Shown here: positions 1 to 64,000 of the stretch, one piece after another
How the letters are laid out: every line of letters begins with the position of its first letter
How positions within the stretch are numbered: position 1 is the stretch's first letter
Source of the DNA: Candidatus Thermokryptus mobilis
GTDB lineage: Bacteria; Bacteroidota; Ignavibacteria; Kryptoniales; Kryptoniaceae
Direction: 5' to 3'
DNA: 64,000 nt
NCBI RefSeq assembly: GCF_900070205.1
Contig: NZ_FAOO01000007.1
Location: forward strand, 20,195 to 84,194
The notes under the pieces: generated by a model
The model's database searches: none
What the model saw: only the letters and a program-made list of their open reading frames with translations
Told to the model about the DNA's origin: nothing
Position numbers and translations under genes: made by a program

Positions 1-130
1 TTGAATGTTCTTCTTGGCGCTGGCTTAACTCGCGAATTGCTTTTATGTGTTCTTCAAGAACTTTTGAATGTTCCTCTTGGCGCTGACTTAACTCACGGAT
101 TGCTTTTGTATGTTCTTCCTGTCGGCGGTT
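1..130. repeat. In-gene direct repeat, 63-bp period
   Basis: Bases 1-63 and 64-126 are two close copies, starting TTGAATGTTC and differing at scattered positions. A third, partial copy follows from about 106 (offset 42 bp). The periods of 63 and 42 bp equal 21 and 14 codons, whole numbers of heptads, so the repeat encodes the coiled-coil blocks of the overlapping gene. Confidence 0.75.
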
Positions 131-334
131 TATCTCACGAATTGCTTCCATTTGTTCTTTTTGGTATTCAATAGCATCATCTATCCTTTCAAGTATCTCA
201 TTGAACTCTTTTCTTGAAGGCATATGTTCAAGGAGTATTCCGAACAATCTCTGCCTGAAAGCATCATCTGTTTGAATTAGTTCTGGAAGTTTTTTCAAAA
301 TTTCTTCTGATATTTTCGTTTTTCTTGTTGGCAT
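1..334 (-). CDS. Partial coiled-coil protein of unknown function (C-terminus outside window)
   Basis: The open frame starts with ATG at 334 on the minus strand and runs off the left edge, giving 111 visible codons. A GAGG sequence about 7 nt upstream supports the start. The first ~60 residues form a short charged helical domain with the motif LLEHMPSRKEFNEILERID. After that come near-identical heptad-like blocks rich in R, Q, E and H (for example REINRRQEEHTKAIRELSQR), typical of a long coiled coil. Proteins of this look often end in a PD-(D/E)XK nuclease-like domain (DUF3782 type), but that part would lie outside the window, so this is only a guess. It sits 11 bp downstream of the T9SS gene on the same strand and may be co-transcribed. 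Confidence 0.7.
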   Translation of the reverse strand, partial: MPTRKTKISEEILKKLPELIQTDDAFRQRLFGILLEHMPSRKEFNEILERIDDAIEYQKEQMEAIREINRRQEEHTKAIRELSQRQEEHSKVLEEHIKAIRELSQRQEEHS

Positions 335-345
335 TTCATGCCTCG

Positions 346-2367
346 TTATTTAATTATCACAAACTTGCCTCGCTTTATCTCGCCCGTTTCAAGATCTTTA
401 ACTGTGAAAAGATAAAGTCCGGTTGCGATCGCCTGGTCATATCTTGAGATTAAATCCCATGCGTGTTCACCGCCTGAAAATTTTTGCGTTCCATCTGCAT
501 AAGTTTGAAACCATTGGATATCTGAGCCATTATATGTATCTGCATCGTGGATGAATCTATCAACTATATCTCCAGCAAGTGTATATATTGTTATCTCGCA
601 TTTTCTTGGCAAATTGTAAAAGTAAATTTTTCTTTCTCTTTCGCCACCTTTACCATCCCAGATTGCTTTCGCATAATATGGGTTTGGGTAGACGCCAACT
701 TCTTTGGATTTATCTGATGTTGCCGGTGTTCCCGGTATCACGCGCCTTATGACTCTAACACTTGATTGGCTTGGTATGTCATTTATCGGATCGCCTTCGT
801 CAAAGGCTTCAACACCAAAGATATACTGCCAACCGTTTAAAAGATTTTCAATCGTGAATTTGTAATGATACTTCACGGTATCATCTGGGAATCTAATTGG
901 TTCTGGAAGTTTAATTTTACTAAAGCCAGTGTTAAGTCCGATATCATTCCCTGGTTTATCAAATTCAGCAAGCAAGATGTAAGCATCTTCACCTGTGCTC
1001 AATCCTATATCAAAGCCCGTCTTTGTGCCATAAATTCTATAACCTTCAAAGTCCTTCTTATTCAAAACCGGGTCAATGACATCTTCAACAGATTTATCCC
1101 AGTATATTTCAACTTTTCTATCGCCTGGTATAGCTTTAACCTTTGGCGGTGGCAAGATAGTGGGGAAGATAAATCTTGTTATTTTACCATCGCCGTCAAG
1201 GTCTTCTCCCAAGTCAAGTATTCCATTACCATTTCTATCCTCACCGTTATATGTCTTTTGTGCCCAAATTGCGCTTTCAATGAGAAGTTTTTTGCTAATG
1301 GGTGTGTCATCTACTTGTGGATCGTCGCCATACTTTTTAGCGCAAATCACAGCAAAAGCAACCTGTATGGAATCCCCAGGATAAAGCGTTGGGAACGGAC
1401 CAACCGAAAGCAGTGTATATCTATTCCCAGGTCTTTTTAAATCTTGAAGTTTTATCTTTGGGAAAGGGTTTCGCATTTTATCATATCTCAATTGATCATT
1501 GGTTGGTGAAATTAAATCTGGATCGCCAGTGCTTGCCCTAAATTGCCAAACCTGATAGACCGTGTAATTGTTCAAGCTGTCAAGATGCCCACCGAGTAGA
1601 GGTTCAGTTCCAAGAAGTTTTATCCCGATGTAGCTATCAGTTGGACCGTCCGTTGGTCTGTTTTCAGCGTCAAAGGCGTAATGCAATCTTAAACTGTCAA
1701 TGTAACCGAGCCCTGTTCCGGAGTAAAAAACCGAGCCCTCGGCTGGAAATCTATAATTTGTGTTCCGGACGACAAGGTCAGTGACAAGTCCAACATATAA
1801 ACTTTCAATTGGAACATCAACGACATTTTTAATCGTAAAGTTTAATATCACAAAATTATCCGCAATTGAATATTGCCAGGTGTAGGTTTCCATATGAACG
1901 GATACACCAAGTGGATAGTGTCCTGAGATCGGTGCTCCGGTAAGAGGATTGACAGTGTTTGTGTCTGTGAAATCGCAATAGAAATCCTGATGGCTTATCG
2001 CATTTGGGCTGTAATATCTTGATTCAAGTAGCGATGAGCGTTCGTAAAGCCCTTGGTCGGGTGGTTGTGTGAATTCACTTGCAAAATATCTATCATGGGT
2101 TGCTGTGGTCACCGACAAGCCATTTTTCCCATAACCCCCAACCCATAGACCACCGTTGAAGAGGTGCTCAATTCTCGTCCTGACGGGTTTTATTGGGAAT
2201 TCACACGATGGCTGAGATGGCCAAAACGATGGATTAAATCCATTACCGATTTGTCCGTATGAATTAACGGTTAAACCAATTCTTCCAATGTTTGTAGTCC
2301 TGTTGTCTTGGGGTTTTTGAGCAAGTATCAGTGTGGGGAGAAAAAGCAAAATTAGAAACTTACGCAT
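346..2367 (-). CDS. Secreted protein with fibronectin-III-like domain and T9SS C-terminal sorting domain
   Basis: The protein is about 673 residues. I place the start at the ATG at 2367 because it gives a clean signal peptide (MRKFLILLFLPTLILAQ); an upstream alternative at 2400 would add 11 residues before it. The middle contains a calcium-loop-like stretch rich in D, N and G (around DRNGNGILDLGEDLDGDG), followed by a fibronectin-III-like segment that starts near PPPKVKAIPGDRKVEIYW. The last ~110 residues start VYPNPYYAKAIWDG and end GLYLFTVKDLETGEIKRG plus KFVIIK, the layout of a type A sorting domain for type IX secretion. It is probably exported through the T9SS and anchored or released at the cell surface. 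Its substrate or partner cannot be read from the sequence. A promoter-like element lies just upstream. Confidence 0.85.
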   Translation of the reverse strand: MRKFLILLFLPTLILAQKPQDNRTTNIGRIGLTVNSYGQIGNGFNPSFWPSQPSCEFPIKPVRTRIEHLFNGGLWVGGYGKNGLSVTTATHDRYFASEFTQPPDQGLYERSSLLESRYYSPNAISHQDFYCDFTDTNTVNPLTGAPISGHYPLGVSVHMETYTWQYSIADNFVILNFTIKNVVDVPIESLYVGLVTDLVVRNTNYRFPAEGSVFYSGTGLGYIDSLRLHYAFDAENRPTDGPTDSYIGIKLLGTEPLLGGHLDSLNNYTVYQVWQFRASTGDPDLISPTNDQLRYDKMRNPFPKIKLQDLKRPGNRYTLLSVGPFPTLYPGDSIQVAFAVICAKKYGDDPQVDDTPISKKLLIESAIWAQKTYNGEDRNGNGILDLGEDLDGDGKITRFIFPTILPPPKVKAIPGDRKVEIYWDKSVEDVIDPVLNKKDFEGYRIYGTKTGFDIGLSTGEDAYILLAEFDKPGNDIGLNTGFSKIKLPEPIRFPDDTVKYHYKFTIENLLNGWQYIFGVEAFDEGDPINDIPSQSSVRVIRRVIPGTPATSDKSKEVGVYPNPYYAKAIWDGKGGERERKIYFYNLPRKCEITIYTLAGDIVDRFIHDADTYNGSDIQWFQTYADGTQKFSGGEHAWDLISRYDQAIATGLYLFTVKDLETGEIKRGKFVIIK

Positions 2368-2406
2368 TCCCTTTATTTTGATTAAATTTTCAAAGCACAC
2401 ATTTAA

Positions 2407-2435
2407 AATTTAAGGAATCTGGAAGGATTTTCCAA
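2407..2435 (-). promoter_or_regulatory. Housekeeping promoter for the T9SS gene at 346-2367
   Basis: On the minus strand TTGGAA (2435-2430) and TAAATT (2412-2407) are separated by 17 nt. A transcript would start near 2400, about 33 nt before the ATG at 2367. The element shows the same 17-nt spacing as other candidate promoters in this window. Confidence 0.5.
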
Positions 2436-2446
2436 TTAAATTTATT

Positions 2447-3976
2447 TTACTTGGTTGGCGTGGATAATCTCATTGAAATTGATATGATTCGTTTCTTTAT
2501 TTCCTCATCGGTGGGGTTAAAATTTGATAAAGTTTTGTAGCATCGCAGAGCGTCCGCGTAATTTCCACAGGCTAGGTAAGAAAGCCCGAGCACTTTAACT
2601 GCCCTTTCAAAAAAAGTTGAATTTTCCCGATTTAAAAATTCTCTCAAATAACCAATCGCCTCTTCAAACCTTCTCAACCCAACAAGACATAACCCAAGAT
2701 TATATCTTATCTCATCATCATCTTTAAAACTTAAAGCGGTTTTTAATCTTTCAACCGCGGTCTCAAGGTCTCCTTCAAATTGTGCTATCCCGGAGAGTAC
2801 CTTGAAAACCTCAAAGCTTGGATTTGTCTGTGAGATTTGTTTTAAAACTTGGATTGAGTTTTTATTCCCAGATATGTATTCATTGGCTAAAAAGTTCAAA
2901 AATGAATTTATCAAATTTTCTTCTTTTACAAAATTTTCAATCATTTCATTAAGCTTTTTGAAGTTTCCAATCTTGAAATAACAGATGGAAAGTTGATAAA
3001 AAATATCATTCGGATTGATAAAATTTTCAAACGCAACATCGGGTGATTTCCCCTTCAATATCGCCTGTTGGTTCTTTAGAGCTTGTTCAAAAAAATTTTT
3101 TGCCACCGTAAAGTTAAATCTTTTCATCTGTGCAATGCCTGCATAATAATATGAACTGACTTGAAGAGGGGCCTGCTTTATTGATTTGATAAAGAGATCA
3201 AGGGCTGTGGTTTGATCCCCATTTTGAAGCTCATGCTTTCCTAGAACATTGTAGATAACCGCCCGAACTGAATTACCGAGATTTGAGCTTTCTCTTGGGA
3301 TTGAGATTGACTTCCTCAAAAAAGAGATGCCTTCGTTTATTTCTCCCTTTAAAATTTTAACAATGCCAATGTGATAAAGAGCATAAGCGTCGTTTGGGTT
3401 TTCCTTCAATTGCTCAAATAAAATTGACAAGTTCCTCTCATATTTTCTTGACATGGTTTCATCATCTTGCGCATAACCGAGGTGAATTATCTTTATGTCA
3501 GCCCTACCAAGTTTGCCTCCATTCTTGAGTATTGAATTGCTTATTTGCTCATGAATTCGCCCTTCAAATCTGTAATTTGGATTGTTCCTGAACAACCTCG
3601 GATATTCATTTATCGCCTCTGGCTTTCCATCTCTTCCAAAACTTATCACCTTGACATAATAACCATCATAATTTGAATTGAGATATTTTTTAAGTTTTGC
3701 TTTATCTGTGGTTTCAAGTCGCTCATCAGCGTCAAGTATTAAAATCCAATCCCCGGTTGCATGTTTTATTGACTCATTCCTTGCGAGTGAGAAATCATTT
3801 TTCCATTCAAGATGATAAATTTTTGCATTGAACGAGAGAGCTATTTCAATGGTTCTATCGCTTGACCCGGTGTCAACAACGATTATTTCATCCACCGTGT
3901 CCTTCACGCTTTCAAGACATCCTGGCAAAAATTTTTCTTCATTTTTGACTATCATGCAAAGTGAGATCCGTTGCAT
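2447..3976 (-). CDS. Family 2 glycosyltransferase with TPR repeats
   Basis: The protein is 509 residues. Residues ~3-230 form a GT-A fold glycosyltransferase of family 2: SLCMIVKNEEKFLPGCLESV at the N-terminus, VVDTGSSDRT, and the metal-binding DADER motif near residue 82. Residues ~190-500 are a chain of TPR-like helical repeats (for example DAYALYHIGIVKILKGEINE). This GT2-plus-TPR layout is known from protein glycosyltransferases of the SunS type and from many surface-glycan loci. The start overlaps the end of the upstream giant glycosyltransferase gene by 38 bp, so the two are probably translated together. With the flagellin gene just beyond, the likely job is glycosylation of flagellin or another surface protein; the sugar and acceptor are unknown. 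Confidence 0.85.
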   Translation of the reverse strand: MQRISLCMIVKNEEKFLPGCLESVKDTVDEIIVVDTGSSDRTIEIALSFNAKIYHLEWKNDFSLARNESIKHATGDWILILDADERLETTDKAKLKKYLNSNYDGYYVKVISFGRDGKPEAINEYPRLFRNNPNYRFEGRIHEQISNSILKNGGKLGRADIKIIHLGYAQDDETMSRKYERNLSILFEQLKENPNDAYALYHIGIVKILKGEINEGISFLRKSISIPRESSNLGNSVRAVIYNVLGKHELQNGDQTTALDLFIKSIKQAPLQVSSYYYAGIAQMKRFNFTVAKNFFEQALKNQQAILKGKSPDVAFENFINPNDIFYQLSICYFKIGNFKKLNEMIENFVKEENLINSFLNFLANEYISGNKNSIQVLKQISQTNPSFEVFKVLSGIAQFEGDLETAVERLKTALSFKDDDEIRYNLGLCLVGLRRFEEAIGYLREFLNRENSTFFERAVKVLGLSYLACGNYADALRCYKTLSNFNPTDEEIKKRIISISMRLSTPTK

Positions 3977-6900
3977 TTGTCAATTCAGATTTACTTTTAA
4001 TTGGGATAAAAATTTGATTTTCTTTAGGTGTTTTTACCTTGGTGAAAATTTCAACTGGTTTTGCACCCCATTTGTTTATGAAGATTCTTTCATTTCGTCT
4101 CAGGATTTCTAAAAATTTTTTATCCCCGTTTGCTTTAAAACTTTTTGACCCGAAGTGATGGATAAAAACATCTCTTGCGACAGCAATTTTGAACCCAGCA
4201 AGTGTTGCTCTAAGGCAATAATCATCGTCTTCAAAATTTCCTGGTGAAAATCTTTCATCAAAACCGCCAATTTTATTGATCACATCTCTTTTTATCAACA
4301 TACACAAGCCAGCGACTCTTGGGCAAACTAGTCTTTTACCCCTGTTTTTAATGTAAATTTCATCGGCGAATTTTTGAAGTGCTTCTTCATCAATTTTACC
4401 ATCATTTGAATAAAATTTTTCCGCTCCATCAAGAACTTGAAATCCACTTACATAATTGCTCATCGGTCCGATTATGCTAATTGAATTGTCATATAAATGT
4501 TCAAGAAGTCGCTCAAGCCATCTATTTGTCACTATCACATCGTTATTGAGTATAACGATATATTCACCCATTGAAGCTGAAAGACCTTGATTTACCGCCT
4601 TTGGAAATCCATAGTTTTGAGGATTCCTTATAACTTTGACATCTCCAAGTGATAAAAGGTATTCATAAGTTCTATCGGTTGAGCCGTTATCGATGACTAT
4701 AATTTCGTAAGGAACGTTTGTGTATTTTCTTATGCTTTCTATGGCAAGCTTTGTGTAGTTAAGTTGATTAAATACGGGGATGATAATTGAGACAAGTGGT
4801 TTTTTAGTTTCAACTTTTTCAATTATTTCAAGGTTTTTCCTGGCTTCAGAGTTATTCGGGTCAACTTCAAGCGCTTTTGTGTAGAAAAATTTCGCTTCAT
4901 CAATTTTGCCGATTTCAACACATATATCGGCAATTGAGAGCAATGTTTCCAAATCATTTGGGTTTAAACTTAAAATTTTGTGATAAATTTGAAGCGCCTG
5001 TTCAAATTGTTGTTGCTCTGTAAATAAATCCGCGAGGTTTTTCATCGCTGTTATGTTAGTCTCATCGTAAAACACAGCTCTTTGCAAGTGGAACAATGCT
5101 TTTTCAACATCGCTAAGTTTATATTTCATCACTGCGTAATCGTTGTGAATTTGGGAATTTAGCTTTTCAAGATGGTTTAATTTCTCAATGGAGGTTTTAT
5201 GTTCGTTAATTTTTCCCAGCTGGTGATACAGTTTCGCATTGTGGTAGAACGACGCCATGAGTTTTGCGTTATAGCGAAGTGAAAGTTTAAAATATGACTC
5301 GGCTAAAGGGAGATTATTTTCTGTAAAGTTTGAGCGAGCGAATTCAAGAAGTGATTCAATCGTGATATCGTCTGATGGGTCAAGTGTTAAAATTTTTCTT
5401 TTCCCTTTTCTTTTAGAAAACCAAGGCATCCCAAATACAGCTCTTTTGACAGCTTCAAGATAACCGTGACCAAATTTTATATCCGGCTCAAGATAATTTC
5501 CTTCAGCCCATTCGTTCCAAGAATTTATGAAAACGATCCTGTATTCGGGGTTTCTATTTTGAACTCTATCAATTTCAATCCGTAGCCATTTCTCAAATAT
5601 ATCCGGTGATGAATTTGTGAGTATAAACGGTTTTGATTTTTTCCTTCGGGCTGTGTTATCCCAGGATGGCGTTACACAAGCAAATGATGTGTTGCTTCTT
5701 CTGACTATATCATCGTTGAACTCTGACATGATTTTTACAGCTTCCTCGTAGTCAAAAATTAGATTTAAATTTTCAATGGGCAGTTTTGATCTTTCCATCA
5801 TACGATATGTTAAACCCTTGAAAAATGGTTGAAATATGACCTCGCCGTCAAATCCCGTAGTTTTCCAGTTGTCTATTATTCCAGCCGAAGCTCTTATTGC
5901 GATTAAAAATAAGTCCCCAATTCCTGATTTTCTGGCGAGACGTCTCCAAAGTTCAATCATTTCCTTTAAATCTGGTATCTCAGCTGGTCTGTAAATTAGG
6001 AAAACTGGCTTTCCATCTATTTTAAGATATCTGGGGTCTTTGAAGAAAGGCATAAGCCATTCAAAATGATTGATATGGTCTTTAATACCGCCATAAGTTT
6101 GTTTTAAAAGTATTTCACTGTTTAGTCCGTCCCATCTTCTTGTCCAGTTTTCGTTCGCCCAGGCAAGACAAAACGGAAAATCGGGTTCCCCAGTTTTTAA
6201 AATTTCAAGTAGAGGTTTTTCAAGTAAAGTTTTTCCATTAAACCAGTAGTGCCAGTAACAGAAAGCATCAATACCATAATTTCGCGCAAGTTCTGCCTGT
6301 TCTTTTCTAACTTCCGGTAGTCGTAAGTCATAGAAACCAAGGTCTGCGGGGATGCGCGGTTGATAATGTCCTGGAAAAAGCGGTTTAGCCGTGGTGACAT
6401 TTCTCCATTCGGTGAAGCCCTTGCCCCACCATTCATCATTTTCTGGGATCGGATGAAATTGCGGAAGGAAAAAAGCAATTAAGCGTGCTTTCTTTTTTAA
6501 GTTTTTATGTTGTGTGATTTCTTCAACGCGCTCATGTGGAAGATTTTTCAGCGATGACTCCAAAGCATTCATAACTTCTTCAACCTTAATCTCTGAAACT
6601 GGTCCGTCGTTATAAATTATCACTGCGTTTTCTCCGCTTTCATAATCACCGCTAAATGGCATATATCTTTTGAAATTCCTGTAATGCCCAATGAGTATAA
6701 TTCCAAAAGTTCCGACTGCGTTTGCAAGATGTGCTGGACCACTATCAACCCCGATGAAAAGGGTTGCTCTTTTTATAACTTCAGCTGTCTCAAGGATTGA
6801 AAGCTTACCACACAGGTTTATAAAATCAACATTTCCACCAGCAAGAGTTGAATCAAGACCAACTTCAACTATTTCAATATTCCATTTTTTCCTAATTTGT

Positions 6901-8210
6901 TTTGCAAGCTCAATCCATTTTGAATTTTTCCAATCCCTTTCTATCTCGTTTGTTTTACAGTGAAAAACGATAAATTTTTCGGGTAGATTTAGTTTATCAA
7001 TTTTTTTCTTTGCCTCTTCAGTTATATAAGCTTTTGGTTTTCCAGCCAGAGCTGGCAAACCAGCGCCTTGAGAAAAAGCCGAGAGGAGATTTCCAATTTT
7101 ATAATAATTTTCGCCAGTTACTACAATTTTACCTTGATCGTTCTTGAGTGGAATTTGACAGCTTGGACAAATTCTGTTGTGAATGTGAAGGTCAAAGACC
7201 TCATCAAAAATTCCGCTCTCTTTAAGTGCTATCCACTCCGTCAGGCAATTAACTTCAAGCGTTTCATCTATGTATGGATTTGAGTCAATAAGTTCCCTGT
7301 ATTCTTTTCTAACACACCAGACTATGTGAGCGTTTGGATGTTTGAACCTGATATATCTTGAAACTGGCTCACAGGCGACAATATCTCCCATATGTTCTAT
7401 TAAGCCGATTCCGATGATTTGCAACTTATCAGAAAATCCAATTTGTGGGGATTGTATAACTAAACTATCAACATTTATTTTCTTTCGCCCAACTACAATC
7501 ATATCTTGAGGTATCGGACCTGGTAGAATTTTTACTACTTCAAGCCCAGCTTTATCAAAGAGAAGGAATATGTTTTCAGTGCTGAAAAGGAAGAGATGTT
7601 CATCTGGTTTGAAGTGTAACCAAGAAGCGTCTTCCCCTTGATATCGTGGTGTTTGAAAGATGCAAATTCCATCGTCATCAAGAAGTTCATTAACTTTTTT
7701 CAGAGCTTTAATCGGGTCTGTAAAATGTTCAAGGACATCAAAACCGGCAATTACATCAAATTTTTTTAATGGAAGATTGACATCAGGGAAGAGACCCGAG
7801 ATGATATTTTCAAGATTAAATCTTTCTCTTGCGTATTCGCATGTTTTTTCATCAACTTCAATCCCGACAACTTTTTCAATGCCGTTTTTCTTACACATAT
7901 ATAAAAAGCCAGCATGTGCACAACCTATCTCAAGGACCGATTTCGCATCTGGTTTAAATTTTTTTAAGATGCTGAACCACAACGGTATTCTGTCCTTAAA
8001 GTCAACTTCACTTCTTTCCTCAATTGATGGATAACCAAATTTATTTACGACATGATCGTGCCAGTAACCGTCAAATGAATAGAAATTTTTCAGTTTTTCA
8101 TTTGAGATTTCATCTTTGGATATGAAAGTTCCGCAATTTATGCATTGAAGATATGCTTCGTGGAGCGAGGGTTTAGTTTTTGCACCGCACCAGCATCTTT
8201 TCGTTTGCAT
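3939..8210 (-). CDS. Giant fusion: methyltransferase, GT9, WbsX-like, TPR and GT2 domains
   Basis: The single open frame of 1423 residues carries, in order: a Cys-rich N-terminus (CWCGAKT ... CINCG); a class I SAM methyltransferase with motif VLEIGCAHAGF near residue 92; a family 9 (heptosyltransferase-like) domain at ~265-540 with GVDSGPAHLANAVG; a WbsX-like domain at ~575-930 starting ARLIAFFLPQFHPIPENDEW and containing GIDAFCYWHYWFNGKTLLEK; TPR repeats at ~970-1125; and a family 2 glycosyltransferase at ~1138-1370 (PLVSIIIPVFNQ ... IDNGSTDRTYEYL). Each domain alone is familiar from O-antigen and protein glycosylation clusters; having all of them in one chain is unusual. The ATG at 8210 faces the flagellin gene across a 167-bp gap that holds a minus-strand sigma-28 type promoter. 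I infer that it builds a modified glycan on flagellin. Confidence 0.85.
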   Translation of the reverse strand: MQTKRCWCGAKTKPSLHEAYLQCINCGTFISKDEISNEKLKNFYSFDGYWHDHVVNKFGYPSIEERSEVDFKDRIPLWFSILKKFKPDAKSVLEIGCAHAGFLYMCKKNGIEKVVGIEVDEKTCEYARERFNLENIISGLFPDVNLPLKKFDVIAGFDVLEHFTDPIKALKKVNELLDDDGICIFQTPRYQGEDASWLHFKPDEHLFLFSTENIFLLFDKAGLEVVKILPGPIPQDMIVVGRKKINVDSLVIQSPQIGFSDKLQIIGIGLIEHMGDIVACEPVSRYIRFKHPNAHIVWCVRKEYRELIDSNPYIDETLEVNCLTEWIALKESGIFDEVFDLHIHNRICPSCQIPLKNDQGKIVVTGENYYKIGNLLSAFSQGAGLPALAGKPKAYITEEAKKKIDKLNLPEKFIVFHCKTNEIERDWKNSKWIELAKQIRKKWNIEIVEVGLDSTLAGGNVDFINLCGKLSILETAEVIKRATLFIGVDSGPAHLANAVGTFGIILIGHYRNFKRYMPFSGDYESGENAVIIYNDGPVSEIKVEEVMNALESSLKNLPHERVEEITQHKNLKKKARLIAFFLPQFHPIPENDEWWGKGFTEWRNVTTAKPLFPGHYQPRIPADLGFYDLRLPEVRKEQAELARNYGIDAFCYWHYWFNGKTLLEKPLLEILKTGEPDFPFCLAWANENWTRRWDGLNSEILLKQTYGGIKDHINHFEWLMPFFKDPRYLKIDGKPVFLIYRPAEIPDLKEMIELWRRLARKSGIGDLFLIAIRASAGIIDNWKTTGFDGEVIFQPFFKGLTYRMMERSKLPIENLNLIFDYEEAVKIMSEFNDDIVRRSNTSFACVTPSWDNTARRKKSKPFILTNSSPDIFEKWLRIEIDRVQNRNPEYRIVFINSWNEWAEGNYLEPDIKFGHGYLEAVKRAVFGMPWFSKRKGKRKILTLDPSDDITIESLLEFARSNFTENNLPLAESYFKLSLRYNAKLMASFYHNAKLYHQLGKINEHKTSIEKLNHLEKLNSQIHNDYAVMKYKLSDVEKALFHLQRAVFYDETNITAMKNLADLFTEQQQFEQALQIYHKILSLNPNDLETLLSIADICVEIGKIDEAKFFYTKALEVDPNNSEARKNLEIIEKVETKKPLVSIIIPVFNQLNYTKLAIESIRKYTNVPYEIIVIDNGSTDRTYEYLLSLGDVKVIRNPQNYGFPKAVNQGLSASMGEYIVILNNDVIVTNRWLERLLEHLYDNSISIIGPMSNYVSGFQVLDGAEKFYSNDGKIDEEALQKFADEIYIKNRGKRLVCPRVAGLCMLIKRDVINKIGGFDERFSPGNFEDDDYCLRATLAGFKIAVARDVFIHHFGSKSFKANGDKKFLEILRRNERIFINKWGAKPVEIFTKVKTPKENQIFIPIKSKSELTNATDLTLHDSQK

Positions 8211-8237
8211 GATTTATACTTTTTTTGTTTTTCTAAT

Positions 8238-8264
8238 TTATCGGAATTTTTTCTGCAATCTTTA
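8238..8264 (-). promoter_or_regulatory. Sigma-28 (FliA/SigD) type promoter for the glycosyltransferase genes
   Basis: Read on the minus strand, TAAAGATT (8264-8257) is followed after 11 nt by TCCGATAA (8245-8238). The flagellar sigma-28 consensus is TAAAGTTT, 11 nt, GCCGATAA, so 14 of 16 positions match with the exact spacing. The start codon of the 1423-residue gene at 8210 lies about 28 nt beyond the -10 element. Confidence 0.75.
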
Positions 8265-8275
8265 ATTTCATTGGT

Positions 8276-8303
8276 TAAAGTAAGTTGGGGGTTTATCCGA
8301 TAA
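8276..8303 (+). promoter_or_regulatory. Sigma-28 (FliA/SigD) type promoter for flagellin
   Basis: TAAAGTAA (8276-8283) is followed after 12 nt by TCCGATAA (8296-8303), close to the sigma-28 consensus. Transcription would start near 8310, giving a flagellin leader of about 68 nt. Its -35 box lies 11 bp from the -35 box of the minus-strand promoter, so the two promoters are back to back. Confidence 0.75.
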
Positions 8304-8320
8304 TTAGAATTGAAAACGCA

Positions 8321-8369
8321 TCGGGGCATGGAAGCCCCGAAAAAATGTCAAACAAAAAAACAAGGAGGT
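8321..8369 (+). promoter_or_regulatory. Flagellin 5' leader: GGA-loop hairpin plus perfect Shine-Dalgarno, CsrA-like arrangement
   Basis: A perfect 7-bp stem (TCGGGGC at 8321-8327, GCCCCGA at 8334-8340) closes a six-base loop, ATGGAA, which contains the ANGGA core bound by CsrA. Twenty-one nt further on, the Shine-Dalgarno sequence AAGGAGGT (8362-8369) contains a second ANGGA. In Bacillus hag, CsrA binds one hairpin site upstream and one site over the Shine-Dalgarno, and FliW relieves the block. The layout matches, but no csrA or fliW gene lies in the window, so the regulator is inferred. The stem is followed by A residues, not T, so it is not a terminator on the plus strand. Confidence 0.6.
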
Positions 8370-8377
8370 AAATAACC

Positions 8378-9220
8378 ATGGCATTCTCACAGGGCACGCG
8401 CATCAACACCAACATCGCAGCGATGAACGCCTACAACGCATTAAATGAAATCAATCGTGAGCTTGGCGTTCATCAGCTCAGGCTTGCCACAGGCAAGCGA
8501 GTAAATTCCGTCTCCGACGACCCATCGGGTTACACGATTGCAAAGAAATTGCAAGCAAGGTCAAGGGGTCTTGCCCAGGCGATAAACAATGTCGGAGACG
8601 CAAAGAATGTCCTTTCAATCGCAGAGGGAGGTCTGCAGAAGATCAATGACCTTCTCGTTTCAATCAAAGAGCAGGTGACAAGAGCTGTAAACGGTGGGTT
8701 GAGCGATGATGAATTGCAGGCTATTGCAACACAGATCAATGATTATATGTCCGAAATTGATGACATCGTAAAGCAGACGAAATTCAACGGTATGCAATTG
8801 CTCCGTGGAGCTGGCGGTGGCGATTGGGCAGCAGGAAGGGACTTCCAAGTCGGAAGCGACGCTGGCGATACCCTTACAGTTAAATTTGATATAACGGTTG
8901 ATAGCACGCTCGTTAAATCAAGTGCTGTAACGACATCCGATCTTGTTTCAAGCTTTATCACGACCGTTGACACTGCGATAAAGACGGTAACTGAACAACT
9001 TCAATATGTTGGTTCGCTTATCAATCGCCTTGATGTCAAGGAAGCAAATCTCATCGTTGGTATGACCAACACGGAAGCAGCAGCGAGCAGAATCTTTGAT
9101 GCTGATATTGCCAAAGAACAGGTTGAAGTTGCCAAACTTATGATACTACAGCAGACGGCAACAGCTCAGCTTGCACAAGCCAATGCTTCACCACAAGGTG
9201 TGCTTGCTTTGTTCAGATAA
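8378..9220 (+). CDS. fliC: Flagellin
   Basis: The protein is 280 residues and forms the flagellar filament after export by the flagellar type III system. The N-terminal D0/D1 region is classic: RINTNIAAMNAYNALNEIN and RLATGKRVNSVSDDPSGYTI, followed by GLAQAINNVGDAKNVLSIAE and FNGMQLL. The C-terminal D1/D0 region has AASRIFDADIAKEQVEVAKL and ends QANASPQGVLALFR. The central variable domain is very short (about residues 145-190), so it is a minimal flagellin close to the length of Bacillus Hag. The start is fixed by a perfect AAGGAGGT 8 nt upstream. A sigma-28 type promoter and a hairpin leader precede it, and a strong hairpin follows it. Neighbouring glycosyltransferases suggest that the filament is glycosylated. 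Confidence 0.96.
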   Translation: MAFSQGTRINTNIAAMNAYNALNEINRELGVHQLRLATGKRVNSVSDDPSGYTIAKKLQARSRGLAQAINNVGDAKNVLSIAEGGLQKINDLLVSIKEQVTRAVNGGLSDDELQAIATQINDYMSEIDDIVKQTKFNGMQLLRGAGGGDWAAGRDFQVGSDAGDTLTVKFDITVDSTLVKSSAVTTSDLVSSFITTVDTAIKTVTEQLQYVGSLINRLDVKEANLIVGMTNTEAAASRIFDADIAKEQVEVAKLMILQQTATAQLAQANASPQGVLALFR

Positions 9221-9258
9221 TTTATGATGACGCCAAGAAATAGATGAGCAGACTAAAA

Positions 9259-9293
9259 GGGGGTTGCCAATTTAGGCAACCCCCATTGTGTTT
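9259..9293 (+). terminator. Hairpin after flagellin, probable terminator
   Basis: A perfect 10-bp stem (GGGGGTTGCC at 9259-9268, GGCAACCCCC at 9275-9284) closes the loop AATTTA. The tail ATTGTGTTT is only partly T-rich, so termination may be incomplete and let some transcript reach fliS-fliD-flaG. The stem could also protect the abundant flagellin mRNA from 3' decay. Confidence 0.65.
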
Positions 9294-9312
9294 AAAAAAA
9301 TTTGATAGAAAA

Positions 9313-9612
9313 ATGAACAACAAAAATAATTACATAGAAACCGAAATCCTCAATCTCTCACCTATTGAACTCATACTCAAAATTTATGATGTCGCAATCG
9401 TAAGCTGTAGGAAAAAAGATGCTGAAAAAGCAAACAAAGCTATAACCGAACTTATAGCATCGCTTGACTTTGATTATAAAGAGATTTCAATTCCGCTTTT
9501 TAAGCTATATCAATATTGCCAGTATGAGATAAGGAAGGGGAATTTTGAAAATGCGCTTGAGATTTTGAAAGAGTTAAGAGAGACCTGGGCAAAAGCTTTC
9601 AATTTAAAGTGA
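9313..9612 (+). CDS. fliS: Flagellar export chaperone FliS
   Basis: The protein is 99 residues from the ATG at 9313. A longer frame opens at 9244 inside the flagellin terminator hairpin and is unlikely to be the true start. The small all-helical sequence fits FliS: LSPIELILKIYDVAIVSCRK at the N-terminus, where the family usually has the segment that begins the helical bundle, then a paired-helix pattern ending ALEILKELRETWAKAF. FliS binds the C-terminal D0 helix of flagellin in the cytoplasm and prevents early polymerisation before export. It lies between flagellin and fliD, in the order often seen for these genes, and fliD follows within 10 nt. It is somewhat shorter than the usual ~120-130 residues. 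Confidence 0.8.
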   Translation: MNNKNNYIETEILNLSPIELILKIYDVAIVSCRKKDAEKANKAITELIASLDFDYKEISIPLFKLYQYCQYEIRKGNFENALEILKELRETWAKAFNLK

Positions 9613-9622
9613 GGTGAATGAG

Positions 9623-11053
9623 ATGTCATTTTTCTTTAACACAAATAACAACATCAATCCGATTGACAATTTAATCCAGTTGTTCAGGCAATCAGAAACA
9701 GGTAAGCTTGTCAAGCCGATTGAGAGGCAAAAGGGGTTAATTCAAACGAAAAATTCAACGCTTTCGGATTTGAAGTTAAGGTTAAACACGCTTTATCAAG
9801 CTGTAAAAGATTTGTCTTTGACAGGTGTTGCTTCAAAGTTTCAAGTTAAAATTGCTGTCGTCTCAAACGCTGATGTCTTAAGCGCTACAGCTCAATCAAG
9901 CGCTACCTCTGCAAATCACACGATTTTCGTCCAACAGCTCGCAAAGGAAGATACAATACTCTCCTCAAGTTTTTCAAACAGTGGATTTGAAATTTTAAAT
10001 TCAACCGGAGAAGGTGCAAAAACGATAAATGTGACGGTCAATGGGATTTCAACTGATGTAAATATAACGATTTCGTCAGGGGATACAAATAATGTGATCT
10101 TAAATAAAATTGCAAGCGCGATAAACTCAACAGTTGGAGATGTTAGCGCGAGCGTTGTTAATCCAACTTCATCAACAGCGCGGCTTGTTATAAAAAGCAA
10201 AAACACAGGTAGTCAATATGCAATTTCTATGTCGGATGTCTACGGAAATTTACTCGCAAGCATCGGGCTTGACTCAAACACACTTTCAAATCGTATTTCT
10301 TCGACGGATACAAATGGTGGGTATCTTTACAGCGATGTGAATTTGCTTGACGCCCAAATAATCGTTGACGGTATCAACATAATAAGGGGCTCAAATAAAA
10401 TAAGCGATGTTATATCAGGTGTCACAATTGAACTAAGAAAAGCGCAAAGTCCTGGGGATACGTCTGTTTCTGTGACAGTTCAGACAGATGTTTCGCAAGT
10501 TAAGGGGGTTATTGAAAATTTTATAAAAGCGTATAATGACTTGATGAAATTTATAAATGAGAAGACAAAGACGACAGCGGAGGGAGTTAGAACTACTTTC
10601 AGCGGTGACAATATGCTTATGAAGTTAAAAATGGACTTGCGTTTGAGGGTAAGTTCAGCGGTTTCATCCGCAAATCCATCTTTTTTAAACGATATCGGGA
10701 TTAAAATTAACCCCGATGGGACGCTTGTTGTTTCTGACAGTTCAAAACTTGAGAGAATGATCGCTGAAGATGTGTCAAAGGTTGAGTTGCTTTTCAATTC
10801 AAGTGATGGAATAGCGGTTAAATTGAAGGACCTAATCAATCCATTTGTTCAAGTCGGTGGTGTGATTGATAAAAGAATTGATTTAGGAAAAGAACAAATA
10901 AAACGGCTTGATGAGAGGATAAAATCGTTAAACGATTTGATCGATCAGCGAGCTGAAAATTTGAGAAGACAATTCGCCCAGCTTCAATCGCTTTATTTCG
11001 CTTTCACAAGACAACAAACACTAATTCAACAAATGACATCAATCTTGCAATGA
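9623..11053 (+). CDS. fliD: Flagellar filament cap protein FliD (hook-associated protein 2)
   Basis: The protein is 476 residues from the ATG at 9623, with GAGGTG 6 nt upstream; a GTG at 9614 would add three residues. The N-terminal region (residues ~10-110) has the FliD pattern of heptads with LNTLYQAVKDLSL and VSNADVLSATAQSSATSANH, then IFVQQLAKEDTI. The middle holds the IgG-like domains, and the C-terminal coiled coil ends with RRQFAQLQSLYFAFTRQQTL and MTSIL, matching the family terminus. FliD caps the growing filament and guides flagellin insertion. Its stop codon overlaps the flaG start (ATGA). Confidence 0.93.
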   Translation: MSFFFNTNNNINPIDNLIQLFRQSETGKLVKPIERQKGLIQTKNSTLSDLKLRLNTLYQAVKDLSLTGVASKFQVKIAVVSNADVLSATAQSSATSANHTIFVQQLAKEDTILSSSFSNSGFEILNSTGEGAKTINVTVNGISTDVNITISSGDTNNVILNKIASAINSTVGDVSASVVNPTSSTARLVIKSKNTGSQYAISMSDVYGNLLASIGLDSNTLSNRISSTDTNGGYLYSDVNLLDAQIIVDGINIIRGSNKISDVISGVTIELRKAQSPGDTSVSVTVQTDVSQVKGVIENFIKAYNDLMKFINEKTKTTAEGVRTTFSGDNMLMKLKMDLRLRVSSAVSSANPSFLNDIGIKINPDGTLVVSDSSKLERMIAEDVSKVELLFNSSDGIAVKLKDLINPFVQVGGVIDKRIDLGKEQIKRLDERIKSLNDLIDQRAENLRRQFAQLQSLYFAFTRQQTLIQQMTSILQ

Positions 11054-11391
11054 TAGGTGATGTCAAGAACATAAACGCAACTAAACCTGTTCAAGTTGAA
11101 CAATACGATATTAGCTCCCAGAGTAGTGTAGATGTGCAAAGGGTTTCTCAAAGCGAAAGAGGTTTATCAACTGATGAGATTGAACAGATCGTAAGCGAGT
11201 TGAATAATTTCATCCAAATTTTCAACACGAAGATAGCGTTTGAAATTGATAAAGAGACAAGGAAAACCGTTTTAAAGATAATTGATGCGCAAAGCAATGA
11301 AATTATACGTCAAATACCACCGGAGGAACTCCTTGAGATTTCAAGAAGGATAAGCGAACTACTCGGTTTGATAATCAATGCCAAAGTTTGA
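11050..11391 (+). CDS. flaG: FlaG family protein
   Basis: The protein is 113 residues and starts within the fliD stop codon (ATGA overlap). The C-terminal ~70 residues carry the FlaG signature: an N-terminal helix, then LKIIDAQSNEIIRQIPPEEL, as in FlaG proteins of Bacillus and Campylobacter. FlaG is a small flagellar protein associated with filament length and is usually found next to fliD, as here. The N-terminal 40 residues are low in conserved features. The end overlaps the next gene by 14 bp, consistent with one operon. Confidence 0.88.
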   Translation: MIGDVKNINATKPVQVEQYDISSQSSVDVQRVSQSERGLSTDEIEQIVSELNNFIQIFNTKIAFEIDKETRKTVLKIIDAQSNEIIRQIPPEELLEISRRISELLGLIINAKV

Positions 11392-11743
11392 ATCAAATAG
11401 AGATTTGGTTCAGGCGATTTTTGACGGTTTGAGGGAGATTTTAAAAATGACACTTTTGATTCGGGAGCTTATCCTTAATGAGGAGTTTGAGGGTTTGCCT
11501 GAACTTCTTTTTCGCAGAGAGGAAAAAATTAATGATGTTGGCGAACTTTTAAAAGAGTTTGAAAATTCAAAGGGAAAAATCTTGAATTTTGATCGGGTAA
11601 AGGGGGAAATCATTGAACTGAGTGAACAGATATTAAAGATTGACAGTGAAAATGCCGATAATATAAAGGAGAAAATGAAGCAGATTTCAGAGGAGCTGAT
11701 AGAGCTCATTGAAAGGAAAAAATTACTAAGATATTTGAGGTGA
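11378..11743 (+). CDS. Helical protein, FliT/FlgN-like flagellar chaperone candidate
   Basis: The protein is 121 residues, almost wholly charged helices with leucine heptads (LREILKMTLLIRELILNEEF, SEQILKIDSE and KMKQISEELIELIERKKLLR). I do not recognise a signature motif. Its position between flaG and flgM, its length and its helical, acidic character fit a FliT- or FlgN-type export chaperone, which in other bacteria follows fliD/fliS or flgM. The start overlaps flaG by 14 bp. The coding sequence also contains a sigma-28 type promoter that reads toward flgM (11634-11661). Confidence 0.7.
   Translation: MPKFESNRDLVQAIFDGLREILKMTLLIRELILNEEFEGLPELLFRREEKINDVGELLKEFENSKGKILNFDRVKGEIIELSEQILKIDSENADNIKEKMKQISEELIELIERKKLLRYLR
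11634..11661 (+). promoter_or_regulatory. Internal sigma-28 type promoter for flgM
   Basis: TAAAGATT (11634-11641), 12 nt, GCCGATAA (11654-11661): the -10 half matches the sigma-28 consensus at 8 of 8 positions and the -35 half at 7 of 8. It lies inside the upstream coding sequence, 85 nt before the flgM start. Transcription from here would give flgM its own late-class promoter, as is known for Salmonella flgM. Confidence 0.65.
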
Positions 11744-11746
11744 AAA

Positions 11747-11998
11747 ATGAAAATCAACGGGATAAACGGCAAAATTTTGTTTCCCGAGGAGAGCTCGGGT
11801 AAAAAACCTGGCAAAGTAAGCGATAAAAAGGACAGGGTTGAAATTTCAAGCGAGGCGATTGAGATTTACAGGATGAAGCGTATGGAAAAAATTGAAGAGA
11901 TAAAAAGAAGAATTCAATCAGGTTATTATGATTCAAAAGAGGTTCTTGAAAAGGTTGTTGATGAAATATACAAACAGATAAAGTCGGAGTTGCGGTGA
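11747..11998 (+). CDS. flgM: Anti-sigma-28 factor FlgM
   Basis: The protein is 83 residues. The N-terminus (MKINGINGK) and the segment DRVEISSEAIEIYRMKRM, followed by a basic helix RVEEIK-like (KIEEIKRRIQSGYYDSKEVL), match FlgM. FlgM holds sigma-28 inactive until it is exported through the completed hook-basal body. The gene is the last of the flagellar block, 3 nt after the previous gene, and is followed by a strong terminator. Sigma-28 type promoters in the same block make the predicted feedback loop visible in the sequence. Confidence 0.88.
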   Translation: MKINGINGKILFPEESSGKKPGKVSDKKDRVEISSEAIEIYRMKRMEKIEEIKRRIQSGYYDSKEVLEKVVDEIYKQIKSELR

Positions 11999-12023
11999 CG
12001 CTGTAAGCACCTCCCCCCAAGAG

Positions 12024-12056
12024 AAGCCCCGGGTGGAATGTCCGGGGCTTTTTTGT
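12024..12056 (+). terminator. Rho-independent terminator of the flagellar block
   Basis: A 9-bp stem (AAGCCCCGG at 12024-12032, CCGGGGCTT at 12042-12050) with a nine-base loop is followed by TTTTG and further T residues. It separates the flagellar genes from the nuo promoter. Confidence 0.88.
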
Positions 12057-12077
12057 TTTGAAAACTTTAAAAAACCT

Positions 12078-12106
12078 TTGATTATTTTGGTTTAAATTTT
12101 TATATT
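12078..12106 (+). promoter_or_regulatory. Housekeeping promoter of the nuoJ operon
   Basis: TTGATT (12078-12083), 17 nt, TATATT (12101-12106). The transcript would start near 12113, about 37 nt before the nuoJ ATG. The element lies directly after the flagellar terminator. Confidence 0.7.
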
Positions 12107-12149
12107 TATCAACGACTATTTGAGTGTTCAAAAATAAAGCTTAAGCCAA

Positions 12150-12662
12150 ATGACATCACAAGCACTTATTTTTTTAACGCTTGCATTTGTCTCAATTGCA
12201 TCGGCAATTCTTATGATAACGAGGGCTAATCCAGTAAGAAGCGCAATTTTTCTCATCGTAAATTTCCTATCATTATCAATACTTTACCTTACGCTCAATG
12301 CCCAGTTTCTGGCTATAATTCAAGTTCTCGTTTATGCTGGGGCGATAATGGTTTTGTTCGTGTTCGTTATAATGCTTTTGAATTTGGAAGATGAAAAAAG
12401 ATTAGCTGATCGCCTTGACCTTAGAAGATTGTTCGCTTTTATACTTGTTTTGGTTGTATTTGCTGAGATAGCATATGGATTGTTCAAATCAACCAAAGGT
12501 AGATTTTTAAAGCCGGCGGAGAATTCAGTTGAGATAGGTAAGATTGAGTTCATTGGAGAGAAATTGTTCACAAGTTATATCCTTCCGTTTGAGATAACCT
12601 CCTTGATTTTAATTGTTGCTATTGTTGGTGCAATCGTCCTCGCTAAAAGAAGGTTTGAATGA
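12150..12662 (+). CDS. nuoJ: NADH-quinone oxidoreductase subunit J
   Basis: The protein is 170 residues with five predicted membrane helices. The family motif region NPVRSAIFLIVNFLSLSILY and the conserved third helix LAIIQVLVYAGAIMVLFVFV are intact; the latter forms the pi-bulge helix of complex I. NuoJ is part of the membrane arm and takes part in coupling quinone reduction to ion pumping. It is the first gene of a run nuoJ-K-L-M, antiporter, nuoN, and is preceded by a clear promoter. The genes for subunits A-F are outside the window, and G, H and I lie some 40 kb away on the other strand. Confidence 0.95.
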   Translation: MTSQALIFLTLAFVSIASAILMITRANPVRSAIFLIVNFLSLSILYLTLNAQFLAIIQVLVYAGAIMVLFVFVIMLLNLEDEKRLADRLDLRRLFAFILVLVVFAEIAYGLFKSTKGRFLKPAENSVEIGKIEFIGEKLFTSYILPFEITSLILIVAIVGAIVLAKRRFE

Positions 12663-12707
12663 GATGGATTGTAATGGTTTACAAAACAAAAAGGAGAAAG
12701 GGTTTAA

Positions 12708-13010
12708 ATGATCCCTCTTTCATGGTATTTGCTTTTAAGTTTGACTCTTTTCACCATTGGAGTGCTTGGGGTTTTGATAAGGAGGAATGCAATTGTGATT
12801 TTCATGTGTATTGAGCTTATGCTCAATTCAGTCAATCTGGCGCTTGTTGGTTTTTCAAGCTACATCGGAAACGAGATCGGTCAGATGCTTGTCTTTTTTG
12901 TTATGGTTGTAGCTGCTGCTGAGGTTTCTGTTGGGCTTGCGATTGTGATAGCAATTTTTAGAAATAGGTTGACAGTAAACATTGATGAGATCAATTTATT
13001 GAAATGGTAA
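12708..13010 (+). CDS. nuoK: NADH-quinone oxidoreductase subunit K
   Basis: The protein is 100 residues with three membrane helices, the standard NuoK size. The two buried glutamates needed for proton transfer are at the same numbers as in E. coli: Glu36 in [10 protein letters not shown] and Glu72 in [10 protein letters not shown] Shine-Dalgarno AAGGAG precedes the ATG by about 13 nt. The protein lies between NuoJ and the antiporter-like subunits in the membrane arm of complex I. Confidence 0.96.
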
Positions 13011-13032
13011 AGAAAAAAAGAGGCACCTGAAA

Positions 13033-14952
13033 ATGCATAAGTATATTGGTCTTGCACTCATATTTCCGTTAATTGGGTTCTTAATCAACGGCTTGTTAGG
13101 ATGGAAAATCAAGAAGGAAAAAATCATCGGTTGGATTGGAAGCTTAACGGTTGGAGCTTCATTTGTTGTGGCTTTATTAGTTTATCTTGAGCTTTTGAAT
13201 CTTCCATCGTATGAGAGGAGATTTATCGTTGAGTATTTTCCTTGGATTAAGGTTGGGTCATTTGAGGTTTCTTTTTCATATCTTGTTGATCCACTTTCAA
13301 TTTTGATGGTGCTTGTTGTAACGGGAGTTGGCTTTTTGATCCATGTTTATTCAATCGGTTATATGCACGGTGATAAGGGATTTGCGAGGTTTTTCGCATA
13401 CTTGAACTTGTTTATATTTATGATGTTGACGCTTGTGCTTGCCGATAATTATCTACTGATGTTTCTCGGATGGGAGGGGGTTGGTTTATGTTCTTATCTT
13501 TTGATCGGGTTTTGGTATGATAAACCATTTGAAAAAATGACCACAAGCGATGCTGGTAGAAAAGCGTTTATAGTAAACAGGGTTGGAGATTTTGGATTTT
13601 TGATCGGTTTGTTTTTGATGTATAAGTATTTTGGGAGTTTGAACTTCAACACTGTTTTTTCAATTGCCAATAAACTTAATGTTGGGGACACAACCATTTT
13701 TTGGATCACCTTGCTTTTATTTGTTGGGGCTACTGGTAAGTCCGCACAGATTCCATTATATGTGTGGCTTCCAGATGCTATGGCTGGACCAACGCCTGTG
13801 AGTGCGCTGATACACGCTGCGACAATGGTCACCGCCGGTGTTTATATGATCGCTAGGTCGTCCGTTCTTTATGCGCTTGCGCCGACGACGATGTTGATAG
13901 TTGCAATAATTGGAGCATTGACGGCTGTCTACGCAGCTTCAATGGGACTTGTTCAAAATGGGATAAAGAAAGTTCTGGCTTATTCAACCATAAGTCAGCT
14001 CGGTTATATGTTTCTTGCTATGGGTGTTGGAGCTTTTTCGGCTGGGATATTTCACTTGACAACGCATGCATTCTTTAAAGCACTTTTGTTCCTTGGAGCT
14101 GGAGCTGTGATGCATGCACTTAATAATGAAGAAGACATTCAAAAAATGGGTGGTCTAAAGGAGCATCTTCCAGTAACTTATAAAACATTTTTCATAGCTT
14201 CGCTTGCTATAGCTGGGATTCCACCGCTTTCTGGGTTTTTCAGTAAGGATGAGATTTTGTGGGGTGCGTATTCGCAGGGTTCTTTCTGGCTTTGGGTTCT
14301 TGGAGCAATTGGTGCTTTTATGACCGCTTTTTATATGTTCCGACTCGTTGCTTTAGTTTTTGAAACATCCCCGAGGCATTCCGTCAAGCACCCGCACGAG
14401 GCACCGAAAGTTATGACAATCCCACTTTTAATCCTTGCTTTCTTTAGCGTTGTCTCAGGGTTTGCTGGCGTTCCTGAATCTTTTGGTGTGAGCAATTTGA
14501 TTCATCATTGGCTTGAACCTGTATTTGAAGATGCAAATGCGAAAATCATACTTGAGGCATCTCATTCAATCTCAACTGAATTTATTTTAATGGCTGTATC
14601 AGTATTGATAAGCATTGGCGGAATTTTACTTGCGAGGTATTTATACCTTCAAAGAATGGATTTTGTGCGTAGATTGACACAAACTTTTTCACCTATCTAC
14701 AAGTTGCTTTACAACAAGTATTATGTTGATGAAATTTACGATTTCATTGTGGTTAGACCGATCACTTGGGGAAGCGAGAAATTTTTGTGGCGTTTCTTTG
14801 ATGTTAAAGTTATAGACGGAGCAGTAAATGCAAGCGCAAGGTTGACAGCAATGTTGAGCTCTGTTATACGATTTTTCCAAAATGGCATCGTCCAATTTTA
14901 CGCCGTCGTCTTTGTGATCGGGATTTTGATAATTTTGTGGTTCATCCTTTAA
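13033..14952 (+). CDS. nuoL: NADH-quinone oxidoreductase subunit L
   Basis: The protein is 639 residues, full length for NuoL. It is the distal antiporter-like subunit of complex I, with about 16 membrane helices and the long amphipathic lateral helix at the C-terminus. Key elements are present: the conserved Glu in GWEGVGLCSYLLIGFWY, the lysine helix GATGKSAQIPLYVWLPDAM, and the broken helix with His in AGPTPVSALIHAATMVTAG. It lies 22 nt after nuoK and 19 nt before nuoM, in one operon. Confidence 0.96.
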   Translation: MHKYIGLALIFPLIGFLINGLLGWKIKKEKIIGWIGSLTVGASFVVALLVYLELLNLPSYERRFIVEYFPWIKVGSFEVSFSYLVDPLSILMVLVVTGVGFLIHVYSIGYMHGDKGFARFFAYLNLFIFMMLTLVLADNYLLMFLGWEGVGLCSYLLIGFWYDKPFEKMTTSDAGRKAFIVNRVGDFGFLIGLFLMYKYFGSLNFNTVFSIANKLNVGDTTIFWITLLLFVGATGKSAQIPLYVWLPDAMAGPTPVSALIHAATMVTAGVYMIARSSVLYALAPTTMLIVAIIGALTAVYAASMGLVQNGIKKVLAYSTISQLGYMFLAMGVGAFSAGIFHLTTHAFFKALLFLGAGAVMHALNNEEDIQKMGGLKEHLPVTYKTFFIASLAIAGIPPLSGFFSKDEILWGAYSQGSFWLWVLGAIGAFMTAFYMFRLVALVFETSPRHSVKHPHEAPKVMTIPLLILAFFSVVSGFAGVPESFGVSNLIHHWLEPVFEDANAKIILEASHSISTEFILMAVSVLISIGGILLARYLYLQRMDFVRRLTQTFSPIYKLLYNKYYVDEIYDFIVVRPITWGSEKFLWRFFDVKVIDGAVNASARLTAMLSSVIRFFQNGIVQFYAVVFVIGILIILWFIL

Positions 14953-14971
14953 AAATTAAAGATGATGAGAA

Positions 14972-16510
14972 ATGGAGTGGCTTCAGAAACATATCTTAAC
15001 AGCGATAATTTTTCTGCCTTCCATTGGCGCACTTGTAATTTCTTTGATTGATTCTGAAAGAAAAAATTTGCTTAAGTTTCTCGGGCTTCTTTTCAGCACT
15101 TTGACATTCATCCTTTCGGTTTATGTCTTTGTGAAATTTCAGTCAGAGAAAACGGGTTTTCAATTCGTTGAGGTTTATCCATGGATAAAAACACTTGACA
15201 TCTCTTACAGGGTTGGAATTGATGGCATCTCACTTTTACTTTTGGTTTTGACAACTTTTTTGACTCCCGTGGGACTTCTCGCAACTTGGGATTCGGTTGA
15301 AAGAAGGGTTAAAGGTTATGTCATTATGTTTTTATTGCTTGAGACGGGGATGAATGGGGTTTTTTGCGCACTTGATATGTTTCTTTTCTATGTCTTCTGG
15401 GAAGTGATGTTAATCCCGATGTATTTCATAATCGGAATTTGGGGTGGTGAGAATAGAATTTATGCTGCGGTTAAATTTGTAATTTACACAATGGTTGGAA
15501 GCTTGCTGATGCTTGTTGCTATAATTGCGCTTGGTAATTTCGCAGCTCAGATGAACGGTCAATTTACAGCAAACCTTGAAAAGCTTTATGAGATCGCCCC
15601 GAAAATTCCTTTGAAAGCGCAAGCTTTGATGTTCCTTGCTTTTACTTTAAGCTTCGCTATAAAAGTCCCTTTATTTCCATTTCATACCTGGCTTCCTGAT
15701 GCGCATGTTGAAGCACCAACCGCTGGAAGCGTAATTCTTGCGGGTGTGCTTTTGAAAATGGGAACTTACGGGATTTTGAGATTTTCAATCCCGCTTTTCC
15801 CAGATGCGACCTTCATATTTCTGCCGTATATTGCAGTGCTTGCTGTCGTTGGAATAATTTACGGTGCACTTGTTTCTTTTGTTCAACCAGATCTAAAAAA
15901 ACTTGTCGCTTACTCATCCGTCAGCCACCTTGGATTTGTCGTTCTTGGTTTAATGGGTTTGACGATTGAAAGCGTTCAAGGTGGGTTGATTCAAATGGTA
16001 AATCATGGGCTTTCAACTGGGGCACTTTTTATGCTTGTTGGGATGATTTATGATAGAAGACATACACGCATGATTGAGGAATTTGGTGGTTTAGCGCGCA
16101 TTATGCCAGTTTATGCGACATTTTTTATGATAGTTGCCCTTTCTTCACTTGGTCTTCCGGGTTTGAATGGATTTGTCGGAGAATTTTTGATACTTCTTGG
16201 CTCGTTTAAGTCAAAGTTTCTCGGGACTTCGGCTTATGCTGTATTTGCCGGGCTTGGAGTTATACTCGCTGCGGTCTATCTGCTTACAGCTTATCAACGC
16301 ATATTTTTCGGAAAGGTGACAAAAGCGGAAAATCAAAATTTGAAGGACTTAAATTTAAGAGAAATTATCTCACTTGCGCTTGTTCTCATTTTCATCGTTT
16401 GGATTGGGATTTATCCGAACACATTTTTGAGAAAATCGGAACCATCTGTTAAAAAAGTTGTTGAACAAATTGAAAAATATAGAGTTGGTGTTTTTAGAGC
16501 TCAGCGATGA
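14972..16510 (+). CDS. nuoM: NADH-quinone oxidoreductase subunit M
   Basis: The protein is 512 residues with about 14 membrane helices. The proton-channel residues are recognisable: Glu in VFWEVMLIPMYFIIG and Lys in FAIKVPLFPFHTWLPDAHVE, followed by APTAGSVILAGVLLKMGTYG. It is the middle antiporter-like pump module of complex I. It is followed after 27 nt by an NhaD-type antiporter gene instead of nuoN, which comes one gene later. Confidence 0.96.
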   Translation: MEWLQKHILTAIIFLPSIGALVISLIDSERKNLLKFLGLLFSTLTFILSVYVFVKFQSEKTGFQFVEVYPWIKTLDISYRVGIDGISLLLLVLTTFLTPVGLLATWDSVERRVKGYVIMFLLLETGMNGVFCALDMFLFYVFWEVMLIPMYFIIGIWGGENRIYAAVKFVIYTMVGSLLMLVAIIALGNFAAQMNGQFTANLEKLYEIAPKIPLKAQALMFLAFTLSFAIKVPLFPFHTWLPDAHVEAPTAGSVILAGVLLKMGTYGILRFSIPLFPDATFIFLPYIAVLAVVGIIYGALVSFVQPDLKKLVAYSSVSHLGFVVLGLMGLTIESVQGGLIQMVNHGLSTGALFMLVGMIYDRRHTRMIEEFGGLARIMPVYATFFMIVALSSLGLPGLNGFVGEFLILLGSFKSKFLGTSAYAVFAGLGVILAAVYLLTAYQRIFFGKVTKAENQNLKDLNLREIISLALVLIFIVWIGIYPNTFLRKSEPSVKKVVEQIEKYRVGVFRAQR

Positions 16511-16537
16511 AACTTGAAACAAAACGAGGAAGAAGAA

Positions 16538-17953
16538 ATGAGGTTAATCAAAATTTTAATCCTTGCTTTAATTTTTGTCTTTTTCTCCACAAGTGATGTA
16601 TTTGCAATAGAATACGAGATTTTGCCCGTTAATCCAGTGATGATCGCTCCTTTCATTATTTTACTTCTTGCGATTGCGATCATGCCTTTCATAAATAGAC
16701 ACTGGTGGGAGCATAATTATCCGTTCGTTTCATTTGCGCTTGGTGCTATAACGGTTGTTTATTACTTTTTTATTTTGAAGAACGCTCCTCGTATGATTCA
16801 CACTGCGATAGAATATGTAAGTTTCATCTCTTTAATTGGGTCTCTTTTCGTTGTCGCTGGTGGAATTCATATAAGGATAAAGGGTAGGTCAACACCTCTT
16901 TCAAATGTGATTATGCTTGGTATTGGCGCAGTGATTTCAAATTTATTGGGGACGACAGGTGCATCAATGGTTTTGATAAGACCGTATATAAGGGTTAACA
17001 AGTATAGAATTTCTGGTTATCACATCGTCTTTTTTATATTCATTGTTTCAAACATCGGTGGTATGTTAACTCCGATAGGTGATCCGCCGTTGTTTCTCGG
17101 GTATTTGAAGGGGGTGCCTTTCTTCTGGGTTATAACCAGGGTTTGGTATATTTGGGCTATGGCTGTTGGACTTGTTCTTTTGGTTTTTTATTTGATTGAT
17201 AGATACAATTTTAAAAAGTTGCCCGATACGATGGAGCTTGAAATTGAAGCAAAGGGAGAACAAGCGGTTGTTGAGGGCTTACACAATGTTATTTTCTTGT
17301 TGATAATTCTTGGCGCTGTTTTCCTTGAGGAGCCAATTCGGGAGATAATTATGATTTCTTCAGCCGTTGCAAGTTATCTTACCACGAAGAGAGAGATTCA
17401 CGAAAGAAATGATTTTAATTTCATACCGATAAAAGAGGTAGCGATTTTATTTGCTGGAATTTTTGCGACGATGGTCCCGGCGCTTGATTGGCTTGAGCTT
17501 AACGCTGAAAAACTCGGCATAACTCATCCAGGGCAGTTTTTCTGGGGAACAGGAATTCTTTCAAGTTTTCTTGACAATGCTCCAACATATCTTAACTTTT
17601 TAAGCGCAGCTTTTGGTCTACACGGTTTGAGTGTTGATAACCCAATGCATATGAAAGCGATGCTTGGGATGTTGAATCCGAACGACTTAAGCCATCTACA
17701 GGTGCTTCACAATGCAAATGTCTTCCCTGTGACGGAACAGTCCTGGAAGTATGTGCAGGCGATCTCGGTCTCAGCTGTTCTGTTTGGAGCGATGACTTAC
17801 ATAGGCAATGGTCCAAACTTCATGGTCAAATCAATAGCGGAGCAGGCACATATTAAGATGCCGAGTTTCTTCGGTTATATGGTCAAGTATTCTATCCCGA
17901 TCCTTATACCGATTTTTGCTCTTATTTGGTATCTGTTTTTCAGGGTTTATTGA
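16538..17953 (+). CDS. nhaD: NhaD-type Na+/H+ antiporter (ArsB/NhaD, IT superfamily) inserted in the nuo operon
   Basis: The protein is 471 residues from the ATG at 16538, which follows GAGGAAGAAG; a TTG at 16514 would extend it by eight acidic residues. The N-terminus is a hydrophobic signal-like segment (MRLIKILILALIFVFF). About 12 membrane helices follow. Two motifs typical of this antiporter family are clear: SNIGGMLTPIGDPPLFLGYL near residue 170 and SSFLDNAPTYLNFLSAAFG in the second half, with GNGPNFMVKSIAEQAHIKMP near the C-terminus. Members exchange Na+ for H+ across the inner membrane; some relatives carry organic acids, so the ion is inferred. Its place between nuoM and nuoN, with 21-27 nt gaps on each side, argues that it is expressed with complex I. 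Confidence 0.85.
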   Translation: MRLIKILILALIFVFFSTSDVFAIEYEILPVNPVMIAPFIILLLAIAIMPFINRHWWEHNYPFVSFALGAITVVYYFFILKNAPRMIHTAIEYVSFISLIGSLFVVAGGIHIRIKGRSTPLSNVIMLGIGAVISNLLGTTGASMVLIRPYIRVNKYRISGYHIVFFIFIVSNIGGMLTPIGDPPLFLGYLKGVPFFWVITRVWYIWAMAVGLVLLVFYLIDRYNFKKLPDTMELEIEAKGEQAVVEGLHNVIFLLIILGAVFLEEPIREIIMISSAVASYLTTKREIHERNDFNFIPIKEVAILFAGIFATMVPALDWLELNAEKLGITHPGQFFWGTGILSSFLDNAPTYLNFLSAAFGLHGLSVDNPMHMKAMLGMLNPNDLSHLQVLHNANVFPVTEQSWKYVQAISVSAVLFGAMTYIGNGPNFMVKSIAEQAHIKMPSFFGYMVKYSIPILIPIFALIWYLFFRVY

Positions 17954-17974
17954 AAAGTAATTTTTAAGGGAAAA

Positions 17975-19411
17975 ATGAACCTTTATCAGGACTTAATTGG
18001 AATTTCACCTGTGGTTGCAGTATCATTGACTGCGTTAGTTGTTGTTTTAATTGAAGCACTTTTAAGAAAAAGTGAAAATGTGAGCTTTTGGGTAAGCATA
18101 TTTGGACTTTTGGTTTCAGGATATTTGGCAGTTTATACTTATCCTATGTATTCAACGGCGTTTAACGGTATGATGGCTGTTGGTGGTTATGCGAGTTTTT
18201 TTGATTTCGTCTTTGTAATCGGTGCGTTGTTGACGATTTTGCTGTCAAAGGATTACCTCGTCAAAAGAAGGGTCAATTACGGTGAGTTTTATGTGATAGT
18301 TTTATTTGCTACATCAGGGATGATGTTCCTTGCATCTGGGCTTGACTTGATAATAACTTTTCTTGGGATTGAGTTGATGTCAATTTCGCTTTATGTTCTT
18401 TCTGCATTTATTCGCACAGATCCGAAGTCAAATGAAGCTGGTTTAAAATATCTTTTGCTTGGGGCTTTCGCCACAGGATTTTTGCTATTTGGAATTGCTT
18501 TTATCTATGGAAGCACTGCTACGACGAATTTAAAAATCATCTCTGCGAATTTTGGAAATTATCAATCGGATTTTTTGTTTTGGTTTGGCGCTGGGCTTAT
18601 ACTTGTTGGTTTTTCGTTTAAAGTCGCAGCTGTTCCTTTCCATATGTGGGCTCCCGATGCTTATGAAGGTGCTCCAACGCCAGCAAGCGGTTTTATGTCA
18701 GCGGTTTCAAAAGCGTCAGCGTTTGCTGCATTTGTTCTCGTTTTTATATTCGGGTTCAATGGAGGAAATGAAGAGATAAGAAAAGCAATTGCGCTTATAT
18801 CTTCTCTTTCAATGATACTTGGCAATGTTATTGCAATCTCACAGACAAACATAAAAAGAATGCTTGCATATTCAAGTATAGCTCATGCGGGTTATATTTT
18901 GATCGGACTTGCATCTGCAAATGAAATGGGGAAGCAGGGGATTCTTTATTATTCTTTGGCTTATGTTTTAATGCAAGTTGGTGCTTTTGGTGTTGCTTCA
19001 ATTGTTGAAAAAGAAGAAGGCAAAGCACTTGAGATAAAAGATTATATTGGGCTTGGGCATAGGAAACCTTTGCTTGGTGTTTTGATGTCAGTTTTTATGT
19101 TTGCTTTGACCGGATTTCCACCTTTTGCTGGTTTCGTTGGAAAGTATTATCTTTTCGCTTCCGCTGTTCAAGCGAGTATGACTTGGCTTGCGGTACTTGG
19201 CGTTGTTGCAACTCTTGTCTCAGTTTATTACTATTTGAATGTCGTCGTAAATATGTATCTGAAAGAGCCAAGCCCAGAGGTTGCGGTTAATCCAGGCGAT
19301 ATGAAAATTTCGGTTTTTGGGAAAATAGCAATTTTGGGCTCATCTTTTGGTGTCTTTATAATTGGGATTATGCCGAGTTTAGTGATGAGATTTTTTGAAA
19401 AATTGTTTTAA
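17975..19411 (+). CDS. nuoN: NADH-quinone oxidoreductase subunit N
   Basis: The protein is 478 residues with about 14 membrane helices, the third antiporter-like subunit of complex I and the one next to NuoK. Channel residues are present: Glu in LGIELMSISLYVL and Lys in FSFKVAAVPFHMWAPDAYEG, followed by APTPASGFMSAVSKASAFAA. It closes the complex I part of this operon; the metabolite-repair gene follows after 27 nt. Confidence 0.95.
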   Translation: MNLYQDLIGISPVVAVSLTALVVVLIEALLRKSENVSFWVSIFGLLVSGYLAVYTYPMYSTAFNGMMAVGGYASFFDFVFVIGALLTILLSKDYLVKRRVNYGEFYVIVLFATSGMMFLASGLDLIITFLGIELMSISLYVLSAFIRTDPKSNEAGLKYLLLGAFATGFLLFGIAFIYGSTATTNLKIISANFGNYQSDFLFWFGAGLILVGFSFKVAAVPFHMWAPDAYEGAPTPASGFMSAVSKASAFAAFVLVFIFGFNGGNEEIRKAIALISSLSMILGNVIAISQTNIKRMLAYSSIAHAGYILIGLASANEMGKQGILYYSLAYVLMQVGAFGVASIVEKEEGKALEIKDYIGLGHRKPLLGVLMSVFMFALTGFPPFAGFVGKYYLFASAVQASMTWLAVLGVVATLVSVYYYLNVVVNMYLKEPSPEVAVNPGDMKISVFGKIAILGSSFGVFIIGIMPSLVMRFFEKLF

Positions 19412-19438
19412 TTTAAAAGAAAGAACTTGGTGTGATTT

Positions 19439-21016
19439 ATGCTTTTGATTGCAACATCTGAAGAAATGAAAAAGTGCGATAATTATGCGATAGAGACGCT
19501 CGGGATCCCGGGAATTTTGCTTATGGAGAATGCCGCTAATGGAGTCGTTGGTTCAATGTTACTTAAATATGGTGGAGTTGTTGGGAAAAATGTTTTTGTT
19601 TTTTGTGGCAGTGGTAACAATGGCGGTGATGGGCTTGCTGTTGCAAGAAGGTTGTTCAGTATGGGTGGAAATATCTATATATTCTTGCTTTCCGAACCGG
19701 AAAAATTGCGCGGGGACGCAAAATTTAACTATGAGATGGCGCTTAAAATTCAAAAGGCTAAAAGCAAAGATGATGTTTTTGAAATCGTTCAACTTAAAGA
19801 TGTCAGCGAGTTAAATTATTATCCGCGACCGAATTTGATAATTGACGCTATTTTCGGAACTGGTTTTAAAGGGCGCGTTCAAGGTTTGTTTTATGATGTG
19901 ATAAATTGGATAAATCAACAGAAGATTTTCACCATTTCAATTGACATTCCATCCGGCTTGGATGCTGATACTGGAGATGTCGGTGATATAGCAGTCAGAG
20001 CCGATGTGACAGCAACTATGGGTTTGATAAAAACGGGACTTGTTTTAAACCTCGGGAAAATTTTGCCCGGGAAGGTTTATATAGTTGATCTAAGCATCCC
20101 GAGTTTCGTTTATAAGAAGTTCGGGATTAAGACATTTTATGTTGAGCAAGCTGACATAAAGAAAAGGATGCCGTATAGACCTTTTAATGCTCACAAGTAT
20201 AGTTGTGGGAAAATTTTTGCGCTTGTCGGTTCCCCAGGCTTGACAGGAGCAGCTACAATGTCAACTCTTTCAGCGATGAAAGTTGGCGCTGGTGCAGTTA
20301 TCGCTGGTGTTCCGGAAAGTTTAGCTCCGATTCTTGAATCAAAATTAACCGAGGTTATGAAACTACCTCTTCCGGAGACAAATGAGCATACAATCGGATG
20401 GAATGCGCTTGACTTAATTGAGGAACATATTGATTGGGCTGATGTTTTGATAATTGGTCCTGGGCTTTCAAAAAATTACGAGACGAAGCAGGTAATTTTA
20501 AACATTTTGAAGAGGTTAAATAAAAAGGCGGTCATAGATGCAGATGGCTTGAATGCCCTTGTTGACAATTTGAATATTTTGAAAACGCTTAATGCTGAAA
20601 TTGTCTTAACACCTCATCATGGTGAGTTTTCCCGTCTAACTGATTTACCATTGGAGAAAATCAGGAGGCATAAAATTGATGTTGCGCGGGATTTCGCTAT
20701 GGAATATAAAGTTGTCCTTGTTTTAAAGGGGGATACAACGGTTGTTGCAACTCCAAATGGAGAGGTTTATGTCAATCCAACTGGAAACCCGGGGATGGCA
20801 ACCGCTGGAAGCGGTGATGTCTTAACAGGAATGATAGCTGGATTTATGGCGCAAGGATTAAGTGCAGTTGACGCTTCTATTTGTGGCGTTTATCTTCACG
20901 GGCTTGCGGGTGATTTGGCTCGCGATAAAATCGGTGAATTGCCTATGATGGCAATGGATATACTTAACATGATCCCCGATGCTATTTCAAAAGTTATGAA
21001 AGAAGAGAAGGGGTGA
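19439..21016 (+). CDS. nnrD: Bifunctional NAD(P)H-hydrate epimerase / ADP-dependent dehydratase
   Basis: The protein is 525 residues with the two usual fused domains. Residues ~1-215 are the YjeF-N epimerase (GSGNNGGDGLAVARRL and DAIFGTGFKGRVQGLFYDVI). Residues ~235-520 are the ribokinase-like dehydratase (GSPGLTGAATMSTLSAMKVG, then NPTGNPGMATAGSGDVLTG with the catalytic Asp in GSGD). Together they repair hydrated NADH and NADPH. The gene directly follows nuoN, so the repair enzyme is made with the main NADH oxidase. It ends in a 4-nt overlap with the VanZ-like gene. Confidence 0.95.
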   Translation: MLLIATSEEMKKCDNYAIETLGIPGILLMENAANGVVGSMLLKYGGVVGKNVFVFCGSGNNGGDGLAVARRLFSMGGNIYIFLLSEPEKLRGDAKFNYEMALKIQKAKSKDDVFEIVQLKDVSELNYYPRPNLIIDAIFGTGFKGRVQGLFYDVINWINQQKIFTISIDIPSGLDADTGDVGDIAVRADVTATMGLIKTGLVLNLGKILPGKVYIVDLSIPSFVYKKFGIKTFYVEQADIKKRMPYRPFNAHKYSCGKIFALVGSPGLTGAATMSTLSAMKVGAGAVIAGVPESLAPILESKLTEVMKLPLPETNEHTIGWNALDLIEEHIDWADVLIIGPGLSKNYETKQVILNILKRLNKKAVIDADGLNALVDNLNILKTLNAEIVLTPHHGEFSRLTDLPLEKIRRHKIDVARDFAMEYKVVLVLKGDTTVVATPNGEVYVNPTGNPGMATAGSGDVLTGMIAGFMAQGLSAVDASICGVYLHGLAGDLARDKIGELPMMAMDILNMIPDAISKVMKEEKG

Positions 21017-21393
21017 AAAATTTTTTAAGGTATCAATTCCCAGCTCTGGTCTGGATGGGGTTAATCTTTTTGCTTTCTTCAGTCCCGGGGAGATACTTTC
21101 CGGAAAAGCCGTTTGATTTGTTTGATAAATTTGTCCATGCGAGTTTGTTTGGGGTTTTGAATTATTTGCTTTATCGTGGGTTTAAGTTTCAGGAGAAAAG
21201 TTTCTTCGTGAAAAGTTTTAGCATAGCGATAGCCTTTTTTATCTGTGTTATCTATGCAATTTTTGATGAACTGCATCAGGAATTTGTCCCAGGGAGAAGT
21301 CCGGATGCAACGGATGCTATGGCTGATATAATTGGAGCGGGCTTGACTTCTATTTATCTTTTGTTTTACAACTATAAAAACAAAAAATGTTGA
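21013..21393 (+). CDS. VanZ-like membrane protein
   Basis: The protein is 126 residues starting with GTG within the nnrD stop codon. It has about four membrane helices and the VanZ-family pattern: an N-terminal helix with LIFLLSSVPG, the segment FDKFVHASLFGVLNYLL, then AIFDELHQEFVPGRSPDATD ahead of the last helix. The biochemical role of stand-alone VanZ-like proteins is not settled. The position in a housekeeping operon gives no clear hint. Confidence 0.85.
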   Translation: MKNFLRYQFPALVWMGLIFLLSSVPGRYFPEKPFDLFDKFVHASLFGVLNYLLYRGFKFQEKSFFVKSFSIAIAFFICVIYAIFDELHQEFVPGRSPDATDAMADIIGAGLTSIYLLFYNYKNKKC

Positions 21394-21397
21394 AGCG

Positions 21398-21670
21398 ATG
21401 TCTTTGAAAATCATCCTAACGACATTTTTAGCAATTTTTCTCGCTGAGCTTGGAGATAAAACACAACTGGCTGTCTTGACTTTATCCGCTCAGACAAAAA
21501 AACCTATATCTGTTTTTCTTGGCGCTATAATTGCCTTCGCTGTTATAACATTGATCGGCGCAATTGCTGGAAATTTGATTACAAGGTTGATTCCGACGCA
21601 TATTATAGAAAAAATCGCAGCCATCGCTTTTATCATCATCGGAATTTTGATGTTTTTTGAAAAAATATAA
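21398..21670 (+). CDS. Half-size UPF0016/GDT1-family cation transporter
   Basis: The protein is 90 residues with three membrane helices. The signature E-x-G-D-[KR]-[TS] is present once, as ELGDKTQLAVLTLSAQ near residue 18. Full-length GDT1/TMEM165 proteins (Mn2+/Ca2+ transport) have two such halves. This gene encodes one half only, so it would have to work as a dimer with itself or with a partner encoded elsewhere; no second half is adjacent. Confidence 0.8.
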   Translation: MSLKIILTTFLAIFLAELGDKTQLAVLTLSAQTKKPISVFLGAIIAFAVITLIGAIAGNLITRLIPTHIIEKIAAIAFIIIGILMFFEKI

Positions 21671-21684
21671 AAGTTGAATTTGCC

Positions 21685-22590
21685 ATGTTTGGAAAACTTG
21701 GTTTTAAAGTCGGGCATTCAACAAATATCGTCGCTTTAACAGGTTGTACGGTTGTTTTATGTCCGGAGGGAACGCTTGGAAGTTGTTATGTTAGCGGGAA
21801 TGCTCCCGGGAGCAGGGAGCTTGAGCTTTTATCACCTGATATGACGGTTTCAGAGGTTCATGCGGTTGTGTTAACTGGAGGCAGTGCTTTTGGGCTTGCA
21901 AGCGCAGATGGGGTTGTCCGTTATCTTGAAAGCAACGGAATTGGGTATCAAACCCCTTGGGCAAAAATTCCTATTGTCCCTTGCGCAGTTGTTTATGACT
22001 TAAATGTGGGAAATCCAAATGTTAGACCCACCGCTGAGGATGGCTACAAAGCGTGTTTAACTGCAAGTAGCGATTTTGAAACTGGTCTCGTTGGTGCTGG
22101 AACTGGCACGACAGTCGGAAAATGGGCTGGGTTTGATTACAGGATGAATGGGGGACTTGGTTTTTCAATCGTTCAGGTTGACGATTTAATAGTTTCAGCA
22201 ATAGCGGTTGTGAATTCCGTTGGAGATGTCGTTGATGAAAATGGGAAGATAATCGCCGGCGCAAGAAAAGATGCTAAATTCCTTGGTGAAGAAGTGAAAT
22301 TTAGATTCGCAACCCAAAGGAGAATTCAATTTGGGACGAACACCACGCTTGCTTGTGTTATGACAAATGCGAAATTGACGAAGCTTGAAGCATATAAAGT
22401 TTCAAAGCGAGCTGATGCCGGGATTTCAAGGGCTATAAGACCAGCGCATACAAGCTATGATGGCGATGTCGTCTTTACGCTTTCAACGGGTCAGATTGAG
22501 ACCGAGTTTGAAATTGTTGCTGAGCTTTCTGCCTATGTTGTAGCTGAGGCGATAAGGGATGCGGTAAAGAAGTCAAATCAAGAGTTTTAA
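21685..22590 (+). CDS. P1 family (DmpA-like) self-processing aminopeptidase
   Basis: The protein is 301 residues. It shows the P1/DmpA fold: VLTGGSAFGLASADGVVRYL in the first third, GLVGAGTGTTVGKWAG in the middle and the putative autocleavage site in FGTNTTLACVMTNAKLTK, where the second Thr would become the N-terminal nucleophile. Family members include L-aminopeptidase D-Ala-esterase and beta-peptidyl aminopeptidases. There is no signal peptide, so it is cytoplasmic. The natural substrate is unknown. Confidence 0.88.
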   Translation: MFGKLGFKVGHSTNIVALTGCTVVLCPEGTLGSCYVSGNAPGSRELELLSPDMTVSEVHAVVLTGGSAFGLASADGVVRYLESNGIGYQTPWAKIPIVPCAVVYDLNVGNPNVRPTAEDGYKACLTASSDFETGLVGAGTGTTVGKWAGFDYRMNGGLGFSIVQVDDLIVSAIAVVNSVGDVVDENGKIIAGARKDAKFLGEEVKFRFATQRRIQFGTNTTLACVMTNAKLTKLEAYKVSKRADAGISRAIRPAHTSYDGDVVFTLSTGQIETEFEIVAELSAYVVAEAIRDAVKKSNQEF

Positions 22591-22659
22591 CATCGCTTGA
22601 AATTTTTAATTCAGTTTCCGAAATTATTTAAAAGTCAAAAACAAAATTTGAGGTTCAAA

Positions 22660-23448
22660 ATGAAGGAGATGATTTTCTTATCTTTGATTCTTCTCGTCGT
22701 GTTTGCCGGGGTTGTGACCTCGGCTGAGAAAAAGGGAAAGTTTAAAGGTGTTGAAGTTACTTGGCTTGGGCATGCAGCTTTCCTTTTGAAGTCGCCAAAC
22801 GGTAAAGTTATTTTAATTGATCCTTGGCTTGATAATCCGAAAGCGCCTGAATCCGCGAAGGAAATTTCAAAAGTTGACTTGATACTTTTAACTCACGGAC
22901 ACTTTGACCATGTTGGTTCTGCGCCAGAACTTGCGAAGAAAACAGGTTCAAAGGTTGTCTGCATATTTGAAGTGTCAAGATATTTAGCTAAACAAGGTGT
23001 GGCTGAAGAACAATTAATTGGGATGAATTATTCTGGTACCGTCAATGTTGATGGGATTAAAGTTACAATGGTTCCAGCGGTTCATAGCTCGGGAATTTCA
23101 GATGGTAATAATATAGTTGAGGGTGGGAATCCAGCTGGTTTCATCGTTGAGTTTGAAAATGGATTTAAAGTTTATCACACCGGTGACACGGGTTTATTTG
23201 GCGATATGGACCTTATAGGGAAACTTTACAAGCCAGACCTTATGCTTGTTTGCATTGGCGGTCATTTCACCATGGGTCCAAGGGAAGCAGCTGAGGCGAT
23301 AAAACTTGTTAAGCCCAAGTTTGTTATCCCCATGCATTATGGAACTTTCCCTATACTTGCTGGGACGCCAGCGGAGTTAAAAAAGTATTTGCCTGCGGAT
23401 TTGAAGAAATCTGTCATTGAGTTAAATCCTGGTGAGACGGCTAATTAA
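22660..23448 (+). CDS. Exported metallo-beta-lactamase-fold hydrolase (UPF0173/UlaG-like)
   Basis: The protein is 262 residues from the ATG at 22660, chosen because it begins a good signal peptide (MKEMIFLSLILLVVFAGV, then VTSA). The mature part is a metal-dependent hydrolase of the UPF0173/UlaG-like group: VTWLGHAAFLLKSPNGKVIL, LIDPWLDNPKAP, the metal motif THGHFDHVG, HTGDTGLFGDMDLIG and the final PMHYGTFPIL. Most relatives are cytoplasmic, so export is unusual. The substrate is not known. Confidence 0.87.
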   Translation: MKEMIFLSLILLVVFAGVVTSAEKKGKFKGVEVTWLGHAAFLLKSPNGKVILIDPWLDNPKAPESAKEISKVDLILLTHGHFDHVGSAPELAKKTGSKVVCIFEVSRYLAKQGVAEEQLIGMNYSGTVNVDGIKVTMVPAVHSSGISDGNNIVEGGNPAGFIVEFENGFKVYHTGDTGLFGDMDLIGKLYKPDLMLVCIGGHFTMGPREAAEAIKLVKPKFVIPMHYGTFPILAGTPAELKKYLPADLKKSVIELNPGETAN

Positions 23449-23477
23449 CATTTGTTGAAAACAAAAATTTGATTTAA

Positions 23478-24455
23478 ATGGGAAGGAAGATTGTTTTAAG
23501 TGGGATGAGACCTACAGGTAAACTTCATCTCGGACATTTAGTTGGTGTCCTTGAAAATTGGGTTGATCTACAAAAAAATCATAACTGCTTTTTTCTCATA
23601 GCTGATTATCACGCTTTGACGACAAATGTAGATACTTCGGGGATTTATGAGAACTCAATTGAGATGTTGATAGATTGGCTTGCTTCTGGTATAGACCCTG
23701 AAGTGAGCCCTGTTTTCAGGCAGTCACAGGTTAAAGAACATGCTGAGTTGCACTTGATATTTTCAATGCTTATAAGTGTTTCGCGACTTGAAAGAAATCC
23801 AACATTGAAAGAGCAGGTGAGGGACCTTCAACTTGACAATATAACTTATGGTCATCTCGGTTATCCTGTTTTACAAGCTGCTGATATTTTGCTTTACAAA
23901 GGGGAACTCGTTCCAGTTGGCGAGGACCAACTCCCGCATGTTGAGATAACAAGAGACATTGCAAGGCGTTTTAATCAGGTCTATGGAGAGGTTTTCCCTG
24001 AGCCAGAACCTCTTCTCACGGAATTCGCACGACTTCCAGGTCTTGATGGAAAGAGAATGAGTAAATCGCTTGGAAATACTATCTTGATTTCCGATCCATC
24101 TGATGAAATCAAAAGTAAAATGAAAAAAGCATTTACAGACCCACAAAAAATTTACAAAGGCGACCCTGGAAGACCAGATATATGTCTTGTTTTCACTTAT
24201 CACAAGAAATTCAATCCCGATGAAGTCCCTGAAATAAGGAAGGGTTGTGAATCGGGTCAGCTTGGTTGTGTTGAGTGTAAGGCAAGATGTGCTGAAAAAA
24301 TAATTGAATTTTTAAGACCGATCCAAGATAAGCGGAAGTATTTTGAATCGCATAGAGAAGAGGTGAAGGAGATTTTAGCATCCGGGGAGGAAAGGGCGCG
24401 CATAGTTGCGCAAAAGACCATGGATGAAGTTCATAAAGCAATGAAGATGGGATAG
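23478..24455 (+). CDS. trpS: Tryptophanyl-tRNA synthetase
   Basis: The protein is 325 residues, normal for bacterial TrpRS. The class I signatures are clear: PTGKLHLGHLVG (HIGH motif) near residue 12 and KRMSKSLGN (KMSKS) near residue 195, with GEDQLPHVEITRDIARRFN between them. It charges tRNA-Trp. It lies 29 nt after the previous gene and 3 nt before scpA. Confidence 0.97.
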   Translation: MGRKIVLSGMRPTGKLHLGHLVGVLENWVDLQKNHNCFFLIADYHALTTNVDTSGIYENSIEMLIDWLASGIDPEVSPVFRQSQVKEHAELHLIFSMLISVSRLERNPTLKEQVRDLQLDNITYGHLGYPVLQAADILLYKGELVPVGEDQLPHVEITRDIARRFNQVYGEVFPEPEPLLTEFARLPGLDGKRMSKSLGNTILISDPSDEIKSKMKKAFTDPQKIYKGDPGRPDICLVFTYHKKFNPDEVPEIRKGCESGQLGCVECKARCAEKIIEFLRPIQDKRKYFESHREEVKEILASGEERARIVAQKTMDEVHKAMKMG

Positions 24456-24458
24456 GGA

Positions 24459-25202
24459 ATGAAATACAAAATTAAATTGCCGTATTTTGAAGGACCGCTT
24501 GACCTTCTCTTGTTTTTCGTCAAGCGTGACGAACTTAACATCTACGACATCCCGATCGCTAAGATAACAAGGGAATTTCTTGAATACATTCATCTTATGC
24601 AGATGCTTGACCTTGAAGTTGCGAGCGAGTTTATAGTTATGGCATCAACTCTCATGCAGATAAAGGCGAAGATGCTTTTACCAAAGCCAGAAGTTGAAAG
24701 TGAAGAAGAGGAAGAAGATCCAAGGGCTGAGCTTGCAAGGCGACTCGCTGAATATAAAAAGTTTAAAGAACTTGCCTCTGAATTTAGTAAGATGGAAGAT
24801 GAAGCGGGAAAGATTTTTTACAGGGGCTATTTTAAAAATGACGCAAGGGATTATTTTGATGGAGATGAGGAGTTCTTAAAGGATGTTTCGCTTTTTGACC
24901 TTTTGACTGCGTTTAAGAGAGCGCTTGAAGGCGCAAGGGAAGCGGTTTATCACGAAATTGAGACGCAAAATTATAAAGTTGAGGACGAGATGGAAAATAT
25001 ACTCAATAGATTGAAGTTCAAGCGTAAGTTTTCCTTCAATGAGATAATTGATTCATATGTTGAAAAGGCGAGGATAATTGTCGCTTTCCTTGCTTTGTTG
25101 GAGCTTGCGAGGTTGAAGAAGATAAGAATTTCGCAAGAAGAGGTTTTTGGTGAACTTATAATTGAGGATGCCTCTCAGGGGTGGATGGTGAACGCAATTT
25201 AA
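24459..25202 (+). CDS. scpA: Segregation and condensation protein A
   Basis: The protein is 247 residues, the kleisin of the bacterial Smc-ScpAB condensin. The N-terminus shows the family signature (LPYFEGPLDLLLFFVKRDEL, then NIYDIPIAKITREFLEYI and MASTLMQIKAKMLLP). An acidic linker (EEEEED) separates it from the C-terminal winged helix that contacts the Smc head. scpB starts 22 nt before its end, so the two are translationally coupled. Confidence 0.95.
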   Translation: MKYKIKLPYFEGPLDLLLFFVKRDELNIYDIPIAKITREFLEYIHLMQMLDLEVASEFIVMASTLMQIKAKMLLPKPEVESEEEEEDPRAELARRLAEYKKFKELASEFSKMEDEAGKIFYRGYFKNDARDYFDGDEEFLKDVSLFDLLTAFKRALEGAREAVYHEIETQNYKVEDEMENILNRLKFKRKFSFNEIIDSYVEKARIIVAFLALLELARLKKIRISQEEVFGELIIEDASQGWMVNAI

Positions 25203-25801
25203 AACAAAATCAACCTGCTTCAGTGGGAAATTTAAAATCAATAGTTGAAGCTTTGATATTCGCATCGGATGTGCCATTGAGCTTGAAGCAGATTAAAGAA
25301 ATAATCGACGAGCCCTCAAAGAAATTTCTTTCAGAGAACGGTTCTTCAACCATAACTGAAGAAGATGTTAAGAAGGCGATAGATGATTTGAATCTAGAGT
25401 ATTCCGAGAGAGGTTCGTCTTTCAGGATAATTGAAATTGCTGGTGGTTATCAATTTGCTACTTTGCCTGAATTTGCTAAGTGGGTTGGGAAACTTTTCAA
25501 AGAAAGGAGCAAGAAGAAGCTTTCACAAGCTGCTCTTGAAACGCTTGCGATAATAGCGTATAAACAACCGATAAGCAAGCCCGAAATTGAATCAATTCGT
25601 GGCGTAAATGTTGACCATGTGATTAAAAACCTGCTTGAGAGGAAACTCATAACGATAGTTGGACGAGCTGAAACCATTGGAAGACCTCTTCTTTATGGGA
25701 CGACGCGAGAGTTTTTGAAGTATTTCGGTTTGAAAAATTTATCCGATCTTCCGAAACCAACTGAAATTGAAGAGATTATATCTGGAGACGACGAGCAATG
25801 A
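25181..25801 (+). CDS. scpB: Segregation and condensation protein B
   Basis: The protein is 206 residues, containing tandem winged helices: LKSIVEALIFASDVPLSLKQ at the start and the conserved ALETLAIIAYKQPISKPEIE, then IRGVNVDHVIKNLLERKLI. ScpB dimers bind ScpA and regulate Smc in chromosome segregation. The C-terminal tail ends ISGDDEQ. It overlaps scpA by 22 nt and rluB by 4 nt. Confidence 0.95.
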   Translation: MDGERNLKQNQPASVGNLKSIVEALIFASDVPLSLKQIKEIIDEPSKKFLSENGSSTITEEDVKKAIDDLNLEYSERGSSFRIIEIAGGYQFATLPEFAKWVGKLFKERSKKKLSQAALETLAIIAYKQPISKPEIESIRGVNVDHVIKNLLERKLITIVGRAETIGRPLLYGTTREFLKYFGLKNLSDLPKPTEIEEIISGDDEQ

Positions 25802-26532
25802 GCGGGAAAGAACTTATACGGCTTAATAAATATCTTGCTATGTGTGGTGTTGCTTCAAGGAGGAAAGCCGATGAGTTAATTAAGCAAGGTAGAGTTTCAG
25901 TAAATGGTGAAGTTGTGACACAGCTTGGGGTTAAAATTGACCCCAAGAGAGACAGGGTAATGGTTGATGGAAAACCAGTTAAAATGACGGAGAAATTAGT
26001 TTATATTGTTTTGAACAAGCCCAAGGATTGCATTACTACCGTGAAAGATGAAAAAGGACGAAGAACAGTCCTTGACCTTGTCAAGGTTAAAGAGAGGATT
26101 TTCCCTGTCGGACGGCTTGACAGAAATACGACAGGGGTCTTAATCTTAACGAACGATGGAGAGCTTGCTTATCGTTTGATGCACCCAAGATACAAAGTTG
26201 AAAAAGCTTATAAAGTTGCGCTTGATAAACCTATAAAGATGGAGGACATTGAAAAGTTAAAGCGCGGGATAATGCTTGATAGCAGAAAAACATCAGCTTG
26301 CGAGATTTATATTTTGCCTAACAGCGAGAATAAAGAACTTGGGATTGTAATCCGTGAAGGAAGATATAGACAAATAAGGAGGATGTTTCAACGCTTGGGA
26401 TATAAAGTTCAAAAGCTTCACAGGGTCAGCTTTGGCGGGATAACAGTTAGTGGGATGAAACGAGGCGAGTGGAGATATTTAACGGATAAAGAAATAAAAA
26501 AATTAAAACGCCTTGTTGGTCTTGAAAAATAA
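25798..26532 (+). CDS. rluB: 23S rRNA pseudouridine synthase, RluB/RsuA family
   Basis: The protein is 244 residues. The N-terminal S4 RNA-binding domain (LNKYLAMCGVASRRKADELI) is followed by the pseudouridine synthase domain with the catalytic Asp in GRLDRNTTGVLILTNDGELA and the motif GRYRQIRRMFQRLG. RluB modifies U2605 of 23S rRNA in E. coli; RsuA and RluE/F are close relatives. The genomic link to scpAB, common in Firmicutes and in this group, favours RluB. Confidence 0.92.
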   Translation: MSGKELIRLNKYLAMCGVASRRKADELIKQGRVSVNGEVVTQLGVKIDPKRDRVMVDGKPVKMTEKLVYIVLNKPKDCITTVKDEKGRRTVLDLVKVKERIFPVGRLDRNTTGVLILTNDGELAYRLMHPRYKVEKAYKVALDKPIKMEDIEKLKRGIMLDSRKTSACEIYILPNSENKELGIVIREGRYRQIRRMFQRLGYKVQKLHRVSFGGITVSGMKRGEWRYLTDKEIKKLKRLVGLEK

Positions 26533-26546
26533 ATCTTTTGGGAGTA

Positions 26547-28076
26547 ATGAAACGAAATCTAATTCTTCTTCCATTGCTTCTTTATTTTTACTCTTGTGCT
26601 TCCGCACAAAAAGTTGTTGAATCAGAAACACCTTCCGAAATAAAAACGGAAATTTCTTATTTTGAGGAAACATCATTAAGTAGATTAAGGGATGAACTTA
26701 ATCAAATTTTTTCCGATCCAAATTTTTCAAACGCATATTGGGGTGTTGTCATTCAATCGCTTGAAACGGGCGAGTATTTTTACAGGTTGAATGAGCATAA
26801 AAGTTTTATACCAGCTTCAAATATGAAATTGTTTACAACAGCAGTTGCTCTTATAAAACTTGGTCCTGATTTCAAATACAAGACAAGTGTTTATACGGAT
26901 GGTGAGATAAAAAATGGTGTCTTAAATGGAAATTTATTCGTCCGTGGAAGTGGCGACCCAACAATTTCAGGTAGGTTTAACAATGGGGATGTGATAAAAA
27001 CATTCAAGGACTGGGCTGATAGCTTGAAAAATCTCGGGATAAGGGAGATAAATGGGGACATAGTGGGTGATGATAATTATTTTGATGATCAATACATGGG
27101 CACTGGCTGGGCATGGGATGATGAAACATATTGGTATTCGGCGCATATAAGTGCCTTGTCATTTAATGATAACTGTGTTGATTTTGAGATTAGACCCGGG
27201 AAAAAAATCGGCGATACAGCAATTGTGTTGCTTACCCCGAACACAAGCTATGTTAAGGTTGTAAATCGCGTTTTAACAGTTCATAGAGATAGCACGACCC
27301 AGATTGATTTCTTCAGAATCCCAGGGACAAACATAATAAATATCTTCGGGAGAATAAGTTTGAAGACGGGCTCGTATAAGGAATCAATCTCAATTCATAA
27401 TCCGACGCTTTACACTGTAACTGTTTTTAAGGAAGTGCTTGAATCAAAAGGTATAAAGGTTAACGGCAAACCGATTGACATTGATGATACAAATCTTTCA
27501 CCGAATTATGATGAAATGAAGGTTCTTGCTTCTTATGAGTCGCCCCCTTTGAGTGAAATAATAAAGGTGATAAACAAGCGGAGTCAGAATTTTTATGCTG
27601 AGCAAGTTTTCCGAACGCTTGGTAAAATTTTTGGTGGAGAGGGTTCAACGCAAAAGTCGGTTGAAGTTGTTAAAAATGCACTCGCGCAAATGGGTATCGC
27701 CCCTGAATCAATATCAATTTACGATGGTTCTGGTCTTTCAAGGTTAAATCTTGTGACGCCGTTTCAAATTTTGACGCTTTTAAACTATATGTACAGACAG
27801 GAGTATTTTTCCTATTTTTATGAATCGTTGCCAATTGCTGGTGTTGATGGGACGCTTGAGACAAGGATGAGGAAAACGAAAGCACAAGGAAATGTTAGAG
27901 CCAAGACCGGTTATGTTCAATATACGAGGTCGCTTTCAGGATATGTGAAAACCTTGGATGGGGAAATCGTTGCTTTTGCGATGATGGTTAATAATTATCT
28001 TGTTCCTGTATCTACGGCGAATATGGTTCAAGATATTGTGTGTCAGCGTTTGGCTAACTTTTCAAGGACAAAATGA
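26547..28076 (+). CDS. dacB: D-alanyl-D-alanine carboxypeptidase / endopeptidase (PBP4, DacB), likely lipoprotein
   Basis: The protein is 509 residues from the ATG at 26547, with GGAG 4 nt before it. The N-terminus (MKRNLILLPLLLYFYSCASA) has a cysteine positioned like a lipobox, so it may be lipid-anchored in the periplasm. The penicillin-binding motifs are in order: SNMK (S-x-x-K, in PASNMKLFTTAVAL), YDGSGLSRLN near the middle of the second half, and AKTGYV (K-T-G). PBP4 trims peptidoglycan cross-links and peptide stems. It ends 3 nt before the shared bidirectional terminator. Confidence 0.93.
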   Translation: MKRNLILLPLLLYFYSCASAQKVVESETPSEIKTEISYFEETSLSRLRDELNQIFSDPNFSNAYWGVVIQSLETGEYFYRLNEHKSFIPASNMKLFTTAVALIKLGPDFKYKTSVYTDGEIKNGVLNGNLFVRGSGDPTISGRFNNGDVIKTFKDWADSLKNLGIREINGDIVGDDNYFDDQYMGTGWAWDDETYWYSAHISALSFNDNCVDFEIRPGKKIGDTAIVLLTPNTSYVKVVNRVLTVHRDSTTQIDFFRIPGTNIINIFGRISLKTGSYKESISIHNPTLYTVTVFKEVLESKGIKVNGKPIDIDDTNLSPNYDEMKVLASYESPPLSEIIKVINKRSQNFYAEQVFRTLGKIFGGEGSTQKSVEVVKNALAQMGIAPESISIYDGSGLSRLNLVTPFQILTLLNYMYRQEYFSYFYESLPIAGVDGTLETRMRKTKAQGNVRAKTGYVQYTRSLSGYVKTLDGEIVAFAMMVNNYLVPVSTANMVQDIVCQRLANFSRTK

Positions 28077-28079
28077 AAA

Positions 28080-28100
28080 AGGGCGGGATTGACCCGCCCT
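28080..28100. terminator. Bidirectional terminator between dacB and citrate synthase
   Basis: An 8-bp stem (AGGGCGGG at 28080-28087, CCCGCCCT at 28093-28100) closes a five-base loop. On the minus strand it is followed by TTTTTCATTTT; on the plus strand the tail CTTTCACTTT is weaker. It serves two convergent operons. Confidence 0.8.
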
Positions 28101-28108
28101 CTTTCACT

Positions 28109-29260
28109 TTAACGCTGATCAATTGGAATATAGGTTTGATCCATAGGACCGATATATTCTGCTCTCGGTCTGTAAATTCTATTATCCGAGAGTTGTTCAA
28201 GTACATGAGCTGTCCATCCGGTGATACGGCTGACAGCGAAGATTGGTGTATAAAGGTCAAGCGGTATCCCCATATAGTAATAAACCGAGGCAGAATAGAA
28301 ATCAACATTTGGCCAGACGCCTTTCTCTCCGAACTCTTTAACCCAGAGTTCTTCAATTCTTGCTGACATCTCATACCATTTCGTATTCCCAAGCTTTTCA
28401 CCGAGCATCTTTGAGTATTTCTTTAGAATCAAAGCCCTTGGGTCCATTGATTTATAAACTCTGTGTCCGAAACCTTCAAGTTTTCTCTTTTCTTCAATTG
28501 CTTTCTTAACGAAATCATCAACCTTTGAGAGTTCACCTATCTCAAGTAGGTATTTCATCACTTCCCTATTAGCGCCACCGTGCAACGGACCTTTCAGAGT
28601 GCCAATGGCTGATGTTATGGCTGAATACATATCTGTAAGTGTTGAAATCGTGACTCTTGCAGAGAAAGTTGATGCGTTCATCTCATGCTCAGCGTGTAGT
28701 ATCAATGCCACATCCATGATTTTTGCGAAAAGCTCGTCGGGTTCTCCCCCCTTCAACATGTAAAGAAAATTTGTCGCTATGTTAAATTCCTTGTTCGGCT
28801 TTATCGGTTCCTTTCCATTTCTTATCTGTTCCCAAGCTGCTACGATTGTTGGGAACTTAGCTGTAAGTCGCAGTGCCTTTCTCCTATTTGCTTCAAGTGA
28901 ATTGTCATTTCTTTCAGGATCAAAAAGTCCAAGGAATGACACAGCGGTCCTAAGGACATCCATCGGGTCTGAATCCTTCGGCATAAGCTTCATCACGGTG
29001 ATAAGACTGTCAGGAATTTCATATTCGGAGCGGATGGCTTTTACGAATTCATCGTATTCATCTTTTTTCGGCAGGCGATAATTCCACAACAAGAAGGCAA
29101 CTTCTTCAAAGTTTGAATGTTCAGCTAAATCTGCAATGTCATAGCCAAGATAAAGAAGCTTGCTTCTTTTTCCATCAATAAAGCAAAGCTTCGTCTGGTT
29201 TGCTATGACATTTTCTAATCCCTTTACATAGGTGGGTTGTGTTGTTTGTGCCTGGGACAT
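28109..29260 (-). CDS. gltA: Citrate synthase
   Basis: The protein is 383 residues of the short, type I citrate/2-methylcitrate synthase group found in Gram-positives, archaea and many thermophiles. Active-site regions are present: LHAEHEMNASTFSARVTIST (His in HAEHEMNAS), GPLHGGANREVMKYLLEIG and GFGHRVYKSMDPRALILKKY, with the late Asp in the segment VDFYSASVYYYMGIP. It makes citrate from oxaloacetate and acetyl-CoA. 2-methylcitrate synthase activity cannot be excluded. A strong Shine-Dalgarno (AAGGAGGT) lies 9 nt upstream. It is a single gene, convergent with dacB. Confidence 0.93.
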   Translation of the reverse strand: MSQAQTTQPTYVKGLENVIANQTKLCFIDGKRSKLLYLGYDIADLAEHSNFEEVAFLLWNYRLPKKDEYDEFVKAIRSEYEIPDSLITVMKLMPKDSDPMDVLRTAVSFLGLFDPERNDNSLEANRRKALRLTAKFPTIVAAWEQIRNGKEPIKPNKEFNIATNFLYMLKGGEPDELFAKIMDVALILHAEHEMNASTFSARVTISTLTDMYSAITSAIGTLKGPLHGGANREVMKYLLEIGELSKVDDFVKKAIEEKRKLEGFGHRVYKSMDPRALILKKYSKMLGEKLGNTKWYEMSARIEELWVKEFGEKGVWPNVDFYSASVYYYMGIPLDLYTPIFAVSRITGWTAHVLEQLSDNRIYRPRAEYIGPMDQTYIPIDQR

Positions 29261-29392
29261 GGCTTTTTACCTCCTTTTAATTTTGGTTTGTATGTGCTTT
29301 GGGTTTAACTCTGTTCCCCGTAAAATTAGTGTGTCTAAAGCCAAAAAACATAACTTTCTTCAAAATTTAATTATATTCATATCCTCATTTCT

Positions 29393-29421
29393 AATGTAAA
29401 AATAAAAACTTTGAAATTCAA
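29393..29421 (-). promoter_or_regulatory. Candidate housekeeping promoter for citrate synthase
   Basis: On the minus strand TTGAAT (29421-29416), 17 nt, TACATT (29398-29393). The leader would be about 125 nt. The rest of the 231-bp gap between gltA and ggt holds the divergent ggt promoter and no other structure that I can support. Confidence 0.4.
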
Positions 29422-29438
29422 ATTAATCACCCGGGATC

Positions 29439-29467
29439 TTGATTAATCTTTGAAAAATGTGTAAAAT
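29439..29467 (+). promoter_or_regulatory. Housekeeping promoter of ggt
   Basis: TTGATT (29439-29444), 17 nt, TAAAAT (29462-29467). The transcript would start near 29474, about 18 nt before the ATG at 29492. Confidence 0.65.
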
Positions 29468-29491
29468 TAAAGCAAAAAGACCTGCAAAGCG

Positions 29492-31183
29492 ATGAAAAAA
29501 TTGTTGTGCTTTGTCCTTGCCCTTTTATTTCTTTTCTTCAATTTTTCCGATTCAGCTTCAAGACGACCTGTGAAAGGTTTTAACGGTATGGTTGTTTCCT
29601 CTGATTCGCTTGCCACACGGGTTGGCGTTGAAATTTTAAAAAAAGGTGGAAATGCGGTTGATGCAGCTGTTGCCGTTGGATTTGCACTTGCTGTGACATA
29701 TCCGCAGGCAGGAAATATCGGAGGGGGTGGGTTTATGGTTATAAGAATGGCAAATGGTGAGACGATCACAATTGATTTCAGGGAAAAGGCACCAATGAAA
29801 GCAAGTGAAGATATGTTTCTTGATGAAAATGGGAATTTTGTCCCGGAGAGAAGTCAAATCGGTCATCTTTCGGTGGGGGTTCCAGGTTCAGTTGCTGGTT
29901 TATTGCTCGCCCTTGAAAAGTATGGCACGATGTCAAGAAAAGAAGTTCTTAAACCTGCAATTAAACTTGCTGAGAAAGGTTTCATTGTAAATGAGGGGCT
30001 CGCAAATGCTTTTAAAAATGCTTTTGAACATTTCAAAAAATTCCCATCCACAATGAAATATTTCTCAAAGAACGGACAACCATACAAAGCTGGTGACCGT
30101 CTTGTACAAAAAGATCTTGCCAAGGTTTTGAAGCTTATCAGAGATAAAGGTCGCGATGGATTTTACAAGGGTAGGGTTGCGGACTTGATAGTTGAAGAGA
30201 TGAAACGCGGTGGTGGTTTGATAACATATGAAGACCTTGAGAATTATCAACCTGTCTTACGAAAACCCGTTGTTGGCAATTATCGCGGATATGAAATCAT
30301 ATCAATGGGTCCGCCAAGTTCAGGAGGCGTTTGCCTAATTGAACTTTTGAACATACTTGAAAATTTTGACCTGAAAAAATACGGTTTTGGCTCCTCATAT
30401 ACAATTCATTACCTTGTTGAAGCTATGAGGAGAGTTTATGCGGATAGGGCTGAGTATCTCGGTGACCCGGATTTCGTCCAAATTCCCCTTGATAAGCTGC
30501 TTTCAAAAGAGTATGCGAAAGAACTTGCAAGTGAAATTGATACCTTTTTTGCTACTCCAAGTTCAAGAATCATACGCTCCGTTTCACCGACTTCTGAAGG
30601 AGTTCATACAACACATTATTCTGTTGTTGATAGATGGGGAAATGTCGTTGCAGTTACGACAACGATCAACAGTTATTTCGGTTCAATGGTCGCCGTTGAT
30701 GGGGCTGGATTTTTCCTTAACAATGAAATGGATGATTTCAGCGCAAAACCCGGTGCTCCAAATCAATTTGGATTGCTCGGGAGCAAAGCGAATTCAATCC
30801 AACCTGGGAAGAGAATGTTAAGTTCAATGACTCCGACAATAGTTTTAAAAAATGGGAAACCATTTCTCGTCCTTGGTTCTCCTGGTGGTTCTACGATTAT
30901 AACATCTGTGCTTCAAGTCATTTTAAATGTAATTGATTTTGGTATGAACATTCAAGAAGCCGTTGATTCACCGAGGATTCATCATCAATGGTATCCCGAT
31001 CAGATATTTTTTGAGAGAAGAGGTTTGCCAAGGGATGTAATTGAAAACCTTGAAAAGAGAGGACATAAACTTGTTGAAAGGGATGGCTATCAAGGTGAGG
31101 TTCAAGCGATTTTAATTGATGAAAATGGCGTTAAATATGGGGCGGTTGATCCACGCGGTTATGGTTTAGCAATGGGTTATTGA
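29492..31183 (+). CDS. ggt: Gamma-glutamyltransferase
   Basis: The protein is 563 residues with a signal peptide (MKKLLCFVLALLFLFFNF). It is an Ntn-hydrolase made as a proenzyme that cleaves itself before a threonine. The site is visible as VHTTHYSVVDRWGN, with Thr373 as the predicted nucleophile. Other family motifs are KKGGNAVDAAVAVGFALAVT, TYPQAGNIGGGGFMVIR and the glycine-rich GSPGGSTIITSVLQVILN. It moves gamma-glutamyl groups of glutathione and related peptides in the periplasm. It has its own promoter; the next gene overlaps or closely follows its stop. Confidence 0.96.
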   Translation: MKKLLCFVLALLFLFFNFSDSASRRPVKGFNGMVVSSDSLATRVGVEILKKGGNAVDAAVAVGFALAVTYPQAGNIGGGGFMVIRMANGETITIDFREKAPMKASEDMFLDENGNFVPERSQIGHLSVGVPGSVAGLLLALEKYGTMSRKEVLKPAIKLAEKGFIVNEGLANAFKNAFEHFKKFPSTMKYFSKNGQPYKAGDRLVQKDLAKVLKLIRDKGRDGFYKGRVADLIVEEMKRGGGLITYEDLENYQPVLRKPVVGNYRGYEIISMGPPSSGGVCLIELLNILENFDLKKYGFGSSYTIHYLVEAMRRVYADRAEYLGDPDFVQIPLDKLLSKEYAKELASEIDTFFATPSSRIIRSVSPTSEGVHTTHYSVVDRWGNVVAVTTTINSYFGSMVAVDGAGFFLNNEMDDFSAKPGAPNQFGLLGSKANSIQPGKRMLSSMTPTIVLKNGKPFLVLGSPGGSTIITSVLQVILNVIDFGMNIQEAVDSPRIHHQWYPDQIFFERRGLPRDVIENLEKRGHKLVERDGYQGEVQAILIDENGVKYGAVDPRGYGLAMGY

Positions 31184-31212
31184 CAATAATAAAATTGGTT
31201 TTCAAGGTGTTT

Positions 31213-31962
31213 ATGAATCTTTATAAAATTTTTCGTTTTGTCATTAAAGCGATTTCTACACCGTTGGCATTCCTTGTTTTATTTTTCGTCGTTTCAATGT
31301 TCGTTTATAAAAACCTTGAAAAAGATATAACTTGGATTGACGCTTTTTTCTGGATAACTCATCCGCACGCTATTTCTGAACATAGAAGTAATGAGACGAA
31401 GATATTTGCTTTTATTGTTTATGTTGGGATTTTGTTTTTTCAGGTTTGGTTCATTGAAAGAATACTTGTCAATGTTTTCAGTGGTGAATTAAAAATTTTG
31501 TGGAGGAAAAGGATGAGCGAGGTAGCAATTTCAAAATTGAAGGAACACTATATAATTTGCGGTTACGGGCAAGTTGGGAGAACCGTCGTTGATGAACTTA
31601 TAAAGTTAGGATTACCCTTTGTTTTAATTGAAACAAACGAGAGCATAGTTAGGGAGCTTCTAAAAGAGGGTTTAAATGTAATTCACGGTGATGCGAGGCG
31701 AAGGAGCGTTCTTTTAAGCGCTGGGATAGAACAGGCGAAGTTTATATGTACCTTGATTGATAACGATGCTGATAATCTTTACATAACGATAACAGCGAAA
31801 ATGTTGAATCCGAAGATAAAGGTTATTTCAAGAGCTGGAAATTTAAGGTATGCTGAGGCGATGAAAGGCGCCGGAGCCGATGAGGTTGTCGTCCCAGAGT
31901 ATGAAGGTGGGATGGTTGTCGGAAGGATAATAAGTAGGTATGAGAAATTAAAGGGTTTGTAA
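31213..31962 (+). CDS. RCK (TrkA-N) protein with pore-like membrane domain lacking the K+ filter
   Basis: The protein is about 249 residues from the ATG at 31213 (AAGGTG just upstream); a TTG at 31180 is an alternative. The layout is that of an MthK-like channel: a first membrane helix (LAFLVLFFVVSMFVY), a short pore-helix-like segment (TWIDAFFWIT), a second helix (IFAFIVYVGILFFQVWFIER), then a Rossmann RCK domain with the nucleotide motif IICGYGQVGRTVVDEL. The selectivity filter TVGYGD is absent; the matching place reads THPHAISEHR. The nucleotide-binding half looks intact, including LIDNDADNLYITI. It may be a sensor or a non-selective or partner subunit, not a classical potassium channel. 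It follows ggt directly. Confidence 0.8.
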   Translation: MNLYKIFRFVIKAISTPLAFLVLFFVVSMFVYKNLEKDITWIDAFFWITHPHAISEHRSNETKIFAFIVYVGILFFQVWFIERILVNVFSGELKILWRKRMSEVAISKLKEHYIICGYGQVGRTVVDELIKLGLPFVLIETNESIVRELLKEGLNVIHGDARRRSVLLSAGIEQAKFICTLIDNDADNLYITITAKMLNPKIKVISRAGNLRYAEAMKGAGADEVVVPEYEGGMVVGRIISRYEKLKGL

Positions 31963-32047
31963 AAATAAATTTGTAAAGATGGCATTGAAGATACTTCTTT
32001 TATAAAACGCAGGAGAAAAATGGGTTTGAGTTCTAAAAAGTTCAGAG

Positions 32048-32329
32048 GTGAAATGGCTTGTTGATATGATTGAGCCGAAAATCTCAAATCTTGAAAGCGA
32101 AGCCTCTGAAATGGAGGAAGGAGAAACAGCGAGTATTGATTCAACGCTTGAGGATGAGATTTGGAATATAATTTATGAGCGTACGCTCTTGAATTCAAGA
32201 AAGCAATTCACCCAGATAAAAAATAAAAATGGGGATATCAGAAGGATTTTGATTTTCCCCAATACAACAACTTATAGATTCTCCCGAAAGGTCAGGGGGG
32301 ATTGTAACTTTAAGCGGGTTGGGATGTAA
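32048..32329 (+). CDS. Small hypothetical protein, doubtful
   Basis: The frame of 93 codons starts with GTG at 32048; an ATG at 32066 is the next choice. The N-terminal half is acidic and helical (ISNLESEASEMEEGETASID), and the C-terminus is basic (RRILIFPNTTTYRFSRKVRG). I recognise no family. A good Shine-Dalgarno (CAGGAG) lies upstream of another ATG at 32020, whose frame stops after 14 codons, overlapping the start of this one. That may be a leader peptide coupled to this gene, or a frameshift that broke a longer N-terminus. The stop comes just before the rimP promoter. I see nothing else in the 31963-32047 stretch. Confidence 0.4.
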   Translation: MKWLVDMIEPKISNLESEASEMEEGETASIDSTLEDEIWNIIYERTLLNSRKQFTQIKNKNGDIRRILIFPNTTTYRFSRKVRGDCNFKRVGM

Positions 32330-32331
32330 AT

Positions 32332-32360
32332 TTGGAATTTCGTTTTGGTTTTTTTATATT
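32332..32360 (+). promoter_or_regulatory. Housekeeping promoter of the rimP-nusA-infB operon
   Basis: TTGGAA (32332-32337), 17 nt, TATATT (32355-32360). The start of transcription would be near 32367, about 43 nt before the rimP ATG. Confidence 0.65.
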
Positions 32361-32375
32361 TTTAAAAAACCAAAT

Positions 32376-32405
32376 TAGTGGGCTTTACGACCCACTATTT
32401 TTTTT
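32376..32405 (+). terminator. Leader hairpin with T-run before rimP, probable attenuator
   Basis: A 7-bp stem (TAGTGGG at 32376-32382, CCCACTA at 32391-32397) is followed at once by eight T residues (32398-32405), four bases before the rimP ATG. It has the form of an intrinsic terminator, but it lies downstream of the operon promoter, so it should stop a share of the operon's own transcripts. NusA, encoded in this operon, enhances pausing and intrinsic termination, so autoregulation is a natural inference. Confidence 0.6.
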
Positions 32406-32409
32406 GATT

Positions 32410-32877
32410 ATGTTAAATCTTGAAGAGTTAAAGTCCAAGCTAAGAGAGATAATTGTTCCAATAGTTGAAAATTCAGGTGCGTATCTGGTTGATCTTAACT
32501 TAAAGGGAGTCGGGAAAAAGTTAACTCTTGAGGTTTTCGTTGACACTGACGATGGGATAACGATAAACGAGTGCGAGAAGATAAGCAAGTTAATTTCTGA
32601 TGCGCTTGATGTTTATGACCCAATCCCTGGGAGTTATCGTCTTGAGGTTTCATCTCCTGGGGTTGGAAATCCATTTAAGGTTAAGAGGCAGTATATAACG
32701 AATATTGGGAGATTTCTTCGGGTTAAGTATCTGCGGGAGGACTCTCAGCAAGTGGTTGAAGTAATGGGGCGTCTTGTGTCAGCGGACGATGATAAAATTG
32801 AGCTTGAATTAAAGGATGTGAAAATCATTTTGAGATATGAGCAAATAATTGAGGCAAAAACAGAAATCGTTTGGTAA
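32410..32877 (+). CDS. rimP: Ribosome maturation factor RimP
   Basis: The protein is 155 residues from the ATG at 32410, where the conserved sequence starts; an in-frame extension to 32332 would run through the promoter and hairpin and is rejected. The core motifs are GAYLVDLNLKGVGKKLTLEV, FVDTDDGITINECEKISKLI and YRLEVSSPGVGNPF. RimP helps mature the 30S subunit. The gene opens the classical rimP-nusA-infB operon. Confidence 0.93.
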   Translation: MLNLEELKSKLREIIVPIVENSGAYLVDLNLKGVGKKLTLEVFVDTDDGITINECEKISKLISDALDVYDPIPGSYRLEVSSPGVGNPFKVKRQYITNIGRFLRVKYLREDSQQVVEVMGRLVSADDDKIELELKDVKIILRYEQIIEAKTEIVW

Positions 32878-32896
32878 AATAAATTTTTTAGTTGTC

Positions 32897-34180
32897 ATGA
32901 ATCGTGAAATAGTTGAAGCATTTACGCAACTTGCTAAGGAGAAAAAAGTTGAAAAGGAAAAGATAACATTCATTCTTGAGGATGTGTTCAGAACGCTCAT
33001 CAAAAAGAAGTATGGTGAGGACGCCGAATATGAACTTATTGTTAACTTAGATAGAGGCGATATTGAAATTTATTTGGTTAAAGACATCGTTGATGTTGTG
33101 ACAGATCCGTTAAGGCAGATCTCGGTGCAGAAGGCGAAGGAGTTTGACCCGACGCTTGAGGTTGGTGAAAGGTTCCCTGATAAGATTGAGTTGAAAGATT
33201 TCGGATTGAGGTTGATTTCGCAGGCGAAGCAATTGTTTATTCAGAAGTTAAGTGAGTTTGAGCGCGACTCAATTATGAGGGAGTATGAACAGCACAGGGG
33301 CGAGATATTAATAGGTGAAATTTATCAGGTTTACCTTGGCAAAGATAATAAGCCAGAGTTGGTTTTGCTTATGCATAATAAGAATGAATTAATGTTGCCG
33401 AAAAGTGAGATGATCCCGGATGAAAGATATAGGAAGAACGAAAGTTTAAGGGTTCTTGTTAAGGAGGTTAAGCCACCCAATCCAAAGGATGCAAAAAGGG
33501 GCGATAGTCCGCAGATTATTGTTTCAAGGGCTGATCCTCAATTTCTTGTTAAATTGTTTGAGCTTGAAATCCCCGAAGTTTACGATGGTGTCGTTGTGAT
33601 AAAAAATGTTGCGAGAATTCCAGGTAAGAAATCAAAAGTCGCAGTTGCATCAACAGATGAAAGGGTTGACCCAGTTGGCGCTTGTGTTGGTATGAAGGGA
33701 GTTAGAATTCATTCAATAGTCAAGGAACTTAACAATGAAAACATAGATGTCATCGCTTACAGCGATGACCCAGCTATCTTCATCGCAAGGGCTTTACAGC
33801 CAGCAAAACCAAAAGCTGTTGAAATAGACAAGGAGAAAAGGAAAGCCATTGTTTATGTCCCACCAGAAGAAATTTCAACAGCTGTTGGGACGGAAGGCAT
33901 TAATGTTAAACTGGCATCGGAGTTGACTGAGTATGATATTGAGATAGTCGGAACGGAGGGTGAGAAAAAGGATGTCCAAAAAATTGTCCGTTTGTCCGAT
34001 TTGAAAGATCAAATAGGTGAGGAGATTTATCAGCGTTTGAAAGATGCGGGAATTGAAACCAATAGGGATTATTTAGCCCTTTCAGATGACAACATAAAAT
34101 CAATTCTTTCCGGTTTGCCAAATGTTGATGATAAAAAAATAAAGAGATTGAGAAACATAATAAGAAAAGCGTCTAGGTAA
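32897..34180 (+). CDS. nusA: Transcription termination/antitermination factor NusA
   Basis: The protein is 427 residues from the ATG at 32897. The N-terminal RNA polymerase-binding domain starts MNREIVEAFTQLAKEKKVEK. The S1 domain (residues ~130-200) is followed by two KH domains, with VDPVGACVGMKGVRIHSIVK in the first and VGTEGINVKLASELTEYDIE in the second. A short helical repeat ends the protein (SILSGLPNVDDKKIKRLRN). NusA binds the elongation complex, enhances pausing and intrinsic termination, and takes part in antitermination. The hairpin in the operon leader suggests that it controls its own synthesis. Confidence 0.95.
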   Translation: MNREIVEAFTQLAKEKKVEKEKITFILEDVFRTLIKKKYGEDAEYELIVNLDRGDIEIYLVKDIVDVVTDPLRQISVQKAKEFDPTLEVGERFPDKIELKDFGLRLISQAKQLFIQKLSEFERDSIMREYEQHRGEILIGEIYQVYLGKDNKPELVLLMHNKNELMLPKSEMIPDERYRKNESLRVLVKEVKPPNPKDAKRGDSPQIIVSRADPQFLVKLFELEIPEVYDGVVVIKNVARIPGKKSKVAVASTDERVDPVGACVGMKGVRIHSIVKELNNENIDVIAYSDDPAIFIARALQPAKPKAVEIDKEKRKAIVYVPPEEISTAVGTEGINVKLASELTEYDIEIVGTEGEKKDVQKIVRLSDLKDQIGEEIYQRLKDAGIETNRDYLALSDDNIKSILSGLPNVDDKKIKRLRNIIRKASR

Positions 34181-34186
34181 GATAAA

Positions 34187-36937
34187 ATGCCAAAAAGGAT
34201 ATATCAAATAGCGAAGGAATTGAATATCTCTTCAGACGAGCTTGTGAGCTTTTTACAAAAACAGGGATTTTCAGAGGTTAAGAATCATATGGCTTTGGTT
34301 GACGACAAAATGCTTGAGGTGATAGATAAACACTACAAGCATGAAAGAGAGCTTGCTGAGCGTCAAAGGAGAAAAAGAGAAACATTTGAGAAAGCTACAA
34401 AAGTTGAAGAGCCCAAGGTTGAACCTGTGGAAGGTGGTAAAGTTGGAATAGTTGAATCTGGGGGAGAGAAGAAAGAAACAATTATTGAAGTTGTTCAGGT
34501 TGAAGAAGTTACGCAAGGATCGGAGTTGGCTCAGGAAATCGCACCAGTAGTTGAACCGAGAGTTGAACAAGAAGTTAAACAGGAAGTTAAAACCGAAGAA
34601 GAAGTTAAGACGGAAATCGCAGATACGCCTGTTTTAGAAAAGGAACAAGAGAAAGTAGAGCAGAAACCGATTGAGGAATTGGAGCAAAAGAAGCATGAAC
34701 CGACAGAAGGTTTGGTTTATGTTGATATGGGTGAGGATAGGAAGAAGAAGAGAGAAGAAGATAGATTTGAAAGGAAGGGCAGGAGGGAGAGAGATAGAAG
34801 ACGAAGGAAATTCAAAGAGGAAAGGAAGCGGGTAGGGGAAACGAAGAGGAAAGAGAAAGAAACAAAAGAAGTTGTTCATGCTCCTGAGGTTGAGGTAAAG
34901 AAGGATGAAACGAGAAAGAAAAAGCAATTAAAGGAAAAGGAAGAAAGGAGGAAAGCATTTGAGTTTGAGGGCGAGATAAAAAAGCCAATTAAAAAAGCAA
35001 AACGCAGTAGGATTGAGCTTGATGAGGATGAAATTTTGAGAAGAATTGATCAGACATTGGCTGAGATTGAGGATTCAGGACCAGATATAAGGGAAATAAT
35101 AAAGAAACGCAAGAAAAAGGAAAGGCAGGAGAAGGAAGAGAAGAAGATTGAGCAAATTGAACGCGAAAAGAGAAAGATTAAAGCTGCGGAGTTTATTACC
35201 GTTAATGAACTTGCGAATATAATTGGGGTTCCGGCAAGTGAGATAATCAAGAAATGTCTTAACCTTGGGCTTGTTGTTTCAATTAATCAACGACTTGATT
35301 TTGATACGATAACTTTGATAGCGAGCGATTACGGATTTGAAGTTGAAAAAGCTGAAGAATATCTTGAAGATATAATTGAGGAAGAACCAGATCGTCCAGA
35401 GGACCTTGAACCCAGACCTCCTGTTGTCACAATCATGGGACATGTTGACCACGGTAAGACAACACTTCTTGATTATATAAGACAGAGCAATATCGTTGCA
35501 GGTGAAGCTGGAGGTATAACTCAGCATATAGGAGCATATCAAGTTACACTGCCTAATGGCAAGCAAATTACATTTATTGACACCCCAGGTCATGAGGCGT
35601 TTACAGCTATGCGTGCGCGCGGGGCTCAGGTGACGGATATAGTTGTTCTTGTGGTTGCTGCGGATGATGCGGTTATGCCACAAACAGTTGAAGCAATTAA
35701 CCACGCACTTGCTGCAAATGTCCCGATAATCGTTGCTATAAATAAAATTGATAAACCAGAGGCAAACCCAGATAAAATTAAACAACAACTTGCAGAAAGG
35801 GGAATTCTTGTTGAGGACTGGGGTGGGAAATACCAGTGCGTTGAAATATCGGCAAAATATGGAAAGAATGTTGATCTTTTGCTTGAGAAGATTTTGCTTG
35901 AAGCTGAAATTATGGATCTAAAAGCGAACCCAAAGAAAAAAGCTCGTGGTGTTGTAATTGAATCAAAACTTGACAAAGGACGCGGTCCTATTGGAACTGT
36001 CCTGGTGCAAAACGGAACATTAAAAATCGGTGACCCTTTTGTCGCTGGCACAACCTTTGGCAGAGTAAGAGCGATGTTTGATGAACGAGGGAATAAAGTT
36101 GAGATCGCAAAACCATCAACCCCAGTTCAAGTGATTGGATTTGATAATCTTCCTGAAGCGGGTGATTCTTTCGTTGTGGTTGAAGATGAAAAAGCAGCTC
36201 GTGAGATCGCAAATAGAAGAAGTCAATTGAAGAGGGAACAAAGATTTAGGCAATTGAGGGCTGTTTCGCTTGATAAGCTCTCAGAGCAAATCAAAGAGGG
36301 CAAGGTTAAGGAATTGCCTATTATCATAAAAGCAGATGTCAACGGTTCAATTGAAGCGCTCTCTGACTCACTTATGAAGCTTTCAAATGAAGAAGTGAAA
36401 GTTAGGATAATTCACAGAGCAGTGGGTGCTATAAGTGAGTCCGATGTCCTCTTGGCTCAAGCATCCGGGGCTATTATAATTGGTTTCAATGTTAGACCAA
36501 CATCAGCAGCGAAAAAACTCGCAGAAAGCGAAAATGTTGAGATACGGCTTTACAATATCATTTATAATGTGATCAACGATGTAAAGAGTGCACTTGAAGG
36601 AATGCTTGAACCAGAGAGAAGAGAAGAGATACTTGGAACTGCTGATGTAAGGGAGACATTCAAAATTGCGAAAGTTGGGACAGTTGCGGGTTGTTTTGTG
36701 ACAGAGGGTAAAATTTTGAGAAATGCGAGAGCGCGACTTATAAGAAATGGAATAGTGATTTATGACGGAAAAATCGCTTCTCTGAAAAGATTTAAGGATG
36801 ATGTCAAGGAGGTTGAAGCTGGACTTGAATGTGGTATAGCGCTTGAAAATTACAACGATATTAAAGTCGGAGATATAATTGAAGCTTATAATATCCTTGA
36901 GGTTAAACGAAAACTTGAAGAGGTGAAGAAGATATAG
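34187..36937 (+). CDS. infB: Translation initiation factor IF-2
   Basis: The protein is 916 residues. The N-terminus has an IF2N helical module ([20 protein letters not shown]), then ~260 residues of low-complexity E/K/R-rich sequence, then a second IF2N module ([20 protein letters not shown]). The GTPase core has [17 protein letters not shown] (G1), [15 protein letters not shown] (G3) and NKID (G4), followed by domains II-IV. IF-2 delivers initiator tRNA to the 30S subunit and promotes 70S joining. It lies 6 nt after nusA. Confidence 0.97.
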
Positions 36938-36963
36938 AATTTTTTAAATTAACCGAGGAAAAA

Positions 36964-37362
36964 ATGAGCACTTTTAGACCACAGCGAGTGGCTTCACTTA
37001 TAAAAGAAGAAGTTTCGGATATCATTTCAAAAGTTCTTGAACATGAGACAGTTGGATTTTGGACTGTGACCGATGTTAAAGTTAGCCCTGACCTTAGGTA
37101 TGCGAAAATTTACATTAGCATTTACGGTGACAGGGTAACCCAGCAGAACACACTTAGAAAGATTGATTCACTTAAAAAAACGATACGCTCTCGCCTTGGC
37201 TCAAGGTTGAGGTTGAGATTTACACCTGAGATTGAATTTTACCTTGACGATACGCTTGAACATGTTGATAGAATTAATGCTCTTTTGAAACAGATTGAAA
37301 ATCGTGCGAAAGACAATAGCAAGGGTGATGAATCTTCTGGCACAGAGGATAAAGAAGGGTGA
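36964..37362 (+). CDS. rbfA: Ribosome-binding factor A
   Basis: The protein is 132 residues. The single KH-like fold is recognisable from RPQRVASLIKEEVSDIISKV, then VTDVKVSPDLRYAKIYISIY and FTPEIEFYLDDTLEHVDRIN. RbfA acts in late 30S maturation near the 5' end of 16S rRNA. The acidic tail (SKGDESSGTEDKEG) overlaps the start of truB. Confidence 0.94.
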   Translation: MSTFRPQRVASLIKEEVSDIISKVLEHETVGFWTVTDVKVSPDLRYAKIYISIYGDRVTQQNTLRKIDSLKKTIRSRLGSRLRLRFTPEIEFYLDDTLEHVDRINALLKQIENRAKDNSKGDESSGTEDKEG

Positions 37363-38029
37363 TATAATTCTAGTTAATAAACCAGCGGGTTGGTCGTCTT
37401 ATAAAGTCGTTGACAAAGTGAAAAGATGGTTTAAGGTGAAGAAAGCTGGGCATGGTGGAACGCTTGACCCTTTCGCAACGGGTCTTTTGGTTGTTGCTAC
37501 GGGTAAAAAAACAAAGGAACTTTCAAAAATATCGCAACTTGATAAAGAATATGAGGGAATAATGGAGCTTGGTGCTATTACTTCAAGCTTTGACCCTGAA
37601 ACTGAGATTGTTGAAAGGCGCCCGCTTGATGGGATAACCGAGGAAAGGATCAAAGATACAGTGAAGTATTTCATCGGGGAGATTGAACAAGTCCCACCGA
37701 TGTATTCAGCCGTAAAGCATAAAGGTAAGCCACTTTATGAACTTGCGAGGAAAGGTATAGTAATTGAGCGTAAACCAAGAAAGGTTAAAATTTACGATTT
37801 TCAAATTCTTGATATAAAACTTCCGCAAGTTTATTTTCGGGTTAGATGCTCAAAGGGAACTTATATAAGATCACTTGTCCATGATTTTGGGGAAAAATTA
37901 GGATGTGGAGCGTATCTTAAATCGCTCGTTAGGACTCGGATAGGTGATTTTAAGCTTGATGACGCATTGACGATTGAGGAATTAAAAAAAATTTCAACTG
38001 AAAGTGGAAGTAGTAAGGAACATACATAG
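37328..38029 (+). CDS. truB: tRNA pseudouridine(55) synthase TruB
   Basis: The protein is 233 residues from the ATG at 37328 (AAGGGTG just upstream), overlapping the end of rbfA by 35 nt. Family motifs are present: VNKPAGWSSYKVVDKVKRWF at the start, GHGGTLDPFATGLLVVATGK with the catalytic Asp in TLDP, and PPMYSAVKHKGKPLYELARK. TruB makes pseudouridine 55 in the T-loop of tRNAs. The C-terminal PUA-like part is short. It overlaps ribF by 26 nt. Confidence 0.95.
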   Translation: MNLLAQRIKKGDIILVNKPAGWSSYKVVDKVKRWFKVKKAGHGGTLDPFATGLLVVATGKKTKELSKISQLDKEYEGIMELGAITSSFDPETEIVERRPLDGITEERIKDTVKYFIGEIEQVPPMYSAVKHKGKPLYELARKGIVIERKPRKVKIYDFQILDIKLPQVYFRVRCSKGTYIRSLVHDFGEKLGCGAYLKSLVRTRIGDFKLDDALTIEELKKISTESGSSKEHT

Positions 38030-38972
38030 GATTAGTAAAGATGTAAATTCAATTGTGACTGTCGGTGTTTTTGATGGAGTTCATATCGCCCACCGTGAAA
38101 TTTTAAAGAGGATGAAAAGGGAAAAAGAGATAACAGGTTCAAGGACAGTTGTTGTGACTTTTGATCCACATCCTCAGGAAATTTTAAAACCCGGTGAAAA
38201 GTTTCAAATTTTGACAACGATTGATGAAAGGATTGAGCTTTTAAGCGAATATGAACCCGATGTCATCCTCGTTGTGAATTTTACGCCTGATTTTGCAAAT
38301 ATAACCGCTGAAGTATTTTGTCGTGAGATAATGATGGGTAAAATTGGCTTGAGGAAAGTGATAGTTGGATATAACCATGCCTTTGGTAAAAATAGAGAGG
38401 GTAACCCCGAGAAATTGATGGAGTTTGCCAGAAAGTATGGCTTTGAGGTTGAGCTCTTACCTCAGTTTTTAGTTGAAGGTGTTCCTGTGAGCAGTTCAAA
38501 GATAAGGTCAATTTTAAATGAGGGGAATGTAAAACTTGCATCTAAATTGCTTGGGCGATATTATTTTATAAATGGAGTAGTTGTTAAGGGAAGTGGACGA
38601 GGCAAAGAACTTGGTATACCGACAGCAAACATTGAACCGAATTCAAGAAGAAAACTTATACCTAAAAACGGTGTTTATGTTGTGAAGGTGACATTGGATA
38701 AAAGAAGTTATTTTGGAGTTATGAACATTGGATATAGACCGACATTTGAACTTGACAGTGAAAGGGTGCTAGAAGTTCATATATTGGGTTTTAATGAGGA
38801 GATTTATTTCAAGCATATAAAGATTGAGTTCATTGATAGGTTGAGGGATGAGATAAAGTTTTCATCACCGCTTGAACTTGTAAGACAAATTGAAATTGAC
38901 AAAAGTAAAGCTATTGAATTGATTGAAAGGGAGTTTTCCGTAGAAGAAGTTTCAAATTTAAAGAAAATTTAA
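38004..38972 (+). CDS. ribF: Bifunctional riboflavin kinase / FAD synthetase
   Basis: The protein is 322 residues, starting with GTG at 38004 inside truB. Residues ~18-180 are the FMN adenylyltransferase domain (VTVGVFDGVHIAHREILKRM and VVTFDPHPQEIL). Residues ~195-310 are the riboflavin kinase domain (VVKGSGRGKELGIPTANIEP, then NGVYVVKVTLDKRSYFGVMN). It makes FMN and FAD. Its place in the truB-ribF-rpsO order is common across bacteria. Confidence 0.95.
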   Translation: MEVVRNIHRISKDVNSIVTVGVFDGVHIAHREILKRMKREKEITGSRTVVVTFDPHPQEILKPGEKFQILTTIDERIELLSEYEPDVILVVNFTPDFANITAEVFCREIMMGKIGLRKVIVGYNHAFGKNREGNPEKLMEFARKYGFEVELLPQFLVEGVPVSSSKIRSILNEGNVKLASKLLGRYYFINGVVVKGSGRGKELGIPTANIEPNSRRKLIPKNGVYVVKVTLDKRSYFGVMNIGYRPTFELDSERVLEVHILGFNEEIYFKHIKIEFIDRLRDEIKFSSPLELVRQIEIDKSKAIELIEREFSVEEVSNLKKI

Positions 38973-38993
38973 AACAAAAAAATCTCGGAGGAT

Positions 38994-39263
38994 ATGCCAT
39001 TGACAAGCGAGCAAAAAAGAGAACTCGTTAAAAAGTACGGTAAACACGAAAAAGATACAGGTTCCCCTGAGGTTCAGATAGCGATATTAACTGCCAGAAT
39101 CAATCAGCTTGGTGAACATTTTGAGAAGCATCCCAAGGATAAACATTCAAGGATGGGGTTGATGAAAATGATCGGTAAGAGGAGACGATTGTTGAGATAT
39201 CTTGAACGCACAAATTATGAAAGTTACAAGAGAATTATTGAAGAGCTTAATTTGAGAAAATAA
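38994..39263 (+). CDS. rpsO: 30S ribosomal protein S15
   Basis: The protein is 89 residues, full length. S15 motifs: [20 protein letters not shown], then [20 protein letters not shown] and [11 protein letters not shown] at the end. It binds the central domain of 16S rRNA. A Shine-Dalgarno CGGAGGA precedes the ATG by 3-4 nt. It is directly followed by pnp, as in many bacteria. Confidence 0.97.
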
Positions 39264-39289
39264 AAAATTAAAGGGTGGTGACGGGTTCT

Positions 39290-41506
39290 ATGTCGTATCT
39301 TAAAAGGGAAATTGAAATAGGAGGTAAGATTTTATCTTTTGAAATTGGTAAGTATGCCAAGCAAGCGGATGGATCTGTAATGGTGAGATATGCTGACACG
39401 ATGGTTTTAGCGACTGCGGTTGCAGAAAATGAGCCTAGGGAGGACATTGATTTTATGCCTCTTTCCGTTGAATACAGGGAGAAGACATCGGCAGCTGGTA
39501 AAATTCCAGGTGGTTTTGAGAAAAGGGAGGGAAAGCCAACAGAAAAAGAAATTTTATCGGCGCGTTTAATTGATAGGGCGTTGCGTCCGCTTTTCCCAAA
39601 GGAATTTAAATGTGAGACACAAGTAACAGTTACAGTTTTTTCTTTTGACCTTGAAAATGACCCTGATGTAATTGGTGGTATTGCAAGTTCAATGGCACTT
39701 ATGATTTCGGATATCCCTTGGAATGGTCCAATAGCTGAAGTGAGGGTTGGCAAGATTGATGGTCAATTTGTTATAAACCCAACGATTTCCCAACTTGACA
39801 AGAGTGAGCTTGATCTTGTAGTTGCTGGGACGATTGATTCAATAGTTATGGTTGAGGGAGAGGCGAAGGAAATTTCTGAGAAGGATATGGTTGAGGCAAT
39901 AAAGTTTGCTCACGAGTATATTAAAAAGATTTGTGAAGTGCAAATTGAAATTGCTAAAGAAGCAGGGAAACCAAAAAGAGAACTCGTAAAAGAGAAAATT
40001 CCAGAACGCATTGTTAACGATGTCAAGGAAATAGCTGAACCGAGGATAAAGGAACTTAACAGGACTCCTCTTAAGAAGCTTGAGCGTAAGGAAAGAATGG
40101 ATGCGATTTTGCTTGAGACGATTGAAACACTCAAGCAAAGATATATGAGTGAGTTTGTTTTGGATGAGTCGGGGAATCAAATTCCTCTCATCAATCTTTA
40201 TCCAAAGCTTGAATTTTGGGTGAAGCAGGTGGTTGAGGAGATAGAGCGACTTGATATGAGGTATATGGTTTTACGGGAAGGTAGGAGAATAGATGGGCGT
40301 GGTTTAAATGATATTAGACCGATTACAGCTGAGGTTGGTGTCTTACCAAGAACTCATGGCTCAGCGTTGTTCACGCGTGGGGAGACACAGTCGCTTGCAA
40401 CTGTGACGCTTGGGACGAAGATGGATGAGCAGTTGATTGATGGTTTATTGCCCGAGTATACAAAAAGGTTTATGCTCCATTACAATTTCCCGCCGTTCTC
40501 CGTTGGTGAAGTTGCACCTTTCAGAGGCCCGAGTAGAAGGGAAATCGGGCACGGGAACCTTGCTGAAAGAGCATTGAAAAATTTGATACCGTCGGAGGAG
40601 GAATTCCCTTATACAATAAGGGTCGTCTCGGACATCCTTGAGTCAAACGGTTCATCGTCAATGGCGACCGTTTGTTCAGGCACGCTTGCCTTGATGGATG
40701 GTGGAATTCCTTTGAAAAAACATGTCGCTGGGATTGCGATGGGGCTTGTAAAGGAAGGGGAAGAAGTTGCGATTCTGACCGATATACTTGGGAATGAAGA
40801 TCGGCTTGGTGATATGGATTTCAAAGTTGCTGGAACAAGGGATGGAATAACGGCATTTCAAATGGATATAAAGATAAGCGGAATAAGCTATGAGATTTTT
40901 GAGCGTGCCCTTGAACAAGCAAAAGAAGCGAGGATGAAAATTCTTGATATACTTGAAAAAACAATCCCAGGGCCAAGACCTGAGATATCACCCTATGCAC
41001 CGCGACTTATCACTACGAGGATTCCCGTTGAGATGATTGGATGGGTTATAGGTCCAGCTGGGAAAAACATCAAAATGATGAAGCAAGAATTTGGTGCTGA
41101 GGTTTTCATAGAAGATGATGGGCTTGTTTGGATAAGTGGTCCAAATAAGGAATCTTGCGAAAGGGCAAAACAAATGGTTGAACAACTGGCAGAGGTTCCT
41201 GAAGTTGGAAAAGTTTACAAAGGCATCGTTAAGAAAATAGCTGATTTCGGGGCTTTTGTTGAAATTTTACCGGGGAAAATTGGACTTCTTCATATCTCCG
41301 AAATTGACCACAGGAGAATTGAAAAAGTATCTGATGTCTTGAAGGTTGGAGATGAAGTTGAGGTGCAAATATTGACGATTGATGATATGGGGAGATTTAC
41401 TTTGAGCAGGAAATCGCTCATTCCAAAGGTGGAACAAGGAAAACCACAGCAAACATCTCGTCCGCAAGAAACCTCTCAAACACGCCCGCAAAAAACGAGA
41501 AGATAG
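39290..41506 (+). CDS. pnp: Polyribonucleotide nucleotidyltransferase (PNPase)
   Basis: The protein is 738 residues from the ATG at 39290; GTG codons at 39275 and 39278 are less likely starts. It has two RNase PH domains (the second with GRRIDGRGLNDIRPITAEVG and FRGPSRREIGHGNLAERALK), a KH domain (IGWVIGPAGKNIKMMKQEFG) and an S1 domain (GKVYKGIVKKIADFGAFVEI). It degrades RNA from the 3' end using phosphate. The tail after S1 is Q/T/P-rich. It ends the operon and is followed by a hairpin. Confidence 0.97.
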   Translation: MSYLKREIEIGGKILSFEIGKYAKQADGSVMVRYADTMVLATAVAENEPREDIDFMPLSVEYREKTSAAGKIPGGFEKREGKPTEKEILSARLIDRALRPLFPKEFKCETQVTVTVFSFDLENDPDVIGGIASSMALMISDIPWNGPIAEVRVGKIDGQFVINPTISQLDKSELDLVVAGTIDSIVMVEGEAKEISEKDMVEAIKFAHEYIKKICEVQIEIAKEAGKPKRELVKEKIPERIVNDVKEIAEPRIKELNRTPLKKLERKERMDAILLETIETLKQRYMSEFVLDESGNQIPLINLYPKLEFWVKQVVEEIERLDMRYMVLREGRRIDGRGLNDIRPITAEVGVLPRTHGSALFTRGETQSLATVTLGTKMDEQLIDGLLPEYTKRFMLHYNFPPFSVGEVAPFRGPSRREIGHGNLAERALKNLIPSEEEFPYTIRVVSDILESNGSSSMATVCSGTLALMDGGIPLKKHVAGIAMGLVKEGEEVAILTDILGNEDRLGDMDFKVAGTRDGITAFQMDIKISGISYEIFERALEQAKEARMKILDILEKTIPGPRPEISPYAPRLITTRIPVEMIGWVIGPAGKNIKMMKQEFGAEVFIEDDGLVWISGPNKESCERAKQMVEQLAEVPEVGKVYKGIVKKIADFGAFVEILPGKIGLLHISEIDHRRIEKVSDVLKVGDEVEVQILTIDDMGRFTLSRKSLIPKVEQGKPQQTSRPQETSQTRPQKTRR

Positions 41507-41509
41507 AAT

Positions 41510-41545
41510 CTGTGGGTTTTAAATGCCCACAGGTTTCTTTCGCTT
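41510..41545 (+). terminator. Hairpin after pnp, probable terminator
   Basis: A 7-bp stem (CTGTGGG at 41510-41516, CCCACAG at 41526-41532) with a nine-base loop is followed by GTTTCTTTCGCTTTTT. The T-run is interrupted, so efficiency is uncertain. Confidence 0.6.
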
Positions 41546-41566
41546 TTTATGTTAAGAAAATCGCAA

Positions 41567-41595
41567 TTGTTTTTTAATTGTTAAATTTTTATATT
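41567..41595 (+). promoter_or_regulatory. Housekeeping promoter of the transketolase operon
   Basis: TTGTTT (41567-41572), 17 nt, TATATT (41590-41595). The transcript would start near 41602, about 33 nt before the ATG at 41635. Confidence 0.65.
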
Positions 41596-41634
41596 TTCAC
41601 CTGCTGAAAGTTTAAAAACAAATCAAGATTATAG

Positions 41635-42492
41635 ATGGAAAATTCCATTCTTGAGCTTAAGATAATCGCCACAAAAATTCGCATTGACATCATAAAAATG
41701 TTAAATCTCGCTGGATCGGGTCATCCTGGTGGTTCTCTCTCATGTGTTGAAATACTTGTTGCTTTGTTCTGGGAGAAGATAAAGAGGACGCCTGAAAATG
41801 CTTTGGATCCGAACAGGGATAGATTTATTTTATCAAAGGGACATGGGGTGCCAGCTTTATATGCTGTTCTTGCCCATAGAGGTGTAATCCCTTATGATGA
41901 ACTTTTTACTTTGAGAAAAATAAATTCCCGTCTTCAGGGTCATCCTTCGCGACTTGATCTTCCCTATGTTGAAGCGTCAACTGGTTCACTTGGTCAGGGC
42001 TTGTCAATAGCTCAGGGGATTGCGCTTGCTGGGAAGATTGACAATAGAAGTTATAGGGTTTATTGTCTCCTTGGTGATGGCGAAATGCAGGAGGGTCAGG
42101 TTTGGGAAGCGATAATGTCCGCACCGAAATTTAAACTTGATAATCTTTGTGCGATAGTTGATTACAACAAGGGTCAAATTGATGGATATGTTAGAGATGT
42201 GATGGACATTGAACCGCTTGTTGAAAAATTAAGGGCTTTTAATTGGAATGTCATTGAAATTGACGGTCATGATTTTGAACGGATTTTAGCTGCTTTTGAC
42301 GAAGCTGAACTTGTTAAAGGTAAACCAACTTTTATAGTTGCCCACACGATAAAAGGTAAAGGTGTCTCTTTTATGGAGGACAATCACGAATGGCATGGGA
42401 AAGCACCGAATGATGAAGAAACAAAACTTGCTCTTGCTGAACTTGAAGCGCAATTGAATGAGCTTTTATCACAAAAGGTGGAGGTGAAATAA
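41635..42492 (+). CDS. Transketolase, N-terminal (thiamine diphosphate-binding) subunit
   Basis: The protein is 285 residues and covers the N-terminal half of transketolase. Motifs: GSGHPGGSLSCVEILVALFW at the N-terminus, SKGHGVPALYAVLAHRG, and the ThDP-Mg site GDGEMQEGQVWEAIMSAPKF ending with a DYNKGQIDG stretch. The second half is encoded by the next gene, whose ATG overlaps its stop (one base shared at 42492). Split transketolases are common in archaea and many thermophiles. The enzyme moves two-carbon units in the pentose phosphate pathway. Confidence 0.94.
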   Translation: MENSILELKIIATKIRIDIIKMLNLAGSGHPGGSLSCVEILVALFWEKIKRTPENALDPNRDRFILSKGHGVPALYAVLAHRGVIPYDELFTLRKINSRLQGHPSRLDLPYVEASTGSLGQGLSIAQGIALAGKIDNRSYRVYCLLGDGEMQEGQVWEAIMSAPKFKLDNLCAIVDYNKGQIDGYVRDVMDIEPLVEKLRAFNWNVIEIDGHDFERILAAFDEAELVKGKPTFIVAHTIKGKGVSFMEDNHEWHGKAPNDEETKLALAELEAQLNELLSQKVEVK

Positions 42493-43415
42493 TGCCAGCA
42501 AAAGCAACGAGGGTTTCATTTGGGGAAGCACTTGAGGAACTTGGCGAAAAAATTCCAGACATCGTCGTTCTTGACGCCGATCTTTCAAAATCAACAATGT
42601 CAATAAAATTTGCCAAAAAGTTCCCCGATAGATTCTTTGAGATGGGTATAGCTGAACAAAATATGATTGGGACAGCAGCTGGACTTGCACTTGCTGGTAA
42701 AATCCCATTCGCTTGTAGCTTTGCTTGTTTTTTAATCGGAAGATATGAGACCATAAGAATCTCAGTTGCTTATACTAATGCGAATGTTAAACTTGTGGGA
42801 ACACATGCTGGAATTGGAATAGGGGAGGATGGCTATAGTCAGATGGGGCTTGAAGATATCGCTTTGATGAGGGCTCTTCCGAACATTGCTGTGGTTCAAC
42901 CCTGTGATGATGTTGAAACGAAGCAAGCAGTTGAATATATCGCAAAACATCAAGGTCCTGTTTTTTTAAGGTTAACACGACAAGCGTTGGAGGATGTAAA
43001 TCCTCCAAATTACAAGTTTAACTTCGGTAAAGGTGTCATTTTAAAGGATGGGAAAGATGCGACTATCTTTGCCACAGGCGGAGTTGTTTTTAACTCTTTG
43101 ATCGCCTCGGAAATCCTTGAAAAAGATGGCATAAGCGTTCGCGTCGTGAATATACATACAATCAAGCCAATAGATGAAGAATTGGTTGTGAAGTGCGCCG
43201 TTGAGACGAAGAATATCATCACAGTTGAAGACCATAACATTGTCGGTGGGCTTGGTTCTGCGGTTATGGAGGTTTTATCTGAAAATTATCCTGTTAAAGT
43301 TAAAAGGATCGGGATAAAGAAATTCGGTGAGTCAGGGAGCCCAAAAGCATTGTACGAAAAATACGGACTTGATCCAAATGGGATTGCTAGAGTTGTAAGG
43401 GAATTCTTGAAGTAA
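42492..43415 (+). CDS. Transketolase, C-terminal (pyrimidine-binding) subunit
   Basis: The protein is 307 residues: the pyrimidine-binding domain with the conserved Glu in MGIAEQNMIGTAAGLALAGK, followed by GTHAGIGIGEDGYSQMGLED, then the C-terminal transketolase domain (ITVEDHNIVGGLGSAVMEVL). It forms a working enzyme with the preceding subunit, to which it is translationally coupled. 1-deoxyxylulose-5-phosphate synthase shares these domains but is a single longer chain. Confidence 0.94.
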   Translation: MPAKATRVSFGEALEELGEKIPDIVVLDADLSKSTMSIKFAKKFPDRFFEMGIAEQNMIGTAAGLALAGKIPFACSFACFLIGRYETIRISVAYTNANVKLVGTHAGIGIGEDGYSQMGLEDIALMRALPNIAVVQPCDDVETKQAVEYIAKHQGPVFLRLTRQALEDVNPPNYKFNFGKGVILKDGKDATIFATGGVVFNSLIASEILEKDGISVRVVNIHTIKPIDEELVVKCAVETKNIITVEDHNIVGGLGSAVMEVLSENYPVKVKRIGIKKFGESGSPKALYEKYGLDPNGIARVVREFLK

Positions 43416-43429
43416 TTTAAATTTTTACA

Positions 43430-45574
43430 ATGAAGGATTTTTTAAAGGACTTAAACAAAGAACAGAGGGAAGCGGTTAAGTGGATAAATGGACCCGTTTT
43501 GATACTTGCTGGACCTGGTAGTGGTAAAACGAGGGTTTTGACTTATAAAATCGCGTATTTGTTGTCTCTTGGTGTTAAGCCATATGAAATTCTCGCCCTC
43601 ACCTTCACTAATAAGGCAGCAAATGAGATGAAAGAAAGGGCGTTTAATCTTGTCGGTGATCCGGCGAAAAATGTCACGATTGGGACATTTCATTCTGTTT
43701 TTGCGAAGTTTTTAAGAGTTGAAGCTGAAAAACTTGGCTACACGAAAAACTTTACAATCTACGACCAAGATGATAGCTTGAGTTTGATAAAAAATCTCAT
43801 TAAAGAGCTTAACTTCTCGGAGGATAGCATAAACGCTGGGATAGTTCAAAGTAAGATAAGCAATGCAAAAAATGCTTTGATCACTCCAGATGGTTACCTT
43901 TCCATGGCTGACAATCAATTTGAACTTAAAGTTGCTCACATATATAAAGCATATCAAACTGCGCTTTTCCAGAGGAACGCTATGGATTTTGATGATTTGC
44001 TTGTGAAGGCGGTTGAACTTTTCGTCAATTTTCAAGATGTCCTTGAAAAATATCAGTCAAGGTTTAAGTATATACTTGTTGATGAATATCAAGATACTAA
44101 CAGGGTTCAATACATTTTGTTGAAGATGCTAGCTCAAAAACACAGAAACCTTTGTGTTATCGGAGATGACGCTCAAAGCATTTATTCGTGGCGTGGAGCT
44201 GAAATAAGAAATATCCTTGACTTTAAAAGCGATTTCCCCGATTGTAAAATTTTTAAGCTTGAGCAAAACTATCGTTCAACTAAGAAGATACTGCGTGCCG
44301 CTGACTTCGTAATAAAAAATAACACGGAACAGATATTGAAAAATTTATGGACGGATAATAACGAGGGGGAACCGATAGTTGTTGTTGAATGTAAAGATGA
44401 GAGGGATGAAGCTGAAAGAGTTGTTCATTTCATAAAAGAGGAGATCAGAAAGAACAAATATAATCTTCGTGATTTTGTTATCCTCTACAGGACGAACGCA
44501 CAATCCCGTTCCTTTGAAGATGAATTAAGAAGAGAGAGATTGCCGTATACGATTGTTGGTAGCATTGCATTTTATAAACGAAAGGAGATAAAGGATATCC
44601 TTGCTTATCTGAGGTTGATCGTTAATCCAAAGGATGATGAAAGTTTTCTTAGGATAATTAACTTCCCGAGTCGTGGTATTGGCGAGGCGACGATTGATCG
44701 TGTGAGGGCGTTTGCAAGCGTTAAAGGGATATCACTTTTTGAAGCTATTTCAAGGTCAAATTCTATACCCGGGCTCACCGACAGAGCACGGAAAAATCTC
44801 TTTAATTTTTATCTCCTCATTCAAAAATACATTGACTTGAAAGATAAAATAAGTGCTGGTGAACTTTCAAGAGCTCTAATTGATGACCTCGGTTTAATAC
44901 GACTTTACAAGGAAGACGGGGGTCCAGAGGCGCTCCAAAGGATTGAGAACATAGAAGAGCTTCTCTCTGCTATAACGGAGTTTTCAAATGAGAACCCTGA
45001 AAAAAATGCGCTTGAAAAATTTCTTGAGGAAGTTTCACTGATAAGCGATATTGATACTTGGGAAAATAAGAGAGATACAATTACTTTGATGACTTTGCAT
45101 AGCGCAAAGGGACTTGAGTTTCCGGTTGTTTTTATAACAGGTCTTGAGGAGGGTCTTTTCCCAATTGCGAACGCAATTTACAACAAGAGGGAACTTGAAG
45201 AAGAAAGGCGTCTTTTTTATGTGGGTATCACTCGCGCAATGAAAAAACTTTATCTGACTTACGCTAAGTCAAGAATGAAAGCGGGAAATGTAATGTATCA
45301 GAGGAAATCAAGATTTCTTGATGAAATCCCAATTGAGCTCGTCCTTTATCATAGCGCTAAAGATGAAGCGAGGAAAGCGAAGAAGAAAGAAGATTTTAAA
45401 CAGGGTTACAACTTTACGGTTGGTTCGGTCGTCTTTCACGAGGTTTTTGGAATTGGAAGGATTGTAGATCTATCGGGAAATGGTGATAAAGCAAGCGCTG
45501 TTGTTGATTTTGAAAATTTCGGACGAAAGCTTCTGCTTTTAAAATATGCAAATTTGAAACCCGTTAAATTCTAA
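43430..45574 (+). CDS. pcrA: UvrD/PcrA-type ATP-dependent DNA helicase
   Basis: The protein is 714 residues, a superfamily 1A helicase. Motifs in order: LNKEQREAVKWINGPVLILA (Q motif), AGPGSGKTR (Walker A), DEYQDTNRVQYILLKM (Walker B), GDDAQSIYSWRGAE (III), QNYRST (IV) and TLHSAKGLEFPVVFITGLEE (V), VGITRAMKKLYLTYA (VI). The C-terminal segment VGSVVFHEVFGIGRIVDL is the tudor-like region seen in PcrA that contacts RNA polymerase. It acts in repair and in removing obstacles from DNA. Confidence 0.94.
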   Translation: MKDFLKDLNKEQREAVKWINGPVLILAGPGSGKTRVLTYKIAYLLSLGVKPYEILALTFTNKAANEMKERAFNLVGDPAKNVTIGTFHSVFAKFLRVEAEKLGYTKNFTIYDQDDSLSLIKNLIKELNFSEDSINAGIVQSKISNAKNALITPDGYLSMADNQFELKVAHIYKAYQTALFQRNAMDFDDLLVKAVELFVNFQDVLEKYQSRFKYILVDEYQDTNRVQYILLKMLAQKHRNLCVIGDDAQSIYSWRGAEIRNILDFKSDFPDCKIFKLEQNYRSTKKILRAADFVIKNNTEQILKNLWTDNNEGEPIVVVECKDERDEAERVVHFIKEEIRKNKYNLRDFVILYRTNAQSRSFEDELRRERLPYTIVGSIAFYKRKEIKDILAYLRLIVNPKDDESFLRIINFPSRGIGEATIDRVRAFASVKGISLFEAISRSNSIPGLTDRARKNLFNFYLLIQKYIDLKDKISAGELSRALIDDLGLIRLYKEDGGPEALQRIENIEELLSAITEFSNENPEKNALEKFLEEVSLISDIDTWENKRDTITLMTLHSAKGLEFPVVFITGLEEGLFPIANAIYNKRELEEERRLFYVGITRAMKKLYLTYAKSRMKAGNVMYQRKSRFLDEIPIELVLYHSAKDEARKAKKKEDFKQGYNFTVGSVVFHEVFGIGRIVDLSGNGDKASAVVDFENFGRKLLLLKYANLKPVKF

Positions 45575-45575
45575 A

Positions 45576-46301
45576 ATGTCAAAGAAGGAAGAAAAACTTC
45601 CCGTTCTTGGGGACACGAAGATAACCAAACTTTTATGTTCAAAAATTGAAGTTAAAGACGGATACAATGTCCTTGTGGCAAGTGTTAATTTAAGGAAAAG
45701 TTTGATTTACATAGCCAAAAACTTTGATTGCAATGTCTTCGGAATAAATGAAGTTCCCCAGATCGTCATAGAAGCGAAGGGTGAAATAATTGAAGCAGGT
45801 CTTGATGACAAAGTTAGCGTCAAAATTATGAGTCCATTGAACCTTGATTTTAAAGATGAAAGTTTTGACGCAATTATTACAGAGGGAATTCTGAGCCAGT
45901 ATAAGAAAAGTAAAATTTTAAAAGAGTTCTTCAGGGTTCTTAAGCAAAACTCAACGATCGGGATTGCTGATTTCTATTGGAAAAAAACGCCCGTTCCAAC
46001 TTATGTAAGAGATGCTTGGTATATTGAAGAAGGTAGCATTGAGACGCTTGATGAGAAGATAAGTAAATTGGAGAAATATGGATTTAAAGCTTTTTATGTC
46101 AAAGATATAAGCTCTGAGTTGAGGGATTACTACTCAAAGTTCAAGAAGATAATAATTAACTCTTTGAAAGAACGAGAGTTTTCAAAACAGGAATTTAAAG
46201 AATTGAAAAAGTATAAGCATGAGGTAAGTGTTTTTCTTGATCAAGGGGGAGATAAGTGGATGGGTTATGTTGCAATCTGTGCAAGGAAAGTCGGTAGTTG
46301 A
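45576..46301 (+). CDS. Methyltransferase-like protein with degenerate SAM motif
   Basis: The protein is 241 residues and starts 1 nt after the helicase gene. The overall order of elements is that of a class I methyltransferase: a beta strand at residues 32-36, then IAKNFDCNVFGINEVPQIV, DFKDESFDAIITEGI and FFRVLKQNSTIGIADFYW. Motif I, normally D/E-x-G-x-G-x-G, reads VLVASVNLRKS (residues 32-42) and has lost all glycines. It may bind SAM differently or not at all. Its target is unknown. The last base pairs of the gene overlap the promoter of the next operon. Confidence 0.7.
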   Translation: MSKKEEKLPVLGDTKITKLLCSKIEVKDGYNVLVASVNLRKSLIYIAKNFDCNVFGINEVPQIVIEAKGEIIEAGLDDKVSVKIMSPLNLDFKDESFDAIITEGILSQYKKSKILKEFFRVLKQNSTIGIADFYWKKTPVPTYVRDAWYIEEGSIETLDEKISKLEKYGFKAFYVKDISSELRDYYSKFKKIIINSLKEREFSKQEFKELKKYKHEVSVFLDQGGDKWMGYVAICARKVGS

Positions 46302-46326
46302 TTTTGTCCTCCTTTTTGATTATAAT
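46298..46326 (+). promoter_or_regulatory. Housekeeping promoter of the plsC-gatC-kdsB-pyrG-glnE operon
   Basis: TTGATT (46298-46303), 17 nt, TATAAT (46321-46326); the -10 box is a perfect consensus. The -35 box overlaps the stop codon of the preceding gene. The start of transcription would be near 46333, about 27 nt before the ATG at 46360. Confidence 0.75.
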
Positions 46327-46359
46327 TGAGAAAACTAACACTTCAAATTGCCATCTGAC

Positions 46360-47085
46360 ATGAAGAAGTTTATCTTCTTTGTGAAAGCAGGAATTATAGT
46401 TTTAATCACCATACCGATGGCGATAATTACTTTTTTGCTTCTCCCGTTTAATTACAAGGGTAAAATTTATCATTTTATGGCGAGGATTTGGTCGGAGCTT
46501 GTACTTTGGATTTTTAATGTGAAGGTGGAAGTTGTTGGTAAGGAAAATGTTGAATTCGGGAAGAATTACATTTACATTTCAAATCATGCAAGCGCGATGG
46601 ATATACCTGCTTTGATCCATGGGATACCGGATCAGATAAGATTTCTCGCAAAGCAAGAATTGGGGAAAATTCCTCTCTGGGGTTGGCTTTTGAAATATGG
46701 CGGTTATATTCTCATTGACAGGAGAAATCCAAAAAGGGCTATGCGTAGTGTCCAAAGGGCTATTGAAAAGATAAAAAGTGGTGTTTCTGTTCTCGTCTTC
46801 GCAGAAGGAACGAGAAGCACTGACGGTAAGCTTCTCCCGTTTAAGCGAGGTGGTTTTATGCTTGCCATAAGAGCAAAAACTCCTATCGTCCCAGTTACAA
46901 TAATCGGAAGTCATAAAATTATGAAAAAGCATAAACTTGAGATAAATCCTGGCACAATAAAAATACTTCTTGATAAACCAATTTCAGTTGATGAATTTGA
47001 AGGTAGGGAAGGAGAGGAAAAACTTATGGAGTTAACTAGGGATGTGATAAATAGGAATCTCTTTGAAAAACAAAGCGAGGGTTGA
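46360..47085 (+). CDS. plsC: 1-acylglycerol-3-phosphate O-acyltransferase
   Basis: The protein is 241 residues from the ATG at 46360. One N-terminal membrane helix (FVKAGIIVLITIPMAIITFL) is followed by the acyltransferase motifs: NHASAMD (H-x4-D) near residue 75, then GWLLKYGGYILIDRRN and FAEGTRSTDGKLLPFKRGGF. It makes phosphatidic acid at the inner membrane. It is first in its operon. Confidence 0.93.
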   Translation: MKKFIFFVKAGIIVLITIPMAIITFLLLPFNYKGKIYHFMARIWSELVLWIFNVKVEVVGKENVEFGKNYIYISNHASAMDIPALIHGIPDQIRFLAKQELGKIPLWGWLLKYGGYILIDRRNPKRAMRSVQRAIEKIKSGVSVLVFAEGTRSTDGKLLPFKRGGFMLAIRAKTPIVPVTIIGSHKIMKKHKLEINPGTIKILLDKPISVDEFEGREGEEKLMELTRDVINRNLFEKQSEG

Positions 47086-47087
47086 AA

Positions 47088-47411
47088 ATGCCCGTAACGA
47101 TCAAAGATGTTGAATATATAGCAAATCTCGCACGACTTGAATTTAAAGAGGAGGAAAAAGAAAAATTCACGGAGCAATTCAACAAGATACTTGAGTATAT
47201 TGATAAGTTAAACGAGCTTGACACAGAGAATGTTGAACCACTTTATCATGTGATTGACTTAAAGAATGTTTTTCGGGAGGATGAAGTTAAACCAAGTTAT
47301 CCGAGGGAGGAGATTTTGAAAAACGCCCCTTCAAGAACTGAATTTTTCTTTAAGGTCCCGAAGGTTATCCCGGTTGAACAGAAGGTTAAAGAAGATAGCG
47401 AAGAAACTTAA
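47088..47411 (+). CDS. gatC: Aspartyl/glutamyl-tRNA amidotransferase subunit C
   Basis: The protein is 107 residues from the ATG at 47088; a TTG six bases earlier is an alternative. It fits GatC: VTIKDVEYIANLARLEFKEE, then FTEQFNKILEYIDKLNELDT and NVFREDEVKPSYPREEIL. GatC stabilises the GatCAB complex that converts misacylated Glu-tRNA-Gln and Asp-tRNA-Asn. gatA and gatB are not in the window. Confidence 0.93.
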   Translation: MPVTIKDVEYIANLARLEFKEEEKEKFTEQFNKILEYIDKLNELDTENVEPLYHVIDLKNVFREDEVKPSYPREEILKNAPSRTEFFFKVPKVIPVEQKVKEDSEET

Positions 47412-47414
47412 ACC

Positions 47415-52833
<5,419 letters not shown>

Positions 52834-52847
<14 letters not shown>

Positions 52848-53247
52848 TTTTTATGACAACCCTTTTTCTTCTTTGACCGTCAAATTCCGCATAAAATACT
52901 TGTTGCCAGGGTCCGAAATCAAGGCGTCCGTCGGTGACGGGTATAATGACCTCGTGATGTATGAGCAAGCTTTTCAGATGGGCGTCGGCGTTTGTTTCGC
53001 CAGTTCTGTGATGTTTATAGTTTGGATTGAAAGGGGCGAGTTTTTCAAGCCATTCCGTTAGGTCCTCAATCAAACCATCTTCGTCATCGTTTACAAAAAC
53101 ACCAGCGGTGACATGCATTGCGGAAACAAGACAGAATCCTTCCTTTATTCCGCTTTTCCTTAAAGCCTCGTTTACCTTATCTGTGATGTTAATTATCTCA
53201 CGCTTATTTTTCGTGTTGAATGTCAAATACTCGGTGTATGATTTCAT
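52834..53247 (-). CDS. YjbQ/UPF0047 family protein
   Basis: The protein is 137 residues. The family signature is intact: [20 protein letters not shown], then [20 protein letters not shown] and [20 protein letters not shown]. The conserved His, Glu and Asp residues form a metal-site-like cluster. E. coli YjbQ has weak thiamine phosphate synthase activity, but the natural role is not established. It is the last gene of a long minus-strand run, 22 nt after the GH13 gene. Confidence 0.92.
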
Positions 53248-53268
53248 AGCATGGTCTCAAATTTTGTT

Positions 53269-55107
53269 TTAATTGATGGATAAAAGTTTAAATTCAAACG
53301 GTTCAAGTTTAAAGTTTGTGAAATCATCAACTCTCATCACAAAATTTTTTCCTTCAAAAACATCGTAAAACTTTACCGTCCCGTTGATGATTTTCTTTTT
53401 AAGCACATCATCAATTTTTAACTTCGTGGTGACTCCCCAATTTGAAAGATTCGCTATTACAAGGACTGTCTCATTATCAAATCTTCTCCAAAAGGCGTAA
53501 ACTTTATCATCGTTTGTTGTTATCGCTTTAATCATTTCACCTCTTCGCAATGCAAGTGAGTTTTTCCTAAAATTAAACAATTTTTTGTAAAACGCATAAA
53601 ACTTCTTTCCCCTTTCATCTGATGTGTCTTTTTTAATCGTCTGTTTTTCAAAAAGCGAGATGTTTGTTGTATCTCCGTATTCTTGACCGTTGTAAATTAA
53701 AGGGACACCCGGGATAGTAGCAGTTATAAGAGCGGAAACAAGAGCGCCATTCTCACCGAAGTATCTAACAGCTCTTGGCTTATCGTGATTTTCATTGAAA
53801 CGTAACCTGATTGAACCTTTTGGAAATTTATACATCTCGCTTTGAAGAACCGCATCAAGCACCGATGGTAGATGTCCCTTTCTTACGATTCTTGCAAGCG
53901 CATCGTAAACATTCCAGCTATATGTTAAATCAAACGCTTTTAGATGTTGTTCTGGTAAACTCCCCTCAGCAAGCATTAGGATTGGTTTAATTTTGTCAAG
54001 TTCATCTCTTGCTTCATTCCAAAAGTCAATCGGAACAAGTTCAGCAACATCGCAACGGTAGCCATCAATATCAAACTTCTCAATCCAGTATTTCATCATT
54101 TTTATCATATACTTTCTGAGCTCTGGATTATCATAGTTTAAATCCGCTACATCTGTCCAATCAGAATTTGGTGGGATGATATCGCCATTTTCATCTTTCA
54201 CATACCAATCGGGATGTTCTTTTATTAGATTGTTGTCCCAAGAAGTATGATTGATCACAAGGTCAATTATGACTTTTATCCCGTTTTGATGCGCTGTTTT
54301 GATTAGTGATTTAAAATCATCCTCTGTCCCATAATCTGGATTGATTTGGAAGTAATCTCTTATTGAATATGGGCTACCGTAGGTTCCTTTTCTTTTGATT
54401 TCACCGATTGGATGTATTGGCATAAGCCAAATGACACTTATTCCGAGATCTTTTAGGCGTGGTATCTCTTTTTCAATCGCTTTGAAGTTTCCCTCTGGTG
54501 AAAAAGCTCTTGGGAAAATTTCATATATAACGGCATCTTTAACCCAATCGGGGGAAGTTCTCGCTTTTTTGTAATAAAATTCTCCTTTTAACAGCTCCTC
54601 AACCTTTGAGTATTCAACTATTTTAACTGGTTTATAAATCCCACCTGGACCACCTTGATCAATCACCATTACGACGATTTCATTGATGCCTTGCTTTAAA
54701 AATTTCGTGATGTCAAAGTAAAATTCATCGCTATAGCCACGGTGCTCCCCGACAAATTCTCCATTTAACCAAACTCCACAATCGTCGTCAACCCCGGAGA
54801 AAAAGATTGCATATTTTTTACTTTTATCAATTTTCTCAATTCTAAAACTTTTGTAATACCAGGCAATTCCATCATACTTTGAAAAATTTGCGTATCTTTC
54901 CCAAAATCCTGGGACTTCAATCTCTGTCCAGTCGGTTCTATCAAAGTTAGAAGAATACCAAAGCTGTTCAAGCCCTTTGTCTTCGGGGTCAATTTTGAAT
55001 AGCCATTTTCCATCAAGTTCAACAAGCATTTTCATATCAGATGTGTATTTTAGGGACGAGCAAGAGATAGGGAAAATTAAAAGCAAGATATAGAGAAATT
55101 TTTTCAT
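53269..55107 (-). CDS. GH13 alpha-amylase family lipoprotein with N-terminal GH2-type sugar-binding domain
   Basis: The protein is 612 residues. The signal peptide has a lipobox-like end (FPISCSS), so it is probably a lipoprotein. Residues ~30-165 form a jelly-roll like the sugar-binding domain of family 2 glycosidases (GIAWYYKSFRIEKIDKSKKY, GVWLNGEFVGEHRGYSD). Residues ~190-520 are a GH13 barrel: VIYEIFPRAF, DLVINHTSWDNNLIKEHPDW, DGYRCDVAE with the nucleophile Asp near 351, LAEGS with the acid Glu near 380, and NENHDKPRAVRYFG with the third Asp near 441. A C-terminal beta-sandwich follows. It should cleave alpha-glucans at the cell envelope. It is 4 nt after the T9SS LamG-like gene. Confidence 0.9.
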   Translation of the reverse strand: MKKFLYILLLIFPISCSSLKYTSDMKMLVELDGKWLFKIDPEDKGLEQLWYSSNFDRTDWTEIEVPGFWERYANFSKYDGIAWYYKSFRIEKIDKSKKYAIFFSGVDDDCGVWLNGEFVGEHRGYSDEFYFDITKFLKQGINEIVVMVIDQGGPGGIYKPVKIVEYSKVEELLKGEFYYKKARTSPDWVKDAVIYEIFPRAFSPEGNFKAIEKEIPRLKDLGISVIWLMPIHPIGEIKRKGTYGSPYSIRDYFQINPDYGTEDDFKSLIKTAHQNGIKVIIDLVINHTSWDNNLIKEHPDWYVKDENGDIIPPNSDWTDVADLNYDNPELRKYMIKMMKYWIEKFDIDGYRCDVAELVPIDFWNEARDELDKIKPILMLAEGSLPEQHLKAFDLTYSWNVYDALARIVRKGHLPSVLDAVLQSEMYKFPKGSIRLRFNENHDKPRAVRYFGENGALVSALITATIPGVPLIYNGQEYGDTTNISLFEKQTIKKDTSDERGKKFYAFYKKLFNFRKNSLALRRGEMIKAITTNDDKVYAFWRRFDNETVLVIANLSNWGVTTKLKIDDVLKKKIINGTVKFYDVFEGKNFVMRVDDFTNFKLEPFEFKLLSIN

Positions 55108-55111
55108 AGGT

Positions 55112-56743
55112 TTATTTTATCGCTATCATTTTTCTTATTTCAAAACCACGTTGCGTTTGAAGTTTGTAGAGATAGATTCCGCTCGTTATATCGCTATTTT
55201 TTACATTGTTCAGGTTAAATGTGACTTCGTGTCTTCCGGCGCTTTGAAATCCGTCAACGAGTACGGCTATTTCTCTTCCAACTATATCGTACACGGTGAG
55301 CCGTACATAAGTATCATTGAAGAGGTCGTAAATGATTTTTGTCTCAGCATTAAATGGGTTCGGGAAGTTTCCAATTATTTCAAAATCCTTTTTTAAGCCG
55401 AGCCCTATTTTAACTTCGTCCGAGTATTCGTAACTTCCATCTTTGTTGACTCGTTTTACTCTGTAATAGTAGAGAACATTGTCTTCCGCAAGGGTTTCGG
55501 TATATGAATATCTCTTTTGGTTTGAAGAGGCGATTTCAAAAATTTGTTTATAAGTTTCATCGTCTCTTTTTCTTTCAAGTATGAACTTTTCAATGAACGA
55601 TGGGTTATCAACTTCCCAATTTACAACGATATTGTTGGATTTTATCTCTGCGGTGATTTTGACACCAGATGAGTAAATGGGCGCTGTTGATTCAACAAGT
55701 TTAACCCCATTTGACTCTAAACCTGAAAAATTACCAATCGGAGTTGTTGTTTTGTCATCAAACTTAAGCAGGAAGGAGACATCGCTGTCAAGTTTCACAT
55801 AATATTGGGAGAGTTTGCTTATCATATCAGGTCTTGATGTTTTGTAAAGCACGACCTCGTCAATAAGACCGTATTCAATTTTAACGCTCGGTCTGTTAAG
55901 TTCAAACATTTTTAAATTTGGTATGAAAATCTCTTCTGCTTTTACGCCATCAATGAAGAACTCAAGCGTGTTTTTTATCGGGTCGGCATTGATTATAAAA
56001 TTATGCCAGGTGCCATCGCTTATAAATTTCGGGACATCAATTTCAAACTTTCCAATTGAATTTTTAATCGCAAATGTCAACCTGCCAAATTTAATTCCGA
56101 CATTTATAAAACTTTTATCAGGGATTGATGTCATTGAAATCACATTAGCCCTCATTCCCGTGGTTTTAAGCCAAAATGAAAGTGTGAAACCGTTTTTAAT
56201 GCTTTCATTGAGCGTAAATTTTATGTAGCCATTTTTATCAAATCTAGCGCAAAATCCAGAAATCCTATCAGCGTTTGGCTTTACTTTTATGTTTGCTTGG
56301 TTTTCAAAGATTGAAGTTTCCTTTTTCGTCAAGTTGGAAGAAAGATTGATCGGGATTAATTTCAACTTAAAATCACCTGATGAGCTTGGATTTAAAATAA
56401 AGGCGTAGATTCGCATTGTTGATGAGTGATTGCCAATGTCAACGAATGCGGAAAATTTTTCATCAAGATGGTTTTTCAGGTCAAGTTTTTCAATTATTTC
56501 GTTTGTGGCTGGTTGAAGGTTAAAAATTGAATCGTCAAGTGAAAGAGCTTCCATTGGGTTTAAATCACCTTCAATTGACATTATGATTAAAATCGTATCA
56601 AGTGGATTTGCGTAAAGTCCGAACATCGCTGAAAATTTTTCTCCTTTGACAACTTCATCGGGGCATTGGATAAAAGATATTCGCTGTGAGAGGGAAAATG
56701 AAGTAATAAGAAATAACAAGGCAATGATCAAGCGAATTCGCAT
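55112..56743 (-). CDS. Secreted LamG/concanavalin-like protein with T9SS sorting domain
   Basis: The protein is 543 residues from the ATG at 56743, which begins the signal peptide (MRIRLIIALLFLITSFSLSQ); an in-frame ATG at 56764 would add seven residues. A first beta-rich domain is followed by a LamG/concanavalin-like domain at ~195-330 (GYIKFTLNESIKNGFTLSFW, then DGTWHNFIINADPIKNTLEF). A fibronectin-III-like part follows, and the C-terminal ~85 residues are a T9SS type A sorting domain (IGNFPNPFNAETKIIYDLFN ... GIYLYKLQTQRGFEIRKM). Its partner is probably a polysaccharide or protein at the cell surface, judging by the adjacent GH13 lipoprotein gene. Confidence 0.87.
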   Translation of the reverse strand: MRIRLIIALLFLITSFSLSQRISFIQCPDEVVKGEKFSAMFGLYANPLDTILIIMSIEGDLNPMEALSLDDSIFNLQPATNEIIEKLDLKNHLDEKFSAFVDIGNHSSTMRIYAFILNPSSSGDFKLKLIPINLSSNLTKKETSIFENQANIKVKPNADRISGFCARFDKNGYIKFTLNESIKNGFTLSFWLKTTGMRANVISMTSIPDKSFINVGIKFGRLTFAIKNSIGKFEIDVPKFISDGTWHNFIINADPIKNTLEFFIDGVKAEEIFIPNLKMFELNRPSVKIEYGLIDEVVLYKTSRPDMISKLSQYYVKLDSDVSFLLKFDDKTTTPIGNFSGLESNGVKLVESTAPIYSSGVKITAEIKSNNIVVNWEVDNPSFIEKFILERKRDDETYKQIFEIASSNQKRYSYTETLAEDNVLYYYRVKRVNKDGSYEYSDEVKIGLGLKKDFEIIGNFPNPFNAETKIIYDLFNDTYVRLTVYDIVGREIAVLVDGFQSAGRHEVTFNLNNVKNSDITSGIYLYKLQTQRGFEIRKMIAIK

Positions 56744-56783
56744 TGAACTTTTATCATCATCCATAGGCGAATTTTAAATTTTG

Positions 56784-57302
56784 TTATCTCATCTTTTTCA
56801 AAAATTCAAGTCGTTCTTTCAATTTTGAAGCTGGGACTAAAAGTTTATCTTTTCCGAAGATCGCTTCCTCTCTGTTTGTGAAGACAAGTTCGTATTCGTC
56901 GCTCATAACGATTGCTTCTTCGGGGCAGACCTCTTCACATAAACCACAATAGATACAGCGCAACATATTTATCTCAAATTTTTTCGGGTATCTTTCTTTG
57001 TCAAGTTCAGTTTCTCCAGCGACCACTTCAATTGCAAGTGCAGGGCAAACCCGGGCACAGAGACCACAAGCAACGCACCTTTCAACGCCTGTTTCATCGT
57101 TATATACAAGAACGGGACGACCGCGAAAAGATGAAGGTGGTTTCCATTTAACATCCGGATATTCAAAAGTAAATTTCGGCTTGAAAATTTGACGAAATGT
57201 TATGGTTAAACCCTTGAAGATTTCAGGTAAATAAAGTCGTTCAAGAAGGTTAAGATTTGACCTTCGTTTTATTTTTGCTTTTCCATCTATTTTTTGTTCC
57301 AT
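56784..57302 (-). CDS. nuoI: NADH-quinone oxidoreductase subunit I
   Basis: The protein is 172 residues from the ATG at 57302; a start at 57344 would overlap nuoH. It carries two [4Fe-4S] ferredoxin motifs, [18 protein letters not shown] and [20 protein letters not shown], the ligands of clusters N6a and N6b that pass electrons to N2 near the quinone. The N-terminal segment [20 protein letters not shown] is the family's amphipathic anchor. It is in the order nuoG-nuoH-nuoI on the minus strand, 22 nt after nuoH. Confidence 0.95.
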
Positions 57303-57324
57303 GGTTATTTTTGTTGACTTTGTT

Positions 57325-58341
57325 TTATAGCAAAATTTTGACAAGACCGGTTACAAGAACATTTAAAAGTGCAAGTGGGAGTAAAACTTGCCATCCAAGT
57401 CGCATCAGTTGATCGTATCTGAATCTTGGCAATGTCCACCTTACAAGCATAAAGAGGAAAATTATGATTCCAGCTTTTGCGAAGAAAACAATTATTTGTA
57501 AAATAGCTGCAAGGTTGGGATTTAATCCAGAGTATATGTCAATAAACGGGAAATACCAACCGCCGAGGAAGAAAGCGGTCGTAAGCAAGCTTGCAGTTAT
57601 GACATTTGTATACTCTGCTAAATAAAATGCGCCGAATTTCATCCCTGAATATTCAGTGTGATAGCCAGCGACAAGCTCAGGTTCTGCTTCGGGTAGATCA
57701 AATGGTAGACGGTTTGTTTCAGCAAAAGCTGAAACGAGGAAAATTATAAATCCAACCGGCTGATAAAAAATGTTCCAAACATTCGCTTGTGATTTTATTA
57801 TTTCATCAATTCTAATTGAACCGCTGACTAGAACAACTCCAATAAGTGAAAGTCCAAGCGAAAGTTCGTAACTTATCATCTGCGCGGATGCTCTTAGGGC
57901 TCCAAGTAGCGAGTATTTGTTGTTTGACGACCAACCGCTCAAAGTAACTCCGTAGACACCCATAGAGCTTAATGCAAGTATGTAAAGAAAGCCAACATCC
58001 ACATCAGCGACGATAAGTTTAATCTCTTTTCCGCCGATTACGATTTTTTCTCCGATGGGCAAAACGGCTATTAGGCTGTATGCGACGAAAAGTGAGATTA
58101 TAGGAGCTATTGTGTGCAATGTTTTGTCTGCATTTGCGGGTATGATTTCCTCTTTGAAAAGTATTTTGATCAAGTCAGCAACAGGCTGAAAAAGCCCGAA
58201 TGGACCAACACGATTAGGTCCAAGTCGGTCTTGGATAAAAGCAGAGATTCGCCTCTCAACATATGTTAAGATCGCAGCGACGGTCAAGAACAAGAGAATA
58301 AAAGCGATGGCTTTTAAGATGGCAATTAAAATTAATTCCAT
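57325..58341 (-). CDS. nuoH: NADH-quinone oxidoreductase subunit H
   Basis: The protein is 338 residues with about eight membrane helices. Family motifs: [20 protein letters not shown], then [20 protein letters not shown], and the acidic loop [20 protein letters not shown], followed by [20 protein letters not shown]. NuoH forms the quinone chamber and the first half-channel of the membrane arm. It lies 22 nt after nuoG. Confidence 0.96.
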
Positions 58342-58363
58342 AAGTGCTTTCGTTTTTGATTTT

Positions 58364-60067
58364 TTAATCCTTTTTTATCATTGCGCCGTTTTTCAAGTTC
58401 TCGTAAGACAGTCCTCTAAATTCACGGACAACGGTGGTGATTTCCTCAAAGACGTCTTTTGCGGTTGTGTAAGTAAACTTCGCTCCAAGATTATTCGCTA
58501 ATTCTGTGATGACTTTCCAAGATGGCTTAACATTTCTCCTTTCACCGCTTGCCCATCTGTCAAACGGTGTCCCAAAATTAAATAATCTTGCGTGTGCAAG
58601 TTCAGCCTTGTTTATTTCACCGGTGTTAGGTTTCGCCTCTCCGAATTTCCTCGGCTTGTAAAGCATATACGGTTCAATGTCCGATGGGAGAACGGCGATG
58701 TTAATTTTTTGAACCCTGCCTTCAAAGTTTGTGAAAGTTCCCTCTTTTTCGGCAAATGATGCGCTTGCGAAAACGACGCTCGCCTTTTCAACTGTCTTAT
58801 TTTTATTTGTGGCGTGGACAATCACCTTGACCCCATCAAGTAGATTGTAAAGCTCATCATCAAGGACAATATCATCGTCCATGACATAGATAACTTTAAA
58901 CTTTCGCTCTTTTAAACCATTCAAAATCGCATCAAGTCCATATCCATTTCCCGGTCGTATTCCAACAAGGTAAGCTCCAAGTGAGTTGGGAGTTTTGTCA
59001 GCCCTTATAAGGAAATTATCTTCGTCACCATCTTTAACATGCTTAATGAAGTCAATATATTTCGCTTTTAAAACTGTCTTGGCGAATTTCTGAAGGACGA
59101 AATTATCTTCATTCGTTGCGAATGGGGAACCAATGACGGCAATTTCATCAGGTTTTACATTTTTTAAAATTGACACCGCTTCAGATATGGCTGTTTCCCA
59201 ATCAACTTCAATTAAATCGCCATTTCTGCGAACCATAGGAGATTTAATCCTGTCATCCGAGTTAACGGGGATATATGTAAATCTTCCATAATCACACATC
59301 CAGTATTTATTCACTTCCATATTTTGCCTTGGTGTGATTCTTAAAATTTGATTATTCCTGACCCAAAGATAAACATTGCAACCACGAGCGCAACCCGGAC
59401 AAATGCTTTCAATCGCAGTCATATTCCAAGTTCTTTCCCTGAATCTGAAATCCCTTGAAGTTAAAGCTCCAACTGGACAGATGTCAATGATATTCATTGA
59501 ATACGGATTGTCAAGTTTTTTCCCGGGGAAAGTTGTCAAAACAACTCTATCTCCTCTTTGAGTAAATGTCAATTGCGGGTCTTTCACGACCTCATCAAAA
59601 AATCTAACACATCTTGAGCACATTATACATCTTTCAACATCAAGGACTATGTTTGCGCCAAGAGGAACTCTCTTCGGTTTATGAACTTTTTCTTCATCAA
59701 ATCTGCTGTGCCCAGGTCCATAGATATATGTATAGTTTTGAAGTTTGCACTCACCAGCCTCGTCGCATATCGGGCAGTCAAGCGGGTGATTTATAAGTAT
59801 AAATTCAAGAACAGCTTGTCTTGCTTTTACGACTTTTTCACTTTTGGTATAAACGACCATTCCATCCGTGACCCTTGTGGCACAGGCGATGACTAACTTG
59901 GGCATTTTTTCAACCTCAACAAGACACATTCTACAATTTCCAGCTATTGACAAAGCGGGATGATAACAGAAATGCGGGATATCAATTCCAATTTCTTGAG
60001 CAGCTTGAAGTATTGTAAGTCCATCTTTTACTTCAACTGTTTTCCCATCTATTGTTATTTTGGCCAT
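58364..60067 (-). CDS. nuoG: NADH-quinone oxidoreductase subunit G
   Basis: The protein is 567 residues from the ATG at 60067; a start at 60097 would overlap ald. In order: a [2Fe-2S] domain (HFCYHPALSIAGNCRMCLVE), the His-Cys [4Fe-4S] motif HPLDCPICDEAGECKLQN, two ferredoxin clusters (CIMCSRCVRFFDEV and CPVGALTSRDF), and a molybdopterin-oxidoreductase-like domain with C-x2-C-x3-C and a later Cys (CPGCARGC ... YWMCDYGRF), the ligands of the off-path cluster N7. The chain is shorter than E. coli NuoG (~908) because the last domain is cut back. Electrons pass from NuoEF to NuoI through this subunit. Confidence 0.94.
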   Translation of the reverse strand: MAKITIDGKTVEVKDGLTILQAAQEIGIDIPHFCYHPALSIAGNCRMCLVEVEKMPKLVIACATRVTDGMVVYTKSEKVVKARQAVLEFILINHPLDCPICDEAGECKLQNYTYIYGPGHSRFDEEKVHKPKRVPLGANIVLDVERCIMCSRCVRFFDEVVKDPQLTFTQRGDRVVLTTFPGKKLDNPYSMNIIDICPVGALTSRDFRFRERTWNMTAIESICPGCARGCNVYLWVRNNQILRITPRQNMEVNKYWMCDYGRFTYIPVNSDDRIKSPMVRRNGDLIEVDWETAISEAVSILKNVKPDEIAVIGSPFATNEDNFVLQKFAKTVLKAKYIDFIKHVKDGDEDNFLIRADKTPNSLGAYLVGIRPGNGYGLDAILNGLKERKFKVIYVMDDDIVLDDELYNLLDGVKVIVHATNKNKTVEKASVVFASASFAEKEGTFTNFEGRVQKINIAVLPSDIEPYMLYKPRKFGEAKPNTGEINKAELAHARLFNFGTPFDRWASGERRNVKPSWKVITELANNLGAKFTYTTAKDVFEEITTVVREFRGLSYENLKNGAMIKKD

Positions 60068-60089
60068 TTTCAAGGTTTTCTCTTTATTC

Positions 60090-61211
60090 TTAATCAAATT
60101 TGATCAAATCTTCAATTGGTGTATATTCAAGTCCGAAGGCATCAGCCACACCTTTGTGGGTAACTTTGCCCTCTATGATGTTAACACCTCTTCGCAATTC
60201 TTTGTTCTCCTTTATCGCAATTTCAAAACCTTTATCTGCAAGTTCAATTATATAAGGCAAGGTAGCATTTGTAAGAGCGATTGTTGATGTCTTTGGGACG
60301 GCTCCTGGCATATTTGCTACACCGTAATGGACAACGCCGTATTCAATGTAAACCGGGTCGTCGTGTGTTGTTGCTCTTATAGTTTCAATGCAACCGCCTT
60401 GGTCAACTGAGACATCAATTATAACTGCGCCCTCTTTCATCTGAGCAACCATTTCCTTAGTAACAAGTTTAGGTGCTTTTGCCCCAGGGATTAAAACCGC
60501 TCCAATTAAGACATCAGCACGCTTAACCGCTTTCAAAATGTTATATTCATTTGAAGCCATAGTTACTACATTTTTCGGCATTATATCGTCAAGATATCTC
60601 AATCTTTGCAAGTTCACATCAAGTATCGTAACCCTTGCACCAAGTCCAGCTGCAATTTTTGCTGCGTTTGTTCCAACGACACCACCTCCTATGATTGCAA
60701 CATCTGCGGGTTCAACGCCTGGAACACCACCAAGTAAGATGCCACGCCCACCCATTGATTTTTCAAGATATTTTGCCCCCTCTTGCGGTGCCATTCTTCC
60801 CGCAATTTCACTCATCGGCTCAAGCAAAGGCAAGCTTCCATCATCTTTTTGAACCGTTTCATAAGCAATCGCAATGCATCCAGATTTAATAACCGCTTCA
60901 GTCAATTCACGACTTGCTGCAAAGTGAAAATATGTGAAAACTATCTGATCCCTTCTCAAAAGCTCGTACTCATATCCAATCGGCTCTTTGACTTTAACTA
61001 TCATATCCGCCTTTGCGTAAATTTCCCTTGGGTCATCAACGATTTCCGCGCCAGCATCACGGTAAAGTTCATCGCTAAAGCCACTCCCAAGTCCAGCTCC
61101 TTTCTCAACAAGCACTGTGTGCCCATGAGCTCTCAGAATTGAAACACCCGCTGGTAAAAGTGCTACCCTGTTTTCCATCCTTTTAATTTCTTTTGGGACT
61201 CCTATTATCAT
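60090..61211 (-). CDS. ald: Alanine dehydrogenase
   Basis: The protein is 373 residues, normal length. It starts MIIGVPKEIKRMENRVALLP with the conserved Lys-Glu pair and has the NAD-binding motif IIGGGVVGTNAAKIAAGLGA near residue 170. Later come VDQGGCIETIRATTHDDPVY and the C-terminal segment GVANMPGAVPKTSTIALTNA. It interconverts alanine and pyruvate with NAD. The start lies inside the end of the M16 peptidase gene (29-nt overlap). Confidence 0.95.
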   Translation of the reverse strand: MIIGVPKEIKRMENRVALLPAGVSILRAHGHTVLVEKGAGLGSGFSDELYRDAGAEIVDDPREIYAKADMIVKVKEPIGYEYELLRRDQIVFTYFHFAASRELTEAVIKSGCIAIAYETVQKDDGSLPLLEPMSEIAGRMAPQEGAKYLEKSMGGRGILLGGVPGVEPADVAIIGGGVVGTNAAKIAAGLGARVTILDVNLQRLRYLDDIMPKNVVTMASNEYNILKAVKRADVLIGAVLIPGAKAPKLVTKEMVAQMKEGAVIIDVSVDQGGCIETIRATTHDDPVYIEYGVVHYGVANMPGAVPKTSTIALTNATLPYIIELADKGFEIAIKENKELRRGVNIIEGKVTHKGVADAFGLEYTPIEDLIKFD

Positions 61212-62502
61212 GGTGTTTCTCCAAATTGTTTTTACTTGGATTGATTATTACTGTTGTAAATTTCTCCTCTTTCAAAATTTCTTGAGCCAAGCGTTGAACA
61301 TCTTCTGGCTCAACCTTTTCAATCCTTTCTATTACTTCCTCAACTTCGGAATACTTCCCATTATAGACGAGCTCTATTTGTGCAAGGCGTTGCATCCTGT
61401 TTGACATGCTTTCAAGACCCATCAAAATTGAACTTTTAACCTGTGCCTTTGCCCTTTTTAGCTCCTCAGTTGAAATCCCATTTTCAACAATTGATCTAAA
61501 CTCCCTAAAAATTATATCAAGCGTTCTATCAACATTTTTCTCATCCGAGGCGAAATAAACTCCAAAAATTCCCGAATCGTTGAACATTGAGTAAAATGAA
61601 TAAATTGAATAAACAAGCCCATATTTTTCGCGGACATTTTGAAATAACCTTGAACTCATTCCATCTCCGAGCAATGTGTTAAGTAAAAGTACCTGATCCC
61701 TTCGTTCATCTTTCGCACCGTATGTCAAAACCCCCATACAAATGTGCGATTGACTTGATGGCTTTTCTATAACATACTTTTTAGGATTTGAAATCTTCGG
61801 CGCCTCTCTTGTTTTGTAAACTCCATTCTTTGACCTTGTGTCTCTGAAATACCTGAGCACAAGTTCAACTAAATCATCATGCCTTAAATTTCCAGCAGCT
61901 GAAATGACGATATTCTCAGCGGTGTAAAACTTGTTTAAATGATCAAATAGCTTTTCTCTCGTAAAACTTCCAACCGTTTCCCTCGTTCCAATGATAGGAA
62001 AACCTAAAGGATGCGGATATAAAAGTTGATATTCAAGAAGGTCACCGATATATTCTTCAAGGTCATCTTCTGTGTCATTTATTTCCTCGTAAACAACGAG
62101 TTTCTCTTTTTCTATTTCATTTTCTTCAAATGTTGGATTTTGAACCAAATCCGCTAAAACTTCAACTCCTTTTTCAAGCCATTCCCCCAAAATTCGGACA
62201 TAAAAACAGGTATGTTCCTTCGTCGTGAAGGCATTCAAATAACCACCTATGTCCTCAACAAATTCAGCAATTTCTTGGGCGCTCCTTTTCCTTGTCCCCT
62301 TAAAAACCATGTGTTCTATGAAGTGCGTAATTCCATTGTCAGTTTCATTCTCATCTCTTGAGCCAACATCAACCCAAACACCAAGCGAAACACTTCGCAC
62401 ATGCGGAACTGACTCTGAAACAATTCTTATTCCATTTTCAAGAACGGTTCGGTTGTATAGTGAAACGATATCTAATTTTTCATCACCTTTGCTTGCTATC
62501 AA
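61183..62502 (-). CDS. M16 family zinc metallopeptidase
   Basis: The protein is 439 residues, a single pitrilysin-type unit of the processing-peptidase-like group. The start appears to be TTG at 62502, preceded by AAGGAA. The zinc motif H-x2-E-H is seen in GITHFIEHMVFKGTRKRSAQ, with the third ligand Glu expected ~76 residues later. The second half contains a GLVYSIYSFYSMFNDSGIFG region typical of the inactive domain. Members cut short peptides and work as dimers. A promoter-like element lies 50-80 nt upstream. No signal peptide is visible. Confidence 0.9.
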   Translation of the reverse strand: MIASKGDEKLDIVSLYNRTVLENGIRIVSESVPHVRSVSLGVWVDVGSRDENETDNGITHFIEHMVFKGTRKRSAQEIAEFVEDIGGYLNAFTTKEHTCFYVRILGEWLEKGVEVLADLVQNPTFEENEIEKEKLVVYEEINDTEDDLEEYIGDLLEYQLLYPHPLGFPIIGTRETVGSFTREKLFDHLNKFYTAENIVISAAGNLRHDDLVELVLRYFRDTRSKNGVYKTREAPKISNPKKYVIEKPSSQSHICMGVLTYGAKDERRDQVLLLNTLLGDGMSSRLFQNVREKYGLVYSIYSFYSMFNDSGIFGVYFASDEKNVDRTLDIIFREFRSIVENGISTEELKRAKAQVKSSILMGLESMSNRMQRLAQIELVYNGKYSEVEEVIERIEKVEPEDVQRLAQEILKEEKFTTVIINPSKNNLEKHHDNRSPKRN

Positions 62503-62551
62503 CGGTTCCTTTCTTCTTTTTTCTTTTCAAAACACAGCTTTAGTTTTACAA

Positions 62552-62580
62552 AATATATCAAGTCATCTTCAAATAGTCAA
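62552..62580 (-). promoter_or_regulatory. Housekeeping promoter of the M16 peptidase-ald-nuoGHI run
   Basis: On the minus strand TTGACT (62580-62575), 17 nt, TATATT (62557-62552). A transcript would start near 62545, about 43 nt before the TTG start at 62502. It may also be the main source of nuoGHI transcripts, since no other promoter is seen between here and nuoG. Confidence 0.65.
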
Positions 62581-62586
62581 GGAGAT

Positions 62587-62724
62587 TTAAATGAACAAAC
62601 CACTTTCGTCAAAAAGTTCTTCTTCCCTTTCCGGGGATGAAATTTTTGAGATTAAAACTAACAAAGCGACTATAAGTGCGATCGGCAAAATAACAAAAAG
62701 AAGGAAATTTATCACATTTCTCAT
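62587..62724 (-). CDS. 45-residue single-pass membrane peptide
   Basis: The open frame starts with ATG at 62724, overlapping the Nudix stop codon (ATGA), and ends with TAA at 62587. An AGGTG sequence sits about 7 nt upstream. The peptide has one strong hydrophobic helix (FLLFVILPIALIVALLVLIS), then a charged tail (SPEREEELFDESG). It resembles the small single-pass subunits found with respiratory enzymes, but I recognise no family. The plus-strand reading of the same stretch gives a Ser/Lys-rich frame with no start signal. Confidence 0.6.
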   Translation of the reverse strand: MRNVINFLLFVILPIALIVALLVLISKISSPEREEELFDESGLFI

Positions 62725-63230
62725 TTAAAATCACCTAAATTTGTTTTTAAGAAAGTATACGCTTTGGTAAGGACATTTATGCTGTTTTTATGTTTCAAAT
62801 ACTTTAACGCCTCATCAAGCGTGACCCAGGCATAGTCCTCGTGTTCATAAGACAGACGAACATCTTTTTGTTGTGTCTTTGCAAGATAATAATTCACCGT
62901 TTTATAAATTAATTTCCCGTGCATTCGGTAGTAATAACCCACACTTTCTTTGAAACCACCGATAATTTCAATGTCTTTTATCCCCGTTTCTTCTTCAATC
63001 TCCCTTTTTACAGTTTCAATTTCACTTTCTCCTTTTTCAACATTTCCTTTTGGGAAATCCCAATGCCCGAGACCATACTTTAAGATCAAAAATTTCAACT
63101 GGCCATTCTCAACTCTGTAAATCACCGCTCCAGCTGAGTGTTCTCTTGTCAAGGTGACTTTTTCAAAATTGTTTTTCTTTTTAAATTTGTCAAAAAAACA
63201 ATAAAATTCCAAAGTTGAAAAATCACTCAA
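62721..63230 (-). CDS. Nudix hydrolase, Ap4A-hydrolase-like
   Basis: The frame is up to 169 residues, opening with TTG at 63230. The Nudix box is complete: GNVEKGESEIETVKREIEEE followed by TGI. The typical start of the family domain, REHSAGAVIYRVENGQLKFL, begins at about residue 29, so translation from TTG at 63152 is plausible and would avoid overlap with the divergent glycosyltransferase gene. Relatives cleave diadenosine tetraphosphate and other nucleoside diphosphate derivatives. It is the first gene of the minus-strand run and shares a stop/start with the small membrane peptide. Confidence 0.88.
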   Translation of the reverse strand: MSDFSTLEFYCFFDKFKKKNNFEKVTLTREHSAGAVIYRVENGQLKFLILKYGLGHWDFPKGNVEKGESEIETVKREIEEETGIKDIEIIGGFKESVGYYYRMHGKLIYKTVNYYLAKTQQKDVRLSYEHEDYAWVTLDEALKYLKHKNSINVLTKAYTFLKTNLGDFK

Positions 63231-64000
63231 GGATTCTTATAACGCGACTTCGCTTTATTGGTGATGTCGTTTTGACAACGCCAGTCATAAGAGCTGTTCG
63301 TGAGAAATTCCCGCACGCTTATATAGCATATCTTGCCGATAAAGACGCGATAACACTACTTGAGAACAATCCTTTCCTTGATGAGTTAATACCTCTTGAT
63401 TTTAACTGGGGATTTTTTGAGCAGGTAAAATTTATTTCAAAATTACGGGCGAAAAAATTTGACCTTGTTATAGACCTTTTTGGAAACCCGAGAAGTGCAA
63501 TTTTAAGCTTTCTAAGCGGTGCTGGGACAAGGATAGGTGGGGCGTTCGGCTGGAGAAAATTTTTATATACGCATCCAATTCCGAGAACAAATGAAAGGAA
63601 AAATGCCATTCAATTTCACCTTGATTATCTAAAACCCCTCGGAATTGATGCGAGAAATTTGAACCAGGAGCTCAAGACGGAGATTTTTTTAACACAAAGA
63701 GAAAAGGATTGGGCTTTAAATTATCTAAAAAGCAAGGGTGTTGATCTGAGCAAAAAAATTGTTGGGATTCACCCCGGGGCAACTTGGCCAGCGAAAATGT
63801 GGTTTAAAGAAAACTTCGCAAGCCTTGCTGATAAAATAACCTCAAAAACGGACGCCTCAGTTGTGATAACCCACTCAGAGAAAGAAACAAACCTTGCTTT
63901 GGAAGTTTATAACCTTACATTGAGAAAAAGAATTTACCTTCTTGACTCCCTCAACCTGAGAGAACTTGCTTCTGTATTATCTCATCTTGACCTTTATATC
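63215..64000 (+). CDS. Partial family 9 glycosyltransferase (heptosyltransferase-like), runs off the window
   Basis: An open frame with no stop runs from an in-frame stop near 63184 to the end of the window. The likely start is TTG at 63215, giving 262 visible residues. The N-terminus reads KNHSRILITRLRFIGDVVLT, the ADP-heptose transferase pattern, followed by TPVIRAVREKFPHAYIAYLA. Later comes KKIVGIHPGATWPAKMWF, the family's second-domain nucleotide-binding start. It probably adds heptose or another sugar to the lipopolysaccharide core. The 3' end, including the GPxH motif, is outside the window. Confidence 0.88.
   Translation, partial: MKNHSRILITRLRFIGDVVLTTPVIRAVREKFPHAYIAYLADKDAITLLENNPFLDELIPLDFNWGFFEQVKFISKLRAKKFDLVIDLFGNPRSAILSFLSGAGTRIGGAFGWRKFLYTHPIPRTNERKNAIQFHLDYLKPLGIDARNLNQELKTEIFLTQREKDWALNYLKSKGVDLSKKIVGIHPGATWPAKMWFKENFASLADKITSKTDASVVITHSEKETNLALEVYNLTLRKRIYLLDSLNLRELASVLSHLDLYI

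Follow-up and report, generated by a model that had tools for sequence, protein, structure and literature searches.

The arrangement examined here raises the question of whether a very large glycosyltransferase gene is tied to flagellar gene expression through its own promoter or merely stands next to flagellin. In the window, the whole 64,000-nucleotide stretch of the Candidatus Thermokryptus mobilis genome that was analysed, the giant gene (3939..8210, minus strand, 1423 aa) diverges from the flagellin gene (8378..9220, plus strand, 280 aa, with the Pfam flagellin N and C domains), and a gap of 167 bp lies between the start of the former at 8210 and that of the latter at 8378. The sequence-only reading had placed a sigma-28 motif on each strand of this gap, with 11 nucleotides between the elements on the minus strand and 12 on the plus strand, and both are present exactly as it described them. 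On the minus strand, positions 8264-8238 read TAAAGATT-GCAGAAAAAAT-TCCGATAA (8238..8264, the form TAAAGATT-N11-TCCGATAA), and the ATG of the giant gene lies 27 nt past the end of the -10 element. On the plus strand, positions 8276-8303 read TAAAGTAA-GTTGGGGGTTTA-TCCGATAA (8276..8303, the form TAAAGTAA-N12-TCCGATAA) ahead of flagellin, so that the two sites stand back to back in a stretch of 66 bp. Each combines a TAAA(G) -35 element with a (G/T)CCGATAA -10 element. Counted from TAAA plus G to the base before CCGATAA, the minus-strand site has 14 bases and the plus-strand site 15, a spacing in keeping with the form accepted for sigma-28 in B. subtilis, TAAA-N13-16-GCCGATAW (PMC3865298).

By chance alone, a second-order Markov background would produce about 1.2 copies of the strict pattern TAAAG-N15/16-CCGATAA over the 2.42-Mb genome and about 4e-5 copies per strand over the 167-bp gap. 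Seven exact sites were observed genome-wide, in scans made up of a pattern search and the stretches around its matches, and two of the seven fall in the gap between the giant gene and flagellin. A sigma-28 matrix trained solely on sites from other genomes was used to score every position of the window on either strand. The transferase-side site on the minus strand had the top score of the whole 64 kb (24.0) and the flagellin site the second (23.8), bearing out the proposed match to the sigma-28 consensus. A third site, at 11634, scored 23.5, the following best position scored 14.2, and the best score in 30 shuffled windows was 19.3. A consensus scan found no sigma-70-like promoter at 7900-8700. 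Two more permissive searches were abandoned: the loose pattern TAAA-N14-17-NCCGATAW proved too permissive (49 matches against 28 for the reversed control), and a one-mismatch search was uninformative (28 against 31). The strict pattern and the matrix therefore carry the conclusions.

Every genome of the genus with an intact upstream region, six in number (G000-G005), retains the two back-to-back sites. In each, the transferase-side site has the form TAAAG-N15-CCGATAA and the site facing flagellin the form TAAAG-N16-CCGATAA, with a spacer one base longer in all six. The distance from the -10 element to the flagellin start is 72-75 nt in these genomes, and that from the opposing -10 element to the first transferase gene, whichever gene comes first, is 23-34 nt. 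Both sites are very probably genuine FliA (sigma-28) promoters, a judgement made jointly for them and for the whole explanation set out below.

Such promoters presuppose a sigma-28 factor and a motif that is not scattered at random, and the genomes agree with the sequence-only reading on both points. The source genome encodes FliA (TIGR02479, 212.5 bits against a cut-off of 189.6), as do all seven genomes of the genus, each above the curated cut-off. Its surroundings form a flagellar cluster, in which it is preceded by flhF/flhG-like genes and followed by flgF/G, flgK/L, mot, fliW and csrA; fliW and csrA were confirmed by Pfam and the other neighbours were recognised by eye from their sequences. 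Over the seven genomes the exact pattern matched 44 times and its reversed control 12 times. Those matches whose gene context was read cluster ahead of flagellin, flgM, the glycosyltransferase operon, a chemoreceptor gene and the gene of a small CxxC protein, a distribution that has the shape of a late flagellar regulon.

The third site of the window, TAAAGATTGACAGTGAAAATGCCGATAA (11634..11661, plus strand), lies upstream of flgM and inside the preceding gene (11378-11743, plus strand), which is FlgN-like by position only. It recurs within the preceding gene in the same six genomes (G000-G005). The flgM gene itself, for the anti-sigma-28 factor (11747..11998, plus strand; PF04316, 25.1 bits against a cut-off of 25.0), lies downstream of flaG with one gene between them, and the site probably gives FliA-driven feedback through flgM. 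Another sigma-28-like site (L131:5745-5771, that is G000:C2:43744-43770) lies within a DUF2802-like gene that stands a short way ahead of flgF, in at least five and probably all seven genomes of the genus, and may be either a promoter or a conserved peptide motif (KENLIYADK in G000). As the sites in flgM's upstream neighbour and in the DUF2802-like gene lie in coding sequence, their conservation could be partly at the level of protein, and they are weaker evidence than the intergenic pair. Elsewhere in the genus, a CxxC protein of only some 80 aa, without a Pfam match (L134:6779-7036), has a sigma-28 site about 40 nt upstream, seen in G000, G001 and G004, and is a candidate motility-linked protein. 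A chemoreceptor of the protoglobin-MCP-CZB type (L132:6493-8595) has a site 26 nt before its start, which is also found in G006.

What the minus-strand promoter drives is a predicted operon of two genes. The giant protein encoded by the first contains a methyltransferase domain (79-227), a GT9-like domain (375-504), a WbsX domain (577-921), TPRs (approximately 1030-1127) and a GT2 domain (1136-1360). The proposed tie between promoter and giant enzyme stands with one correction: the promoter is conserved in front of the operon, but the giant gene is missing from two of the six genomes, G003 and G005, where the best genome-wide matches (1.5e-22 and 6.5e-25) are to other GT2 genes and where the same promoter reads directly into the second gene. 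Since G003 is, with full support in the tree, the sister of G001, which carries the giant gene, at least two gains or losses behind a constant promoter are needed. These could be two losses or more than one gain. Judged by gene content, the giant enzyme comes first in the operon where it occurs but is optional, and it is not the constant target of the promoter. A far longer homologue exists in the sister family, f2, one genome of which (G017) encodes a multidomain protein of 3044 aa (L124:263-9397); other f2 genomes encode several enzymes of 1500-3000 aa.

The second gene (2447..3976, minus strand), which shares 38 nt with the end of the giant gene, encodes a protein of 509 aa with a GT2 domain followed by TPRs. 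By sequence its best solved relative is the glycosyltransferase domain of GmaR (E 2.2e-38, residues 4-193), to which its GT2 catalytic domain is related, followed by SunS (3.7e-27). The closest PDB folds to a model of the protein (mean pLDDT 88.1) are those of the peptide S-glycosyltransferases SunS and ThuS. SunS and ThuS modify bacteriocin peptides. Membership of the SunS equivalog was rejected, the protein scoring 92.8 bits against the TIGR04195 cut-off of 350. Identity with GmaR was likewise rejected, because the C-terminal GmaR chain (7x9r) matches the protein only at 139-270, the start of the TPRs, and its anti-repressor part is unmatched; the protein is referred to here as GmaR/SunS-like.

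Gene order across the class links GT2 genes of this kind to flagellin. In f2 a GT2 gene lies directly upstream of flagellin and in the same orientation in 11 of the 11 flagellin-bearing genomes, with a MIVK[N/D]EE-type (or MIVRNE) signature, and a GT2 gene is found just upstream of flagellin in G036, G040, G045 and G058 as well. Together with the absence of the giant gene from two of the six genus genomes, these pairings make flagellin plus the GT2(-TPR) gene the constant unit. What the promoter is linked to, on these comparisons, is the glycosyltransferase operon as such, and the invariant member of that operon is the GmaR/SunS-like gene. Its product is a probable flagellin glycosyltransferase, as judged from homology, fold model and gene order; the literature consulted documents no flagellin glycosylation in Kryptonia. 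By analogy with SunS, GT2-TPR enzymes also glycosylating small peptides, the acceptor could be something other than flagellin.

It is possible, if rather doubtful, that the promoters are real but that the giant enzyme makes a distinct surface polysaccharide that is simply co-expressed with motility, with the GT2-TPR protein alone acting on flagellin. The giant homologues of f2, which lie away from flagellin and have no strong sigma-28 sites, would fit such a role, as would the position of one of them next to a gene whose sequence, judged by eye, predicts a UDP-galactopyranose mutase-like protein, and the two genomes of the genus that lost or never had the giant gene. Within the genus, however, the giant gene opens the operon linked to flagellin and its end overlaps the GT2-TPR gene, and G040 and G045 likewise have large TPR-GT genes ahead of their GT2-TPR and flagellin genes. 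The reading preferred here is that the giant enzyme, where present, would act on the same flagellin glycan as its neighbour. Quite unlikely is an arrangement in which only the flagellin promoter works, the minus-strand site being a chance or decayed match and the transferase operon being under another promoter. The motif is short, which would allow for this, but a chance match is hard to reconcile with the highest score in 64 kb, with retention in six genomes at 23-34 nt from whichever gene comes first, and with the failure to find a sigma-70-like site there. It is very unlikely that the GT2-TPR protein doubles as an anti-repressor, with the promoter pair forming part of a feedback switch, for while GmaR is bifunctional (PMC9638930) and the TPR part could bind a regulator, the match to 7x9r stops short of the anti-repressor part and no MogR was found in the genus, although the control genomes also gave none.

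A more speculative extension, offered tentatively, is that the minus-strand promoter acts as a fixed regulatory port behind which whole glycosylation genes are gained and lost, the promoter and the GmaR/SunS-like gene staying in place, and that a co-directional GT2-flagellin pair became divergent and doubly sigma-28-driven in the genus. If this were true, species could change their flagellar glycan without rewiring its expression.

On the other side of the gap, flagellin is followed on the plus strand by fliS (9244..9612, its true start likely being a downstream ATG by comparison with relatives), the filament cap gene fliD (9614..11053, with relatives suggesting a start at 9623) and flaG (11050..11391). 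Relatives of the flagellin at 88-99% identity occur in Ca. Thermokryptus, Ca. Kryptonium thompsonii, Ca. Chrysopegis kryptomonas and another Kryptonia genome. Two elements stand out in the leader of flagellin: a hairpin, TCGGGGC(ATGGAA)GCCCCGA, with an ANGGA loop (8321..8340, plus strand; probable CsrA site 1), and a Shine-Dalgarno sequence overlapping a second ANGGA, ACAAGGAGGT (8360..8369, plus strand; possible CsrA site 2). Among the flagellin leaders read from the class, 22 carry the hairpin, two of these being the same leader from two loci. Six of its seven pairs show two-sided compensatory change, 93% of cells are paired, and none of 500 shuffles reaches the covariation score. A consensus scan had offered these positions as a terminator on the minus strand, a reading rejected on account of the ANGGA loop and the covariation in flagellin leaders. 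The hairpin is likely to be a CsrA site and, with csrA (PF02599) and fliW (PF02623) present as adjacent genes in the source genome, points to a CsrA-FliW circuit acting on flagellin in Kryptonia too. Nothing comparable was noticed in the leader of the transferase operon, which is short; the two operons would thus have their transcriptional timing in common and differ in translational control.

Export of FlgM after completion of the hook, which frees FliA, is established for the FliA/FlgM system. The genes present suggest the same course in Kryptonia: once the hook is done, FlgM would leave the cell and FliA be freed. RNA polymerase carrying FliA would then start flagellin and the transferase operon together from the conserved promoters, the plus-strand promoter transcribing flagellin, with fliS, fliD and flaG downstream, and the minus-strand promoter the two-gene operon. 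Homology and the flagellin-adjacent GT2 genes of the class point to the GT2-TPR protein as the one that would bind flagellin in the cytoplasm and add the first sugar, and the domains and operon position of the giant protein would suit it, where present, to extending or methylating the glycan. Flagellin output alone may be further tuned at translation by CsrA and FliW through the leader hairpin. Taken as a whole, this explanation, with twin FliA promoters serving flagellin and the two-gene transferase operon, is held with high confidence. One sigma factor appears to turn on flagellin and, divergently, the enzymes that probably coat the filament with sugar.

The analysis provides a predicted flagellar sigma-28 regulon for an almost uncultured thermophilic lineage, Ca. 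Kryptonia being bacteria of hot springs, and a candidate dedicated flagellin glycosyltransferase linked to flagellin by gene order and promoter. As the giant gene is present or absent behind an unchanged promoter, its role could be tested directly by comparing filament glycans across species.

Several known systems resemble parts of this one. GmaR of Listeria monocytogenes is a flagellin GlcNAc transferase that also carries a distinct anti-repressor domain directed at MogR; like the Kryptonia GT2-TPR protein it has an N-terminal GT2 domain followed by TPRs, but it is 637 residues long with that domain, a part unmatched in the 509-aa Kryptonia protein (PMC9638930). FlmG of Caulobacter crescentus is also a modular TPR and glycosyltransferase protein, and its TPR part binds flagellin; it differs in its opposite domain order, its GT-B fold and its CtrA-linked, cell-cycle-dependent expression (PMC7591256). 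The flagellin leader resembles that of Campylobacter jejuni flaA, a target of CsrA-FliW, in having an ANGGA-loop hairpin and an ANGGA over the ribosome-binding site, the CsrA site in Kryptonia being predicted from sequence (PMC4894983). In Clostridioides difficile, as predicted for Kryptonia, sigma-28 covers both flagellin and glycosylation genes: flagellin, flgM, the adjacent glycosyltransferase CD0240 and the glycosylation genes CD0241-CD0244 are all SigD-dependent. The C. difficile study found no SigD promoter dedicated to the glycosylation cluster and proposed that it is cotranscribed from the promoter of fliC, whereas the Kryptonia operon is divergent and has a site of its own (PMC3865298). 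For the sfm modification operon of Shewanella oneidensis a FliA site, TAAAG-N14-GCCGTTAA, was predicted 57 bp upstream; the enzymes are different from those of Kryptonia, and the parts of that account consulted here describe no back-to-back flagellin promoter for sfm (PMC3765264). Sigma-28 control of flagellin glycosylation is thus already known in C. difficile and predicted for Shewanella sfm, and sigma-28 timing of flagellin modification is known in kind. The Kryptonia locus is a known kind of arrangement, usefully extended, rather than a new mechanism, to which it adds a conserved divergent promoter pair, an identified invariant target and a variable first gene.
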